Below, one piece after another: positions 1-64,000 of a stretch of DNA of 64,000 nt. Both the position numbers and the translations under genes were made by a program. The notes below the pieces were generated by a model, which worked only from the letters and a program-made list of their open reading frames with translations, made no database searches and was not told the origin of the DNA. The stretch comes from Porticoccaceae bacterium (GTDB lineage Bacteria > Pseudomonadota > Gammaproteobacteria > Pseudomonadales > Porticoccaceae). Each line of letters opens with the position of its first letter. Position 1 is the first letter of the stretch. The stretch covers positions 39,919 through 103,918 of the forward strand of contig JAHEGD010000014.1 in the NCBI GenBank assembly GCA_024639885.1, written 5' to 3'.

Positions 1-276
1 GATGTACGCGACGCCAAAGAGTACGCCGGCGGCCATATCCACGGCGCGCTGCACATACCGCACAGCAAGGTCGCCAACCAGCTTCACGAGCTTAACAAGC
101 ACCGAGAAAAAACCATCATCTTGGCCTGCAAAATGGGCCAGAGTGCCGCCGCTACCGGCAAGCTGCTGACCAAACAGGGCTACACCGTGCGCCGCTTGGG
201 CGGCGGTATGATGGAGTGGGGCAACCAAGGTATGCCAGTGGTCACTAAGGCCAGCGGCAAAGGCAAAGAGGCGTAA
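1..276 (+). CDS. Rhodanese-like domain protein (5' truncated by window edge)
   Basis: Frame 1 translates DVRDAKEYAGGHIHGALHIPHSKV...ILACKMGQSAAATGKLLTKQGYTVRRLGGGMMEW, rhodanese-like with active-site Cys loop; stop at 274-276. Confidence 0.85.
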   Translation, partial: DVRDAKEYAGGHIHGALHIPHSKVANQLHELNKHREKTIILACKMGQSAAATGKLLTKQGYTVRRLGGGMMEWGNQGMPVVTKASGKGKEA

Positions 277-280
277 CCGC

Positions 281-550
281 ATGAGCGCGCCCGAGGTAAC
301 CGTTTATACCACCCGTTACTGCCCCTACTGCTCGGCGGCAACCCAGCTGCTGCAGAGCTTGGGGGTCGACTTCAACGAGATTTCCGCTGACAATAACCCC
401 AAGCTGCGCAGCCAGTTGCGCGAGCGCAGCGGCCAGCACACAGTGCCGCAAATTTGGATTGGCGAGCATCACGTCGGTGGGTTCACCGACCTCCAGCTGC
501 TTGCCCAGCGCGGCACGCTCAGCGAGCTGCTCGCCGGTAGCACCGCTTAA
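281..550 (+). CDS. grxC: Glutaredoxin 3
   Basis: CPYC motif, TVPQIWIGEHHVGGFTDL; next to secB. Confidence 0.93.
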   Translation: MSAPEVTVYTTRYCPYCSAATQLLQSLGVDFNEISADNNPKLRSQLRERSGQHTVPQIWIGEHHVGGFTDLQLLAQRGTLSELLAGSTA

Positions 551-587
551 CCCAATACACTTTTACTCAAACAATAAGGCCAATACC

Positions 588-1088
588 ATGACTGAAGAGA
601 CACCCGTAGCCGCTGCCAGCGAAGAGAAGCCCGGCGTACAATTTGCCCTGCAACGGATCTACCTGAAAGATTTCTCGTTTGAATCGCCGCAGGGCGTCAA
701 GGCGTTTACCTCGCAGGCCAAACCCAAGGTCAACCAAGAGCTCAACACCAAAACCGCCAAAATTGAGGACAACCTCTACGAAGTGGCGCTGCGTCTCACC
801 GTGACCGTTGCCGACGGCGAAGAGACTCTCTATCTGGTTGAGGTTGAGCAGGCCGGCCTGTTTGCCATCACCGGCCTAGAAGACCAGCAGCTAGCCCAGG
901 TGCTTAACACTGCCTGCCCGAACATTCTATTCCCGTACGCGCGCGAGGCGATCGACAACACCCTAACCAAAGCGACTTTCCCGCCGCTGCTGTTGCCGCC
1001 GATTAACTTTGACGCGCTGTTTGCCTCTGCTGTACAGCAGGCGCAGGCAAAAGCCGACGAGCAGAACAGCGACGCAACCGAGCACTAA
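588..1088 (+). CDS. secB: Protein-export chaperone SecB
   Basis: QFALQRIYLKDFSFESP...ILFPYAREAIDNTLTKATFPPLLLPPINFDALF; ATG at 588 is internal to the ORF-track call. Confidence 0.95.
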   Translation: MTEETPVAAASEEKPGVQFALQRIYLKDFSFESPQGVKAFTSQAKPKVNQELNTKTAKIEDNLYEVALRLTVTVADGEETLYLVEVEQAGLFAITGLEDQQLAQVLNTACPNILFPYAREAIDNTLTKATFPPLLLPPINFDALFASAVQQAQAKADEQNSDATEH

Positions 1089-1110
1089 ACGCGCCCGCTA
1101 GCCGCTAGCC

Positions 1111-1137
1111 AAAACGCCCGCGCAACGCGGGCGTTTT
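1111..1137. terminator. Rho-independent terminator between secB and ntrC (convergent)
   Basis: AAAACGCCCGCGCAACGCGGGCGTTTT hairpin. Confidence 0.8.
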
Positions 1138-1148
1138 GCTATCTGCGA

Positions 1149-2585
1149 TTAGCTGATGCCGTACTCTTTGAGCTTGCGGGTGAGTGTGTTGCGCCCCCAG
1201 CCGAGCTTGTCGGCGGCATCGCGCTTGCGCCCGGCGGTGGCATTCAGGGCCGCCTCTATCAGCACCCGCTCGGCCAACTCCACCGCGCGCTGGGCGACAT
1301 CCATCCGGTCACTGGCCAGCTCGGTTGCCGCCCAGCCGGCCAGCAGCTGTGGCCACTGTTCGGCGCTGGCTAGCGGCGCTACCGCCGGCGCCGGCGATGC
1401 TGCCGCAGCGGCACCCAGCAGATCGGCCGGCAGGTCGGCCGGCAGCACCTCGCGGCCGGCGGCCATCACGGTTAGCCAGCGGCAGGCGTTCTCGAGTTGG
1501 CGGACGTTGCCCGGCCACGGCAGCGCCACCAGCTGCGCCTCGGCAGCTGGCGACAGCAGCTTGCTCTCTACCCCCAACTCGGTGGCGGCGCGCTGAAAGA
1601 AGTAGCGCATCAGCTGGGGAATATCTTGGCGTCGCTCGGCCAGTTTGGGCAGCAGGATACGGATCACATTGAGCCGGTGGAAAAGATCCTCGCGGAAGCT
1701 GCCAGCCTCAACCAGCTGTTCTAGGTTTTGATGGGTGGCGGCGATGATACGCACATCTACCTTCACCGAGGTGTGGCCGCCAACCCGGAAAAACTCGCTG
1801 TCGGCGAGCACCCGCAACAGCCGGGTCTGCGCCTCTTGGGGCATATCGCCAATCTCATCGAGAAACAGCGTGCCACCGTTGGCCTGCTCAAAGCGGCCCT
1901 CGCGGCGCGCCGCCGCACCGGTAAAGGCGCCCTTCTCGTGGCCAAACAGCTCAGACTCGATCAACTCGGCGGGGATCGCGGCCATGTTGAGGGCGATAAA
2001 CTTGCCGTCGCGGCGCGGACTGTGGCGGTGTAGCGCCTGCGCCACCAGCTCTTTGCCGGTGCCCGACTCGCCATTGATTAGCACGGTGATATTAGATTTA
2101 GAGAGCCGTCCAATCGCCCGAAACACCTCTTGCATGGCCGGTGCTTCGCCAATGATCTCTTGCGCTATCGGCAGCGACTCGTTGCTGCTGGCGCGCTCTT
2201 GCTGCTGCTCGGCGACCACGGCTAGCGCACGCTCGGCAACCGCTTGCAACTCATCTAGATCGAACGGTTTGGGCAGGTACTCAAAAGCGCCCCCTTCATA
2301 GGCAGCAACGGCACTGTCTAGGTCGGAGTGGGCGGTGGTGATAATTACCGGCAGCAGCGGCTGGGCGTTGTGCAGCTGCGCCAGCAGCTCAAGGCCATCG
2401 GTGCCGGGCATGCGGATATCCGATATCACCACCGCCGGGCGGTGGCTGGCAAAGGCTGCCAACAGCGCATCGGCGGAGTCAAAGGCGCGCACCGTGAGCT
2501 CGGCGCGCTGCAACGCGCGCTGCATCACTTTGCGCAGTGAGTGGTCATCTTCAGCCAGCCAGATCTGCTCTTTGGCGGGGGACAT
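1149..2585 (-). CDS. ntrC: Nitrogen regulation response regulator NtrC (sigma-54 activator)
   Basis: Receiver + AAA+ (GESGTGKELVAQALH, ELFGHEKGAFTGA) + Fis-type HTH. Confidence 0.95.
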   Translation of the reverse strand: MSPAKEQIWLAEDDHSLRKVMQRALQRAELTVRAFDSADALLAAFASHRPAVVISDIRMPGTDGLELLAQLHNAQPLLPVIITTAHSDLDSAVAAYEGGAFEYLPKPFDLDELQAVAERALAVVAEQQQERASSNESLPIAQEIIGEAPAMQEVFRAIGRLSKSNITVLINGESGTGKELVAQALHRHSPRRDGKFIALNMAAIPAELIESELFGHEKGAFTGAAARREGRFEQANGGTLFLDEIGDMPQEAQTRLLRVLADSEFFRVGGHTSVKVDVRIIAATHQNLEQLVEAGSFREDLFHRLNVIRILLPKLAERRQDIPQLMRYFFQRAATELGVESKLLSPAAEAQLVALPWPGNVRQLENACRWLTVMAAGREVLPADLPADLLGAAAAASPAPAVAPLASAEQWPQLLAGWAATELASDRMDVAQRAVELAERVLIEAALNATAGRKRDAADKLGWGRNTLTRKLKEYGIS

Positions 2586-2588
2586 AAG

Positions 2589-3728
2589 TTACCTCGTCGG
2601 TGCCGCGGCGGGGGTCGCCACCAGCGGCAGATAGATTGAAAATTCGGTATCGCCGGGCTGTGAGCGGCACTCAATAATGCCGCCGTGGTTCTGCACCAGT
2701 GACTGCGCGATGGTCAGCCCCAGGCCACTGCCCTCGGCGTGGCCGCTAACCATCGGGAAAAAAATTTTTTCGGCGATATCGGCGGCGATACCGGCGCCGT
2801 TGTCGAGTACATCAACCCGACACAGGTAGCGGTGCGGCGTGCCATTGATGGTGTAGTTGCGCTGGATGCGGGTGCGCAGCGTGAGTGTGGCGGCGGGCAC
2901 CTCGGCGAGCTCGCGGTGGGCGTTGCGGGCAATATTCAGTAGCGCCTGGATCAACTGCTCTTTATCGCCTACCAGTGGCGGGATACTCGGGTCGTAGTCG
3001 CGCAACAACGCGATCGGCGGGCCGGCCTCGGCCTCTACTAGCGCAGCGACGCGCTCGGTCACCTCGTGGATGTTTAGCTCGGCCAAGCTCGGTTTGTTGG
3101 TTGGCCCGAGCAGCTTGTCGACCAAGTTGCGCAGCCGGTCGGTCTCGTCGCGGATAATCGTGCAGAGCTCGTCGGCCTCATCGCGGACTGCCGCCGGCAG
3201 GTCGCTGGCGGCCAACTCAGCAGCCAGCAGCTGGGCGGCACCGCGGATACCGCCGAGCGGGTTTTTCACCTCGTGGGCGAGGCCGCGCACCAGTAGCCGC
3301 GAAGTGTCATGGGCAGTCAATAGCGCCTCTTCGCGCTCGATGCGCAAAAACCGGTCGACCGGCTGTAATTCGACCAGCAGCGCCCGGCCGAGCGGCTCGG
3401 GGGCGCCATCAAACGGCGACACGGTGTAATCAACTTGGGTTTGGGCGGCCGCGCCGCGGTGGAGAAACTCGTGACGGCGGGTGACTGGCTGGCCCTGCTC
3501 GAGCGCATCGCGCAGCGTGGCGCGGGCCATCTGGTCATCGGCAAACAGGTCGCTGGCTACCGCCTGCAACAGCCGTGGGCCGCTCAGCTGTAGCAGCGTC
3601 TGTGCCGAGGGGTTGGCGTAACAGACCCGCAGGCAGCTATCGACCACCAACACCGCGGTGTTGAGGCTCTCGAGCACCCGCTGCTCTAGTGGCAGCGCGG
3701 CGGAGTGGATAGGGGCGGGTTGGCTCAT
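2589..3728 (-). CDS. ntrB: Nitrogen regulation sensor kinase NtrB
   Basis: PAS + HisKA (GLAHEVKNPLGGIRGAAQLL) + HATPase (GSGLGLTIAQSLVQNHGG); adjacent to ntrC. Confidence 0.94.
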   Translation of the reverse strand: MSQPAPIHSAALPLEQRVLESLNTAVLVVDSCLRVCYANPSAQTLLQLSGPRLLQAVASDLFADDQMARATLRDALEQGQPVTRRHEFLHRGAAAQTQVDYTVSPFDGAPEPLGRALLVELQPVDRFLRIEREEALLTAHDTSRLLVRGLAHEVKNPLGGIRGAAQLLAAELAASDLPAAVRDEADELCTIIRDETDRLRNLVDKLLGPTNKPSLAELNIHEVTERVAALVEAEAGPPIALLRDYDPSIPPLVGDKEQLIQALLNIARNAHRELAEVPAATLTLRTRIQRNYTINGTPHRYLCRVDVLDNGAGIAADIAEKIFFPMVSGHAEGSGLGLTIAQSLVQNHGGIIECRSQPGDTEFSIYLPLVATPAAAPTR

Positions 3729-3950
3729 TGCGGGTCCGTTGGGTTGGGTGATGCCGTGCGCAGCGGCTACCGTGATCCATTGCTCACTATCGATATGCCA
3801 CGACTACTGCAATTACTACTGCAATTAACAGGCCAACTTAGCGGTTGGCGCCGCTAGCCGCGTTTTAATGCAATGCTAGCTACTGCGGCGCAGAGGGCGT
3901 GGTGGCGGGCCTGGCGCTGGCTGCGATCATAACAGCCGGCGAGCCAGTTT

Positions 3951-3967
3951 TGCACCACTTTGGTGCG
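3951..3967. promoter_or_regulatory. Candidate NtrC binding site upstream of ntrBC
   Basis: TGCACCACTTTGGTGCG, close to the NtrC dyad TGCACCAAAATGGTGCA; about 220 bp 5' of the ntrB start. Confidence 0.5.
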
Positions 3968-3972
3968 GGCGG

Positions 3973-4491
3973 CTACGGCGGGGTCGGCAGAGCCGGCAGG
4001 TGGTGGCGCTGCACATAGACCACCACCGGCTCGCTGGCCAGCAGTTGGCGGCCAGCGGCGTTGAGCAGAGCCACTTGCAGGCGCTGTTCACCGCGTTCGG
4101 GCAGCGCGATCCAGCAGCTGTTGTCGCTGCGCAGAAGCGCTACCGGCTGGCCGTTGTGCAGGCACTGGTAGTGCTCGCCGGCCGCCAGTGTGCCGCCGAT
4201 CTGAGCCTGCACCAGCACGCCGGCAACGGCGTGGCCGACCGGGCTGCCGCTGGTCGGTGCCGTGATGGTGATATGGCGGGCCCTGTTTGGGTTGCTATCG
4301 TTACGCCGTGAACGAACAACAGGGACGGTTGGCACAGCGGTGGTATTGAGCGGCGCCAACAGCAGCGGCTGGCCAGCCGGCTGGTCGCTATAGACGGGGC
4401 TGCCGGCCGCATCTTGGCTGCGGTAGATTGGCTGCTCGGCCAGCGCGGCGCTGGCTAGCAGTAGCGTTACAAGCAAGGTGATAGCGCGCAT
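3973..4491 (-). CDS. DUF4124 domain-containing secreted protein
   Basis: Signal peptide MRAITLLVTLLLASAALA then EQPIYRSQDAAGSPVYSDQPAG (DUF4124-like); internal ATG at 4491 preferred over the long ORF. Confidence 0.75.
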   Translation of the reverse strand: MRAITLLVTLLLASAALAEQPIYRSQDAAGSPVYSDQPAGQPLLLAPLNTTAVPTVPVVRSRRNDSNPNRARHITITAPTSGSPVGHAVAGVLVQAQIGGTLAAGEHYQCLHNGQPVALLRSDNSCWIALPERGEQRLQVALLNAAGRQLLASEPVVVYVQRHHLPALPTPP

Positions 4492-4546
4492 ACAGCGAGC
4501 ATAGTCGCCCTGCGCGGCGCGCGCCAGCGGCACCATCTGCCGGGCG

Positions 4547-4581
4547 AAAAAAAACCGCCGCGCCGGGGCGCAGCGGTTTTT
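4547..4581 (-). terminator. Terminator downstream of glnA
   Basis: A8-CCGC...GCGG-T5 hairpin read on either strand. Confidence 0.6.
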
Positions 4582-4624
4582 AGTGGGCCGGCGGCAGAGA
4601 GCCCGCCGGCCGCGTTTAAGCAGC

Positions 4625-6031
4625 TTAAACGCTGTAGTACATATCGAACTCAACCGGGTGGGTGGTGTGCTCAACACGGTAGACATCTTCCATCTTCAGG
4701 TCGATGTAGGCGTCGATCATGTCGTCGGTAAAGACGCCACCGGCGGTCAGGAAGCTGCGGTCTGCATCGAGGCACTCGAGTGCTTCGCGCAGGCTGCCAG
4801 CCACTTGTGGGATCGCGGCGGCCTCTTCTGCCGGCAGGTCGTAGAGATCTTTGTCGGCGGCGTCGCCGGGGTGGATCTTGTTGACCACACCGTCAATACC
4901 GGCCATCAGCAGCGCGGCAAAGCAGAGGTAGGGGTTGGCGATCGGGTCGGGGAAGCGCGCTTCGACACGCATCGCCTTCGGTGAAGAGACATAGGGGATG
5001 CGGATAGAGGCAGAGCGGTTGCGCGCCGAGTAGGCGAGCATCACCGGCGCTTCAAAGCCCGGGATTAGGCGCTTGTAGCTGTTGGTACCGGGGTTGGTGA
5101 AGGCGTTCAGCGCCTTGGCATGCTTGATGATGCCGCCGATGTAGTAGAGCGCAGTCTCGCTCAGGCCAGCGTAGCCGTCGCCGGCGAACTGGTTGACGCC
5201 ATCTTTCCAGAACGAAGAGTGGACGTGCATACCAGAGCCATTGTCGCCAACGATCGGCTTGGGCATAAAGGTAGCGGTCTTGCCGTAGGCGTGGGCGACG
5301 TTGTGAACACAGTACTTGAGCACCTGCACTTCGTCGGCTTTGCTGACTAGGGTGTTGAACTTAACACCGATCTCGCACTGGCCGGCGTTGGCCACTTCGT
5401 GGTGGTGAACTTCGATTTCGAGGCCCATCTGCTCCATGGCGGTACACATGGCGGCGCGCAGGTCGTGCAGCGAGTCGACCGGGGGCACCGGGAAGTAGCC
5501 GCCTTTAACGCGCGGGCGGTGGCCCATGTTGCCGTCGGGGTACTCTGCAGCGGTCGCCCAGGCGCCCTCTTCCGAGTTGATTTTGACAAAGGAGCCGGTC
5601 ATGTCGACGCCCCATTTGATGTCATCAAAGACAAAGAACTCGGGCTCGGGGCCGAAGAAGGCGGTGTCGCCCAGGCCGGTAGACTGCAGGAAGCCTTCAG
5701 CGCGACGCGCAACCGAGCGCGGATCGCGGTCGTAGCCTTGCATGGTAGAGGGCTCGATGATGTCGCAACGCACGATAATGGTCGACTCGTCGGTGAACGG
5801 GTCAACGATCGCGGTGCTGTCGTCGGGCATCAGAATCATGTCTGACTCGTTGATGCCTTTCCAGCCGGCAATCGATGAGCCATCGAACATCTGGCCGTTT
5901 TCAAAAAATTCGCCATCGACGACTTTAGCGGGAATGGTGACGTGCTGCTCTTTACCTTTAAAGTCGGTAAAACGCAGGTCTACCCAGCGCGCTTCAGTCT
6001 CTGCGATCAATTTCAGTGTATTTTCGGCCAT
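4625..6031 (-). CDS. glnA: Glutamine synthetase type I
   Basis: 468 aa; [51 protein letters not shown]. Confidence 0.98.
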
Positions 6032-6178
6032 GCCTTCCTCCAGTGTAACGATTGCTATTGGGTTAATTGGTCGTCGCCAATGGCTCTGCCGTCGGCGGTT
6101 TATTGCTCACCGGGTGCCCCGGTGGTGTAAACGCTGCTCCAGCAGCCGCCAACTGGCCGCTACCGTTATTAGATTCTT

Positions 6179-6194
6179 TGCAAATGCCGTGCCA
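6179..6194 (-). promoter_or_regulatory. Sigma-54 promoter of glnA
   Basis: Minus strand TGGCACGGCATTTGCA matches TGGCACRNNNNTTGCW. Confidence 0.85.
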
Positions 6195-6256
6195 ACTGCC
6201 AGTAGCCGCCCATGTAGGCAGTTGGCTGCTCACTTGTCCAGCCGCATCCGGCAATT

Positions 6257-6273
6257 TGCACACTATTGGTGCG
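6257..6273. promoter_or_regulatory. NtrC enhancer site 1 (glnA)
   Basis: TGCACACTATTGGTGCG. Confidence 0.7.
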
Positions 6274-6287
6274 CACCCTGCCGAAAA

Positions 6288-6304
6288 AGCACCAACCTGG
6301 TGCA
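6288..6304. promoter_or_regulatory. NtrC enhancer site 2 (glnA)
   Basis: AGCACCAACCTGGTGCA; centre-to-centre 31 bp from site 1. Confidence 0.75.
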
Positions 6305-6498
6305 CCGTCAGCGACTGGCCGCCAACGAGTGAATAAGGCGGCTATCATGCCGACCGCGCGCCGATTTGTCACTCTCACTGTTTGACCGCCAGCGCCAGCG
6401 GCGCGTACCAACATGTCCGAAAAAACGCAAATAGTTGCTGTGGCAGGGGCGCTATTCACCTATAATCGCGCCTTTTTACGCGACCCGAGCCCCCTCCC

Positions 6499-8328
6499 AT
6501 GTCTAGCCATTCCTCGATTGACAAGTTACGCAACATCGCCATTATCGCCCACGTTGACCACGGTAAAACCACCCTGGTAGACAAACTGCTGCAGCAGTCC
6601 GGCACCCTTGACCGCAAGAATATGACCACCGAACGGATCATGGACTCGAACGACCAAGAGCGCGAGCGCGGCATTACTATCCTGGCGAAAAATACTGCAA
6701 TCACCTGGAACGACTACCGTATCAATATCGTCGACACCCCCGGCCACGCCGACTTTGGCGGTGAGGTAGAGCGCGTGCTGTCGATGGTCGACTCGGTACT
6801 GCTGCTGGTCGACGCGGTTGATGGGCCGATGCCGCAGACCCGCTTTGTCACCCAAAAAGCTTTCGAGAAAGGCTTGAATCCAATTTTGGTGGTTAACAAG
6901 GTCGACCGCCCCGGCGCGCGCCCGCACTGGGTGATGGACCAGGTTTTCGATCTCTTTGACCGCCTCGGCGCGACCGATGAGCAGCTCGATTTCCCGGTTA
7001 TCTACGCCTCGGCGCTGAACGGCATCGCCGGCCTAGAGCACGACCAACTGGCCGATGACATGACCCCGCTGCTAGAGATGATTGTCGATAAAGTGTCGTC
7101 ACCGGCGGTCGACTTAGACGGCCCGCTGCAGATGCAGATCAGCGCCCTGGACTACAACAGCTACGTCGGCGTCATCGGCGTTGGCCGCGTTAAGCGCGGC
7201 AAGATCGCCCCCAACGAGCAGGTGGTCGTGGTCGGTGCCGATGGCAAAACCCGCAAGGGCCGCGTGCTGCAGGTAATGGGTTACCAAGGGCTGGAGCGCG
7301 TCGACGTGACCAGCGCACAAGCCGGCGACATCATCTGTATTACCGGCGTCGACAAGCTTAATATCTCCGACACGATCTGCGCAGTTGACGCCCCTGAGGC
7401 GCTGCCGGCACTGACCGTTGACGAGCCGACCGTGAGCATGACCTTCCAGGTCAACGACTCGCCGTTCTCGGGCAAAGAGGGCAAGTACATCACCTCGCGC
7501 AATATCCGCGACCGGCTCGATCAGGAGCTGATCCACAACGTCGCACTGCGCGTAGTGCAGGGCGACAGCCCAGACAAGTTTGTGGTCTCTGGGCGCGGCG
7601 AGCTGCACCTGTCAGTACTGATCGAGAATATGCGCCGCGAAGGCTTTGAGCTGGGCGTATCGCGCCCCGAAGTGATCCAGAAAGAGATCGATGGCGAGAT
7701 CCACGAGCCTTTCGAGCAGATCGTCATCGACGTTGAAGAGCAGCACCAGGGCTCGGTGATGGAAGAGATGGGGCTGCGCAAAGCCGACATGACCAACATG
7801 GAGCCGGATGGCAAGGGCCGCGTTAAGCTCGAGTTTATGGCGCCATCGCGCGGCATGATCGGCTTCCGCTCGCACTTCCTGACTATGACTAGCGGCTCGG
7901 GCATCATGACCAGCATTTTTGACCACTACGGCCCGGCCAAAGCCGGCGAGCTGGCTGGCCGCCAGAACGGCGTACTGGTCAGTATGGCCACCGGCAAGGC
8001 GCTCGCTTACGCGCTGTTTAACCTGCAGGACCGCGGCCGTCTGTTCCTCGGCCACGGCGCCGAGATCTACGAAGGCCAAGTGATCGGCATTCACTCGCGC
8101 AGCAACGACCTGCCGGTTAACCCGACCAAGGCCAAGCAGCTCAACAACATCCGCGCCGCCGGCACCGATGAGAACCTGATCCTGGTACCGCGCATCAAGC
8201 ACACTTTGGAGCAGGCGCTCGAGTTTATCCAAGACGACGAGCTGGTAGAGGTGACGCCGGAGTCGATTCGCATCCGCAAAAAGCTGCTCAAAGAGAACGA
8301 GCGCAAGCGCTCAGGCAGCAAAGCTTAA
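6499..8328 (+). CDS. typA: Ribosome-associated GTPase TypA/BipA
   Basis: [35 protein letters not shown]; 609 aa. Confidence 0.97.
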
Positions 8329-8370
8329 GCCACTTTTGCCCAGCTACCTGCCGGGCAACTGCTAGGCTTC

Positions 8371-8410
8371 AAAAAGCCCGGATCGCGCACTGCGCGCTCC
8401 GGGCTTTTTT
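8371..8410. terminator. Terminator after typA
   Basis: AAAAAGCCCGGA...TCCGGGCTTTTTT. Confidence 0.8.
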
Positions 8411-8482
8411 GTCGTGCCAGCGCAGGTTAGCGCCACCTTGCAGTCAGACTCAGGCTGGCTTAACGGTAGCCGATGTTCCAGA

Positions 8483-8788
8483 TCACGCGCTGCGCGCCAC
8501 AGCATGAAGCTGAATGCCAAGCGCCGCCAAGACCTTAACCACGGTGTCAAATTGGGGTTTGGCACCGGGACGCAATGCTTTGTAGAGGCTTTCGCGGCCC
8601 AGCCCCGACGACTCAGCAATCTTGGTCATGCCGCTACTTTTTGCCACATGCCCGATCGCACTCAGTAGCTCGTCACTGTCACCGTCAGCCAACACCGCCG
8701 ACAGGTACTCGGCGATATCCTCAGCTGTGCGTAACTGGTCGGCCATCTCGAATTGAGTAAGCGTCTCCAGCGCAATCGTTGTCTCCAT
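8483..8788 (-). CDS. HTH-type antitoxin (putative addiction-module antidote family)
   Basis: LRTAEDIAEYLSAVLADGD...IAESSGLGRESLYKALRPGAKPQFDTVVKVLAALGIQL; overlaps toxin stop (TGATG). Confidence 0.85.
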   Translation of the reverse strand: METTIALETLTQFEMADQLRTAEDIAEYLSAVLADGDSDELLSAIGHVAKSSGMTKIAESSGLGRESLYKALRPGAKPQFDTVVKVLAALGIQLHAVARSA

Positions 8789-9087
8789 CAGGTACCTCCA
8801 ATCTGTTGCGCTATTCGCCGCGCTTTGCGGATATCTTGGCGCTGCGTAGATTTGTCTCCGCCAACCACCATTACAATTGTGGCGGGCGCTCTGGATAGGT
8901 AATACATGCGCCAACCGGGGCCGAAGAATTCGCGCATCTCATAGACACCATCGCCAACTGCTACCACGTCTCCAAGCAGACCGCGGATCGCCTTTTCAAG
9001 TCGTCGCGCCAATCGCATACGGGTCCTAGTATCATTCAAGCGGCCCAGCCACTCAGAAAACGCGGTGGTCATCAGCACTTTGTACAC
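8788..9087 (-). CDS. RelE/ParE-family toxin (HigB/Gp49-like)
   Basis: YKVLMTTAFSEWLGRLNDTRTRMRLARRLEKAIRGLLGDVVAVGDGVYEMREFFGPGWRMYYL; GTG start, toxin-first order. Confidence 0.85.
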   Translation of the reverse strand: MYKVLMTTAFSEWLGRLNDTRTRMRLARRLEKAIRGLLGDVVAVGDGVYEMREFFGPGWRMYYLSRAPATIVMVVGGDKSTQRQDIRKARRIAQQIGGT

Positions 9088-9098
9088 ACTAACACCCT

Positions 9099-9116
9099 TG
9101 TATCCTTTAGGATACA
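9099..9116. promoter_or_regulatory. Inverted-repeat operator candidate upstream of the TA pair
   Basis: TGTATCCT-TT-AGGATACA, perfect 8-bp arms, 11 bp 5' of the toxin start. Confidence 0.7.
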
Positions 9117-9167
9117 GCTATTGTCGACTCACTCTCCTAGTTATAGCCGATCCGCTCTGTTTTGTGC

Positions 9168-9749
9168 TCAATCGCTATGGGGGTAACAGTGGCAGCTGGT
9201 TAAGTGATCGTTCACTACGCCCATTGACTGCAGATAGGCGTAGCAGATAGTTGAGCCAAAAAAATTAAAGCCGCGTTTTTTCATCGCCTTGCTGATGGTG
9301 TCAGAGAGCTCGGTGGTGGCTGGGATATCGGCGTGGCGGGCGTAGCGGTTGAGCCGCGGTTGGCCGTCGACATAGCCCCATAAATAATTAGAGAAGCTGC
9401 CGTAGTCGGCCTGCACCGCCAAAAAGCAGCGCGCGTTGTTGATCGCCGACTCGATCTTTTTGCGGTTGCGGATTATGCCGCTGTCAGCCAACAACCGAGC
9501 GATATCCGTCTCGCCGTAAGCGGCGATGCGGGCCGGGTCAAACCCCTCGAAGGCGCGCCGGTAACCGTCGCGGCGGCGCAGGATGGTGATCCACGACAGC
9601 CCGGCCTGGGCGCCCTCAAGAATTAAGTACTCAAACAGCGTTGCGTCATCGTAGCTCGGCACCCCCCACTCGGTGTCGTGGTAGTGCTGGTAGAGCGGAT
9701 CGTCGCCGCACCAGTCGCAGCGCTTGATGGGAGTGGTTGGGCTGGCCAT
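9168..9749 (-). CDS. tag: DNA-3-methyladenine glycosylase I
   Basis: RCDWCGDDPLYQHYHDTEWGVPSYDDATLFEYLILEGAQAGLSW. Confidence 0.95.
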   Translation of the reverse strand: MASPTTPIKRCDWCGDDPLYQHYHDTEWGVPSYDDATLFEYLILEGAQAGLSWITILRRRDGYRRAFEGFDPARIAAYGETDIARLLADSGIIRNRKKIESAINNARCFLAVQADYGSFSNYLWGYVDGQPRLNRYARHADIPATTELSDTISKAMKKRGFNFFGSTICYAYLQSMGVVNDHLTSCHCYPHSD

Positions 9750-9894
9750 AGCGTGCTCACAGCAGATTAACGGGCAGACAGTCTGACCCGTTTTAGCGGC
9801 CGCATCAATGCGCCGGCGCGGTTGTTACGCCGCGTTGATTGGCCGACAATAGCGGCCTGCCACTACCGCCCCCCCCCCGAGTGAGATAAAACCG

Positions 9895-11232
9895 ATGAGC
9901 CAGCCCGCCGATACCGCCACACCGCCCGCCAAAAAGGTCGGCATGATCAGCCTCGGCTGCCCCAAGGCACTGGTCGACTCCGAACGGATTCTCACCCAGC
10001 TGCGCATGGAGGGCTACCAGATATCGCCCAGCTACGACGACGCCGATGTCGTGGTGGTCAACACCTGCGGGTTTATCGACAGCGCCAAACAGGAGTCGCT
10101 GGACGCCATTGGCGAGGCGCTAAAAGAGAACGGCAAGGTGATTGTGACCGGCTGTATGGGTGGCGACGAGCAGCAGATCCGCGCCGTCCACCCGGATGTC
10201 TTGGCGGTATCTGGCGCCCACCAGTACGAGCAGGTGATGGACGCTGTGCACCACTACGCGCCAGCTAGCCAACTGCACGACCCCTACCTCGACTTGGTAC
10301 CGCCACAGGGCATTAAACTGACCCCGCGCCACTACGCCTATTTAAAGATATCGGAGGGCTGCAACCACCGCTGCAGCTTCTGCATTATCCCGTCGCTGCG
10401 CGGCGACCTGGTCAGCCGGCCAATCGGCGATGTACTCGACGAGGCCGAGCGACTGGTCAATGCCGGCACTAAAGAGCTACTGGTGATATCGCAAGACACC
10501 AGCGCCTACGGCATCGACACCAAGTTTAGGACCGGTTTCTGGCAGGGACGGCCGGTTAAAACCCATATGCAGCAGCTCTGTGAGCAGCTTGGCGAGCTCG
10601 GCGCTTGGGTGCGACTGCACTACGTTTACCCCTATCCGCATGTCGATAACCTGATGCCGCTGATGGCCGACGGCAAAATACTGCCCTATCTCGATATCCC
10701 CTTCCAGCACGCCCACCCCGAGGTACTGCGCGCTATGAAGCGCCCCGCCAACGAAGAAAAAGTGCTCGAACGGATTCACCGCTGGCGCCGCGAAGTACCC
10801 GATATGACCCTGCGCAGTACCTTTATTGTCGGCTTCCCCGGCGAGACCGAGGCACAGTTTGACTACCTGCTCGACTGGCTGCGCGAGGCGCAGCTCGACC
10901 GAGTCGGCTGCTTTAAATACGAGGCGGTCGACGGCGCCCCCGCCAACACAATCGCCAACCCAGTCGACGAAGCCGTTAAGCAGGAGCGCTGGGAGCGGTT
11001 TATGGCGGTCCAGCAAGAGATCAGTGCCGCCCGCCTGCAAGCCAAGGTCGGCCGCACCATTGACGTACTGATCGACAGCGTTGATGAGGACGGCGCAGTC
11101 GGCCGCAGCAGTGCCGACGCACCGGAAATTGACGGCAACGTCTATCTCGATGGCCGCACTGATTTAGCGGTCGGCAGTATCGTCAAGGCCACCGTCACTG
11201 CCGCTGATGAGTACGATTTATGGGCCGACTAA
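9895..11232 (+). CDS. rimO: Ribosomal protein S12 methylthiotransferase RimO
   Basis: [22 protein letters not shown]; radical [15 protein letters not shown] tail. Confidence 0.97.
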
Positions 11233-11260
11233 CGGTTGGTAGACCCCAATTCGCAGAGAT

Positions 11261-11291
11261 AAAAAAAGGGCCTCATCCGAGGCCCTTTTTT
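11261..11291. terminator. Bidirectional terminator rimO/slyD
   Basis: AAAAAAAGGGCCTCATCCGAGGCCCTTTTTTG. Confidence 0.85.
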
Positions 11292-11306
11292 GTAACGGCT
11301 AACCGC

Positions 11307-11792
11307 TTAGTGGTGGTGACCACCCGGGCCGTGGACGTGGCCGTGCTCAAGCTCTTCTGCTGAGGCTTCGCGGACATCGGTAATCTCAACATCAAAGTTG
11401 AGTGTCTTGCCGGCCAGCGGGTGGTTGCCGTCGACAGTAACAGTGGTCTCGGTAACCGCGGTAACGGTGACCGGCACAGCGCCGCCCTGTTCGGTTTGGG
11501 CTTCAAACTGCATACCCACTTCGACGCTCTCAACGCCTTGGAAGGCCTCTTTAGGCACTTCTTGGATCATCTCTGGCAGGGTCTCGCCATAGCCTTCGGC
11601 GGGGGCGACGGTCACTTGCATCTTGTCGCCAACGGCTTTGCCGAGCAGCTCTTTCTCAAGGCCGGGGATAATATTGCCGGCACCGTGCAGATAGGCCAAG
11701 GGCTCTTTGCCGGCCGATGAATCGATGGTGGTGCCTTGCTCGTCGGTCAAGGTGTAGTGGAACGCGACAACGCTGTTTTCGGTAATAGCCAT
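11307..11792 (-). CDS. slyD: FKBP-type peptidyl-prolyl isomerase, SlyD-like
   Basis: VVAFHYTLTDEQGTTIDSSAGKEPLAYLHGAGNIIPGLEKEL; His-rich tail GHVHGPGGHHH. Confidence 0.92.
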   Translation of the reverse strand: MAITENSVVAFHYTLTDEQGTTIDSSAGKEPLAYLHGAGNIIPGLEKELLGKAVGDKMQVTVAPAEGYGETLPEMIQEVPKEAFQGVESVEVGMQFEAQTEQGGAVPVTVTAVTETTVTVDGNHPLAGKTLNFDVEITDVREASAEELEHGHVHGPGGHHH

Positions 11793-11920
11793 AAGTGAGG
11801 ACCTCTGCCCTAGTGCGTAAATGGCCGCGCATTATGAAGCAATCACAGCAAAATCGCCAACCCGGCCGGGCCGCCAACTAGTGCTCTTTTTGTCGGGATT
11901 AATGCACTAGTCAGCGCAAT

Positions 11921-11939
11921 CTGTCATATTTGTGTCATC
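11921..11939 (+). promoter_or_regulatory. Pho box upstream of phoB
   Basis: CTGTCATATTT-GTGTCATC direct repeat, 11-bp period. Confidence 0.8.
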
Positions 11940-12017
11940 TACTTTACGAAAAATTTGGGAATAGAAACGATGTGTCCAAGAGACCAGAGTGAACCACACT
12001 GCCACGAGGAATCGACA

Positions 12018-12716
12018 GTGCCCAAACAGTTAATTTTAGTCGTAGAGGATGAACCGGCGATCCGCGAGATGCTCGCGATCGCACTGGAGGCGGCCGACTA
12101 CCGCGTGATTACCGCCAGCGACGCACAGAGTGCTCACGGCCGAATTATCGACGACAAGCCCGATTTAGTACTGCTCGACTGGATGATGCCCGGCACCACC
12201 GGGCTAGAGCTACTGCGCCGGCTGCGCCGCAACGACATCACTGCCAAACTGCCGATTGTGATGTTGACCGCCAAGACCGATGAAGATGCCACCATCACCG
12301 GCCTGGATGCCGGCGCCGACGATTACATTCAAAAGCCGTTCTCGCCGCGTGAATTGATCGCCCGCATCAAAGCGGTACTGCGCCGGCTAGGACGCGAAGA
12401 GCTGGTCGACCCGATCAAAGTCGACGAGCTGGATTTTGACCCAGTCTGCCACCGGGTGACTATCGCCGGTGAAGCAGTAACCCTCGGCCCCACCGAATAC
12501 CGTCTGTTACAGTTCTTTTTGACCCACCAGGAGCGCGTCTACTCGCGCGACCAGATCCTTGACTACGTCTGGGGTGGCAATGCTTACCTCGACGAGCGCA
12601 CCGTAGATGTCCACATCCGGCGGCTGCGCAAAGCCATCTCTAACCAAGGTTACGAGCGCTACATTCAGACCGTTCGCGGTGCCGGCTACCGCTTTTCAAA
12701 GCTGACCGGCGAATAA
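12018..12716 (+). CDS. phoB: Phosphate regulon response regulator PhoB
   Basis: PKQLILVVEDEPAIREMLAIAL...winged helix DERTVDVHIRRLRKAI; GTG start at 12018 preferred over upstream extension. Confidence 0.95.
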   Translation: MPKQLILVVEDEPAIREMLAIALEAADYRVITASDAQSAHGRIIDDKPDLVLLDWMMPGTTGLELLRRLRRNDITAKLPIVMLTAKTDEDATITGLDAGADDYIQKPFSPRELIARIKAVLRRLGREELVDPIKVDELDFDPVCHRVTIAGEAVTLGPTEYRLLQFFLTHQERVYSRDQILDYVWGGNAYLDERTVDVHIRRLRKAISNQGYERYIQTVRGAGYRFSKLTGE

Positions 12717-12724
12717 ACGCTCGC

Positions 12725-12904
12725 TTAGGCGCGAACGCGCTGTGGCTGCTCGCTGCTGGCCACAAATTCACGGATAAAACGGCGCACCTCTCGCGCGGCG
12801 CTGGTGTCGAGCTCATCGCACAGCGCTAGGAACGAATCTTTGTCCTCTTTATTGAGCCTGATGATCAGCTGGCTGTCTTTACTGCGCTTTTTCTCTTTAC
12901 TCAC
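12725..12904 (-). CDS. Small ribbon-helix-helix-like protein, 59 aa (not in ORF track)
   Basis: GTG start: MSKEKKRSKDSQLIIRLNKEDKDSFLALCDELDTSAAREVRRFIREFVASSEQPQRVRA; beta-strand + two helices pattern typical of RHH/CopG; Pho box upstream. Confidence 0.75.
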   Translation of the reverse strand: MSKEKKRSKDSQLIIRLNKEDKDSFLALCDELDTSAAREVRRFIREFVASSEQPQRVRA

Positions 12905-12980
12905 GGCTCCGCTCCTGCCTGTTCATCGATAATGCTGCTGTACTGCGTTTTGTTATACATCGGCTATGAGCTTAAAGTGC

Positions 12981-13013
12981 TTTTATGACAATTTAGCGAC
13001 AATTAGATGGCAG
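12981..13013 (-). promoter_or_regulatory. Three-unit Pho box upstream of the 59-aa ORF
   Basis: Minus strand CTGCCATCTAA|TTGTCGCTAAA|TTGTCATAAAA, three 11-bp units. Confidence 0.65.
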
Positions 13014-13032
13014 TCCAGCCGAATTAAACAGC

Positions 13033-13061
13033 AAAAAAAACCCGGCAAGCCGGGGTTTTTT
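13033..13061. terminator. Bidirectional terminator downstream of TonB-receptor remnant
   Basis: AAAAAAAACCCGGCAAGCCGGGGTTTTTT. Confidence 0.8.
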
Positions 13062-13080
13062 ATTGCCACTGCAGGGCTGT

Positions 13081-13545
13081 TTAGAACGACCATTGGTAGT
13101 CGAGTGAGACCGACATACCCGGCGCTTTGGTGAAGGTCACCACGCCGTTTTGTTCAATTTCGATCGACTCGTCGAGCAGATTCTTAACCTTGAGCTTGAT
13201 GGTTGAACTCTCGTCCGGGTAGAACGAGTAAGTCATATCCAGCGAGTGGAACGGCTGCTCGAATGAGTCGGCCGAACCATTGCGCCCAGCCAAATAGAGC
13301 CGCTCATCAAATACGTTATAGACGACCATCGCCGCGTGCTTGCCGTCATTAGAGTCGTAGCCCAACTGCATATTGAAAGCGAGATCCGAGGCGCCGGTCA
13401 TATTACGCACCGGGTTGGTCGGCGCATCGGCATCACTACCGCTAGCCACCAGTTCGGTGTCCAGTGCGGTAAGGTTGCCGGCAACAAAGAATGGCGTGAA
13501 GCTATCACCCAAAAACGCCAAGCTCTTCAGCACTTGCCACCGAAC
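13081..13545 (-). pseudogene. C-terminal remnant of a TonB-dependent receptor
   Basis: Reads ...NMTGASDLAFNMQLGYDSNDGKHAAMVVYNVFDERLYLAGRNGSADSFEQPFHSLDMTYSFYPDESSTIKLKVKNLLDESIEIEQNGVV...SVSLDYQWSF* (beta-barrel end with terminal aromatic); no plug domain. The N-terminal part of ORF 13081..13677 is antisense to phoR, so the upstream boundary is approximate. Confidence 0.75.
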
Positions 13546-13619
13546 CGCAATTGACGGTTGCAGCGCCGCCCCGCTAAAGGCAGACTGCGGCTTTAATTCG
13601 CCCACCGCAGGAGAGCGCC

Positions 13620-14909
13620 ATGCGCCCAGGCCTACAGACCGAGTTTTGGCGTATCGCCTATGTGGGGCTGTTCTCACTGCTGTTTGGTCTCAGCGTCGGC
13701 TACCCGGCCGAGCTGCTACTGCTTGGCGGTGCGCTCTATATGGCGTGGACTTTCAACACCATCGAGCGGCTGTTTCGCTGGATCGACCGCGGCATGCGCG
13801 GCAGCCCGCCTGACCAGGGCGGCGTCTGGAGCGAAATCGGCAACACCCTCAACCGCCAAAAGCGCCGCGACAAAGCCCGCACCGGCAAGTTGCGCTCTAC
13901 TATTGCGCGCATCTCCAGCCTCACCGAGGCGCTCGATGAGGGCATTGTGGTCGTTCGCGACGACTTAACCGTCGATCTCTGGAACAGCGCGGCCAAGCAG
14001 TACCTACAGCTGCGCAGCAGCGACCGCGGTGCGCCGATCACCAACCTGCTGCGCCAGCCCGAGTTTGTCAGCTACATTGCCCAACGGCCGTTTGCCGGCG
14101 AAGTCGAGTTGCAGTTAGGGGTGCGCGGCGAGCGCACGGTAAAAATATCCGCCTCTGAATTTGGCCGCGGCGAAATTGTCGTGGTGATCCACGACGTCAC
14201 CGCACTGCGCCAGCTTGAGCGGCTGCGCACCGAGTTTGTCGGCAATGTCTCACACGAGCTGCGCACCCCGTTGACCGTCATCAAGGGCTATGTCGAAACG
14301 CTCGGCGATGTGATCGACCCCCAACAGGCCGCAACCCATCGCGCGCTCGGCCAAATTGGCGAGCAGGTGAAGCGGATGCAGGCGCTCGCCGACGATTTAA
14401 TTGTCATGTCCAAGCTCGAGTCGGCAGGCGCTGTCGAATGTAGCGAGCCGGTCGCGGTGATGGCCGTGGTTGAGCAGCTGCTGGCCGACGCCAACAAGCT
14501 CAGCGACGGCCGCCACACCATTGAGCTGAACGCGCCGGACAATGCCGCCAACTGGCAGTTGCTGGTCCGCCAAGAGGATCTGGCCAGCGCGCTGGGCAAT
14601 ATTCTGTTTAACGCGGTCAGTCACAATCCGGGCGGCTGCACGATTACCATGCAGCTGCGGCAGATGGGCGGCCAACTAGAGGTGGCGATAAAGGATAATG
14701 GGGTCGGCATCGCCAGCGAGGCAGTGCCGCGCATCACCGAGCGGTTTTACCGCGCCGACAGCAGCCGCAACTCTGAGACCGGCGGCAGTGGGCTCGGCTT
14801 GGCGATCGTCAAACACATTGTCCAGCGCTACGGTGGCGATCTCAGCGTAGAGAGCCGGCTCGGCGCCGGCAGCACCTTTACCTGCACACTGCCGCTGGCC
14901 GACGGCTAA
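13620..14909 (+). CDS. phoR: Phosphate regulon sensor kinase PhoR
   Basis: HisKA (FVGNVSHELRTPLTVIKGYVETL), HATPase (GGSGLGLAIVKHIVQRYGG), two N-terminal TMs. Confidence 0.94.
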   Translation: MRPGLQTEFWRIAYVGLFSLLFGLSVGYPAELLLLGGALYMAWTFNTIERLFRWIDRGMRGSPPDQGGVWSEIGNTLNRQKRRDKARTGKLRSTIARISSLTEALDEGIVVVRDDLTVDLWNSAAKQYLQLRSSDRGAPITNLLRQPEFVSYIAQRPFAGEVELQLGVRGERTVKISASEFGRGEIVVVIHDVTALRQLERLRTEFVGNVSHELRTPLTVIKGYVETLGDVIDPQQAATHRALGQIGEQVKRMQALADDLIVMSKLESAGAVECSEPVAVMAVVEQLLADANKLSDGRHTIELNAPDNAANWQLLVRQEDLASALGNILFNAVSHNPGGCTITMQLRQMGGQLEVAIKDNGVGIASEAVPRITERFYRADSSRNSETGGSGLGLAIVKHIVQRYGGDLSVESRLGAGSTFTCTLPLADG

Positions 14910-15391
14910 CGGGCCGCGCAGCTAAACCGGTAATAGAGGTAGTACTTGCCGGCCCGCAGCGGGTCGCTAACTGCCCGCTTGGGCTCGCTGCGCTGGCCGT
15001 CGACCGCCCAGCCGTCGCTGCAGTAGTGAGCCATCTGCAGGTGCAGCCGCGCAATGGCGAAGGTGACCGACTCTTCAAAGGCCGCGTCGGCGCGCAGTGA
15101 GTAGGGCTCGCGCGCCTCGTAGTGGGCGCCCGGCGTATGGTTGAGCGAGCCCGGCGCGACCACCTTGTGCTCACGGATAATCCCTGCGCTACCAACCGCC
15201 GCATCGTAAAGCCGCTCAACCGGCAGCGCCGATGGCGAGGGCGCCGCGCTCGGCTCCGGCTCGCAGTCGATAATTTGATCGGCGAAGTCGAGCCGATCGG
15301 CGCTGTCGGCGTCAAAGCTACAGTTGGCTCTGCTGTCGGCCGTCGCCAGCAGAGCGGCCAGCAGCAGCGCAATTTGGTAACCCTTAACCAT
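14906..15391 (-). CDS. Hypothetical secreted protein in the Pho locus
   Basis: 161 aa; signal-like MVKGYQIALLLAALLATADSRA; 4-bp overlap with phoR 3' end; scattered Cys residues. Confidence 0.6.
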   Translation of the reverse strand: MVKGYQIALLLAALLATADSRANCSFDADSADRLDFADQIIDCEPEPSAAPSPSALPVERLYDAAVGSAGIIREHKVVAPGSLNHTPGAHYEAREPYSLRADAAFEESVTFAIARLHLQMAHYCSDGWAVDGQRSEPKRAVSDPLRAGKYYLYYRFSCAAR

Positions 15392-15423
15392 AACAATCTC
15401 CAGTGGGCGACCACCGCCCAGAC

Positions 15424-15462
15424 GTAAAAAAGGCCGCCCAGCGCAACACTGGGCGGCCGCTC
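15424..15462 (-). terminator. Terminator downstream of the porin gene
   Basis: GGCCGCCCAG-CGCAACA-CTGGGCGGCC with flanking A/T run. Confidence 0.7.
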
Positions 15463-15475
15463 GACAGCAGTCTAA

Positions 15476-16423
15476 TTAGAATTTGTGCTCCATACCAACG
15501 CCGAGGTAGTCGTGGTCGTCACTGCCATCTTCGTTGGCGGTGTAAAAACCGTACAGCTTGGTTGAGCTGGCCAGTTTGTAGTCGGCACCGATGCTAAGGG
15601 TCTGCTTGTCGCTGTCGCCACTGTCGCTGTCGACACTGCCGTACTGGGCTTTCAGCGTGATGTCGTCGAGTTTGTAGGCGGCGCTGACAAAATAGCCGTC
15701 CTCATCTACATCGCCATCGTCTTGCGCGCTCTCATTTTGCTGGTAGATAAAGCCAAGCTGCAGCGCCTGCAGCTGGTATTGAGCCACCAAGCGCAGCAGA
15801 TCTTGGCCCTTGACGTCGTCGTCGCCAGCTACCGCCAGGTAGAGGTCGCCGCTGCTGTAAGAGAGCGAATAAGAGACGCCGTCGGCGAGGCCGCCGTTGC
15901 CGTTGGCGTCATCTTCGCCGGGCATGACTGCCACGCTGGCTGCAAAGCCGTTGATGGTTGGCGAGGTGTAGGCGACCATGTTTTTAGCGCGGGTCTCACC
16001 GTCAAGTAACACCTTCAAATCCCCGTCGAGGTCGTTGAACAGGTCGACCTTGTTCTGCGCCATTTTGGTCGGGGTGTCGTGGTTGCCGGCCCACACCATA
16101 CCGTAACTACCTTTAAGGCCGACCATAATGTTGCGCTGTTTGAACGGGCTGTCGCCCGAGCAGATACCGTCATCGGCGCAGACTTCAAACTCGGCCTTAT
16201 AGATGGCGTAGAGGTCGGGCTTGAGCTCTGATTTACCCTTCACACCCAGCCGCGAGGCGTTGCTGTTGAGTTTGTACTCGTCGCTGCCGGGCCCCTCGTC
16301 AGAGTCGACCACCGACAGGTTGACCTTGCCGTAGATGCTGCCATCGAGTGGCCCCGCCGCCCAGGCTGGCAGCGCCATCGCGCCGGCGACTAGTGGCAAC
16401 CAAAATTTTGCAGTGCTGTTCAT
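15476..16423 (-). CDS. Gram-negative outer-membrane porin, probably phosphate-starvation induced
   Basis: Signal peptide; GPLDGSIYGKVNLSVVDSDEG...SKLGVKGKSELKPDLYAIYKAEFE-like porin pattern; C-terminal ...YLGVGMEHKF; Pho boxes upstream. Confidence 0.88.
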   Translation of the reverse strand: MNSTAKFWLPLVAGAMALPAWAAGPLDGSIYGKVNLSVVDSDEGPGSDEYKLNSNASRLGVKGKSELKPDLYAIYKAEFEVCADDGICSGDSPFKQRNIMVGLKGSYGMVWAGNHDTPTKMAQNKVDLFNDLDGDLKVLLDGETRAKNMVAYTSPTINGFAASVAVMPGEDDANGNGGLADGVSYSLSYSSGDLYLAVAGDDDVKGQDLLRLVAQYQLQALQLGFIYQQNESAQDDGDVDEDGYFVSAAYKLDDITLKAQYGSVDSDSGDSDKQTLSIGADYKLASSTKLYGFYTANEDGSDDHDYLGVGMEHKF

Positions 16424-16462
16424 AACTTCTCCGCTCTAGTGGTGGCGCTAGTTGTGCGCCGC

Positions 16463-16539
16463 TAACATGACATTTTTGAGTCACTTGCATGAAGCAACGG
16501 TGACAATAATGCTGCAGCTTTGTGACATTAATATGACAA
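16463..16539 (-). promoter_or_regulatory. Extended Pho-box array upstream of porin
   Basis: Minus strand in 11-bp units: TTGTCATATTA|ATGTCACAAAG|CTGCAGCATTA|TTGTCACCGTT|GCTTCATGCAA|GTGACTCAAAA|ATGTCATGTTA. Confidence 0.65.
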
Positions 16540-16576
16540 CTGGCCGCGGTCGCCACGCTACCCCATCCACAGCCGG

Positions 16577-16595
16577 TTGTCATATTACTGTCATA
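16577..16595 (+). promoter_or_regulatory. Pho box upstream of pstS
   Basis: TTGTCATATTA-CTGTCATA. Confidence 0.85.
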
Positions 16596-16686
16596 AAGTC
16601 GTCTTAATCTGCTCACCGTCAGATTGTGTAATTGGCCTAACGCCAACTACTGCCCACGCTGTCAAACGCATGCAAACGAGGTCACT

Positions 16687-17736
16687 ATGAAAAATTATCT
16701 GCTCACCACCGCTGCGCTCGGCGCCGCACTGTTTACCAGCCAGGCGGCGATGGCCCGCGACACGATCGAAATTGTCGGCTCATCAACGGTCTACCCCTTC
16801 GCCACCGTGGTTGCCGAGCGCTACGGCCGCGGCAGCGGCGGTGCCACCCCGAAGATTGAAGCGACCGGCTCTGGCGGCGGTTTGAAGCTGTTCTGCTCCG
16901 GCGTTGGCGCCAGCTTCCCGGACATTACCAACTCATCGCGACGCATCAAGGCGTCTGAATTTGCGCTCTGCCAGTCTAACGGTGTCAGCGACATCATCGA
17001 GGTACAGATCGGCTTTGACGGTATTGTGATTGCCAATGCCAAGGGTAAGCCGGCACTCGACATCAGCCGTCGCGACCTGTTCTTGGCACTGGCCAAGCAG
17101 GTACCAAGCGACAGCGGCGCACTGATCGACAACCCCTACACCCGCTGGTCGCAAATTAACCCCGCGCTGCCCGATGCCGCCATTGAAGTACTCGGCCCGC
17201 CGCCCACCTCGGGTACCCGCGACGCCTTTGCCGAGCTCGCCCTAGAGGGCGGCTGCAAGAGCTTCCCGGCGATCGCAGCGATGAAGAAAAGCGACAAGCA
17301 AGCCTACAAAACCGTCTGCCACACAGTGCGCGAGGATGGCGTCTACATCGAAGCTGGCGAGAACGACAACCTCATCGTTCAGAAGCTTGAGGCCAACCCC
17401 AGCGCACTGGGCATCTTCGGCTTTAGCTTTCTCGACCAGAACGCCGACAAAGTTCAGGGGTCCAGCATTGAAGGGGTAGAGCCGACCTTTGACTCAATCG
17501 CCGATAAGAGCTACCCGGTATCGCGACCGCTCTACTTCTATGTCAAAAAAGCCCACGTCGGCGTCGTACCCGGCATCGAGGGCTTCCTGGCCGAGTTCAC
17601 CAGCGAAAAAGCCTGGGGTGACGAGGGCTACCTGGCCGAGAAAGGGATGATTCCGCTACCCCGCGCCGACCGTTTTGCGCTGGCTGCCGCAGTGGCCAGC
17701 TTGACTGCCATGACCGGCGAAGAGCCATTGAAGTAA
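16687..17736 (+). CDS. pstS: Phosphate ABC transporter substrate-binding protein PstS
   Basis: RDTIEIVGSSTVYPFATVVAERYGRGSGGATPKIEATGSGGGLKLFCSGVG; starts at ATG 16687. Confidence 0.94.
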   Translation: MKNYLLTTAALGAALFTSQAAMARDTIEIVGSSTVYPFATVVAERYGRGSGGATPKIEATGSGGGLKLFCSGVGASFPDITNSSRRIKASEFALCQSNGVSDIIEVQIGFDGIVIANAKGKPALDISRRDLFLALAKQVPSDSGALIDNPYTRWSQINPALPDAAIEVLGPPPTSGTRDAFAELALEGGCKSFPAIAAMKKSDKQAYKTVCHTVREDGVYIEAGENDNLIVQKLEANPSALGIFGFSFLDQNADKVQGSSIEGVEPTFDSIADKSYPVSRPLYFYVKKAHVGVVPGIEGFLAEFTSEKAWGDEGYLAEKGMIPLPRADRFALAAAVASLTAMTGEEPLK

Positions 17737-17865
17737 GCGGCGAAAATCGGCACCATGACGGCTCGCTTGGTAACCCCAAGCGGGCCGTATTAACAACCGC
17801 ATAAGCGAACAACCAGCACTGAATAAGCCGGCCTCGGCGCCGAGCAAAAAGGGGTAGTCACTACC

Positions 17866-19248
17866 ATGCAGGCAAGCACTCTGCTGTTTATTGTTATCGC
17901 CCTAGCGGTGTTCGGCTATTTTTCTGGCTACGGACGGTCACTGAAGGTCGCTAAGCCGCTTGGCAGCATTCGCCACCTGCACTCGCTGCCATCTTACTAC
18001 GGCATCCAAACTGCCATCTGGTGTGCACTACCGGCGCTAGCACTGCTAGCCATCTGGCAGCTGTTTGCCGATACCCTTATTCACTCTTACTTGATGGCCG
18101 GGCTCGGCGAGCTCATCACCGACCAGGCCGACTACAACCTGACCCTCAACCGCATCATCAATGTCGCCTCGGGGGCGCTGCCAGCCACCGGCCAGAGCGA
18201 CTATGTGGTGGCCGCAGCGGCCCAGCTCAACAGTATCGCCGCGATCCAAAAGTGGGCGCTAACTATCTTAGTGCTGACCCTCTGTAGCGCCGGCGGGCTG
18301 TGGAGCTGGCGGCGTATCGCGGCGGACTTTCGCGCCCGCGCGGCGGTTGAGAACGTCCTCCAGAAGTTTCTGTTGGCGTGCGCCTCGCTGGCGATTTTAA
18401 CAACGCTCGGCATCGTCATGTCGGTGCTGTTTGAGTCGATCCAGTTCTTCCAGACGGTACCGGTCAGCGAGTTTGTATTCGGCACCAGCTGGAGCCCACA
18501 GACCGCCATTCGGGTCGACCAGATCGGCTCGTCGGGCAGCTTTGGCGCGGTGCCACTGTTTACCGGTACGCTGCTGATCTCGGCCATTGCGATGGTGGTG
18601 GCGGTACCGGTCGGGTTGATGTCGGCGATCTACCTGGCCGAATACGCCTCGCCCAAGTTCCGCCGCAGCGCTAAACCGCTGCTGGAGATCCTCGCCGGCG
18701 TGCCGACCGTGGTCTACGGCTTTTTTGCCGCACTCACCGTGGCGCCGCTAATCCGTGATCTGGGCGCCAGTTTTGGCCTCAACGTCGCTGCCGAAAGCGC
18801 GCTGGCAGCCGGCTCGGTGATGGGCATCATGATTATTCCGTTTATCTCGTCGCTGGCCGACGACGTCATTACTGCGGTGCCGCAGTCGATGCGCGACGGC
18901 TCGCTGGCAATGGGGGCGACCAAGTCTGAGACGATTCGCAACGTAGTGATCCCCGCCGCCCTGCCGGGCATTGTCGGCGGCATTCTGTTGGCCGCCTCGC
19001 GCGCCATCGGCGAGACGATGATTGTGGTGATGGCGGCCGGTATGGCGGCCAACTTAACCGCTAACCCGCTCGAGGCGGTCACTACCGTGACCGTACAGAT
19101 CGTCACCCTGCTAACCGGCGACCAGGAGTTTGACAGCGCCAAGACGCTCGCCGCTTTCGCCCTTGGGCTGATGCTGTTTATCGTCACGCTGGGGCTCAAT
19201 TTCCTCGCCTTGCGCATTGTTAAAAAATATCGAGAGCAGTATGACTGA
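17866..19248 (+). CDS. pstC: Phosphate ABC transporter permease PstC (long form)
   Basis: 460 aa; C-terminal permease domain LAEYASPKFRRSAKPLLEILAGVPTVVYGFFA. Confidence 0.93.
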   Translation: MQASTLLFIVIALAVFGYFSGYGRSLKVAKPLGSIRHLHSLPSYYGIQTAIWCALPALALLAIWQLFADTLIHSYLMAGLGELITDQADYNLTLNRIINVASGALPATGQSDYVVAAAAQLNSIAAIQKWALTILVLTLCSAGGLWSWRRIAADFRARAAVENVLQKFLLACASLAILTTLGIVMSVLFESIQFFQTVPVSEFVFGTSWSPQTAIRVDQIGSSGSFGAVPLFTGTLLISAIAMVVAVPVGLMSAIYLAEYASPKFRRSAKPLLEILAGVPTVVYGFFAALTVAPLIRDLGASFGLNVAAESALAAGSVMGIMIIPFISSLADDVITAVPQSMRDGSLAMGATKSETIRNVVIPAALPGIVGGILLAASRAIGETMIVVMAAGMAANLTANPLEAVTTVTVQIVTLLTGDQEFDSAKTLAAFALGLMLFIVTLGLNFLALRIVKKYREQYD

Positions 19249-20548
19249 GCCGACTAGCCAAGCCGCCCGACCGACCCCAACCGACCACTCGGCGACCATC
19301 AAGGCGTCGCTGAAGCGCCGCTACCGCGCCGAGACTCGCTTCCGCTGGTATGGCCGCATCGCCATCGCGTTTGGCTTGGCGGCGGTGTTAGTGCTGTTTG
19401 TCGATATTATTAGCAAGGGCCACGGCGCCTTTAAAACCACCCATATCGCTGTGCCGGTTGAGTACGACCTGGCGCAGCTCGGGGTGCGCGACCTCAACGA
19501 CAACCAGCAACTGGCACTGGCCGACTGGGACGCCCTGTTTAAGTCTGGCCTGCGCGAGCTGCTGCCCGACGTGAGCGGCCGCAGCGCGCGCCGCGAGCTC
19601 TACCGGATGGTCAGCAATGGAGCCGGCTACGATCTCAAAGACCGGCTGCAGGCCAACCCACGGCTCGCCAACCAGCGCGAGCAGGTCTGGCTGTCGGCCG
19701 ACGATGACATTGACACCTACTTTAAGGGGCTGCTCGACGGCGACCCCTACACCGCGCGGGTCACCGAGCAGCAGATCGAGTGGATCGATGAGCTGCGCAG
19801 CGCCGGCCAGATACGCACCCAGTGGAACCGCAATTTCTGGACCCGCGGTGACTCCCGCGAGCCGGAGCAAGCCGGTATCTGGGGGGCGGTGATGGGCTCG
19901 CTGTTTACCCTGGCGATCACCTTTGCGCTGTCGTTCCCGATCGGCGTGTCGGCGGCGATCTACCTAGAGGAGTTTGCCCCGCGCAACCGCTTCACCGATT
20001 TTATCGAGATCAACATCAACAACCTCGCGGCGGTGCCGTCGATTATCTTCGGCCTGCTCGGGCTGGCGATCTTTATCAACTTTTTTGGTGTACCGCGCTC
20101 GATCCCGATTCTCGGCGGCTTAGTACTGACGCTGATGACCCTGCCGACGATTATTATCACCAGCCGTGCAGCCATTAAAGCGGTGCCGCCATCAATCCGC
20201 GAGGCGGCGCTGGGGATGGGCGCCTCCAAGCATCAGGTGGTGCTCCACCATGTACTGCCATTGGCGATGCCGGGCATGCTGACCGGCGCGATCATCGGCA
20301 TGGCCCAGGCGCTCGGCGAGACTGCGCCACTGCTGATGATTGGTATGGTGGCGTTTATTGTCGATATCCCACAGGCGTTTACCGACCCGGCGACGGTACT
20401 GCCGGTACAGATTTTCCTCTGGGCCGACAGCCCAGAGCGCGCTTTCGTTGAAAAGACCTCGGCGGCGATTATGGTGCTGCTCGGCTTTCTGATTATTATG
20501 AACACTACCGCGGTGTGGATCCGCAAGCGGCTTGAGCGCCGCTGGTAG
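19241..20548 (+). CDS. pstA: Phosphate ABC transporter permease PstA (long form)
   Basis: ATG 19241 overlapping pstC end; [38 protein letters not shown]. Confidence 0.93.
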
Positions 20549-20574
20549 TTACCCACCCAGCAAGGAGCCACCCC

Positions 20575-21390
20575 ATGGCTATTAACAACGACCGACCGAT
20601 CCCCACCCAGAGTGTCGGCGCCCAGTTTCACGACAACGCGCGTATGTCGATGCGCGACGTGAATATTTTTTATGGTGATAAGCAGGCGATCTTTGACGTC
20701 AGCCTCGACATCGGCCAGAACGAGGTGATGGCGATGATCGGCCCGTCGGGCTGTGGCAAGTCGACTTTTTTGCGCTCGCTCAACCGCATGAACGACACCA
20801 TCGAAGGGTGCCGAGTCGTCGGTGACATTGCGATGGATGGCCAAGATCTCTACGATTCTAAGCTTGACGTCGTCGAGTTGCGCGCGCGAGTGGGTATGGT
20901 CTTCCAAAAACCCAACCCGTTCCCCAAGTCGATCTACGACAACGTCGCCTACGGCCCCAAAATTCACGGCCTAGCCGAGAGCCGCGTCGACTTGGATGAA
21001 ATCGTCGAGAGCAGCCTGCGCAAAGCGAGCCTCTGGAACGAAGTTAAAGACCGGCTCCACCAGCCCGGCACCGGCCTCTCTGGCGGCCAGCAGCAGCGCC
21101 TCTGTATCGCCCGCGCCATCGCCGTCAACCCAGAGGTGATTTTGATGGACGAGCCGTGCTCGGCACTCGACCCGATCGCCACCGCCAAGATCGAGGAGCT
21201 GATCGAGGAGCTGAGCGAAAACTTTACTATCGCCATCGTCACCCACTCGATGCAGCAGGCCGCGCGGGTATCGCACCGCACCGCCTACTTTCACCTCGGC
21301 CGGCTGATTGAGGTCAACCCGACCGAGCAGGTCTTTACTATGCCCGAGCACGAATTGACCGAAGGCTATATCACCGGCCGATTCGGCTAA
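20575..21390 (+). CDS. pstB: Phosphate ABC transporter ATP-binding protein PstB
   Basis: Walker [20 protein letters not shown]; signature [14 protein letters not shown]. Confidence 0.97.
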
Positions 21391-21404
21391 CAGGAGCAGT
21401 CACC

Positions 21405-22094
21405 ATGGAAAACCTCACCTTCGAAAACCACATCGCTTCGGTGTTTGACGAGGAGCTCGAAGAGATTCGCAGCGACCTGATGAACATGGGCGGCCAGGTT
21501 GAGCAGCAGCTCGAAGACGCTGTGCGCGCCATCTGCGACGCCGACAGCCAGCTCGCCGAGCAGGTGATTCAGCGCGACGGCAAAGTCGACAAGATGGAGC
21601 TGGCCATCGACGAGGCCTGTGTACTGGTGATCGCTCGCCGCCAACCGGCCGCCAGCGACCTGCGCCTAGTCGTGGCAGTGACCCGCGCGGTAGCCGACTT
21701 GGAGCGGATTGGCGATGAGGCCAAGAAAATCGCCAAACACGCCCTCGAGCTGACCGAATCTGGCCCGTCGCCGATGGGCTACACCGAGGTGCGCCACCTC
21801 GCCCAGTCGGTCAGCCAAATTTTGCGCAACTCGCTGGACGCGTTTGCCCGCTTTGATGCCGATGCGGCTCTTGTGACGCTAGAGCAAGACAAGCAGATCG
21901 ACATGGACTACAAGACCGCGCTGCGTGAACTGGTCACCTATATGATGGAGGACCCGCGTAGCATTGGCCGGGTGATGAGCATAATGTGGGTTGTGCGCTC
22001 ACTGGAGCGGATTGGCGACCACGCCAAAAACCTCTGCGAGCAGGTGGTGTTCATCGTCAAAGGCAAAGACATCCGCCACAGCGACGGCCACTGA
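21405..22094 (+). CDS. phoU: Phosphate signalling protein PhoU
   Basis: PhoU-type repeats; RSLERIGDHAKNLCEQVVFIVKGKDIRH. Confidence 0.96.
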   Translation: MENLTFENHIASVFDEELEEIRSDLMNMGGQVEQQLEDAVRAICDADSQLAEQVIQRDGKVDKMELAIDEACVLVIARRQPAASDLRLVVAVTRAVADLERIGDEAKKIAKHALELTESGPSPMGYTEVRHLAQSVSQILRNSLDAFARFDADAALVTLEQDKQIDMDYKTALRELVTYMMEDPRSIGRVMSIMWVVRSLERIGDHAKNLCEQVVFIVKGKDIRHSDGH

Positions 22095-22126
22095 CCCTAC
22101 CCTACCCCTAAGGAAGCCAACCCATC

Positions 22127-24202
22127 GTGGCCAGCAGCAGTGACCGGTTTTTTGATTATCGTCTGAGTTGGTTGGCGTTTAACGAGCGGGTGTTGCAAGA
22201 GGCCGCCGACCGCAACAACCCGATTGTTGAACGGATGCGCTTTCTGGGTATCTTCTCCAACAACCAAGATGAGTTTTTTCGGGTTAGGTTTGCCCAGCTG
22301 CAGCGCGAGCTGGAGCTGATTCAAGGCCCCAAAGAGCAGACCGCACTGATCAAACTGCTGCGCGCTATCCAGCGCAAGACCTCGCAACTGAGCGAGCAGT
22401 TCGACACCATCTACACCGAGCTGCTCGCCGAGCTGGCCAAGCGCAAGATCTACTGCCTCAACGAGAGCAACCTTACCGCCAAGCAGGGGCGCTGGCTGCA
22501 CCGCCACTTCACTACCGAAATACTGCCGCACATTGTGCCGCTGTGGGTCGACCGCGGCACCGATCTCAAGCGGGTGGTCAACGACGGTGAAAGTTATTTG
22601 ATGGTAGAGCTGCGCCAGAACAACGACGCCCGCTTCGCGCTGATCGCCATCCCCACCGCAGTGTCGCGGTTCATTCCACTTCAGTCTGAAGACGGCAAAG
22701 CGAAAAAATACTTCATGCTGATCGATGACGCGATCCGCTACTGCATGGACGACATCTTCGGCGGCCTCTACCAGACCGAGACGGCGCGCTGCTGGTCGAT
22801 GAAGATCACCCGTGACGCCGAGTACTCGCTGGACAGCGATCTCGACACCAGCCTGGTCGAGAAGATGAGCGACGGCGTTAAACAGCGGCTCACATCGGAG
22901 CCGGTGCGGCTCAGTTTTGACAAGTCGATGCCCAAGGGGATCCGCGAGATTTTGGCCGACGGGCTCGGCTTTGACGAGTACGACACCTACCTGTCGGCCG
23001 GCCGCTACCGCAACTTTCGCGACTTTATCGGCTTCCCCAATATGGGCCCAGCCTACCTAGAGGAGAAACCGCTAGAGCCGCTGCTGTCAGCGCCGATTGC
23101 CCGCACCAAGAACCTCTTCGATGCGATCGACGAAGAGGATATTCTGCTCTACTACCCCTACCACCAGTTCAACCACTTCACCGAATTTGTCCGCCAGGCG
23201 GCGTTTGACCCCAGTGTCAGCGAGATCCGCATCAACGTCTACCGGGTCGCCAAGCACTCGCTGGTGGTCGACTCGTTGATCGATGCCGCCCGCAACGGCA
23301 AGAAGGTGGTGGTCAACGTCGAGCTGACCGCGCGCTTTGACGAGCAGCGCAACATCGAGCTCAGCGAGCAGCTGCAGGCTGCCGGCATCAAGGTGACACT
23401 GGGCATACCCACCCTCAAAATACACTCCAAGCTCTGTCTGGTCGTGCGCCAACTCGATAGCGGCGAGCGCCTCTACGCGCATATTGGCACGGGTAACTTC
23501 AACGAAAATACCGCGCGCATCTACACCGACTTTTCGCTGTTTACCGCCCACCCTGAGATCGGCGCCGAAGTGCGCAACGTCTTTACCTACATCGAATACA
23601 GCTATCGTCACTTCGACTTCAACCACCTGATCGTTTCGCCAGTTAACTCGCGCAGCCGGCTGATGCAGCTGATCACCGCCGAGCGACGTCTGGCTGAGTC
23701 CAACCAGCGCGCCCAGATCGATCTCAAGCTCAACAACCTGGTCGACCGCCAGTTGATTAGCGAGCTCTACGAGGCGAGCCGGGTCGGTGTCAAAATCCGC
23801 CTAGTGGTGCGCGGTATGTGCGCGCTGGTCGCCGGGGTCAAAGGGATGTCCGAGAACATCGAGGTGATCAGTATCGTCGACCGCTTTTTGGAGCACCCGC
23901 GGGTGATGATCTTCCACAACGGCGGCGAACCGAAGGTGTTTATCTCGTCGGCCGACTGGATGACCCGTAACATCGACCGCCGTGTGGAGGTGGGTTGCCC
24001 GATCTACAGCGACAGCCTGCGCCAGCGAATACTGGATATCTTTGAGCTGCAGTTTGCCGACCGAGTGAAGGCGCGGGCGATCGACGAAGAGCAGAAAAAC
24101 CACTATGTCAAACGCGGCAACCGCCGCAAGATCCGCTCGCAAACCGAGATCTACCACTACCTAAAAGCCAGCGAAAAAGCCGCTGCGCGCAAACAGCCAT
24201 AA
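22127..24202 (+). CDS. ppk1: Polyphosphate kinase 1
   Basis: LSWLAFNERVLQEAADRNNPIVERMRFLGIFSNNQDEFFRVR; GTG start; 691 aa. Confidence 0.97.
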   Translation: MASSSDRFFDYRLSWLAFNERVLQEAADRNNPIVERMRFLGIFSNNQDEFFRVRFAQLQRELELIQGPKEQTALIKLLRAIQRKTSQLSEQFDTIYTELLAELAKRKIYCLNESNLTAKQGRWLHRHFTTEILPHIVPLWVDRGTDLKRVVNDGESYLMVELRQNNDARFALIAIPTAVSRFIPLQSEDGKAKKYFMLIDDAIRYCMDDIFGGLYQTETARCWSMKITRDAEYSLDSDLDTSLVEKMSDGVKQRLTSEPVRLSFDKSMPKGIREILADGLGFDEYDTYLSAGRYRNFRDFIGFPNMGPAYLEEKPLEPLLSAPIARTKNLFDAIDEEDILLYYPYHQFNHFTEFVRQAAFDPSVSEIRINVYRVAKHSLVVDSLIDAARNGKKVVVNVELTARFDEQRNIELSEQLQAAGIKVTLGIPTLKIHSKLCLVVRQLDSGERLYAHIGTGNFNENTARIYTDFSLFTAHPEIGAEVRNVFTYIEYSYRHFDFNHLIVSPVNSRSRLMQLITAERRLAESNQRAQIDLKLNNLVDRQLISELYEASRVGVKIRLVVRGMCALVAGVKGMSENIEVISIVDRFLEHPRVMIFHNGGEPKVFISSADWMTRNIDRRVEVGCPIYSDSLRQRILDIFELQFADRVKARAIDEEQKNHYVKRGNRRKIRSQTEIYHYLKASEKAAARKQP

Positions 24203-25692
24203 TGGCCAGCGACGACGTGGTCACCGAGGTCGCCGCGGTTGATATCGGCTCGAACAGTATCCACCTGATTGTCGCCCGGGTGGTTAACGGCGCACTGCAG
24301 CCGCTGGTGGCGGAAAAACAGATGGTGCGGCTCGCCGCCGGGCTCAAAAAAGGCAAGCTGAGCGCCGCCGCCATCGACCGCGGCCTACACGCGCTGCACA
24401 CCATCGAGCCGATTTTGGCCGGACTGCCCGCCGAGCGGGTGCGTATCATCGCCACCCACGCGCTGCGCGCTGCCAAGAACCGCGATGAGTTTATCAGCGC
24501 CGCCCGCGAGATCCTGCCCTACCCGGTCGAGGTGGTCAGCGGCGATGAAGAGGCGCGGCTGATCTACCAAGGGGTAGCGCACACCACGCCGGCCGATGGC
24601 CGCCGGTTGATTATCGACATCGGCGGCGGCAGCACCGAATTTATCATCGGCGAACAGTTCGCCACCCTGCAGCTCTCATCGCTGTCGATGGGCTCCGAGT
24701 CGTACCGGCGCAAATACTTCAAAAGTGGCGAGATCACCGCCGCCGCGCTCGCCAAGGCGACCGAGGCCGCCAGCGTCGAGCTCGCTAAGATGGAGCGGCG
24801 CTTCTGCGCTACCGGCTGGAACCATGCGCTCGGCACCTCCGGCTCGATCAAAGTCCTACTCAAATTTGCTTCGCTTTGTGAACCGCAGTTTGACGACACA
24901 CTCACCCCGGCGATACTGGCCACGCTGCGCAACGTACTGATCGACGCCGGCCACAGCGACCAGCTGGCTGGCATTGATACCGACCGCCAGGCACAGCTGC
25001 CGGCCGCGTTTGCGATTATCGACGCCGCCTTTGCGGTACTGGGGATTGAGTCACTGCGCCTCAACGAAGCGGCGCTGCGCGAGGGTGTGCTGTTTGAGCT
25101 CTGCGACCAGCTCGATGAGCGCGATATTCGCACCCGCACTATCGACAGCCTGTCTGCCCGCTACACCATCGACACCAACCAGAGCCAGCGCGTGCAGCGC
25201 ACCGTCGCACAGCTGCTGCCGCAACTGGGACTGCGCCGCGCCACTGAAAAAGGGTACAGCCGCTATTTAAGCTGGGCCGCTGCGCTCCACGAGATCGGGC
25301 TCGACATCAGCCACCGCAAACTGCAAGAGCACGGCCGCTACATCATCGCCAACGCCGAGCTGCCCGGCTTTAGCAGCGAGCAGCAGCAGATACTGGCGAC
25401 GCTGGTCGGTATGCAGCGCAAACGCTTCTACCGCCACGACCTGCCCAGACTCAACCTGCTATCGCGACCGGCACTGCTGCAGATGGTGCTGGTACTGCGC
25501 CTCGCTGTGCTGCTCAACACCCGCCGGCTCGACCGCGAGCTGCCGCCGATCGCGCTCAGCTACGACAGCGACACCACCCGGCTGAGCTTTGCCGACCAGT
25601 GGCTACAGAGCCACCCGCTGATGGCCGCAGATTTAGAGCGCGAGGTCGCCTACTGGCGCGGCTGCGGCCTACGGCTCAAGGTGAGCGGCTAA
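24202..25692 (+). CDS. ppx: Exopolyphosphatase / Ppx-GppA family
   Basis: AAVDIGSNSIHLIVARV, IDIGGGSTEFIIG. Confidence 0.95.
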   Translation: MASDDVVTEVAAVDIGSNSIHLIVARVVNGALQPLVAEKQMVRLAAGLKKGKLSAAAIDRGLHALHTIEPILAGLPAERVRIIATHALRAAKNRDEFISAAREILPYPVEVVSGDEEARLIYQGVAHTTPADGRRLIIDIGGGSTEFIIGEQFATLQLSSLSMGSESYRRKYFKSGEITAAALAKATEAASVELAKMERRFCATGWNHALGTSGSIKVLLKFASLCEPQFDDTLTPAILATLRNVLIDAGHSDQLAGIDTDRQAQLPAAFAIIDAAFAVLGIESLRLNEAALREGVLFELCDQLDERDIRTRTIDSLSARYTIDTNQSQRVQRTVAQLLPQLGLRRATEKGYSRYLSWAAALHEIGLDISHRKLQEHGRYIIANAELPGFSSEQQQILATLVGMQRKRFYRHDLPRLNLLSRPALLQMVLVLRLAVLLNTRRLDRELPPIALSYDSDTTRLSFADQWLQSHPLMAADLEREVAYWRGCGLRLKVSG

Positions 25693-26318
25693 GCAGAGGC
25701 CGATGGGCGCGCGCTGACTTGGTCGTACCAGCGCTGCAGATGAGTCTGTTCGGGACTGATCTTCACCTTAATCCAACGGGCAAAGTCGATAACGATCAGC
25801 GTTTGGATGTCGGCAATAGAGAAGTAGTCGCCGACTACGTACTCGCTGCTGGCAAAGTGCTGGTTCATGTCGGCAAAAAAGTTGGCCACCCGGGCAAAAC
25901 CGCGCTCGGCCAGCTCTGGGCTCTGTGGGTAGTCGTGCGGGCCGGGCACGGCGCGGCCGACAAACATCGGCGTGGTGTTGCGGTAGGCCTCGGCGACGGC
26001 CATCAAACCGTTGAGCATAATCTGGTGGTTGTGGATATTGACCGCGGCGCGCTCAAGCGGGTCGCGCCCCCACAGCGGGTTTTCTGGGTAGCTCTCTTCT
26101 AGGTAGCGACAGATGGCGTCCACTTGGTGGATACGGCTGCCGTCGTCCAGTTCCAGTACCGGTACATCCATCGCCGGGTTGATGGCGCGAAACTCGTCAC
26201 TGCGCTGCTCGCCCTTGGTCAGGTCGATCTGCACAGTCTCTACCGTGACACCCTTCTCGGCGAGAAACATACGCACGCGGCGCGGGTTGGGGGCGGGGGC
26301 AAATTCATATAGCTTCAT
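25689..26318 (-). CDS. Glutathione S-transferase family protein
   Basis: MKLYEFAPAPNPRRVRMFLAEKGV...NPAMDVPVLELDDGSRIHQVDAICRYLEE. Confidence 0.92.
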   Translation of the reverse strand: MKLYEFAPAPNPRRVRMFLAEKGVTVETVQIDLTKGEQRSDEFRAINPAMDVPVLELDDGSRIHQVDAICRYLEESYPENPLWGRDPLERAAVNIHNHQIMLNGLMAVAEAYRNTTPMFVGRAVPGPHDYPQSPELAERGFARVANFFADMNQHFASSEYVVGDYFSIADIQTLIVIDFARWIKVKISPEQTHLQRWYDQVSARPSASA

Positions 26319-26349
26319 GGCGATCCTCTCTTGGTCTTATGGTTGTTGT

Positions 26350-28236
26350 CTAGTTGTTGGGGGTGGCCATACGGGCGCGGATAGCGGCGACTAGGCTGTC
26401 GCTGTCGAGTCCTACCGCGCGGTGTTGGGCGGCGGTGCTGGCGTGGTCGACATAGCTGTCCGGCAGCCCCAGCAGCAGCAGATCAACTGTGGCTGCTTGG
26501 CTTGCGTAGTACTCGGCCACAGCGGCGCCGGCACCGCCGGCTACACTGTTCTCCTCTACGCTGACCAGCAGCCGGCCAGTGTTGGCGTATTGGTCAAGCA
26601 GTGCCGTGTCGAGCGGCTTGGCAAAGCGCATATCAACCAGCTCTGCATCTAACTGCTCGGCCGCATGGCGGGCGTTGCCAAGCAGCGCACCAAAGTTGAA
26701 GATGACCGGGCCGGCGCCGCTGCGCAACAGCCGCCCCTTGCCGATCGGCCACTCGGCCAGCTCGGCCTGCACCGCGACGTTGGGGCCGCTGCCGCGCGGG
26801 TAGCGCACCGCTGCCGGGCCGGGGTGCAGGTAACAGCTATTCAGTAGCTGGCGCGCTTCGTTCTCTTCAGCCGGGGTGGCAATCACCATATTGGGAATAC
26901 AGCGCAGGTAGCTAATGTCGTAGGCGCCGGCGTGGGTGGCGCCGTCTTCACCCACCAGCCCGGCGCGGTCGATGGCAAAGGTCACATCTAAATTTTGCAG
27001 CGCCACGTCATGGATCAGTTGATCGTAGCCGCGCTGCAAAAAAGTGGAGTAGATCGCCACCACCGGCTTGACCCCCTCACAGGCCATGCCGGCCGCCAGC
27101 GTAACGGCGTGCTGCTCGGCGATCGCGACATCCACATAGCGCGCTGGAAACTTAGCCGCAAACTCCATCATGCCCGAGCCCTCGCCCATCGCCGGGGTGA
27201 TGGCGATCAGCTCGGCATCGAGGGCGGCGCGGTCGCACAGCCAATCGCCAAAGATTTTTTGGTACTTAGGGCCGGCTGGCGCTTGGTTGGTGCTGCTCGG
27301 CTCTAGTTTGTTGAGCGCGTGGTAGCCGACCGGGTCCTGCTCGGCGGGGGCGAAGCCTTTACCTTTTTCGGTGATCACGTGCAGCATCACCGGCCCTTTG
27401 ATCGCTTTGATCTTCTCCAAGGTGTCGATCAGCAGCGGCAGGTCGTGGCCGTCGAGCGGGCCGATATAGTAAAAACCGAGCTCCTCAAAAATGGTCGCCG
27501 GCGCCACAAACGACTTCATGTACTCCTCGGTGCGGCGGACCAGCTCTTTGGTGTAGGGCATCCGCTTGAGCACCCGCTTGCCGCCCTCGCGGATCGAATT
27601 ATAGAAACCGCTCGCCCAAATTTTTGCGAAGTAGGTGGAGAGCCCGCCGACGTTTTCAGAGATCGACATCTTGTTGTCGTTGAGCACCACCAACAGATCA
27701 TCATCGACATGGGCGGCGTGGTTGATCGCCTCAAATGCCATGCCGGCGGTCATTGCCCCGTCGCCCATCACCGCCACCGTGCGGCGGCTCTCACCGCGCA
27801 GCTTGGCGGCCATCGCCATACCCAGCGCCGCACTAATTGAGGTCGACGAGTGGCCGACGCCAAAGGTGTCGTAATCGCTCTCGCTGCGCTTAGGGAAGCC
27901 AGACAGCCCACCCTGCTGACGGATGGTCAGTAGCTCGGCGCGGCGGCCGGTGAGCACCTTGTGCGGGTAGGTCTGGTGGCCGACATCCCACACCAAGCGG
28001 TCTTCGGGGGTGTTGTAGACATAGTGAAGTGCAATGGTCAGCTCGGTGACACCCAGCCCGGCACCAAAATGGCCGCCGGTTTGGCCGATGCAGTAGAGCA
28101 GGTAGTGGCGCAGCTGGTCGGCCAGCTCGGCCAGTTGGGCTACACCTAGGCGGCGCAGGTCGGCTGGCGAATCGACGCTATCGAGCAGTGGCGTGGCCGG
28201 CCGCTGGGTGGGAAGCTGATGAAAAACTGTTGCCAT
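26350..28236 (-). CDS. dxs: 1-deoxy-D-xylulose-5-phosphate synthase
   Basis: [32 protein letters not shown]; 628 aa. Confidence 0.97.
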
Positions 28237-28287
28237 ACTCTATTCAAATCCTGTTGACCAAGCCACTGATGTTAACTCAGTTTGCTA

Positions 28288-29175
28288 TTAATAGTTGCGT
28301 GTTACCACGTAGCTTGCCAGTGCCCGCAAGGTGTCGGCGCGCCCATCAAAGCCGGCCAGCGCCGCCAGTGCCGCAGCGTGCGCCTTGGCCGCCGCCGCGC
28401 GGGCCGCGTCGACACCCAACAGCTGCGGGTAGGTGACCTTGCCGCGCGCGGCATCGCTGCCCTGCGGTTTACCTAGCTCAGCGGTGCTGCCCTCAACATC
28501 GAGAAGATCGTCTTGGATCTGAAACGCCAACCCCAACGCCCGCGAGAACTGCTCCAGTGCAGCCAGCTCGGCGCCGTTGGCTGCTCCGCTGGCGCGGGCG
28601 GCCAGCATCACGCTCGCCTCCATCAATGCACCGGTTTTGAGCCGGTGCATCTGTTGAAGCTGCTCCAAGCTGAGCGCCTTGCCGGTAGCGGCGATATCGA
28701 TTGCCTGGCCAGCCACCATACCGCCGCAGCCGGCCAGTGTCGCCAGGCTGGCGACTAACTCGACGACAACCGCGGGGGCCACCCCGGGCAACTGGGCGAG
28801 CTGTAAAAAGGCCAGCGCCTGCAGGCCATCGCCGGCCAGAATCGCGGTCGCCTCGTCATAGGCGATATGACAGGTCGGCTTGCCGCGCCGCAACGCGTCG
28901 TCGTCCATCGCCGGTAGGTCGTCGTGGATCAGCGAGTAGACATGGACCATCTCTACCGCGCAGGCAACCCCGAGCGCGACCTGGCGCGGCCCGCCCAGCG
29001 CATCACTGGTGGCCAGCGCCAGTGCCGGCCGCAGCCGCTTGCCGCCGGCCAGCGCCGAGTAGCGCATCGCGCCAAACAGCCGGGCGGCAGTGCCCTGCTC
29101 GGCCGGTAGGCAGGCATCTAGCTGCTCCTCGACCAGCGTTGAGCACTCGACCAGATAGGCGCGCAGATCAACCAC
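28288..29175 (-). CDS. ispA: Polyprenyl (farnesyl) diphosphate synthase
   Basis: SLIHDDLPAMDDDALRRGKPTCH and FQIQDDLLDVEG; GTG start at 29175 preferred. Confidence 0.95.
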   Translation of the reverse strand: MVDLRAYLVECSTLVEEQLDACLPAEQGTAARLFGAMRYSALAGGKRLRPALALATSDALGGPRQVALGVACAVEMVHVYSLIHDDLPAMDDDALRRGKPTCHIAYDEATAILAGDGLQALAFLQLAQLPGVAPAVVVELVASLATLAGCGGMVAGQAIDIAATGKALSLEQLQQMHRLKTGALMEASVMLAARASGAANGAELAALEQFSRALGLAFQIQDDLLDVEGSTAELGKPQGSDAARGKVTYPQLLGVDAARAAAAKAHAAALAALAGFDGRADTLRALASYVVTRNY

Positions 29176-29183
29176 GGCAGCGG

Positions 29184-29447
29184 CTACTCGTCGTCCAGCG
29201 CAAACGGTTGGGCGTGCAACTGATCGCCGTCGCGAGTCAGTAGAGCGACCTTCTGCTCGGCGTCGCTGAGCGCCTTTTGGCACTCCCGCGCCAGGCTGAT
29301 GCCCTGCTCAAACGACAACATCGACTGCTCTAGCGACAGGTCGCCCTGCTCGAGCGCTTCGACCAGCCCTTCCAGCTTGGCCAGCTGCTCTTCAAACAGC
29401 GGGGCCGGTTGTGCAGCAGTTTTTTTAGCTTTTGTGGTCATAACCAC
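29184..29447 (-). CDS. xseB: Exodeoxyribonuclease VII small subunit
   Basis: FEEQLAKLEGLVEALEQGDLSLEQSMLSFEQGISL. Confidence 0.95.
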   Translation of the reverse strand: MVMTTKAKKTAAQPAPLFEEQLAKLEGLVEALEQGDLSLEQSMLSFEQGISLARECQKALSDAEQKVALLTRDGDQLHAQPFALDDE

Positions 29448-29472
29448 TCCTATCAGTTAATACCCGGCGCCG

Positions 29473-30819
29473 TTAGCCGAGCCACTGATCGGCCAGCATC
29501 AGCGCAATCAGCAGCGGGCAGACCAGCCGCACGTAAAATGGCCAGACCCGCCAAAACAGCCCCTGCTCGGCGGCCGGGTTGCCCTGCTTGATCTCGGCCA
29601 GCAGTTGGTCGCGGTTAAACAACCAACCGGCGTAGAGGCATAACATCATACCCAGCAGCGGCTGTGCCGTCTCGGTACTGAGGTTGACCACCCAGCCGAA
29701 CAGCAGATCAAAGTTGGCGGCAATGGTCGCCGCAAAGCCGAACAGTACCAGCAAGGTCACCGCCGTAGCGCGGTGGCGGCCGACCCCAAAGCGCTCGGTA
29801 ACCAGCGCCACCGGCACCTCTAACATCGAGATCGACGAGGTCAGTGCGGCGATACTCATCAGCAGAAAGAAACTGGCCGCCACCCACAGGCCGGCATCAC
29901 CCATCTGTGTAAACAGCGCAGGCAACACCTGAAAGATTAGATCCGGGCCGGCGATCAAATTATTGCCATCGGCGTAAATCTCTACGCCAATCTCTTTGGC
30001 GACAAACATCGCCGGCAGCACCAACAACCCCGCCAAAAACGCCACCGAGGTATCGGTTAGGGTAACCAATACACCCAACTTGGGCAGGTTCTCATCGCGG
30101 CTGATATACGAGCCGTAGATCAACATGGTACCGACCCCCAGCGACATAGAGAAAAACGCCTGTCCCAGGGCGGCAATCAGCAACTGTGGGTCGTTGATCT
30201 GGGAGAAATCGGGGATCAGATAGTGGCGCAAGCCCGCTTCGGCACCGGGGCGGGTCAGCACATAAGCGATCAGAATTAGCAGCAGCACAAACAGCGCCGG
30301 CATCAGCCGCCGCGACCACTTCTCGATACCGCCCTCGACCCCGGCGGCGATCACTGCGCCGGTCAACGCCATAAACAGGCCGGTGAACAGCAGGTTGCGA
30401 GAGAGCGAAAACTCCACCAGCCACGCCGCAGCGCCCGGCTGCCCCGCCCCCAGCGCCAGCGGCTGAAACAGGTAGGCGATCATCCAACCGGCGATGATGC
30501 TGTAAAAACAGAGAATCGCGCTGGCGGTAACCACCCCAACCAGCCCGGTAGCGCGGCCAACCCGTCGCGCCAGTGGCCGCGCCGACAGCCCCTCCAGCGC
30601 AGTGACCATATTGGCCTGAGCGTGGCGGCCGATGATCAGCTCGGCCATCAACGCCGGGTAGGCGAGCAAGAACGCCAGCAACAGGTAGACCAGCAAGAAC
30701 GCCGCGCCGCCGTTTTCGGCAGCATTGGTCGGAAAGCCCCAGATATTGCCGAGCCCAACCGCAGAGCCCGAGGCCGCCAGCACGAACGCCCAGCGAGAAG
30801 AGAATTGACCGCGCTGCAT
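29473..30819 (-). CDS. Sodium-dependent transporter (NSS/SNF family)
   Basis: WAFVLAASGSAVGLGNIWGFPTNAAENGGAAFLLVY; start choice 30819 vs 30849 uncertain. Confidence 0.93.
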   Translation of the reverse strand: MQRGQFSSRWAFVLAASGSAVGLGNIWGFPTNAAENGGAAFLLVYLLLAFLLAYPALMAELIIGRHAQANMVTALEGLSARPLARRVGRATGLVGVVTASAILCFYSIIAGWMIAYLFQPLALGAGQPGAAAWLVEFSLSRNLLFTGLFMALTGAVIAAGVEGGIEKWSRRLMPALFVLLLILIAYVLTRPGAEAGLRHYLIPDFSQINDPQLLIAALGQAFFSMSLGVGTMLIYGSYISRDENLPKLGVLVTLTDTSVAFLAGLLVLPAMFVAKEIGVEIYADGNNLIAGPDLIFQVLPALFTQMGDAGLWVAASFFLLMSIAALTSSISMLEVPVALVTERFGVGRHRATAVTLLVLFGFAATIAANFDLLFGWVVNLSTETAQPLLGMMLCLYAGWLFNRDQLLAEIKQGNPAAEQGLFWRVWPFYVRLVCPLLIALMLADQWLG

Positions 30820-30945
30820 AGTGACCCCAAGTTCTAATTTGGCCACCATTTTATGGCAAGCGCAGCGCGCTGACCATCAAACCCCACCAATAAAGACCGC
30901 TACCACACAGCAAACCTGCTATTATTGCCACGTGTTAGAGAAAAC

Positions 30946-31330
30946 GGGGCCGTTCTGGATTCGACGCCGGTTACAAAACCTCTAGTGCATGCCGAGAGGG
31001 TGACCAATCTCGTAAATCCCAAGTCGCAAACTTATAGTTGCCAACGACGACAACTACGCACTCGCTGCTTAAACCCCAGTAGGGTGCCGTCTGACTGGAG
31101 CCGCGCCTGCGCGTCCAGGTCGAACCCTCGGGTAAGACACTCAGGCGTCATATCTCGCAGGATCGCAACAAAGCTCGTCCGGGGCAGAGTTGTTAAAACC
31201 TTACCGGAATCGTGGGCGGCGCATCCTGACAGTCGGATTGCCAACCATTAAATCTAAAGACTTGTCTAAGCATGTAGACCTAAAGGCAGCGGACTGACGG
31301 ACGCGGGTTCAATTCCCGCCGGCTCCACCA
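30946..31330 (+). ncRNA. ssrA: tmRNA (SsrA); tag ORF 31040-31072 encodes ANDDNYALAA*
   Basis: 5' GGGGCCGTTCTGGATTCGACG; 3' GGGTTCAATTCCCGCCGGCTCCACCA; tag GCC AAC GAC GAC AAC TAC GCA CTC GCT GCT TAA. Confidence 0.97.
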
Positions 31331-31333
31331 ATC

Positions 31334-31375
31334 AAAACTAGAAAGGCCACCCCTTGGGGTGGCCTTTCTAGTTTT
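31334..31375. terminator. Perfect 20-bp stem bidirectional terminator after ssrA
   Basis: AAAACTAGAAAGGCCACCCC-TT-GGGGTGGCCTTTCTAGTTTT. Confidence 0.9.
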
Positions 31376-31419
31376 GGCCTGTAGACCGACGCGAACTGAG
31401 GGCTAAAGCGCCCGGGTGG

Positions 31420-31468
31420 CGCACAGGATGTGCGTCTGTCGCGAAGGCCATGGATGGCCGAGAGCGAC
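31420..31468. repeat. Compound palindromic intergenic element
   Basis: CGCACAGGATGTGCG followed by GTCGC-GAA-GGCCATGGATGGCC-GAGA-GCGAC. Confidence 0.6.
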
Positions 31469-31542
31469 CCAATTCCTCTCGCGTCTGCCCAGGGGAGCAT
31501 GCACAACCTAAGACAGTCCAATATCCAATCCGCCGATACCTA

Positions 31543-32967
31543 TCAATCCAGCGACTCATCATCCGCCACAACACGCTGCGTCTCATCCAGCGTTGCCAGT
31601 AGATCTTTGGCACTGCGGTCAACCAGCTTGAGTTCATCCCGGTAACCCCCATCGCCTTCGGCGTCTGCGTGCTGGGCCAACAATGAGGCAAACCCGACCA
31701 CCGCGGCAGCGCTGTTGCGAAGCTCTCGGAGCAGCTGCCGCAAGGTGGCTATCCGCTTACTGAACCGTTGGTTATCCTCGCTCAACTGGCGATAGCTCTC
31801 GGCGCCGCGCGCACTGCTCGCTTGCAACTGGGCTGCCAGCTCACGCTGTTGGTTGGCGACGTACCAGCCGTACAGCGCGGCCACCAACAACGTCACGATG
31901 AAACCCAACAGCGCCCACCACACCCAGTGGTTGCGCAGCGCCCACGGCGCGAGCATCTCGTCGGCGATAAACATCATCGCCAGATAGCGGTGCGGGCTCT
32001 CTGCCTGTGTGCCGGCGGCGGCAGTGGCGCGCGAGGCCAAGCCCGGCAGCTCGACGGGGTAGCTAATAAAATGGCCGCCCTCAAGGTGCCGGCGCAGCGC
32101 CAAGCTCTGGCCGTCGAAAGAGTCCACCGCAACCACCCCGCCACCGGCTTTTAACGCCGCCCAGGCGGTTGGAAAATAACGCTCCATCCGATTGCCAGTC
32201 GTACCGCGGTCATAGCCCCATTCCAACTCGGGGTCGGGGTGGAGCACAAAGTAACCGTTCTCATCGATTAGAAATATCTCGCTCTGCCACAGGTTAACGA
32301 GCGCGCTGCGAAAGCGCTCCAGCAGCGGCGCTATCGATAGATTGGCGACCACCAGTGCGCGCGCGCTGGGGCTGTCGCCATCACCGCTGGCAACGATCGC
32401 TTTAACCATCCGCACGGTCGGCTTGATCGGCTCCTGCACTGCGCCAAACTCGCGATTAAGGTCAAACCGCGACAGATAGACGCCCTGGTTACCGACTGCC
32501 AGCGCCTCTTGAACGTAGTAGCGGCGGCTTTTGTCCTGCAACTGGTAGTCTGGGGTGACCACCACCACGCCATCTCGGCGCTGCAAGTTGATCTGCTCGC
32601 GCCCTGCCGCATCAATCAACCGCAGCTGGTCGTACTCGGGGTAGGCGTTGAGAAAACGCGCAAAATACGCTTCCACTTCGCGGCGGCTATCGGCGTCATC
32701 AAGAAAGTGACCGCTGTGGCTGTAGATCACCAGCTCAGGAATATTGGCAAGCAGCTCTAAATCTGCACTGCGCGCGCGCAGCTCGGCGGTCAGCCGCTCA
32801 GAGACCTCGGCCAGCTCGGCCTGCTGGCTGGCGATAACAATATCCACTAAGCGCTCTTGGTAGCGCTGCAGCGCCAACAGAAAGAACGCTATCAGGGCAA
32901 CCACCGCAACGACAAACAGGCTTGCCGCGCGCCAACTAAAATAGCCTTTTTGTCTGTTTTTGCGCAT
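31543..32967 (-). CDS. Membrane cache (PDC)-type sensor protein with degenerate DHp-like C-terminus
   Basis: N-terminal TM, about 270-aa extracytoplasmic domain (DSRREVEAYFARFLNAYPEYDQLRLIDAAGREQINL...DKSRRYYVQEAL), second TM (WVWWALLGFIVTLLVAALYGWYV), coiled coil, LRELRNSAAAVVGFASLL; no HATPase domain. Confidence 0.7.
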   Translation of the reverse strand: MRKNRQKGYFSWRAASLFVVAVVALIAFFLLALQRYQERLVDIVIASQQAELAEVSERLTAELRARSADLELLANIPELVIYSHSGHFLDDADSRREVEAYFARFLNAYPEYDQLRLIDAAGREQINLQRRDGVVVVTPDYQLQDKSRRYYVQEALAVGNQGVYLSRFDLNREFGAVQEPIKPTVRMVKAIVASGDGDSPSARALVVANLSIAPLLERFRSALVNLWQSEIFLIDENGYFVLHPDPELEWGYDRGTTGNRMERYFPTAWAALKAGGGVVAVDSFDGQSLALRRHLEGGHFISYPVELPGLASRATAAAGTQAESPHRYLAMMFIADEMLAPWALRNHWVWWALLGFIVTLLVAALYGWYVANQQRELAAQLQASSARGAESYRQLSEDNQRFSKRIATLRQLLRELRNSAAAVVGFASLLAQHADAEGDGGYRDELKLVDRSAKDLLATLDETQRVVADDESLD

Positions 32968-33058
32968 CGCGCGCCCCCTTTAACCGCACACAGCCCAGCT
33001 TGCCCGACACCGCGTTCCCCAGCATACTGCGCGCTGCCCTTAAACAGCGCGAGCCACC

Positions 33059-33946
33059 ATGCCGACTACACAGCCCACCACAGACACTCAGCAGAGCTAT
33101 ATCCTTCGCGCCACCTGCCGCGCCGGCAGCGGTATTGTTGCCGCCGTCAGTGGCTATCTGGCCGACAACCACTGCTATATCCAGGCGCTTGAGCAGTTTG
33201 ACGATGAGTCTACCGACAAGTTCTTCCTGCGCGCGGTGTTCAAGCGCCAGCAGGGCTCGCCCAGCATTACTGTAATTGAAGAACATTTTAGCGCGATTGC
33301 CAGCCAATTTGGCATCGAGTTCACCATTCACGACCCGCAACAGCCGGTCAAAGTGCTAGTGATGGTATCGCGCGATGACCACTGTCTTAACGCCCTGCTC
33401 TATCGCAAGAACAAGGGCGAGCTCAACATCGAGATTACTGCCGTGGTCTCTAACCACGCCGACCTGCGGGCGATGGTAGAGCGCGAGGGTATTCGCTTTG
33501 TACAGCTGCCGGTTACCGGCGACAACAAGCCCCAGCAAGAGCAGCGCCTGCTAGAACTGATTAAAGAGAGCGGCACCGAGCTGGTGGTGCTGGCTCGCTA
33601 TATGCAGATTCTGTCTAACCCGCTCTGCGAACAGCTGAGCGGAATGTGTATCAACATCCACCACTCGTTTTTGCCTGGCTTTAAAGGCGCGCGCCCCTAC
33701 CACCAAGCTTATGACCGCGGGGTGAAGCTGATTGGCGCCACCGCCCACTATGTCACCAGCGACCTAGACGAGGGGCCGATTATCGAGCAGATGGTGATGC
33801 GTGTAGACCACAACCAAAAGCCACAGATGCTGGCGGCACTGGGCCGCGAGAACGAGAGCATGGCACTGACTCGCGCGGTGCGCTACCACGTAGAGCAGCG
33901 GGTGTTTTTAGATGGCAACAAGACGGTGGTGTTTCTCGGCAGTTAA
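33059..33946 (+). CDS. purU: Formyltetrahydrofolate deformylase
   Basis: ACT domain + formyl transferase (NIHHSFLPGFKGARPYHQAYDRGVKLIGATAHYVTSDLDEGPIIEQ). Confidence 0.96.
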   Translation: MPTTQPTTDTQQSYILRATCRAGSGIVAAVSGYLADNHCYIQALEQFDDESTDKFFLRAVFKRQQGSPSITVIEEHFSAIASQFGIEFTIHDPQQPVKVLVMVSRDDHCLNALLYRKNKGELNIEITAVVSNHADLRAMVEREGIRFVQLPVTGDNKPQQEQRLLELIKESGTELVVLARYMQILSNPLCEQLSGMCINIHHSFLPGFKGARPYHQAYDRGVKLIGATAHYVTSDLDEGPIIEQMVMRVDHNQKPQMLAALGRENESMALTRAVRYHVEQRVFLDGNKTVVFLGS

Positions 33947-33969
33947 CCACCCCATAAAGCTATCCAGAT

Positions 33970-34006
33970 AAAAAAACCGCGGCCCTTGCGAGCCGCGGTT
34001 TTTTTT
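33970..34006. terminator. Bidirectional terminator purU / TonB receptor
   Basis: AAAAAAACCGCGGC...GCCGCGGTTTTTTTT. Confidence 0.85.
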
Positions 34007-34029
34007 GTGGGTTAACAACTAATGGTTGG

Positions 34030-36456
34030 TTAGAAGTTAATCCGGCCGGTCAACTCAACGGTGCGCGGCGGATCAATCATCTTAAAGTAAGAGCCGTTAA
34101 AGCCGAGCGAGCCGAGCGGTACATCGTTGCCCCACATAAAGGTCTCTTCGTCAGTCAGGTTTTTACCCACCAACGAGATCTGCCACTGGTCGTTACCGGC
34201 CAATGCGATGCGGGCGTTGAGCTTACCGAAGCTCTCTTGGATCATTTTCTCGTCCAAATCGGCCGCAACTACCACCTCGTCACTCCAGTTATAGTCCAGG
34301 CCGGCACTCAACACCAAGGTGGCGCTCAGTGCAGTCTCGTAGGCGATGCCGACGTTAGCCGTGTACTCAGGGGCAAACTGCAGCGGTTGACCGCTGAGGT
34401 CCTGGGTACAGCCCGGGCCAGTAACAAGTGTCTGAGCTAAGTTACAGCCCGCACCGGGGAACGACTTATAGGTCGCATCAAGGTAGGCAAAGGCACCATT
34501 GAGGGTCAACTCTTCAGTCAGTCGGTAGGTTAGATCGGCCTCAACACCTTTCACCTCAGACTCAGCGGCATTGCCGACTACAAAGGCGGCGTTGCCATCA
34601 AAAGTAGAAACTTGCACGTCTTCATAGGTGCTACTGAATGCAGCAACGTTCAAGCGACCGCGGCCATCTGCGAGATTAATTTTTGCACCAATCTCGATAG
34701 TTTCGACTGACTCATCTTCAAAATCAGCTAAATCATCAGAAACGCCAGGGCTGATCTCTTCTACCTCGCGACCCATGCCGTTATCTTCGTCAAAGCCGCC
34801 GGCCTTGTAACCGTTACCCAGCTCTAAGTAGACCATGGTGTCGTTGGTCATATCCCACTGGAAATTAACATGGCCGGTCACGTGATCTTCCTTGCGATCT
34901 TTAGTATAGCTGTGAATAGTGGCCAGCTTGAGAGCCTCCCCATACACCGCACCAAGCGCCGGAACAGGCAATACTGAGGAGGCCTCGTCTGGATCGATGT
35001 AGCCAATGCTACCCGCCTTCGACATGCTCTTCTCGTCTTCTGAGTAACGCAGCCCTGCAGTCACCCGAAAACTATCGCTAACATTAAATGTACCCTCTGC
35101 GAACACTGACCAGCTGTCGGCATCTTGTGCAAAGGCGCTACGCGCAGTGGCATCAAGGATACCGCTCTGGGTAGCCGTGTCTAAATTGCCCCCAAGCACC
35201 GCTCCGGCGAAACTGGCGCCACCCAATGCTGGATTGGGCGTGTTTAGTCTGCCAAATACGCCCGCCTCTAAGGGTCCGACCGCAGAGAGATCAATATGCG
35301 TGTAACGATCATTAGTCAGCTCCTCGGTTTGATAAAATGCGCCAGCTAAATATTCAAAAGCGCCGCCGGTATCCGAGCTGATGATCAGCTCAGCACTGAA
35401 CTGCTCGTGCTCTTCAGTACGACCACGGTTGAGTAATTTAAGCGGGCTGTAGTCAGAGTCTAGACTGTTGGTAAACTCGTAATCCGTGCCCGCGATCACC
35501 GCTTTAATACCGTGACCCGCCAAGCTACCGTCCAGAGTTACCTGGAGGATGTTCGATTCGGTATCGTCAAACAGCGGGTAGTCGCGCACGTTCTGCTCAT
35601 AGGTTACATAGCCAAAGCCCGGCTCAAAGGTTGTTGCGCCCAGAGCGGAACCGTACAGTGCCGCAGAGGGCCCTATTGACGTATTAGTATCCGACAGCAC
35701 CTCTTGGCGCCCAATCACATCATAGTTGCCGTGTTCCGCTTTGATGGTAGCGGTCCAGTCTTCGTTGAGATCGATCGCCAGCGTACCGCGGATGTAGGTG
35801 CTGTCGGTCTGTGGAGCGTCGTCGCCGGCTGGGGCGTTGTTGGTGACATAGCCGTCATCTTCGTATGAGCGTACCGCCAAGCGGCCGCGAACGTTATCGC
35901 TGAGCGGACCAGAGATAACGGTGGTGATGGTCATGGCGTCGAGCTCGCTGGTATAACCTGCGCTCACGTAGCCTTCAAACTCTTCGGTCGGCTGGCCGGT
36001 GGTAATGTTCATGGCGCCAGCGATGGTGTTTTTACCAAACAGGGTCGACTGCGGCCCTTTCAGCACTTCGACGCGCTCGATGTCGAGGAACTTGCCGCGC
36101 GCACTGCGGCCGCGGCCAAAGTAGACGCCATCGACAAAGGTGCCGACCGACTGCTCAAAGCCGTAGTTGACGCCCGAGCCAATACCGCGAATAAACAGCT
36201 GGGTACCAGCACTCGCCTCTGCCACATGCACGTTGGGCATGTACATAGCGAGGTCTTCCATTTTAGTTAGACCCTTTTCGGTAATGTCTTTGCCGCCCAT
36301 CACCGAGATCGCAATCGGTACCTCTTGAAGCCCTTCGGTGCGCTTGGTTGCGGTCACCACAATCTCTTCAAGCGTTAAGTTTTGCGCCAGCGACGGTGCG
36401 CTAACAGCAGCGGCGATAGCGGCCGCAGTGTAAAAACTGAGTGGTTTTTTTTTCAT
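34030..36456 (-). CDS. TonB-dependent receptor
   Basis: Signal peptide; TonB box-like LEEIVVTATKR; plug (FIRGIGSGVNYGFEQSVGTFVDGVYFGRGRSARGKFLDIERVEVLKGPQSTLFGKNTIAGAMNITT); C-terminal VELTGRINF. Confidence 0.95.
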   Translation of the reverse strand: MKKKPLSFYTAAAIAAAVSAPSLAQNLTLEEIVVTATKRTEGLQEVPIAISVMGGKDITEKGLTKMEDLAMYMPNVHVAEASAGTQLFIRGIGSGVNYGFEQSVGTFVDGVYFGRGRSARGKFLDIERVEVLKGPQSTLFGKNTIAGAMNITTGQPTEEFEGYVSAGYTSELDAMTITTVISGPLSDNVRGRLAVRSYEDDGYVTNNAPAGDDAPQTDSTYIRGTLAIDLNEDWTATIKAEHGNYDVIGRQEVLSDTNTSIGPSAALYGSALGATTFEPGFGYVTYEQNVRDYPLFDDTESNILQVTLDGSLAGHGIKAVIAGTDYEFTNSLDSDYSPLKLLNRGRTEEHEQFSAELIISSDTGGAFEYLAGAFYQTEELTNDRYTHIDLSAVGPLEAGVFGRLNTPNPALGGASFAGAVLGGNLDTATQSGILDATARSAFAQDADSWSVFAEGTFNVSDSFRVTAGLRYSEDEKSMSKAGSIGYIDPDEASSVLPVPALGAVYGEALKLATIHSYTKDRKEDHVTGHVNFQWDMTNDTMVYLELGNGYKAGGFDEDNGMGREVEEISPGVSDDLADFEDESVETIEIGAKINLADGRGRLNVAAFSSTYEDVQVSTFDGNAAFVVGNAAESEVKGVEADLTYRLTEELTLNGAFAYLDATYKSFPGAGCNLAQTLVTGPGCTQDLSGQPLQFAPEYTANVGIAYETALSATLVLSAGLDYNWSDEVVVAADLDEKMIQESFGKLNARIALAGNDQWQISLVGKNLTDEETFMWGNDVPLGSLGFNGSYFKMIDPPRTVELTGRINF

Positions 36457-36690
36457 TGTATAAACCCCTTGTTGGACTAAGCACCTTTCTATGCGGCGCC
36501 GTTGATACGCTTTAGGTCATTACCAATGCGTATGGCGACTATATCAATTGCGTTTACGTAGCACTAGCGACGCCACCGTTTATTTGATCGCTGTGTGACC
36601 GGTTGGTCGCAGTTGCCACCCGTCGGCAAGGCGCGACGTGGACGCGCCGGCGTATTATCGAAGCCTAACAAAAACACTGGGGACACTGTT

Positions 36691-38568
36691 ATGGCTGCGC
36701 CAATTCGATACCTTCGCCACCGCCAATCTCAACTCTTGTGCGGCTTACTGTGCGGCCTGCTCGCGACCGCAGCCGCCACCGCTGGTGAGTACTCGCCACC
36801 GCTTGAGCAGCGTTTTCCTAGCCAACTACTATTTGGCGACACCCACCTGCACACCAGTTTCTCTTACGACGCCGGTATGGTTGGCGACACCCTCGGCCCC
36901 GATGAGGCCTACCGGTTTGCCAAAGGCGAGACCATCACGGCCAGCTTTGGGGCGCGCGCCAAACTGCGCCGGCCGCTCGACTTTTTATTGATCGCCGACC
37001 ACGGCGAGTCGATGGGGCTGGCGCCGATGCTGCGTGAGGCCAACCCGATTGCCACAGAAGACCCGGTTGGCAGCCAGATGTACGCCAAGATCAAAGCCGG
37101 CGACCCCGTCGGCGCCTACAAGCTGTATGCGCTCGGCCGCAAGCGCGGCGAATTTGTACTGCACCGCGACGAGGTACTGCGGCCGATGTGGCAGCGCCAG
37201 CTAGAAGCCGCTGAGGCGCACAACCAGCCGGGGGTGTTCACCACCCTGCTCGGCTACGAGTTCACCTCTGCCATTAATATGAACAACCTGCACCGCGTGG
37301 TGATGTTTCGCGATGGCAGCGAGCGGGTTGGTCAGGTGATGCCATTTAGCCAGGCCGACTCGCCCGACCCGGAAAAGCTCTGGGAGGCGCTCGCCGACTA
37401 CGAGGCGACCACCGGCGGCCGGGTGATGGCGATACCGCACAACGGCAACCTCTCTAGCGGCATGATGTTTGCCGACACCACGGTTGATGGCGCGCCGATT
37501 GACGCCGACTACGCCGCCCGCCGCCAGCGCTGGGAGCCGATTTACGAGGTCACCCAGATTAAAGGCGATGGCGAGGCCCACCCGCTGCTGTCACCAAACG
37601 ACGAGTTCGCCGACTTTCACAACTGGGACCGCGGCAACTTTGGCACAGTCGCCAAAACCCCCGCCATGCTGCCCGGCGAATACGCCCGCGAGGCACTCAA
37701 GCGCGGCCTGCAGTTTGAGGCGACGCTGGGCGTTAACCCGTTTAAATTTGGCATGATCGGCTCAACCGATTCGCACACCAGTCTCTCTACCCCAGATGAA
37801 GACAACTTCTTCTCCAAGGCGACCCCGGCGGAGCCAGAGGCCGGTGACTTCCGCTACAACGGCGATATCATCCAAGAATACCCGGGCGCGGAAGATGTAT
37901 CGGTCGCCTCTTACGAGTCGACCGCCGGTGGACTGGTTGCCGCCTGGAGCCACGCCAACACCCGCGAGGCGATCTTCGACAGCTTTGAGCGCAAAGAGGT
38001 TTACGCCACCACCGGCACCCGTATAGCCGTGCGGATGTTTGCCGGCTGGCAGTTTGACGAGCAAGACCACCAACTACCCGATACCGCTGCCGTTGGTTAC
38101 GCCAAGGGGGTACCGATGGGTGGCGACCTTGCCCGCCCGGCCGGCAACCAGCCGCTGCGGCTATTGATCAGCGCCCAGAAAGACCCCGACGGCGCCAACC
38201 TCGATCGCGTTCAGGTAGTCAAAGGCTGGGTAGATGAGGCCGGCAACAGCCACGAGCGGGTTTACAACGCGGTGTGGTCTGACCAGCGCCGCGCCAATCG
38301 CCGGGGCGATATCCCGGCGCTGCCCTCGACAGTGGCCGGCGGCAGCTACACCAACCGCTACGGCAGCGCGGCACTGGCGACGGTTTGGCAAGATCCCGAC
38401 TTTGACCCCGAACAGCGAGCTTTTTACTACCTGCGCGTGCTTGAGATTGAGACACCGACCTGGCTCGCCTATGACCAAGCGCACTACCCGGATGCCGCGA
38501 TCCCAGCCGACGGGGTAATGGCCCACCAAGAGCGCGCCTACAGCTCGCCGGTCTGGTATACGCCGTAA
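36691..38568 (+). CDS. DUF3604 domain-containing secreted protein (PHP-like metal motifs)
   Basis: Signal peptide; LLFGDTHLHTSFSYDAGMVGDTLGPDEAYRFAKGE; IADHGESMGLAPM; IGSTDSHTSLST; internal ATG 36691 preferred. Confidence 0.9.
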   Translation: MAAPIRYLRHRQSQLLCGLLCGLLATAAATAGEYSPPLEQRFPSQLLFGDTHLHTSFSYDAGMVGDTLGPDEAYRFAKGETITASFGARAKLRRPLDFLLIADHGESMGLAPMLREANPIATEDPVGSQMYAKIKAGDPVGAYKLYALGRKRGEFVLHRDEVLRPMWQRQLEAAEAHNQPGVFTTLLGYEFTSAINMNNLHRVVMFRDGSERVGQVMPFSQADSPDPEKLWEALADYEATTGGRVMAIPHNGNLSSGMMFADTTVDGAPIDADYAARRQRWEPIYEVTQIKGDGEAHPLLSPNDEFADFHNWDRGNFGTVAKTPAMLPGEYAREALKRGLQFEATLGVNPFKFGMIGSTDSHTSLSTPDEDNFFSKATPAEPEAGDFRYNGDIIQEYPGAEDVSVASYESTAGGLVAAWSHANTREAIFDSFERKEVYATTGTRIAVRMFAGWQFDEQDHQLPDTAAVGYAKGVPMGGDLARPAGNQPLRLLISAQKDPDGANLDRVQVVKGWVDEAGNSHERVYNAVWSDQRRANRRGDIPALPSTVAGGSYTNRYGSAALATVWQDPDFDPEQRAFYYLRVLEIETPTWLAYDQAHYPDAAIPADGVMAHQERAYSSPVWYTP

Positions 38569-38570
38569 CG

Positions 38571-38622
38571 GACCGTGTCGGGCGCTGACCGCGCCCAAGC
38601 CTACAGGGATGTATCCACGGCG
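38571..38622 (-). repeat. Palindromic repeat element copy 1
   Basis: Minus strand CGCCGTGGATACATCCCTGTAGGCTTG + GGGCGCGGTCAGCGCCC + GACACGGTC; starts 2 nt after the DUF3604 stop. Confidence 0.6.
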
Positions 38623-38712
38623 ATCGCGCGGCGGGCGGTTCAGCGGCTGCTGCCCAGAGACTTTAATACGCTAATTAAGCACTACCAGATAATCTGCGCA
38701 GCCACCGCTAGC

Positions 38713-38784
38713 GGCCTGAGACACGCCGTGAATCCGTCCTTGGAGGCTCGACTGCCGCTGTCCCTGCGGCAGACGGTCTCAGCC
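38713..38784 (+). repeat. Palindromic repeat element copy 2 (inverted relative to copy 1)
   Basis: CGCCGTGAATCCGTCCTTGGAGGCTCG + CTGCCGCTGTCCCTGCGGCAG + ACGGTCTC; 21/27 identical to the copy 1 core by hand alignment. Confidence 0.65.
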
Positions 38785-38990
38785 ACCAGCGCTGGCCGCA
38801 CTTAGTCAGCGGCGAGAGTTCGCATTCTCTCTTTTTTGATAGGCACTCTGTTCAATGTTTCGCGTGCCGCAGCCGCTCGGCTCCAACAAAACTCCCTGAC
38901 AATTTGGTAAAACAGTATTAACCGCGGCGCTAATGGCGATATAATTCCGGCCGTCATTTTTTCCCGTTACTGCGCTTTAAAGGAGCCCCC

Positions 38991-40271
38991 GTGCAGCTGC
39001 CCGCCCCGTTATCCGACTGTTCGCCCGCCCAACTGCAAGCCCTGCTCGCCGAGCTGCAGCGCGACTACCAAGCCCACTGCGATGCCAACTTGGCGCTCGA
39101 CCTGACCCGCGGCAAGCCGTCTACCGAGCAGCTCGATTTAAGCGATGCGCTAGATGGCTTGCTGGCTGGCGACTACCGCGCCGCCGACGGCAGCGACTGC
39201 CGCAACTACGGCGGCCTGCACGGCCTAGCCGAGCTGCGCGCCGTCGGCGCCGAGCTGCTCGCCACCACGCCGGCGCAGACCATCGCCGGCGGCAGTAGCA
39301 GCCTGACGCTGATGTACTTTACCCTGCTGTTTGCCAACCTGTTTGGGTTGGCCGGTGCACCCGCTTGGCAGAGCCGCGGCGGTGTCAAAATTATCTGCCC
39401 GGTACCGGGCTACGACCGCCACTTCGCTATCTGTGAGCGGCTCGGTATCGAGATGGTCACCGTGGCGATGAACAGCGACGGCCCCGATATGGATGCCGTG
39501 GAGCAGCTGCTGGCCAGCGACCCATCGATCGTCGGCATGTGGAATGTCCCCAAACACTCCAACCCGACCGGCATCACCTATTCAGATGCGGTGGTCAAAC
39601 GCATCGCCAAGCTCGGCCAGCTCGCCCAGCCGGGCTTCTTGGTGCTGTGGGATAACGCCTACGCGGTCCACGACATCGCTGCCAGCAGTGACCCGCTGAC
39701 CGCTATCGCGCCGCTCGCCGAGGCCGCCGGCACTCAGGTGGCGCAGTTTGCATCGACCTCTAAAATTACCCACGCTGGCGCCGGCGTGAGCTTTATGGCT
39801 GGCTCGCAAGCGCTCATCGACAGTGTCGTCGAGCAGCTCGGCATCGCCATGATTGGCCCCGACAAAGTCAACCAGCTGCGCCATGTGGCGCTGCTCAAGG
39901 AGGGCGGCTTAGCTAAAATTATGGATGGCCACCGGGCGCTGCTGGCGCCGCGCTTTGCCGCGGTAGAGCAGGCCCTGGCCGCGCACTTTAGCGGTTCAGA
40001 GCTGCTGCGCTGGACGCGCCCCAACGGCGGCTATTTTGTCTCGGTCGACACCCTTGCTGGGCTGGCCAGCCGGGTGGTGGCGCTGGCCGCTGCGGCCGGG
40101 GTCAAGCTAACCCCCGCCGGGGCGACCTTCCCCTACCACCGCGACCCGCAAGACAGCAATATCCGGCTGGCGCCGTCGTTCCCAAGCTTGGCCGATGTTG
40201 AGAAGACCATGCAGGTATTCTGCTGCTGCGTACAGCTGGCCAGTGTCGAGCAGCAGCTGGCTAACGGTTAA
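38991..40271 (+). CDS. PLP-dependent aminotransferase (Asp_aminotransf / Rv3722c-like)
   Basis: LALDLTRGKPSTEQLDLS, VPGYDRHFAICERLGIEM, WNVPKHSNPTGITYSD, STSKITHAGAGVSFMAGS. Confidence 0.88.
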   Translation: MQLPAPLSDCSPAQLQALLAELQRDYQAHCDANLALDLTRGKPSTEQLDLSDALDGLLAGDYRAADGSDCRNYGGLHGLAELRAVGAELLATTPAQTIAGGSSSLTLMYFTLLFANLFGLAGAPAWQSRGGVKIICPVPGYDRHFAICERLGIEMVTVAMNSDGPDMDAVEQLLASDPSIVGMWNVPKHSNPTGITYSDAVVKRIAKLGQLAQPGFLVLWDNAYAVHDIAASSDPLTAIAPLAEAAGTQVAQFASTSKITHAGAGVSFMAGSQALIDSVVEQLGIAMIGPDKVNQLRHVALLKEGGLAKIMDGHRALLAPRFAAVEQALAAHFSGSELLRWTRPNGGYFVSVDTLAGLASRVVALAAAAGVKLTPAGATFPYHRDPQDSNIRLAPSFPSLADVEKTMQVFCCCVQLASVEQQLANG

Positions 40272-40713
40272 CTTCAGCCGCTAGGTAGGCGGCCAGCGCC
40301 TCGAGCTGCTGCGGGTCTAGGTCGGTAAAGCTAGGCATGGTGCGGTGTTGATCGACGCCGCGAATCCACTTGACCAGCTCGGCCTCGGAGCGGCGCACCA
40401 GCAGCGTCGCGGGGATCCGCTTCAGGTAGTCGCCGCGGCCGCTGCGCGGATGGCAGTCAGCGCACAGGCTTGAGAACAGCTTACCGCCCTGCTCGGCGCG
40501 GGCGCTGAGCATCTCTGGGGTCATCGCCTCGATCAGCTGCTCGGCGGCCTGCTCTTTCAGTTCGAGCAGCGCGCCCATGGTAGTCGTCTCAGCCGGCTCG
40601 CCGGCGGGTGCCTCAGTGGCTGGCTTGGAACAGCCCACCAGCAGAATGAGCGCGACAGCTGCCGTAGTGATTGAACTCGCCATTGAATTACCCATTGCTC
40701 TCTCCATCGCCAT
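40261..40713 (-). CDS. Lipoprotein cytochrome c
   Basis: Lipobox LLVGC; heme motif CADCH; MPSFTDLDPQQLEALAAYL. Confidence 0.85.
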   Translation of the reverse strand: MAMERAMGNSMASSITTAAVALILLVGCSKPATEAPAGEPAETTTMGALLELKEQAAEQLIEAMTPEMLSARAEQGGKLFSSLCADCHPRSGRGDYLKRIPATLLVRRSEAELVKWIRGVDQHRTMPSFTDLDPQQLEALAAYLAAEVNR

Positions 40714-40776
40714 AAATTTTTATTCCAGTTGCCAGAGTGTCGCAGAGTGCAGCGCGGCCGCCACCTCAAACCGCGA

Positions 40777-41121
40777 CTAACTGCCCTTGCTCGGTTTCGT
40801 TCCCGCCATCGGGAACGGGAACGCCGTCACGTTACCGCCGGCTGCCTCGGTCACCTTGCAGGTACCCTCTTTGTCGACCTCGTCAATACGCACCACCGCC
40901 TGCATCGGAATAAAACTGCGCTGCACACCGGCAAATTCGTTTTTGAGTTTTTCCTCGGCCGGGTCGACAATCATCTGACTGCGCTCGCCAAACAGAAAGT
41001 CCTCTACCTCGAGAAAGCCCCACAGGTCGCTCTGATAAACCTGGCGGGCGTAGATCTCGTAGATCTGGCCTTGGTTAAAAAATGTTACGCGGTAGATCGG
41101 TTCTTTGGCCATGTTGCTCAC
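40777..41121 (-). CDS. DUF1820 family protein
   Basis: EPIYRVTFFNQGQIYEIYARQVYQSDLWGFLEVEDFLFGERS. Confidence 0.85.
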   Translation of the reverse strand: MSNMAKEPIYRVTFFNQGQIYEIYARQVYQSDLWGFLEVEDFLFGERSQMIVDPAEEKLKNEFAGVQRSFIPMQAVVRIDEVDKEGTCKVTEAAGGNVTAFPFPMAGTKPSKGS

Positions 41122-41343
41122 TGAGTCGCCGCGCTGGGGCGGCCGTTTTTAGGTGGTGGGGGTTTTTAGGTGCTGGTTTTTAGGTGATGCATATGCCCCG
41201 TCAAAGGTGGCAGTTTAACACAGCTGTGTGGCGTCAACCCACTGCCGGCACTGGCTCTGTTGCCATCGCAGGGTGGCGGGCTATAATGGCCGGCCGCGCC
41301 ACTGGGCGCCCGTTTTTCTGCCAGCCACCACCCTGTGAACCCT

Positions 41344-42708
41344 ATGTCTGAAAGCGCCGCCGCCCCCATCCCGCCAAAGCCGGTGAAGAAACTTCACATC
41401 GTCACCCACGGCTGCCAGATGAACGAGTACGACTCGGCGCGGATGCGTGACCTGCTCGGCGACTCGCACCAGATGGTCGCCACCGACGACCCGGCCGAGG
41501 CCGACGTTATTCTGCTCAACACCTGCTCTATCCGCGAGAAGGCGCAAGACAAGGTCTTTCACCAGCTCGGCCGCTGGCGGCCTCTGAAAGAGGCCAACCC
41601 CAACCTGATCATCGGTGTCGGCGGCTGCGTCGCCAGCCAAGAGGGTGACGCGATCGCCAAACGGGCGCCGTTTGTCGACTTGGTGTTTGGCCCGCAAACC
41701 CTGCACCGGCTGCCCGAGATGATGGAGCAGCGCCAGCGCGACGGCACCATCATGGTCGATGTCAGCTTTCCCGAGATCGAGAAATTCGACCGCCTGCCCG
41801 AGCCCGAGGCAGACGGCTGCAGCGCGTTTGTGTCGATCATGGAGGGCTGTTCTAAATACTGCACCTTCTGTGTGGTCCCCTACACCCGCGGCGAAGAGGT
41901 CAGCCGGCCGCTCGACGATGTGCTCGCCGAAGTCGCCGCACTGGCCGCGCAAGGGGTCCGCGAGGTCAACCTGCTCGGCCAAAACGTCAACTCCTACCAG
42001 GGCGATATGGCCGACGGCGGGGTATGCGACTTTGCCGAGCTGATCCCCTACGTGGCGGCGATCGCCGGCATCGACCGGATCCGTTACACCACCTCGCACC
42101 CGGTCCACTTCAGCGAGGCGCTGATCGCTACTTATGCCACCGTGCCAGAGCTGGTCAGCCACCTCCACCTGCCGGTGCAGAGCGGCTCCGACCGGATTTT
42201 GATGGCGATGAAGCGCGGCCACACCGCGATCGAATACAAATCTAAAATCCGCGCACTGCGCGAGGTGCGCCCCGATATCAGTATCTCGTCCGATTTTATC
42301 GTCGGCTTCCCTGGCGAGACCGAGCAAGATTTTGCCGCCACCATGAGCCTGATTGAGGCGGTTGGCTTCGATACCTCGTTTAGCTTTATCTACAGCGCCC
42401 GGCCCGGCACACCGGCCGCCGAGCTGCCCGACGACACCCCCGAGGCGGTCAAAAAGCAGCGTCTGGCGCTGCTGCAGAGCCGCATCAACCAGAACGCCCA
42501 GCAGATCGGCCGGCAGATGGTCGGCACCACCCACCGGCTGCTGGTGACCGGCGTCTCCAAGAAAGACCCCGGCCAGCTGCAGGGCCGCACCGAGAACAAC
42601 CGGGTGGTCAACTTCGCCTGCGACGACCACAGCCTGATTGGCCAGTTTACCGACGTGCTGATCAACGAGGCGCTGCCCAACTCGCTGCGCGGCCAACAGG
42701 TCGCCTGA
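41344..42708 (+). CDS. miaB: tRNA-2-methylthio-N6-dimethylallyladenosine synthase MiaB
   Basis: [39 protein letters not shown]. Confidence 0.97.
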
Positions 42709-42832
42709 TTGGCCGCCGCGGCGCCGAAAAAACGGTTTTCCACGAGCAAAAATACGCGCTATGCTCGCCCCATTACACAACCACCGCGCAGCCGATTAAT
42801 GAGCATGAACCAACCCAGGTACAGCGACGCTT

Positions 42833-43903
42833 TTGAACAGTAGCCCCGCAAGCTGCCAGTTTCAGTTAAAGCCGGCCGACACCTCGCGGTTAGCACTGCT
42901 GTGCGGCGCGCTCGACGAGCACCTCAAACAGATTGAGCAGCGCCTGGCGGTCCAGATCCAACGCCGCGACCATCAGTTTGTGGTCGATGGCGAGCGCTGT
43001 CACGCCGCCCAGCGGGTGCTGGAGACGCTCTACTGGATGGCCGCCGACGGCCAGCCGGTCAGCGCCGAAGAGATCCACCTGCAACTCAGCCAAGCCCTTA
43101 ACAGCGCCGCCCAGCCCGCCCTAGTACTGCCGGGTGCGCCACTGCCACTGACCGAACCGACCAAACCGCGAGCCACTATGCCTGCCGACCCCAGCACTGC
43201 CAGCCAGCCAGCCACCGCCGAGGGTTTCTCGGTTATCCGCACCAAGAAAGGCAACGTCCGCCCGCGCAGCGTCAACCAGCAGCGCTATGTGCGCGCCGTG
43301 CAGACCCACGACATCAACTTCGGGGTCGGCCCGGCCGGCACCGGCAAGACCTACCTGGCGGTCGCCTGCGCTGTCGAGGCGCTGCTGCGCGACGAGGTCG
43401 AACGCATTTTACTGGTGCGACCGGCAGTCGAGGCCGGCGAGCGGCTCGGCTTTCTGCCCGGCGACTTGGCGCAAAAAGTTGACCCCTACCTGCGGCCACT
43501 CTACGACGCACTCTACGAGATGCTCGGCTTTGAGACGGTCGCCAAGCTCCAGGAGCGCAACGTCATCGAGATCGCACCGCTCGCCTATATGCGCGGCCGC
43601 ACCCTCAACGGTGCCTATGTGATTCTCGACGAGGCGCAGAACACCACCCGCGAGCAGATGAAGATGTTCCTAACTCGGATCGGCTTCGGCTCGACCGCGG
43701 TGATCACTGGCGATGCCTCGCAGATCGACCTGCCGCGCGGGGTTAAATCGGGGCTGGTCCACGCCATCGACGTGCTGTCGGCGGTCGATGAGATCAGCTT
43801 TACCCACTTTCGCTCTGGCGACGTGGTTCGCCACCCGATTGTGCAGAGCATTGTCGACGCCTACGACGATTGGGAGTCGCGCCACGACGAGGGCCACCGC
43901 TAG
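42833..43903 (+). CDS. ybeZ: PhoH-like ATPase (YbeZ)
   Basis: [46 protein letters not shown] start in track is uncertain. Confidence 0.93.
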
Positions 43904-43905
43904 CC

Positions 43906-44382
43906 ATGGCCAGTGTCGCCCTCAGCCTGCTCGACGGCAGCGCCGGCGAGCCGAGCTGCGCCCAGTTTGAGCGCTGGCTCAATGCCGCTCTGGCGGCCAC
44001 CGGCCAACCGCACAGCGAGCCGCAAGAGCTGACCATCCAGATCGTCGACGATGCCGCCAGCGCCGAGCTCAACCAGCACTACCGCGGCAAGCCCGGCGCC
44101 ACCAATGTGCTGTCGTTTCCGTTTAGCGCGCCGACCCCGCAGCCGCTGCCGATCCTTGGCGACCTAGCCATCTGTGCACCGCTGGTCGCCCGCGAGGCGG
44201 CCGCGCAGGGCAAAACCGCCGAGAGCCACTGGGCCCACCTCGCCATTCACGGCTTGCTGCACCTGTGTGGTTACGACCACATCGACGACCGCGACGCCGA
44301 GACCATGGAGCGCCTAGAGCAGCAGATTATGGCCGAGCTCGGCTACCCAGACCCTTACCAAACCACGCCAGACCGTGTTTAA
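43906..44382 (+). CDS. ybeY: rRNA maturation RNase YbeY
   Basis: [25 protein letters not shown] (HxxxHxxxxxH). Confidence 0.95.
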
Positions 44383-44435
44383 TCACGGCACTGTCGACCA
44401 CCAACCCATCAACCCAGACCGCCGAGACCCCAACC

Positions 44436-45278
44436 ATGAGTGAAGATAGCCCCAGCCGTTCCGACGAGCCGTCGTTAATCAAGCGGCTCAGCCGCCTGTT
44501 CACCCCCGGCCCCCGCAACAGCGACGACGTCGCCGACATGCTGCGCAGCGCCGAGAACGACTCGATCATCGACGCCAGCGTGCTGTCGATCATGGAGGGG
44601 GCGCTGAAGGTCTCAAACCAGCAGGCCCGCGAGATCATGATCCCGCGCTCGCAGATGACCGTGCTGGAGATGGCGATGAGCTTCGATGCACTGCTCGAGA
44701 TCGTCATCAACTCGCAGCACTCGCGGTTTCCGGTGGTCGGCGACTCGTCGGACGACATCAAGGGCATCCTGCTCGCCAAAGAGCTGCTGCCACTGCTGCA
44801 GAGCGGCCGCGAGGCGTTTGACCTGGCGGCGCTGCTGCGGCCGGCCACGGTGATCCCCGAGAGCAAGCGGCTCAATGTGCTGCTGCAGGAGTTTCGCGAG
44901 CAGCGCTACCACATGGCGATCGTCGTCGACGAGTACGGCGGCGTCTCTGGGCTGCTGACCATTGAGGATATTCTCGAGGAGATCGTCGGCGAAATTGAAG
45001 ACGAGACCGACGAGCAAGAGGCCCAGCAGATTGTCCGCCACGCCGACGGCAAACAGTGGAGCGTCAACGCCCTGACCGAGATCCAGGACTTCAACGAATA
45101 CTTCGATGTCGGCCTCGCCGACGACGAGTTCGACACCATCGGCGGTCTGGTAATCCACGGTTTTGGGCGGCTTCCCGAGCTCGGCGAACAGCTTCAAATC
45201 GGTCAGTTTCTGTTCACGGTTGCCGCTGGCGACCGCCGCCGGCTGGCCGAGCTCACCGTAACCCTGGCCGACGGCTAA
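44436..45278 (+). CDS. corC: HlyC/CorC family CBS-domain transporter-associated protein
   Basis: REIMIPRSQMTVLEMAMSFDALLEIVINSQHSRFPVVGDSSDDIKGILLAK; VVDEYGGVSGLLTIEDILEEIVGEI. Confidence 0.94.
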   Translation: MSEDSPSRSDEPSLIKRLSRLFTPGPRNSDDVADMLRSAENDSIIDASVLSIMEGALKVSNQQAREIMIPRSQMTVLEMAMSFDALLEIVINSQHSRFPVVGDSSDDIKGILLAKELLPLLQSGREAFDLAALLRPATVIPESKRLNVLLQEFREQRYHMAIVVDEYGGVSGLLTIEDILEEIVGEIEDETDEQEAQQIVRHADGKQWSVNALTEIQDFNEYFDVGLADDEFDTIGGLVIHGFGRLPELGEQLQIGQFLFTVAAGDRRRLAELTVTLADG

Positions 45279-45282
45279 CCCG

Positions 45283-46779
45283 GTGACCGCGCGCGGCTTT
45301 GCTCGCCAAGCCGGCGCGGCAGCGGCCGGCGCCATCGCTCCGCTGGGGCTGGCCCCACTCTCAATCTGGCCGGCGACGCTGCTGTCGATGGCGGTGCTGG
45401 CCCGGCTGCTCTACCAGAGCGCGCACAGCTACCGGCTGGCGTTTAGTTACGGCGCCGGCCTCTACCTCGCCGGGGCGAGCTGGGTCTATGTCAGTATCGC
45501 CAGCTTTGGCACCCTGCCGGCGCCACTGGCGGCGCTCGCCACCCTCGGCTTTGCGCTGTTTGTCGCGCTCTTTTTTGCACTGCCGTTTGCGCTGCTGCCG
45601 CGGCTGGCGACCAGCCCGGGCAGTTTTATCGCCGCATTTACCGCGCTCTGGCTGCTCGGCGAGTGGCTGCGCAGCTGGCTGCTGACCGGCTTTCCTTGGC
45701 TCTACGCCGGCTACAGCCTCACCGAGCTGCCGCTGGCCAGCTACGCCTCGCTCGGCGGGGTCTACCTGCTCGGTGCACTGCTCGCCGCCGCCGCTGCCAC
45801 CCTGGCGCTGTTCCCCGCTCTTGGCAGACGCCAGCGGCTCGGCGGCGGCGCTGCCATGGCGCTGGTCGTCGCCGCCGCGCTGCCACTCGACCGCATCGAG
45901 TGGACCGAACCGAGCGGCGCAGCGCTGACTATCGCGCTGCTGCAGCCGGATGTCGACCAAGCGCAGAAGTGGTCGCGCAGCGAGCGGATGGCGATACTCG
46001 ACCAGTTGGAGAGCCGCAGCGAACCGCTCTGGGGCAGCGATCTGGTGGTCTGGCCAGAGGCGGCGGTGCCGGCTATCGCCCAGTCGGTGCCGGCGTTTCT
46101 GGCCCGTGTCGACCGCCGCGCGCGCGCCGCCGGCTCGGCGCTGATCACCGGCATCCCCAACTACCAGGCGGCCACCGCCAGCTACTACAACTCGCTGCTC
46201 GGTCTCGGCCTCGCCGAAGGGCTCTACAACAAGGCGCGGCTGGTGCCGTTTGCCGAGTACATCCCGCTGCAGTCGCTGCTCGGGCCGCTGCTGGCGGTCT
46301 TCGAGCTGCCGATGGAGTCGATGGCCTACGGCGATGAACAGCAGCCGCTGCTCCGGGTCGGCGACGCCAAACTGGCCAGCGCAATCTGCTACGAAGTGGT
46401 CTACCCCGATCTGGTGGCGCGCCAAGCGGCCGGCGCCGGTCTGCTGCTGACGGTCAGTAACGACGCCTGGTTCAACCACACCATCGCCCCCGCCCAGCAC
46501 CTGCAGATGGCCCGGCTGCGCGCCCGCGAGGCGGCCAAGCCGATGATCCGCGCCACCAACAACGGCATCTCGGCGCTGATCGACCGGCGCGGCGCGATCG
46601 TCGCCAGCGCGCCGCAGTACCAGCCGGCAGTGGTGCGCGGCACCCTGCAACCGCGCGCCGGCAGCACGCCATTCAACCGCAGCGGATCGTGGCCGGTAAT
46701 TGTCGCCGCGCTGCTGGTCTGTGCGATACTGGCCGCTCGCCAACGGCGACCACAACGGTTTTCCAGACAGACGAGGTGA
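45283..46779 (+). CDS. lnt: Apolipoprotein N-acyltransferase
   Basis: [46 protein letters not shown] start. Confidence 0.95.
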
Positions 46780-46784
46780 CCCCG

Positions 46785-47318
46785 ATGAGACGATTTTCCA
46801 GTTTAGTCCTAACCCTACTGGCACTGTTTGCCGGCAGCGCCGCCAGCGCGCTCGAGGTTGGCGATATCGCCCCCGACTTCAGCCTAGCCGGCAGCGATGG
46901 CAACCACTATCAGCTGAGTGATTTTCGCGGCAAGCAGACAGTGGTGGTGGCGTGGTTCCCGCGCGCCTTCACCAGCGGCTGCACCGTCGAGTGCAAGTCG
47001 CTGGCCGACAACGGCGACAAGATTCGCCAGTTTGATGTCAGCTACTTCATGGCCAGCACCGACCCGCTAGAGAAAAACATCGCCTTCGCCGCTGAGACCA
47101 ACGCCGACTTCCCGCTGCTCAGCGACCCGGACAAGAGCACCGCGGCGGCTTACGATGTGCTGATGCCGGTGATCGGCCTGGCCAAACGCCACACCTTCTA
47201 TATCGCCGTCGACGGCACCATCGCCTACATCGACCGCAACATTAACGCCGCCAGCTCGGCCGAGGATATGGTCGCCCGGCTCTCCGCACTCGGCGTGGCC
47301 GCCGCCCCCGGCGGCTAA
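46785..47318 (+). CDS. Exported peroxiredoxin (BCP/PrxQ-like redoxin)
   Basis: Signal peptide [67 protein letters not shown]. Confidence 0.88.
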
Positions 47319-47408
47319 TGTTTAGCCGGCCAAACGCATTGTGTTAGTGCCGGCCACTGCCATGGCGGCTATAATTGGCCGCTTTACAGTGAGCCGGACC
47401 CAACCGCA

Positions 47409-50021
47409 ATGACCGAAATATCCTACCAACCTGCCGCCATCGAGCAGGCTGCCCAGCGCTACTGGCACGAAAACGCCACCTTTCACGCCGTCGACAACGC
47501 CGACCGCGAAAAATTTTACTGCCTGGCGATGTTCCCCTACCCGTCGGGCAAGCTGCACATGGGCCATGTGCGCAACTACACCATCTCCGATGTGATCGCT
47601 CGCTACCAGCGTATGCTCGGCAAGAACGTGCTCCATCCGATGGGTTGGGACGCGTTTGGGCTACCGGCCGAAAACGCGGCACTGGCCAACAACACCGCGC
47701 CGGCCGGCTGGACCTACGACAATATCGCCTACATGAAACAGCAGCTGCAGGCGCTCGGCTTTGGCTTTGACTGGAGCCGCGAGCTGGCCACCTGCCAGCC
47801 CGACTACTACAAGTGGGAGCAATGGTTTTTCACCCGCCTCTACGAGAAGGGGCTGGTCTACAAGAAGACCAGCGCGGTCAACTGGTGCCCCAATGACGCC
47901 ACCGTGCTCGCCAACGAGCAGGTGGTCGACGGCTGCTGCTGGCGCTGCGACAGCCCGGTTGAGCGCAAGTCGATCCCGCAGTGGTTTATCCGCATCACCG
48001 ACTACGCCGAGCAGCTGCTCGGCGATCTCGACCAGCTCGACGAGTGGCCCGAGCAGGTCAAGACCATGCAGCGCAACTGGATCGGCAAGAGCCGCGGCGT
48101 CGAGCTCGACTTTGCCCTCGCCGAGCCGGTCGCGGGGCTCGACACGCTGTCGGTCTACACCACCCGCCCGGACACCCTGATGGGGGTCACCTACGTCTCG
48201 CTGGCGACCGCCCACCCGATCGCTGTCGAGCTCGCCAAGCACAACCCGGCGCTGGCCGAGTTTATCGCCGACTGCGCCGGTCAAAAGGTCTCCGAGGCCG
48301 AGCTGGCCACCATGGACAAACGCGGCTGCGCCACCGGCCTGACCGTCATCCACCCGCTGAGCGGCGCGCCGGTGCCAGTGTGGGTCGCCAACTATGTGCT
48401 GATGGACTACGGCTCCGGTGCGGTGATGGCGGTACCGGCCCATGACCAGCGCGACTGGGAGTTTGCGAAAAAATACCAGCTGCCGATCGTTGAAGTGATC
48501 CGCAACGCCACAACAGAGAGCGACCTCGCCAGCGCAGCGATGACCGAGAAGGGCCAACTGGTCAACTCAGGCAAATACGATGGGCTCGACTTTACGCAAG
48601 CATTTGACGCCATCGCCGCTGACTTGGTGGCGATTGATGCCGGCCGCGTTACCACCAACTTCCGGTTGCGCGACTGGGGGGTGAGCCGCCAGCGTTACTG
48701 GGGGGCGCCAATCCCAATGTTCAACCTGCCGGCCGGCGGCGAGATCCCGGTGCCGCTCGACAAGCTGCCAGTGCTGCTGCCCGAAGAGGTGGTGATGGAC
48801 GGCGTCCAATCGCCGATCAAGGCCGACCCCGAGTGGCGCAAAGCGACCCACAACGGCGAGCCGGTCGAGCGCGAGACCGACACCTTCGACACCTTCATGG
48901 AGTCGTCGTGGTACTACGCCCGCTACACCTGCGCCAACCTTGAGGGGGCGATGCTCGACCCGACCAAAGCCAACTACTGGCTGCCGGTCGACCAGTATGT
49001 CGGCGGCATTGAGCACGCCATTTTGCACCTGCTCTACGCCCGCTTCTTCCACAAGCTGCTGCGCGACGAGGGGCTGGTCGCCAGCGACGAGCCTTTCAAA
49101 AAACTGCTCTGTCAGGGCATGGTGCTAGCCGACTCTTACTACAAGAGCGTCGACGGCCGCCGGGTCTGGCTCAACCCGACCGAAGTCAGCGTCGAGCGCG
49201 ACGACAAGGGCCGACCGCTGTCGGCGACCGAGACCGCCAGCGGCGCGCCGGTAGTCAGCAACGGCAGCTGTAAGATGTCTAAATCCAAGAACAACGGCGT
49301 CGACCCACAGGCCGCCGTCGACCGCTACGGCGCCGATACCGTGCGGCTGTTCACCATGTTTGCCGCGCCGCCCGAGCAGACTCTGGAGTGGAACGACGAA
49401 GGGGTCGCCGGCGCCCACCGCTTCCTGCGCAAGCTCTACAAAATGGTCGGCGACCACTGTGCCGCGACAGGTGGGCAGCCGCTCGCCACCGCGACACTGT
49501 ACGGCGGCGCGATTGAGCTGCCGACGCCACTCGCCGACCTGCGCCGCAAGACCCACCAGACCATCGCCAAAGTCGGCGACGACTACGGCCGCCGGCAGAC
49601 CTTCAACACTGCCATCGCCGCAGTCATGGAGTTACTGAACGAGGTCGCTCGCTGCGATACCGCGCAGCCGCACGCCGAGCTGGTGGTCCGCGAGGCGCTC
49701 GAGTCGGCGCTGCTGCTGCTGGCACCGATCGCCCCACACCTCTGCCACCACCACTGGCTGTCGCTCGGCCACACCGGCACCATCACCGCGGCGGCGTGGC
49801 CGGCAGTCGATGAGTCGGCACTCGCCCAGTCGAGTATCGAGCTGGTCGTCCAGGTCAACGGCAAGGTACGGGCTAAAATCAGCGCCGCCGCTGACGCCAG
49901 CAAGGAGCAGCTGGAGCAGCTGGCGCTGGCCGCCGAGCCGGTCCAGAAATTTCTCGACGGGGTTGCGGTCCGCAAGGTGATCGTGGTGCCCGGCAAACTC
50001 ATCAGTATTGTCGCCAACTGA
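47409..50021 (+). CDS. leuS: Leucyl-tRNA synthetase
   Basis: [37 protein letters not shown]; 870 aa. Confidence 0.98.
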
Positions 50022-50064
50022 GCGGCCCAGTAACCAGCGGGCCTGCGGCCGGCGAGGAGCGAGC

Positions 50065-50565
50065 GTGAAACGACTGACCCGACCCCTGCAATGGGCGCTG
50101 CTGGCGCTGCTTACCGGCAGCCTGATCGGCTGTGGTTGGCAGCTGCGCGGCAGCGCTCTTGAGGCGCGCAATATCGCCGGCATCACCGTCGCGGCAAGCG
50201 CCAGTGACCGCGATATCGCCCTGCAGCTGGGCCGCGCCCTGGCGCCGCTGGTGGCGGTCAACAACGCCGCCGCCGACCACACCGTGGCGATCGAGCAGTT
50301 CAGCTCGCGGGCGCGCGTCGCCACCGTCAGCAGCGCCATTCGCAGCGCCGAGCAGCAGCTCAATCTGGCGCTCACCTTCTCGTTTAAACGCGGCGATGAC
50401 TACCTGATCCGCAGCCAGACGATTGCGCTGGAGCGGCTCTACCGCACCATTGAAACCGATATTCTCGCCTCCAAGAACGAGCGCCGACTGGTCGAGCGCG
50501 AGATGCGCGGCGAACTGGTCGCGCAGCTGGTCCGCCAACTCGTCGCGCTACCGGTAGCCGACTGA
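50065..50565 (+). CDS. lptE: LPS-assembly lipoprotein LptE
   Basis: Lipobox LIGCGWQLRGS; between leuS and holA; GTG start. Confidence 0.9.
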   Translation: MKRLTRPLQWALLALLTGSLIGCGWQLRGSALEARNIAGITVAASASDRDIALQLGRALAPLVAVNNAAADHTVAIEQFSSRARVATVSSAIRSAEQQLNLALTFSFKRGDDYLIRSQTIALERLYRTIETDILASKNERRLVEREMRGELVAQLVRQLVALPVAD

Positions 50566-50578
50566 GCCGGCCGCCGCA

Positions 50579-51619
50579 GTGAAGCTGTTTGCCGACAAAC
50601 TCGCCGCCGCCCTGCAGCGCGAGCTGCTGCCCGCCTACTTGATCGCCGGCGATGAGCCGCTGCTGATCCAAGAGGCCGGCGACGCGGTGCGCGCCGCCGC
50701 CCGCGCCGCCGAGTTTGGCGAGCGCGAACTGATGCACTGCGACGCCAGCTTCAACTGGGATTCGCTCTACCACGAGGCGAGCGCGATGTCGCTGTTCGCC
50801 AACCGCAAAGTTATTGAGCTGCGGTTGTCGGCCAAACCGAGCGACAAAGGTGAGGCGATCAGTGAGTTTTTGGCGCGCCGCGACCCCGACCAGCTGCTGC
50901 TGGTGGTCTACGCCGGCAAGCTCGACAAGCGGCTGCAAAACAGTAGCTGGGTCAAGGCGATCGACGCCGCCGGCGCGGTGGTGCAGGCACCGGCGGTCGG
51001 CGCCGCCCAGCTGCCGCGGTTTATTCAGCAGCGGCTCAAGCGCGCCGGCGTCGTAGTCAACGAAGAGGCGGCGGCGCTGCTCGGCGAGTGCGTCGAAGGC
51101 AATCTACTCGCCGCCGTACAAGAGATCGAGAAGCTCAAACTGCTCGCCGTCGACGGCCAGATCGACGCCCAGACTCTCTCCAATGTGGTCGCCGACAGCG
51201 CCCGCTACAACACTTGGGAGTTTATCGATCGGATGCTGGCCGGTGACACCCAGGCGGTGGCGCGTTCGCTGCGCGGTATGCGCGCCGAGGGCGGTGAGCT
51301 GCTGCCGCTGCTGTGGGCGATCGGCCGCGACCTGCGCGCGCTGGCGCGCGCCGCCGAGCTCACCGAGCGCGGTCTGGGCAGCGAGGCCGCACTACAGAAA
51401 GTTGGCGTCTGGTCGAGCCGCATGGCGCCGATGAAGCGCGCCCTGCAGCGCAGCCGCGCCGCCCAGCTGCGTATGTACATCCACCAGCTGGCCGCTATCG
51501 ACCGCGCCGCCAAGGGTATCCGCGCCAGCGACGGCTGGCAGGAGCTGACCAGCTTAGCACTGGCGATCGCCGGCGCCCCACTGCTCAGCCCCGCCACCAT
51601 CAAGCTCGAAATTAGCTAA
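50579..51619 (+). CDS. holA: DNA polymerase III subunit delta
   Basis: LLPAYLIAGDEPLLIQEAGDAVRAAA; conserved leuS-lptE-holA synteny. Confidence 0.94.
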   Translation: MKLFADKLAAALQRELLPAYLIAGDEPLLIQEAGDAVRAAARAAEFGERELMHCDASFNWDSLYHEASAMSLFANRKVIELRLSAKPSDKGEAISEFLARRDPDQLLLVVYAGKLDKRLQNSSWVKAIDAAGAVVQAPAVGAAQLPRFIQQRLKRAGVVVNEEAAALLGECVEGNLLAAVQEIEKLKLLAVDGQIDAQTLSNVVADSARYNTWEFIDRMLAGDTQAVARSLRGMRAEGGELLPLLWAIGRDLRALARAAELTERGLGSEAALQKVGVWSSRMAPMKRALQRSRAAQLRMYIHQLAAIDRAAKGIRASDGWQELTSLALAIAGAPLLSPATIKLEIS

Positions 51620-51956
51620 ACCGTCGCCCCAGCGCCGCCAGCGCCAGCCCCAGCGCCACCCCCACCGCGTTGGCGAGCAGGTCGAGCCACTCGGCGTAGC
51701 GGTAGCCTGAGAGCCCCTGCAACAGTTCAATCGCACCGCTAAACACCAGCAGCCCGGCGCCGATCAGCCAAACCGGCCGGCGGCCCGCATAGCCGCTGGC
51801 GGCCAGCACCGCCAAACCGGCATAGGCGAGCAGGTGCTGCAGCTTATCGCTGACCGCCAGCGTCACCGCGCCGACGAGCGGCAGCAGCGAGGCGACCGCG
51901 ACCACCGCCAGCGCCAGCCAAAACAGCCACTGCCAGTGGCGTTGCGCCAGCCTCAT
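51612..51956 (-). CDS. VanZ-like family membrane protein
   Basis: SDKLQHLLAYAGLAVLAASG...AIELLQGLSGYRYAEWLDLLANAVGVALG. Confidence 0.8.
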   Translation of the reverse strand: MRLAQRHWQWLFWLALAVVAVASLLPLVGAVTLAVSDKLQHLLAYAGLAVLAASGYAGRRPVWLIGAGLLVFSGAIELLQGLSGYRYAEWLDLLANAVGVALGLALAALGRRFS

Positions 51957-52654
51957 ACCCCCTGCTCCGCGCTCAGCTGTGCGTCGAGAGCGGCGTAGCG
52001 CTGCGGGGTACCGACATCGCACCAGCGCCCGCCCCAATACTCGCCGCCAATCCGGCCCGCAGCGATTAACGGCAGCAGCAGCTCGCGCAACGGTAGCGGC
52101 TGACCTGCTGCCGCCGCGGCTGCGGCGACAAACGGCTCTGGCCGCCACAGGCTGATACCGCTAAAGGTCAGCCGGTGGTCGCCGGCCAGCGCCAACCGGC
52201 CGTCGCGCAGCGCGAAGTCGCCGGCCGGGTGGTGGGCCGGATTGTCGACCACCACCAGCTCGGCGAGCTGACCGCCGGCCGCCAGCGCCGCGCCGCGGGC
52301 GGCCAGCGCCGCCAGCGGGTAGTCGCTCCAGACATCACCATTAACCAGTAGAAAGGGGGCGTCGCCGAGCAGCGCCAGAGCGTTGATCACCGCGCCGGCA
52401 GTCTCTAGCGGCTGCTGCTCGCGGGACCATTCGATAGTGACGCCGAACTGCTCGCCACTGCCAAAGGTGTCGATCAACTGCTCGCCAAGCCAGCTGACGT
52501 TGATCACCAGCTCGGTGATACCGGCGGCGGCCAGCTTGACGATAGTGTGCTCGAGGATCGGCCGACCGGCGAGCGGCAGTAGCGGCTTGGGGGTGGCCAG
52601 CGTCAGCGGTCGCATCCGCCGCCCCTCGCCGGCCGCCAGCAGCATTGCCTTCAC
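51953..52654 (-). CDS. murU: N-acetylmuramate alpha-1-phosphate uridylyltransferase
   Basis: MKAMLLAAGEGRRMRPLTLATPKPLLPLAGRPILEHTI; next to kinase amgK. Confidence 0.9.
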   Translation of the reverse strand: MKAMLLAAGEGRRMRPLTLATPKPLLPLAGRPILEHTIVKLAAAGITELVINVSWLGEQLIDTFGSGEQFGVTIEWSREQQPLETAGAVINALALLGDAPFLLVNGDVWSDYPLAALAARGAALAAGGQLAELVVVDNPAHHPAGDFALRDGRLALAGDHRLTFSGISLWRPEPFVAAAAAAAGQPLPLRELLLPLIAAGRIGGEYWGGRWCDVGTPQRYAALDAQLSAEQGV

Positions 52655-53682
52655 CGCCCGCTACCCGGCGACGGCGGCGCGGCAAACCACGCTTGGCGCT
52701 CGATCTGCGGCATCAGCCGGCGCTCAAACCAAGCGCCGAACTGCGCCAGCTGCGGGTAGCTGGACGCCACCTGGCAGGTGTAGTGGAGCACCAGCGGCAG
52801 GTCGTCGAGGTAGCCGTGTTTGCCATCGCGCAGCGACAAGCGGGCAAAAATACCGAGCACCTTGAGGTGGCGCTGCAGCCCCATCCAATCGAAGCAGCGG
52901 CGAAAACCGGCTTCGCTGAGGGCGCTGTCGGCGGTTGCTATCACCGCTTGGTAGTAGCCGGTGACAGCCCGGTCGACCTCTGCCGCTGGCCAGTGCCAGT
53001 AGCAGTCTTTCAACAGCGACACCAGATCGTAGCTGAGCGGCCCGACCAGCCCGTCCTGGTAGTCGATCATGGCCAGCGCCTCGCCGCGGTCGGCGACCAT
53101 CAAGTTGCGGCAGTGGTAGTCGCGGTGGACAAAGCCGTGCGGCTGCGCGGCTGCGCTTGCCAGCAGCGTCTCGAACAGCTCGTCGAGCAGCGCGCGGTCG
53201 TCATCGTTGAGCTCGACACCGAGCAGCGCGCCGACAAACCAGTCGCCAAACAGCGCCAACTCGGCGAGCAGCGCCGACCGGTCGTAGCGCGGCAGCGCGC
53301 CGAGCGCAGCGCCATCCAGTGCGGCCAGCTTCGGCAGCAGCGCCAGCGCCGGCTGCAGCGCCGCCGCGCCGCGGTCGGCATAGAGCGCCCGCAGCGGCCG
53401 TCGGCCGAGGTGCTCAAGCAATAGCCAGCCGCGCGCAAAGTCGACCGCATAGAGCTTGGCAACCGGCAGCCCGGCCGCCGCCAACAGCAGGGTGATATCG
53501 ACAAAAGCGCGGTTCGGCTCGCTGGCCGGCGGGCTCGCCGCCGCCAACCGGGCCGGCTGTTCGGCCAGCTCAAAGTAGCGGCGCTGGCCGGCGTCGCCGG
53601 GCAGTGGCCGCAGTGTGACTGGGGCGCTGCCCAACTGGCGGCCGAGCCAGCTAGAGAGCGGCTGGTGCTGGGTGGGGTGCAT
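52651..53682 (-). CDS. amgK: N-acetylmuramate/N-acetylglucosamine anomeric kinase (APH fold)
   Basis: FVHRDYHCRNLMVADRGEALAMIDYQDGLVGPLSYDLVSLLKDCY; paired with murU, divergent from lptD. Confidence 0.9.
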   Translation of the reverse strand: MHPTQHQPLSSWLGRQLGSAPVTLRPLPGDAGQRRYFELAEQPARLAAASPPASEPNRAFVDITLLLAAAGLPVAKLYAVDFARGWLLLEHLGRRPLRALYADRGAAALQPALALLPKLAALDGAALGALPRYDRSALLAELALFGDWFVGALLGVELNDDDRALLDELFETLLASAAAQPHGFVHRDYHCRNLMVADRGEALAMIDYQDGLVGPLSYDLVSLLKDCYWHWPAAEVDRAVTGYYQAVIATADSALSEAGFRRCFDWMGLQRHLKVLGIFARLSLRDGKHGYLDDLPLVLHYTCQVASSYPQLAQFGAWFERRLMPQIERQAWFAAPPSPGSGR

Positions 53683-53792
53683 ACGGTCTCCGGCTTTGTC
53701 GATGCATCGATTCTAACCGAATTGAGTCCCCAGAACGGTAGCACCGCGGTAAATTTCAGTTAAAATGAGTCCTTATTAAAAGGATCCTAGCC

Positions 53793-56324
53793 GTGCCCTC
53801 CCTGCCCCCTCTTATGCGATTTCCGCTCGCCGCGCTATTCTCGGTTGGCGCACTGCCGGCCGCCCTAGCGGTTGCCGCCGAGCCGGCCGCCGAGTGGCGC
53901 TGCGTCGCCGCCGCCGGCGAGTGGCGCTGCGTTGCCCAGCCGAGCGCGCGGACCCGCTACACCCGGCCGGCGCGCAGCCTGGCAGCGGTAGTTGAACCGG
54001 CCAGCGACCCCGACCAGCCGCGCCTGGCTGCCAACCGCAACCTCGACTGGGTGGCGATCGATCAGCTGCCCAGCGAGCGCCGCGCGCAGCTGCCGGCGCA
54101 CTGCTGTGGTGAGTATGTCGATCCGCCGCGCGACTACCCCGATGGCGACCGCGACCCCGACGATGCCCCGCTGCGGGTCAACGCCGACCAGACCCAGTCG
54201 AGCGGCGAGGGCCAAGTTGAGCTCTCTGGCGATGTGCAGATATCGCAGGGCTACCGGCAGGTGCGCAGCGACCGCGCGGCACTCGACCAAACTGACCGCA
54301 GCGTTGCGCTGGAGGGCAACGTGCAGTTTCGCGAGCCCAGCCTGCTGCTGCTTGGCGAGCGCGCCGAGCTCAACCTCGACAGCCGCGAGGTGGCTATCGA
54401 CAACGCCACCTACGTGATCCACCAGGCGGCGGTGCGCGGCAGCGCCGCGACACTGGCGCGCAGTGCCGACGGCAAGTTGACCATCAGTGAAGCGACCTAC
54501 ACCAGCTGCCCGCCGGAGAGCGCCGACTGGCAGCTCAAGACCGCCCAAATCACGCTCGATGAGGCGGACGGCTTTGCCACCGTGCGCGACGCCACGCTGT
54601 CGGTAAAAAATCTACCGATCTTCTACTTCCCGTGGCTGCGCTTTCCCATCAACGAGACCCGCTCGAGCGGGCTGCTGTTTCCGCAGATCAGCCGCAACAG
54701 CCGCAACGGGTTAGATATCGCCCAGCCGATCTACTGGAACGTCGCCGCCAACTACGATATGACCTTTACCCCGCGCCTGCTCACTGAGCGCGGCGTCAGC
54801 CTTGCAGTCGAGGGGCGCCACCTGAACAGCTGGGCCGAGACCACGCTGACCAGCGCGCTGCTCGCCGACGACCGCGGTGGCGGCGACCGCGACACCAGCA
54901 GCCGCCCCAGTTACGAGGGCGAGAACCGCTCGATGGTCCAACTCGACCACCGCGGCGATGCCGGCAACTGGTTTAGCCGCATCGACTACAACGAGGTCAG
55001 CGACCGCGACTACCTGCGTGACTTTGGCAACCAGTCACTGCAGGTCGAGTCGCAGTCTTATCTCAACCGCTCTGCTGCAGTCGGCTACCGCGGCGATCAC
55101 TGGCAGCTGAGCGCCGAGCTGGAGGACTACCAGGCGATCACCTACCGGCTCGACGAGCAGTACTATGTGCTGCCGCGGCTGACCGCCAACGGCCGCTACC
55201 CGCTCGGCGAGCGCTGGCTGCTGAGCCTCGACCACCAGTTTAGCCAGTTTGACCACGACGACACCGACCGCGTCACCGGCAGCCGATTGCGCGGCGACTA
55301 CCAGTTGAGCTGGAACCGTCAGTGGGCGTGGGGCTACCTCAAGCCGAGCTGGGAGGTGCGCCAACTCAGCTACCGGCTCGATGCCGGCGCTGACGCGCTC
55401 GCCGACGACGCGCCGTCGATCACCGTGCCGACCGCCGCGCTCGACGCCGGGCTCTACTTTGACCGCCGCGCCGCCGCCAGCACCCAGACCCTTGAACCGC
55501 GGCTCTACTACCTGCACAGCAGTCAGCGCGACCAGTCGGGGCTGCCCGACTTCGATAGCTTGCTGATGACGCCGAGCTACCAGGGTCTGTTTCGCGCCAA
55601 CCGGTTTCTCGGTGGCGACCGCATCGGCGACGACCAGCGGCTGACCGCCGCGCTGACCAGCCGCCGGATTGACAGCGCCAGCGGCCGCGAGCAGTGGCGG
55701 GCCAGCATCGCCCACAGCTGGTCGTTTGATAAGAGCACCGTGAGCCTAGCCGACCCACTCGGTTACAGCGGTTACGCCGAACAGAGCATCGCCGCTGAGC
55801 TGGTCGCCGAGCTCGACCGGCGCTGGCAGTTCACCGGCGATATCGCCTACGACCGCGACGACCACCGCGTCCAGCGCGGCAGCGTGGCGCTGCGCTACAA
55901 AAATGGCGCCGACCGACTCGCCAACCTCAGCTACCGCTACACCCAGCGGGCGCGCGGCAGTGCCATCGTCGATGACGCGGAACTATTCTTCGACCAGGCC
56001 ATCGAACAGGTCGACCTGTCGTTGGTGACGCCGCTGTTTGGCAACACCCGGCTGGTGGCGCGCTGGAACCGCGACCTCACCTTCGGCCGCAACCTAGAGC
56101 TATTTGCCGGCTTTGAATACGAGAGCTGCTGCTGGCGGGCGAGCCTGGTGGCGCGCCGCCACTTAGAGCGCGACGACCTGCTACTGCTCCCCGAGCAGAA
56201 CCTCACCGAAAAGAACGGCATACTGTTTCAAATCCAATTTAAAGGGCTGGCCGGCAGCATTAGCCGGGTAGACTCCACACTCGAGAATGGTATTTACGGC
56301 TATGAAAAACGCGAAGACTTTTAA
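53793..56324 (+). CDS. lptD: LPS-assembly protein LptD
   Basis: 843 aa; GEGQVELSGDVQISQGYRQVRSDRAALDQTD; PIFYFPWLRFPINETRSSGLLFPQI. Confidence 0.96.
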   Translation: MPSLPPLMRFPLAALFSVGALPAALAVAAEPAAEWRCVAAAGEWRCVAQPSARTRYTRPARSLAAVVEPASDPDQPRLAANRNLDWVAIDQLPSERRAQLPAHCCGEYVDPPRDYPDGDRDPDDAPLRVNADQTQSSGEGQVELSGDVQISQGYRQVRSDRAALDQTDRSVALEGNVQFREPSLLLLGERAELNLDSREVAIDNATYVIHQAAVRGSAATLARSADGKLTISEATYTSCPPESADWQLKTAQITLDEADGFATVRDATLSVKNLPIFYFPWLRFPINETRSSGLLFPQISRNSRNGLDIAQPIYWNVAANYDMTFTPRLLTERGVSLAVEGRHLNSWAETTLTSALLADDRGGGDRDTSSRPSYEGENRSMVQLDHRGDAGNWFSRIDYNEVSDRDYLRDFGNQSLQVESQSYLNRSAAVGYRGDHWQLSAELEDYQAITYRLDEQYYVLPRLTANGRYPLGERWLLSLDHQFSQFDHDDTDRVTGSRLRGDYQLSWNRQWAWGYLKPSWEVRQLSYRLDAGADALADDAPSITVPTAALDAGLYFDRRAAASTQTLEPRLYYLHSSQRDQSGLPDFDSLLMTPSYQGLFRANRFLGGDRIGDDQRLTAALTSRRIDSASGREQWRASIAHSWSFDKSTVSLADPLGYSGYAEQSIAAELVAELDRRWQFTGDIAYDRDDHRVQRGSVALRYKNGADRLANLSYRYTQRARGSAIVDDAELFFDQAIEQVDLSLVTPLFGNTRLVARWNRDLTFGRNLELFAGFEYESCCWRASLVARRHLERDDLLLLPEQNLTEKNGILFQIQFKGLAGSISRVDSTLENGIYGYEKREDF

Positions 56325-57636
56325 CGCTCTACCCCTACTCTGCGCGCTGCTGATCGCCGCCGTGGCCGGCCCGGCCGCCGCCCAGCTGCGGGTGGTCGAT
56401 CGGATCGCCGCGATCGTCGATGAGGACGTGGTGATGCAGAGCGAGCTGGAGGAGCGGCTCAGCGCTATCTACGCTCAGATCGAGGCCAGTGGCGGCAACC
56501 CACCGCCGGCCAACCTGCTCGCCGAGCAGGTGATCGAGCGGCTGATCTCCGAGCGGCTGCAGCTCAACTTGGGTTACCGCGCCGGCGTGCGGATTGGCGA
56601 TGAGGAGATCAACCAGGCGATTGGCCGGCTGGCGGCCAGCGCCGGCGTCAACGTCGAGCAGTACATCAGCGCGGTCGAGCAGCAAGCCGGTGGCTACGCC
56701 GGGCTGCGCGCCCAAATTGGCCACGAGATGACTCTGCGCCGTGTCCAACAGGGCAACGTGATGCGCCGCATCCGTATCAGCGACCGCGAGCTCGACAACT
56801 TCCTCAACTCCCAAGAGGGCCAGCTGCTGAGCGCCTCAGAGGTGCGCGTCGGCCATATTCTGTTGAGCTTGCGCAGCGACATGAGCGCCGAACAGCAGGC
56901 CGAGCTGGCCGCGCGCGCCGATGAGTTGGCCGCCGAGGCCGCCGCTGGCGCCGACTTTGCCTCGCTGGCGCTCGCCTACTCCAACGATAGCTCGGCCCCG
57001 CAGGGCGGCGACTTGGGCTGGCGCAACAGCGCCGAGCTGCCAGAGCTGTTCGCCAACGCGGTGGCCGATCTGGCACCGGGTGAGATCAGCGACGTGCTGA
57101 CCAGCGGTGCCGGCCTGCATATCCTCAAGCTCTATGAGCGCCGCGGCGGCGGCGAGCAGCTTATCGAGCAGCACTTTGCCCGCCATATCTTGCTCACCCC
57201 CAACCAGATACGCGACCCCGAGCAGACCGTCGCCGAGCTCGACGGGCTGCGCAGCCGGATCGTCGACGGCGAGGAGTTTGCGGTGTTGGCCAAAGAGTAC
57301 TCTGAAGACAAGGGCTCGGCGCTGAGTGGCGGCGAACTCGGCTGGTCGACACCGGGGATGTTTGTGCCGGAGTTTGAACAGACCATGGCCAACATCGCCA
57401 TCGGCGAAGTGAGCGCGCCGTTCCAGTCCCAGTTTGGCTGGCATATCCTGCAGGTGACCGAGCGCCGCGACCAAGACTTTAGCACCGAGATACTGCGCAA
57501 CCGCGCCCGCAACCTGCTCAGCCAGCGCAAGTTTGACGCCGAGCTGCAGGTCTGGCTGCAAGAGATCCGCGACGAGGCGTTTGTCGAGATCAAAAACCTG
57601 CCGGGGCTGCTCGAGCTCGACACCGCCGCCCAATGA
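56302..57636 (+). CDS. surA: Periplasmic peptidyl-prolyl isomerase / chaperone SurA
   Basis: [22 protein letters not shown]; two parvulin repeats; starts inside lptD end. Confidence 0.95.
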
Positions 57637-58616
57637 CCCTGCGCCTCGCCGTCACGCCGGGTGAGCCGGCCGGGGTAGGCCCCGACCTGCTGATCCAGCA
57701 CGTCCAGCACGGCTCACCCCACGAGCTGGTTGCAGTCGCCAGCCGCGTGCTGCTGCAGCGCCGCGCCGCCGAGCTGGGCCTGCCGCTGACACTGCGCGCC
57801 GCCGCCGCCGAACCCCAGCCACTGGCACCCGGCGAGCTCGCCATCGATGAGATCGACTGCCCGGCGGCGGTAGTTGCCGGCCAGCTCGACCCGGCCAACG
57901 GCCGCTATGTGGTCGCCTGTCTCGACCGCGCGGTGGCGCTGATCGACGCCGGCCGCTGTGCGGCGATGGTGACCGGGCCGGTGCAAAAGTCGACGATCAA
58001 CGACGCCGGTATCGCCTTCTCCGGCCACACCGAATACCTCGCCGCGCTGACCGCGACCGAGCAGGTGGTGATGATGCTGGCCAGCGACCAGCTGCGGGTG
58101 GCGCTGGCGACCACCCACCTGCCACTGCGCGAGGTCGCCGACGCGATCACCGCGCCACTGCTGCGGTCGGTGATCAAGATCCTCTGTGCCGACCTGACCG
58201 CCAAGTTTGGCATCGCCGAGCCGACCATCTTGGTCGCCGGGCTCAATCCGCACGCCGGTGAGGCGGGCCACCTCGGCCGCGAAGAGATCGAGGTGATAGA
58301 GCCGCTGCTAGACGAGCTGCGCGCGGCCGGCTACCGGTTGATCGGACCGCTGCCGGCCGACACGCTGTTCACCCCCAAGTGGCTCGACCAGGCTGACGCG
58401 GTGCTGGCGATGTACCACGATCAAGGGCTGCCGGTACTCAAATACCAAGGCTTTGGCCGCGCCGCCAACATCACCCTCGGCCTGCCGATTATTCGCACCT
58501 CGGTCGACCACGGCACCGCCCTTGACTTGGCCGCCAGCGGGCGCGCCGACGGCGCCAGCCTACAGACGGCCATTGACTGTGCCGCCGCAATGGCACTAGC
58601 TAAGGAGCAACAGTGA
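57633..58616 (+). CDS. pdxA: 4-hydroxythreonine-4-phosphate dehydrogenase
   Basis: [64 protein letters not shown]. Confidence 0.96.
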
Positions 58617-59419
58617 GCGATCACCAACCGCGCAAACGGTTCGGTCAGAACTTTCTCGTCGACCGCTCGATCATCGAGCGCATCGTCAAGACCGTCAACC
58701 CGCAGCCGAGCGACAACCTGATTGAGATCGGCCCGGGGCTGGCTGCGATCACAGAGTATCTGATCGCCCGCTGCCCGCAGATGCGGGTGATCGAGCTCGA
58801 CCGCGATCTGGTCGCCCACCTCAGCGAGCGCTTCACTGGGCTGGCGATCCACAGCGGCGACGCACTGAAGGTCGACTACCGGCAGTTTTACCGCGATGGC
58901 GAGCCGCTGCGGCTGGTCGGCAACCTGCCCTACAACATCTCTACGCCGCTGCTGTTTCATCTGCTCAGCTACCGCGAGCTGATCGCCGATATGCACTTTA
59001 TGCTGCAAAAAGAGGTCGTCGACCGGCTCGGCGCCCAACCGGGCAGCAAGGCCTATGGACGGCTGTCGGTAATGATCCAGTACCACTGCCGGGTGATGCC
59101 GGTGATCGCCGTGCCGCCCGGCGCCTTCCGGCCGCCACCCAAAGTTCAGTCGGCGGTGGTCAAGCTGACACCTCACCGCCAATTGCCGCACTGCGCCGAC
59201 GATCCGGTGCTGCTCGGCCAGCTGGTCGCGCACTGCTTTGGCCAGCGCCGCAAGACCCTCCGCAACGGACTTAAACCGTACGGCGAGGCAGTCGCCACGC
59301 TCGAGCAGGAGCTCGATCTGACCCGCCGCGCCGAGCAGCTCAGCGTCGCTGAATTTGTCGCGGTCGCCAACTCAATCAGCCGCTGGCAGCGCGCCAACCC
59401 CGCTGTCAGCCGCCCCTAA
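58613..59419 (+). CDS. rsmA: 16S rRNA dimethyladenosine transferase
   Basis: [31 protein letters not shown]. Confidence 0.97.
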
Positions 59420-59435
59420 CTCAAGCGAGAGCCCC

Positions 59436-59810
59436 ATGGACAGCACCGCCATCAGTGTTACCGTCGAGGTAGAGCACCTCGCCCACCAATCCGAGCCGGA
59501 GACCGACAACTACGCCTTCGCCTACCGGATAACGGTCACCAACCACGGCGACCGCACCGTTCAGCTGCTCAGCCGCCACTGGCTGATCACCGACGGCAAC
59601 CAACGCCAGCGCGAAGTCTCCGGGCTCGGCGTGGTCGGCGAGCAGCCGTTTATTGCCCCGCAAGCTAGCTACCAGTACACCAGCGGTGTGGTACTCGACA
59701 CCCCGATCGGCACCATGCAGGGCAGCTACCAGCTGGTCGATGAGGACAACCACTCGCTGCAGGCAGAGATCACCCCGTTCCTGCTCGCCGTTCCCAGCCA
59801 GTTGAACTGA
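59436..59810 (+). CDS. apaG: ApaG (Co2+/Mg2+ efflux-associated protein)
   Basis: YAFAYRITVTNHGDRTVQLLSRHWLITDGNQRQREVSGLGVVGEQP. Confidence 0.95.
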   Translation: MDSTAISVTVEVEHLAHQSEPETDNYAFAYRITVTNHGDRTVQLLSRHWLITDGNQRQREVSGLGVVGEQPFIAPQASYQYTSGVVLDTPIGTMQGSYQLVDEDNHSLQAEITPFLLAVPSQLN

Positions 59811-59813
59811 GCC

Positions 59814-60623
59814 GTGACCGATTACGCTGTCGGCGATATCCAAGGCTGCTATGACGAGCTCCAGCAGCTGCTCGAACAGGTCGCATTCGACCCCGCCGTC
59901 GACCGCTTGTTGGCGGTCGGCGACCTGGTTAACCGCGGCCCGCAATCACTGCAAACACTGCGCTTTTGCGCTGGGCTTGGCGACCGCTTTGCCACCGTGC
60001 TCGGCAACCACGACCTTCACCTGATCGCGATTGCGCGCGGCCACCGCCAGTGTGGCGCCCGCGACACCCTCGACGAGCTGTTGGCCGCGCCCGACTGCGA
60101 GCAGCTGATCGACTGGCTGCGCCAGCAGCCGTTGGCGCGCCGTGAGGGCGACTATCTGTTAGTGCACGCCGGCGTGCCGCCGTTTTGGGGCCGCAAGAAG
60201 ACCCTGCGCCTCGCCGCCGAGGTGAGCGAGCAGTTGCGCGGCCCCCACTGCGACCGCTACTTAGCGAAGATGTACGGCAACCGGCCGGCGCTGTGGAGCG
60301 AGAAGCTGCGAGGCCCTGAACGGTGGCGGGCGATCACCAACTACCTGACCCGAATGCGCTTTATCAACAGCGCTGGCGGCCTCGACCTATCAGCGAAGGG
60401 CAGCCCCGACAAGCCGCCGCGCGGCACCCGGCCGTGGTACGCGGCAGCGCGCCGCAAGATGGCCAGCAAGCCGATTGTCTTTGGCCACTGGGCGGCACTG
60501 GAGGGGCGCGACTGCGGCCCCCACCTGCACGCGCTGGACACCGGCTGTGCGTGGGGCGGGCGGCTGACTGCACTCAACCTGACCACGCTGCAACGCCATT
60601 CGGTGGCGCGAGCTGGCGGCTAA
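59814..60623 (+). CDS. apaH: Symmetrical bis(5'-nucleosyl)-tetraphosphatase
   Basis: YAVGDIQGCYDELQQLLEQV; GDLVNRGPQSLQTLRF; VLGNHDLHLIAI; GTG start. Confidence 0.96.
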   Translation: MTDYAVGDIQGCYDELQQLLEQVAFDPAVDRLLAVGDLVNRGPQSLQTLRFCAGLGDRFATVLGNHDLHLIAIARGHRQCGARDTLDELLAAPDCEQLIDWLRQQPLARREGDYLLVHAGVPPFWGRKKTLRLAAEVSEQLRGPHCDRYLAKMYGNRPALWSEKLRGPERWRAITNYLTRMRFINSAGGLDLSAKGSPDKPPRGTRPWYAAARRKMASKPIVFGHWAALEGRDCGPHLHALDTGCAWGGRLTALNLTTLQRHSVARAGG

Positions 60624-60665
60624 GCGGCTGTGGGCGGCGTCACCGCCGCGCTAAACGACAGCCAT

Positions 60666-60695
60666 AAAAAAACCGGGCAGAGCCCGGTTTTTTTT
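60666..60695. terminator. Bidirectional terminator apaH / rplQ
   Basis: AAAAAAACCGGGCAGAGCCCGGTTTTTTTT. Confidence 0.85.
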
Positions 60696-60710
60696 CACGC
60701 CAGCGCGCAG

Positions 60711-61085
60711 TTACTCTGCTTCGACCTGCGGGCGATCGACCAGCTCAACGTAGGCCATCGGCGCGTTGTCACCGGCGCGGTTGCCACACTTGAGGATACG
60801 CAGGTAGCCACCGGGGCGCTCCTGGTAACGCGGGCCGAGCTCGTTGAAGAGCTTGCCGACCACGGCTTTGCTACGCAGGCGGCTAAACGCCAAGCGGCGG
60901 TTGGCGACCGAGTCTTCTTTACCCAGGGTAATGATCGGCTCGGCGTAGCCGCGCAGCTCTTTGGCCTTGGGCAGCGTGGTTTTGACCAGCTCGTGCTCGA
61001 GCAGCGAGTTAGTCATGTTGCGGAACATGGCGCGACGGTGCGAGCCAGTGCGGTTTAGTTTGCGGCCACTATAGCGATGACGCAT
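60711..61085 (-). CDS. rplQ: 50S ribosomal protein L17
   Basis: [32 protein letters not shown]. Confidence 0.98.
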
Positions 61086-61135
61086 GATTATCTTCCTTCG
61101 TTCGTTGCTTTCTCAGCAAGGATTAATAGAGCCGC

Positions 61136-62128
61136 TTACGCCAGCTCGCGTTCGGTTTTCAAGCTAGCCGGTGGCCAGTTCTCCAGGCGCATGCCCAGTG
61201 ACAGGCCGCGCGAGGCGAGCACATCTTTGATTTCGGTGAGCGACTTCTTGCCCAGATTAGGGGTCTTGAGCAGCTCAACTTCGGTGCGCTGGATAAGGTC
61301 ACCGATGTAGTAGATGCTCTCGGCCTTCAGACAGTTGGCTGAACGCACCGTCAGCTCGAGATCGTCGACCGGGCGCAGCAGGATCGGGTCGATCTGCTCC
61401 TCTTTGGCCTCCGGCTCGGCAGCTGACTCGCCCTGCAGGTTAACAAACGCAGAGAGCTGCTGCTGCAGAATAGTGGCCGAGCGACGGATCGCCTCTTCCG
61501 GGTCGATGGTGCCGTTGGTCTCAATTTCCAGCACCAGCTTGTCCAAGTCGGTGCGGTTTTCAACGCGGGCGCTCTCGACGCTGTAGGCGACGCGGTAGAC
61601 CGGGCTGAAAGTAGCGTCGAGCTGCAGGCGACCGATTGAACGGGTCTCTTCCTCGCTGATGCGCGCATCGGCCGGCTGGTAACCGCGACCGGCTTCAACG
61701 CGGATACGGGCGTTGAACTCGGCCTTGCCAGAGATGGTGGCGATGACATGGTCGGGGTTGACCACCTCAACGTGGTTGTCTACTTGGATATCGGCAGCAG
61801 TGACAGTGCACGGGCCTTTGACGTTGATCGACAGGGTCGTGTCTTCACTGCCCTCCATCACCATCGCGACGCCTTTGAGGTTGAGCAGAATGCCCATCAC
61901 GTCCTCTTGGACGCCCTCGATGCTGCTGTACTCGTGCTCTACGCCGTCGATCTCTACTTCAGTGATGGCGGCGCCATTCATAGAAGAGAGCAGAATGCGA
62001 CGCAGGGCGTTGCCGAGTGTATGACCAAAGCCGCGCTCAAACGGCTCAAGCACAACTTTGGCGTGGTTGCCGTCATAGCTGACCACGTCAATGTGCTTGG
62101 GTGTTAACAATTCGTTGACAGAATTCAT
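61136..62128 (-). CDS. rpoA: RNA polymerase subunit alpha
   Basis: [29 protein letters not shown]; 330 aa. Confidence 0.98.
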
Positions 62129-62157
62129 AGTGTTTCCCTGTAGAGCCTTGACAGCTA

Positions 62158-62778
62158 TTACTTAGAGTAGAGCTCGATGATCAGGTTTTCGTTGATCTCG
62201 GCCGGCAGGTCTGAACGGTCGGGGAAGCGCACGAAGGTACCTTCCATCTTGTTGCCGTCGACCGAAACCCACTCAGAGTCACCGCGCTGGGCGGCCAGCT
62301 GCAGGGCAGTCGCCACACGCAGCTGCTTCTTAGAGCGCTCGCGGATAGAGACGACATCGCCTTCGGCGACGCGGTAAGAGGGGATGTTGACCTTCTGACC
62401 GTTGACCAGGATCGCGTTGTGGGCGACCAGCTGGCGGCACTCGGCGCGGGTAGAGCCAAAACCCATGCGGTAGACCACGTTGTCCAAGCGGCGCTCCAGC
62501 AGGGTCAACAGGTTCTCACCGGTGTTGCCTTTTATGCGGGCGGCCTCTTTGTAGTAGTTGCGGAACTGCTTCTCGAGCACACCGTAGATGCGGCGTACTT
62601 TCTGCTTCTCGCGCAACTGCACACCGTAGTCAGAGAGACGGCCGCGGCGCGCGCCGTGCTGGCCGGGTGCGCTCTCGGCGCGACATTTGCTCTCGAGGGG
62701 GCGAACGCCGCTCTTCAAGAACAGGTCGGTGCCTTCACGACGTGACAGTTTACAAGTGGGTCCAAGATATCTAGCCAT
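62158..62778 (-). CDS. rpsD: 30S ribosomal protein S4
   Basis: [24 protein letters not shown]. Confidence 0.98.
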
Positions 62779-62802
62779 GCTTTAACTCTCTTCTTGCGAC
62801 GC

Positions 62803-63195
62803 TTATACGCGACGTTTTTTCGGCGGACGACAGCCGTTGTGCGGGATCGGCGTCACATCGGTGATGTTGGTAATCTTGTAGCCGGCGTTGTTGAGTGCGC
62901 GGACCGCAGACTCGCGGCCGGGGCCGGGGCCTTTGACTTGCACGTCAAGGTTTTTCAAGCCGTACTCTTTTGCCGCTTCACCGGCGCGCTCTGCTGCCAC
63001 CTGGGCGGCAAACGGGGTGCTCTTGCGCGAGCCGCGGAAGCCGGAGCCGCCTGCCGTCGCCCACGAGAGTGCATTACCCTGGCGGTCAGTAATAGTAACG
63101 ATGGTGTTGTTAAACGATGCGTAGATATGCGCTACGCCGTCAACGACACTCTTTTTGACCTTTTTACGGGTGGTTTTGCCAGTTGCTTTAGCCAT
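62803..63195 (-). CDS. rpsK: 30S ribosomal protein S11
   Basis: [46 protein letters not shown]. Confidence 0.98.
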
Positions 63196-63213
63196 TGCAA
63201 ACCGTTCCTCGGA

Positions 63214-63570
63214 TTACTTTTTAATGGGACGACGCGGCCCTTTACGGGTGCGTGCGTTAGTCTTGGTGCGCTGTCCGCGGAGCGGCAGATTGCGACGGTG
63301 ACGAATGCCGCGGAAACAACCGAGGTCCATCAGACGCTTGATGCTCATGCTCACTTCGCGACGCAGATCGCCTTCTACTGACAGTGCGCCGACCGCGTTG
63401 CGGACGTTGTCGAGCTCGCCTTCAGTGAGATCTGAAATTTTAGTTGTCTCTGCAATGCCCAGGTCGGCACACAGCTTCTTGGCAGTCGGTCGACCGATAC
63501 CGAACACGTAAGTCAACGAGATGACTGCGTGCTTGTTATCGGGAATGTTGACACCGGCAATTCGGGCCAT
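63214..63570 (-). CDS. rpsM: 30S ribosomal protein S13
   Basis: [26 protein letters not shown]. Confidence 0.98.
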
Positions 63571-63679
63571 TCGCGTTACTCCACTCTCTTACTAAATTTA
63601 CCCAGCTCTTAGGCGCTTGCAGAACTCACTGCAAAAAGGCGCGGTAGAATACTGGCAGATGGTCAAAAAATCAACCAGA

Positions 63680-63796
63680 TTATCCTTGGCGTTGCTTGTG
63701 GCGCGGCTCGACGCTACAGATCACTCGAACCGACCCATTGCGACGGATAACCTTACAGTTCCGACACATCTTCTTAACGGATGCACGTACTTTCAT
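63680..63796 (-). CDS. rpmJ: 50S ribosomal protein L36 (38 aa, not in ORF track)
   Basis: [38 protein letters not shown]. Confidence 0.97.
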
Positions 63797-63823
63797 TGCA
63801 AACCTCTCTTTAAACGACTTTTG

Positions 63824-64000
63824 CTATTTACGACCAACGTTTTTCAGGTTGGCCTTTTTCATCAGCGAATCATATTGCTGCGACATCAAGTGCGACTGCA
63901 CCTGGGCCATAAAGTCCATGGTCACCACCACAGCAATCAACATCGAGGTGCCACCCAGGTAGAACGGCACGTTGAACTGTACATTGAGTACCATCGGCAA
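63824..64000 (-). CDS. secY: Preprotein translocase SecY, C-terminal end (truncated by window edge)
   Basis: ...[58 protein letters not shown]. Confidence 0.95.

Follow-up and report, generated by a model that had tools for sequence, protein, structure and literature searches.

Small ribbon-helix-helix (RHH) repressors of the Arc/CopG/AmrZ type are the described proteins to which the one reported here is best compared. Like them, it is about 50-60 amino acids long, has an RHH fold by structure comparison, and belongs to a family with a palindromic, AT-rich site in its own promoters, which makes autorepression probable. Unlike them, it has a core of its own with an invariant cysteine, gave no significant match to any solved structure in a PDB sequence search, and comes from a family that appears to be under Pho-box control in several lineages. 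The core also matches phrog_19878, a family of unknown function, significantly but weakly (E 1.8e-6 to 4.5e-9, five family members); phrog_19878 is a phage family, whereas only two related loci of the RHH family were found in viral contigs. A search of the open literature found no published description of an RHH protein together with PhoB and a Pho box; RHH, PhoB and phosphate starvation occur together in seven papers, none of which concerns such a protein to judge by its title. For the genes that surround the RHH gene in a relative, the closest described layout is that of Caulobacter crescentus, in which the lipoprotein ElpS and the TonB-dependent receptor Cc0171 are encoded beside a type II secretion cluster, and ElpS is made in phosphate starvation (PMC2996285).

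The gene lies in a stretch of 64,000 nucleotides, hereafter the window, from the 2.2-Mb draft genome of a Porticoccaceae bacterium. The first-pass annotation had proposed an unannotated 59-aa gene with a GTG start beside phoB, and the gene, its coordinates and its protein sequence were confirmed (Table 1). The two genes are convergent, with 8 bp between their stops (12717-12724), and AGGAG lies 8 nt 5' of the GTG. The protein is encoded once in the genome. Compared with its ortholog in the sister strain LSUCC0057, of the SAR92 clade (PMC6588378), the gene has a dN/dS of ~0.06 (dN 0.11, dS near saturation). On the strength of its homologs and this ratio, the ORF is a true gene.

Table 1 Features of the phoB/RHH/phoR locus (positions in the window)
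Feature	Position	Strand	Basis or remark
phoB, convergent neighbour	11955-12716	+	own Pho box at 11921-11942
RHH gene, 59 aa, GTG start	12725-12904	-	ORF, homologs, fold, dN/dS
TGTATAACA, degenerate form of the TGTATATACA candidate operator	12951-12959	-	both genus members carry ATGTATAACAAAA
Three-unit Pho box, 11-bp period	12981-13013	-	score, genome-wide pattern, kept in LSUCC0057
GC-rich inverted repeat then T-run, between receptor remnant and RHH promoter	13026-13061	-	judged by eye
TonB-dependent receptor C-terminal remnant	13081-13551	-	90% identity over 156 aa to the 884-aa receptor of LSUCC0057
Deletion junction	13530-13609		~17 kb of LSUCC0057 missing: type II secretion genes, lipoprotein, TonB-like gene, most of receptor
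phoR	13620-14909	+	

An RHH fold of the MetJ/Arc superfamily is well supported by structure prediction, in agreement with the layout first suggested from the sequence. The AlphaFold model of the single chain contains two helices (residues 19-31 and 36-52) predicted with high confidence (mean pLDDT 82). The N-terminal strand is absent from this monomer model; in RHH proteins this strand pairs only in the dimer. The top PDB matches in Foldseek are all RHH proteins (CopASO antitoxin domain, Arc, ParG, AtaR, PutA and AmrZ), with probabilities up to 0.99 and a TM-score of ~0.68; every E-value is at least 0.1, as is to be expected of a chain this short. Pfam RHH_9 reached E 0.044, below its family cut-off, NCBIfam gave no relevant match, and neither curated collection assigns the protein to a family.

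The consensus of 65 aligned homologs reads KKDSQL-IRIN-EERD-FV-LCDELDTSAAREVRRFIR, and the core, DSQLIIRIN-ERD-FV-LCDELDTSAAREIRRFIR, includes the invariant cysteine. M1, F25, C29, D33, A36, R38, E39, R41 and F43 are invariant. The cysteine C29, the same in all 65 sequences, could be structural or could provide a redox or metal input. Relatives of the protein were found in 13 of 146 related genomes and in 11 of 368 further genomes drawn from the class (two genomes are common to both sets), as well as in at least 135 stretches from a collection of 85,462 species. The hosts include Oceanospirillum, Marinobacterium, Photobacterium, Vibrio, Salinivibrio, Alcanivorax, Alteromonas, Acinetobacter, Rhodobacteraceae and Desulfuromonas. 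The family is widespread in marine bacteria, is unnamed so far and is without a curated Pfam or NCBIfam family. Members also occur on plasmids of Acinetobacter (L244, L245, L247) and Salinivibrio (L246), annotated as hypothetical protein or without annotation, and rarely in viral contigs (L338-L339), which indicates that the gene can move.

A PhoB-type site on the RHH gene's own promoter is well supported by its sequence. Its three units, read on the minus strand from 13013 to 12981, are CTGCCATCTAA / TTGTCGCTAAA / TTGTCATAAAA and lie 76 bp 5' of the start; LSUCC0057 keeps the units CCGTCACAACG / CTGTCGTTAAA / TTGTCACAAAC in the same place. With a weight matrix modelled on the E. coli consensus, and used alike for targets and controls, the best two-unit score of this promoter is 20.8 bits, against 3.9 +/- 2.7 in dinucleotide shuffles of it. 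The other sites of at least 15 bits in the window lie only at phoB and in the porin/pstS region. The first-pass annotation had itself called for a comparison of the box with the genome background, and this comparison favours the box: the strict pattern YTGTCRNNNNNYTGTCA matches twice in the whole genome, in the RHH promoter and in the porin/pstS region. The latter region has two strong boxes (21.7 and 24.8 bits) at 16518-16598, between the porin gene (15476-16423) and pstS (from ~16624).

Boxes of at least 17 bits occur in 10 of 89 family promoters compared with 5 of 527 control promoters (Fisher P ~4e-6), and the five control hits adjoin Pho-type genes or share intergenic regions with them. 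The ten strong boxes, two of which (L018 and L045) are in opposite orientation, fall in about six scattered places on the family tree, whose deep branches are unreliable for so short a protein. A strong box is missing from the other 79 promoters, so Pho control does not extend to the family as a whole.

The palindrome TGTATATACA occurs exactly in 55 of 92 family promoters and in 2 of 1,560 control windows, and the aligned family promoters show aaTGTATATACATTg.ATAT. With at most one mismatch allowed, the distance from site to start is 27-180 bp, with a median of 61. Because the palindrome is found upstream of most homologs, it is probably the protein's own operator. The exact form is absent from the genome studied here; a degenerate form, with ATGTATAACAAAA at the same position in the window and in LSUCC0057, is present. 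No -35/-10 geometry beside the candidate operator rose above shuffles, and repression is therefore assumed from the RHH class. As a genome-wide regulon finder, TGTATATACA was discarded, being contaminated by HutC-type sites, LexA-like sites at a umuD-like gene, and intragenic or chance matches. In two genomes, closely similar TGTATATACA sites were also seen (L131:1501 and L207:1527) upstream of the same gene, which looks uracil-DNA-glycosylase-type; in L207 a Pho box lies near the site.

Candidate operators are found at phosphate genes in a few lineages of relatives. The gap between pstB and phoU carries two TGTATATACA-type copies 21 bp apart in G329, G189 and G537, where some copies differ in one end base, and a single copy in G097; the first three are close relatives and make up three of the four cases. 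At phoU of the window's genome and of LSUCC0057, no operator was found within one mismatch. A TonB-like gene has the core GTATATAC close to its start in LSUCC0057, G007, G018, Paraglaciecola marina and a Spongiibacteraceae MAG; these five are all the genomes in which the RHH and TonB-like genes were found together. In these five genomes the TonB-like gene is close to a TonB-dependent receptor gene, with Pho boxes nearby, and in all except G018 a lipoprotein gene is also near. Ten related genomes have the lipoprotein and no detected RHH gene; they contain neither a GTATATAC-type site at the lipoprotein gene nor a close copy of the TonB-like gene, and nine of them keep Pho boxes at the lipoprotein gene. 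In six of the ten (L251-L255, L257) phoU precedes the lipoprotein and receptor genes, a position that links the system to phosphate metabolism, and strong Pho boxes stand upstream of the lipoprotein gene.

The RHH gene itself adjoins phoU in three genomes, with pstCAB before phoU where the contig is long enough; in G188 the contig stops within the phoU beside it. In G197 its neighbours are ppx on one side and genes for PPK2 and CHAD proteins on the other (L182:4498-8477), a neighbourhood that suggests a possible link to polyphosphate metabolism. At L179:7232-8458, L180 and L181 the RHH gene follows a gene for a secreted-looking protein of ~310-320 aa next to phoU genes, and the pair is preceded by an exact TGTATATACA; the one such protein searched had no Pfam match. 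Other RHH neighbourhoods vary widely.

The comparison with LSUCC0057 also indicates how the locus arose. There, phoB and phoR are ~18 kb apart, and a type II secretion cluster, the lipoprotein, TonB-like and receptor genes and the RHH gene lie between them. Window positions 12706-13529 and 13610-14000 match both ends of this stretch, 17.0 kb apart in LSUCC0057, from which we conclude that the present phoB/RHH/phoR layout results from deletion of a Pho-linked island. What is left of the receptor gene formally has an open frame to 13677, and its 90% identity implies that the loss may be recent. Misassembly at the junction is possible in a draft genome, yet both sides join within one contig. The lipoprotein and TonB-like genes were not found elsewhere in this genome. 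The island of LSUCC0057 resembles the ElpS/Cc0171/type II secretion cluster of Caulobacter in its gene layout; the consulted part of that source mentions no RHH gene in the ElpS cluster, and the likeness concerns the island rather than the RHH gene (PMC2996285). The activity of the Caulobacter cluster in phosphate starvation supports a role for the island, not for the regulator (PMC2996285).

This history bears on the earlier idea of a secondary or feedback regulator of the Pho response. The weight it placed on adjacency to phoB is lost, as no examined homolog outside this genus lies beside phoB and the layout is the scar of the lost island. A response-regulator neighbour in Vibrio (L069) was considered and not identified as phoB. 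Nor was any operator-like site seen at phoB, which leaves feedback on that gene unsupported. The role of secondary regulator gains indirect support instead from the operators at phosphate genes and the phosphate neighbourhoods in relatives.

We then propose a model, to which we assign a probability of about 0.6, in which the protein is a PhoB-induced, self-repressing RHH regulator that would add a second layer of control above accessory phosphate genes. PhoB is active when phosphate is scarce. PhoB would bind the Pho box and turn on the RHH gene, and the RHH dimer would bind TGTATATACA-type sites, its own promoter first, leading to autorepression. In relatives, the dimer would also bind at accessory phosphate genes, some of which PhoB would likewise activate. 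From the arrangement of sites we infer an incoherent feed-forward loop that may limit or time the expression of the accessory genes. In the genome studied here, the deletion removed the island that was probably the local target, so that autoregulation and other targets would be left. It is tempting to extend the model to a widespread family of minimal RHH repressors, induced by PhoB and autoregulated through TGTATATACA, that tune the expression of phoU, of polyphosphate genes or of TonB/type II secretion systems for phosphate scavenging, with the cysteine in the first helix perhaps adding a signal input; this extension is tentative and, on balance, doubtful.

One alternative is an RHH protein that regulates itself and otherwise acts on targets unrelated to phosphate, with the Pho box simply providing starvation induction in some lineages. 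The very varied contexts of the homologs, which include plasmids beside unrelated genes, fit such a protein, as do the many promoters without a strong box. However, the operators found between pstB and phoU and near the TonB-like gene speak against it, as do the RHH genes that neighbour phoU or polyphosphate genes and the recurrence of Pho boxes, and we regard this explanation as rather unlikely. Less probable still is that the RHH gene is a leftover of the deleted island, intact but functionless and soon to decay. The loss of the lipoprotein and TonB-like genes, the visible junction and the well-preserved receptor remnant would agree with recent abandonment, and so would the degenerate operator, except that LSUCC0057, in which the island is present, has the same one. 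The Pho box, start site and reading frame are all intact, and the low dN/dS also argues for function, though it mostly reflects time before the loss.

The closest folds include antitoxin DNA-binding domains, which raises the question of whether the protein is the antitoxin of a type II toxin-antitoxin pair. Across ~90 neighbourhoods, no partner recurs among neighbouring ORFs of at least 90 aa, and the pair was rejected for want of a recurring partner gene. The protein moreover ends right after the RHH domain, with almost no toxin-binding tail, and the BrnT/BrnA pair near one plasmid copy has an antitoxin of its own. An antitoxin is thus very improbable, and the PhoB-induced, self-repressing regulator remains the reading we prefer.

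Accounts of the Pho response usually stop at PhoR-PhoB, and phosphate is often limiting for marine bacteria. If the model is true, the Pho circuit has lacked a layer in these accounts, namely a conserved, unannotated RHH family under PhoB that places operators at phoU and at scavenging genes. The model specifies a binding site and a limited set of targets and is directly testable. It would also provide a function for genes now annotated as hypothetical.
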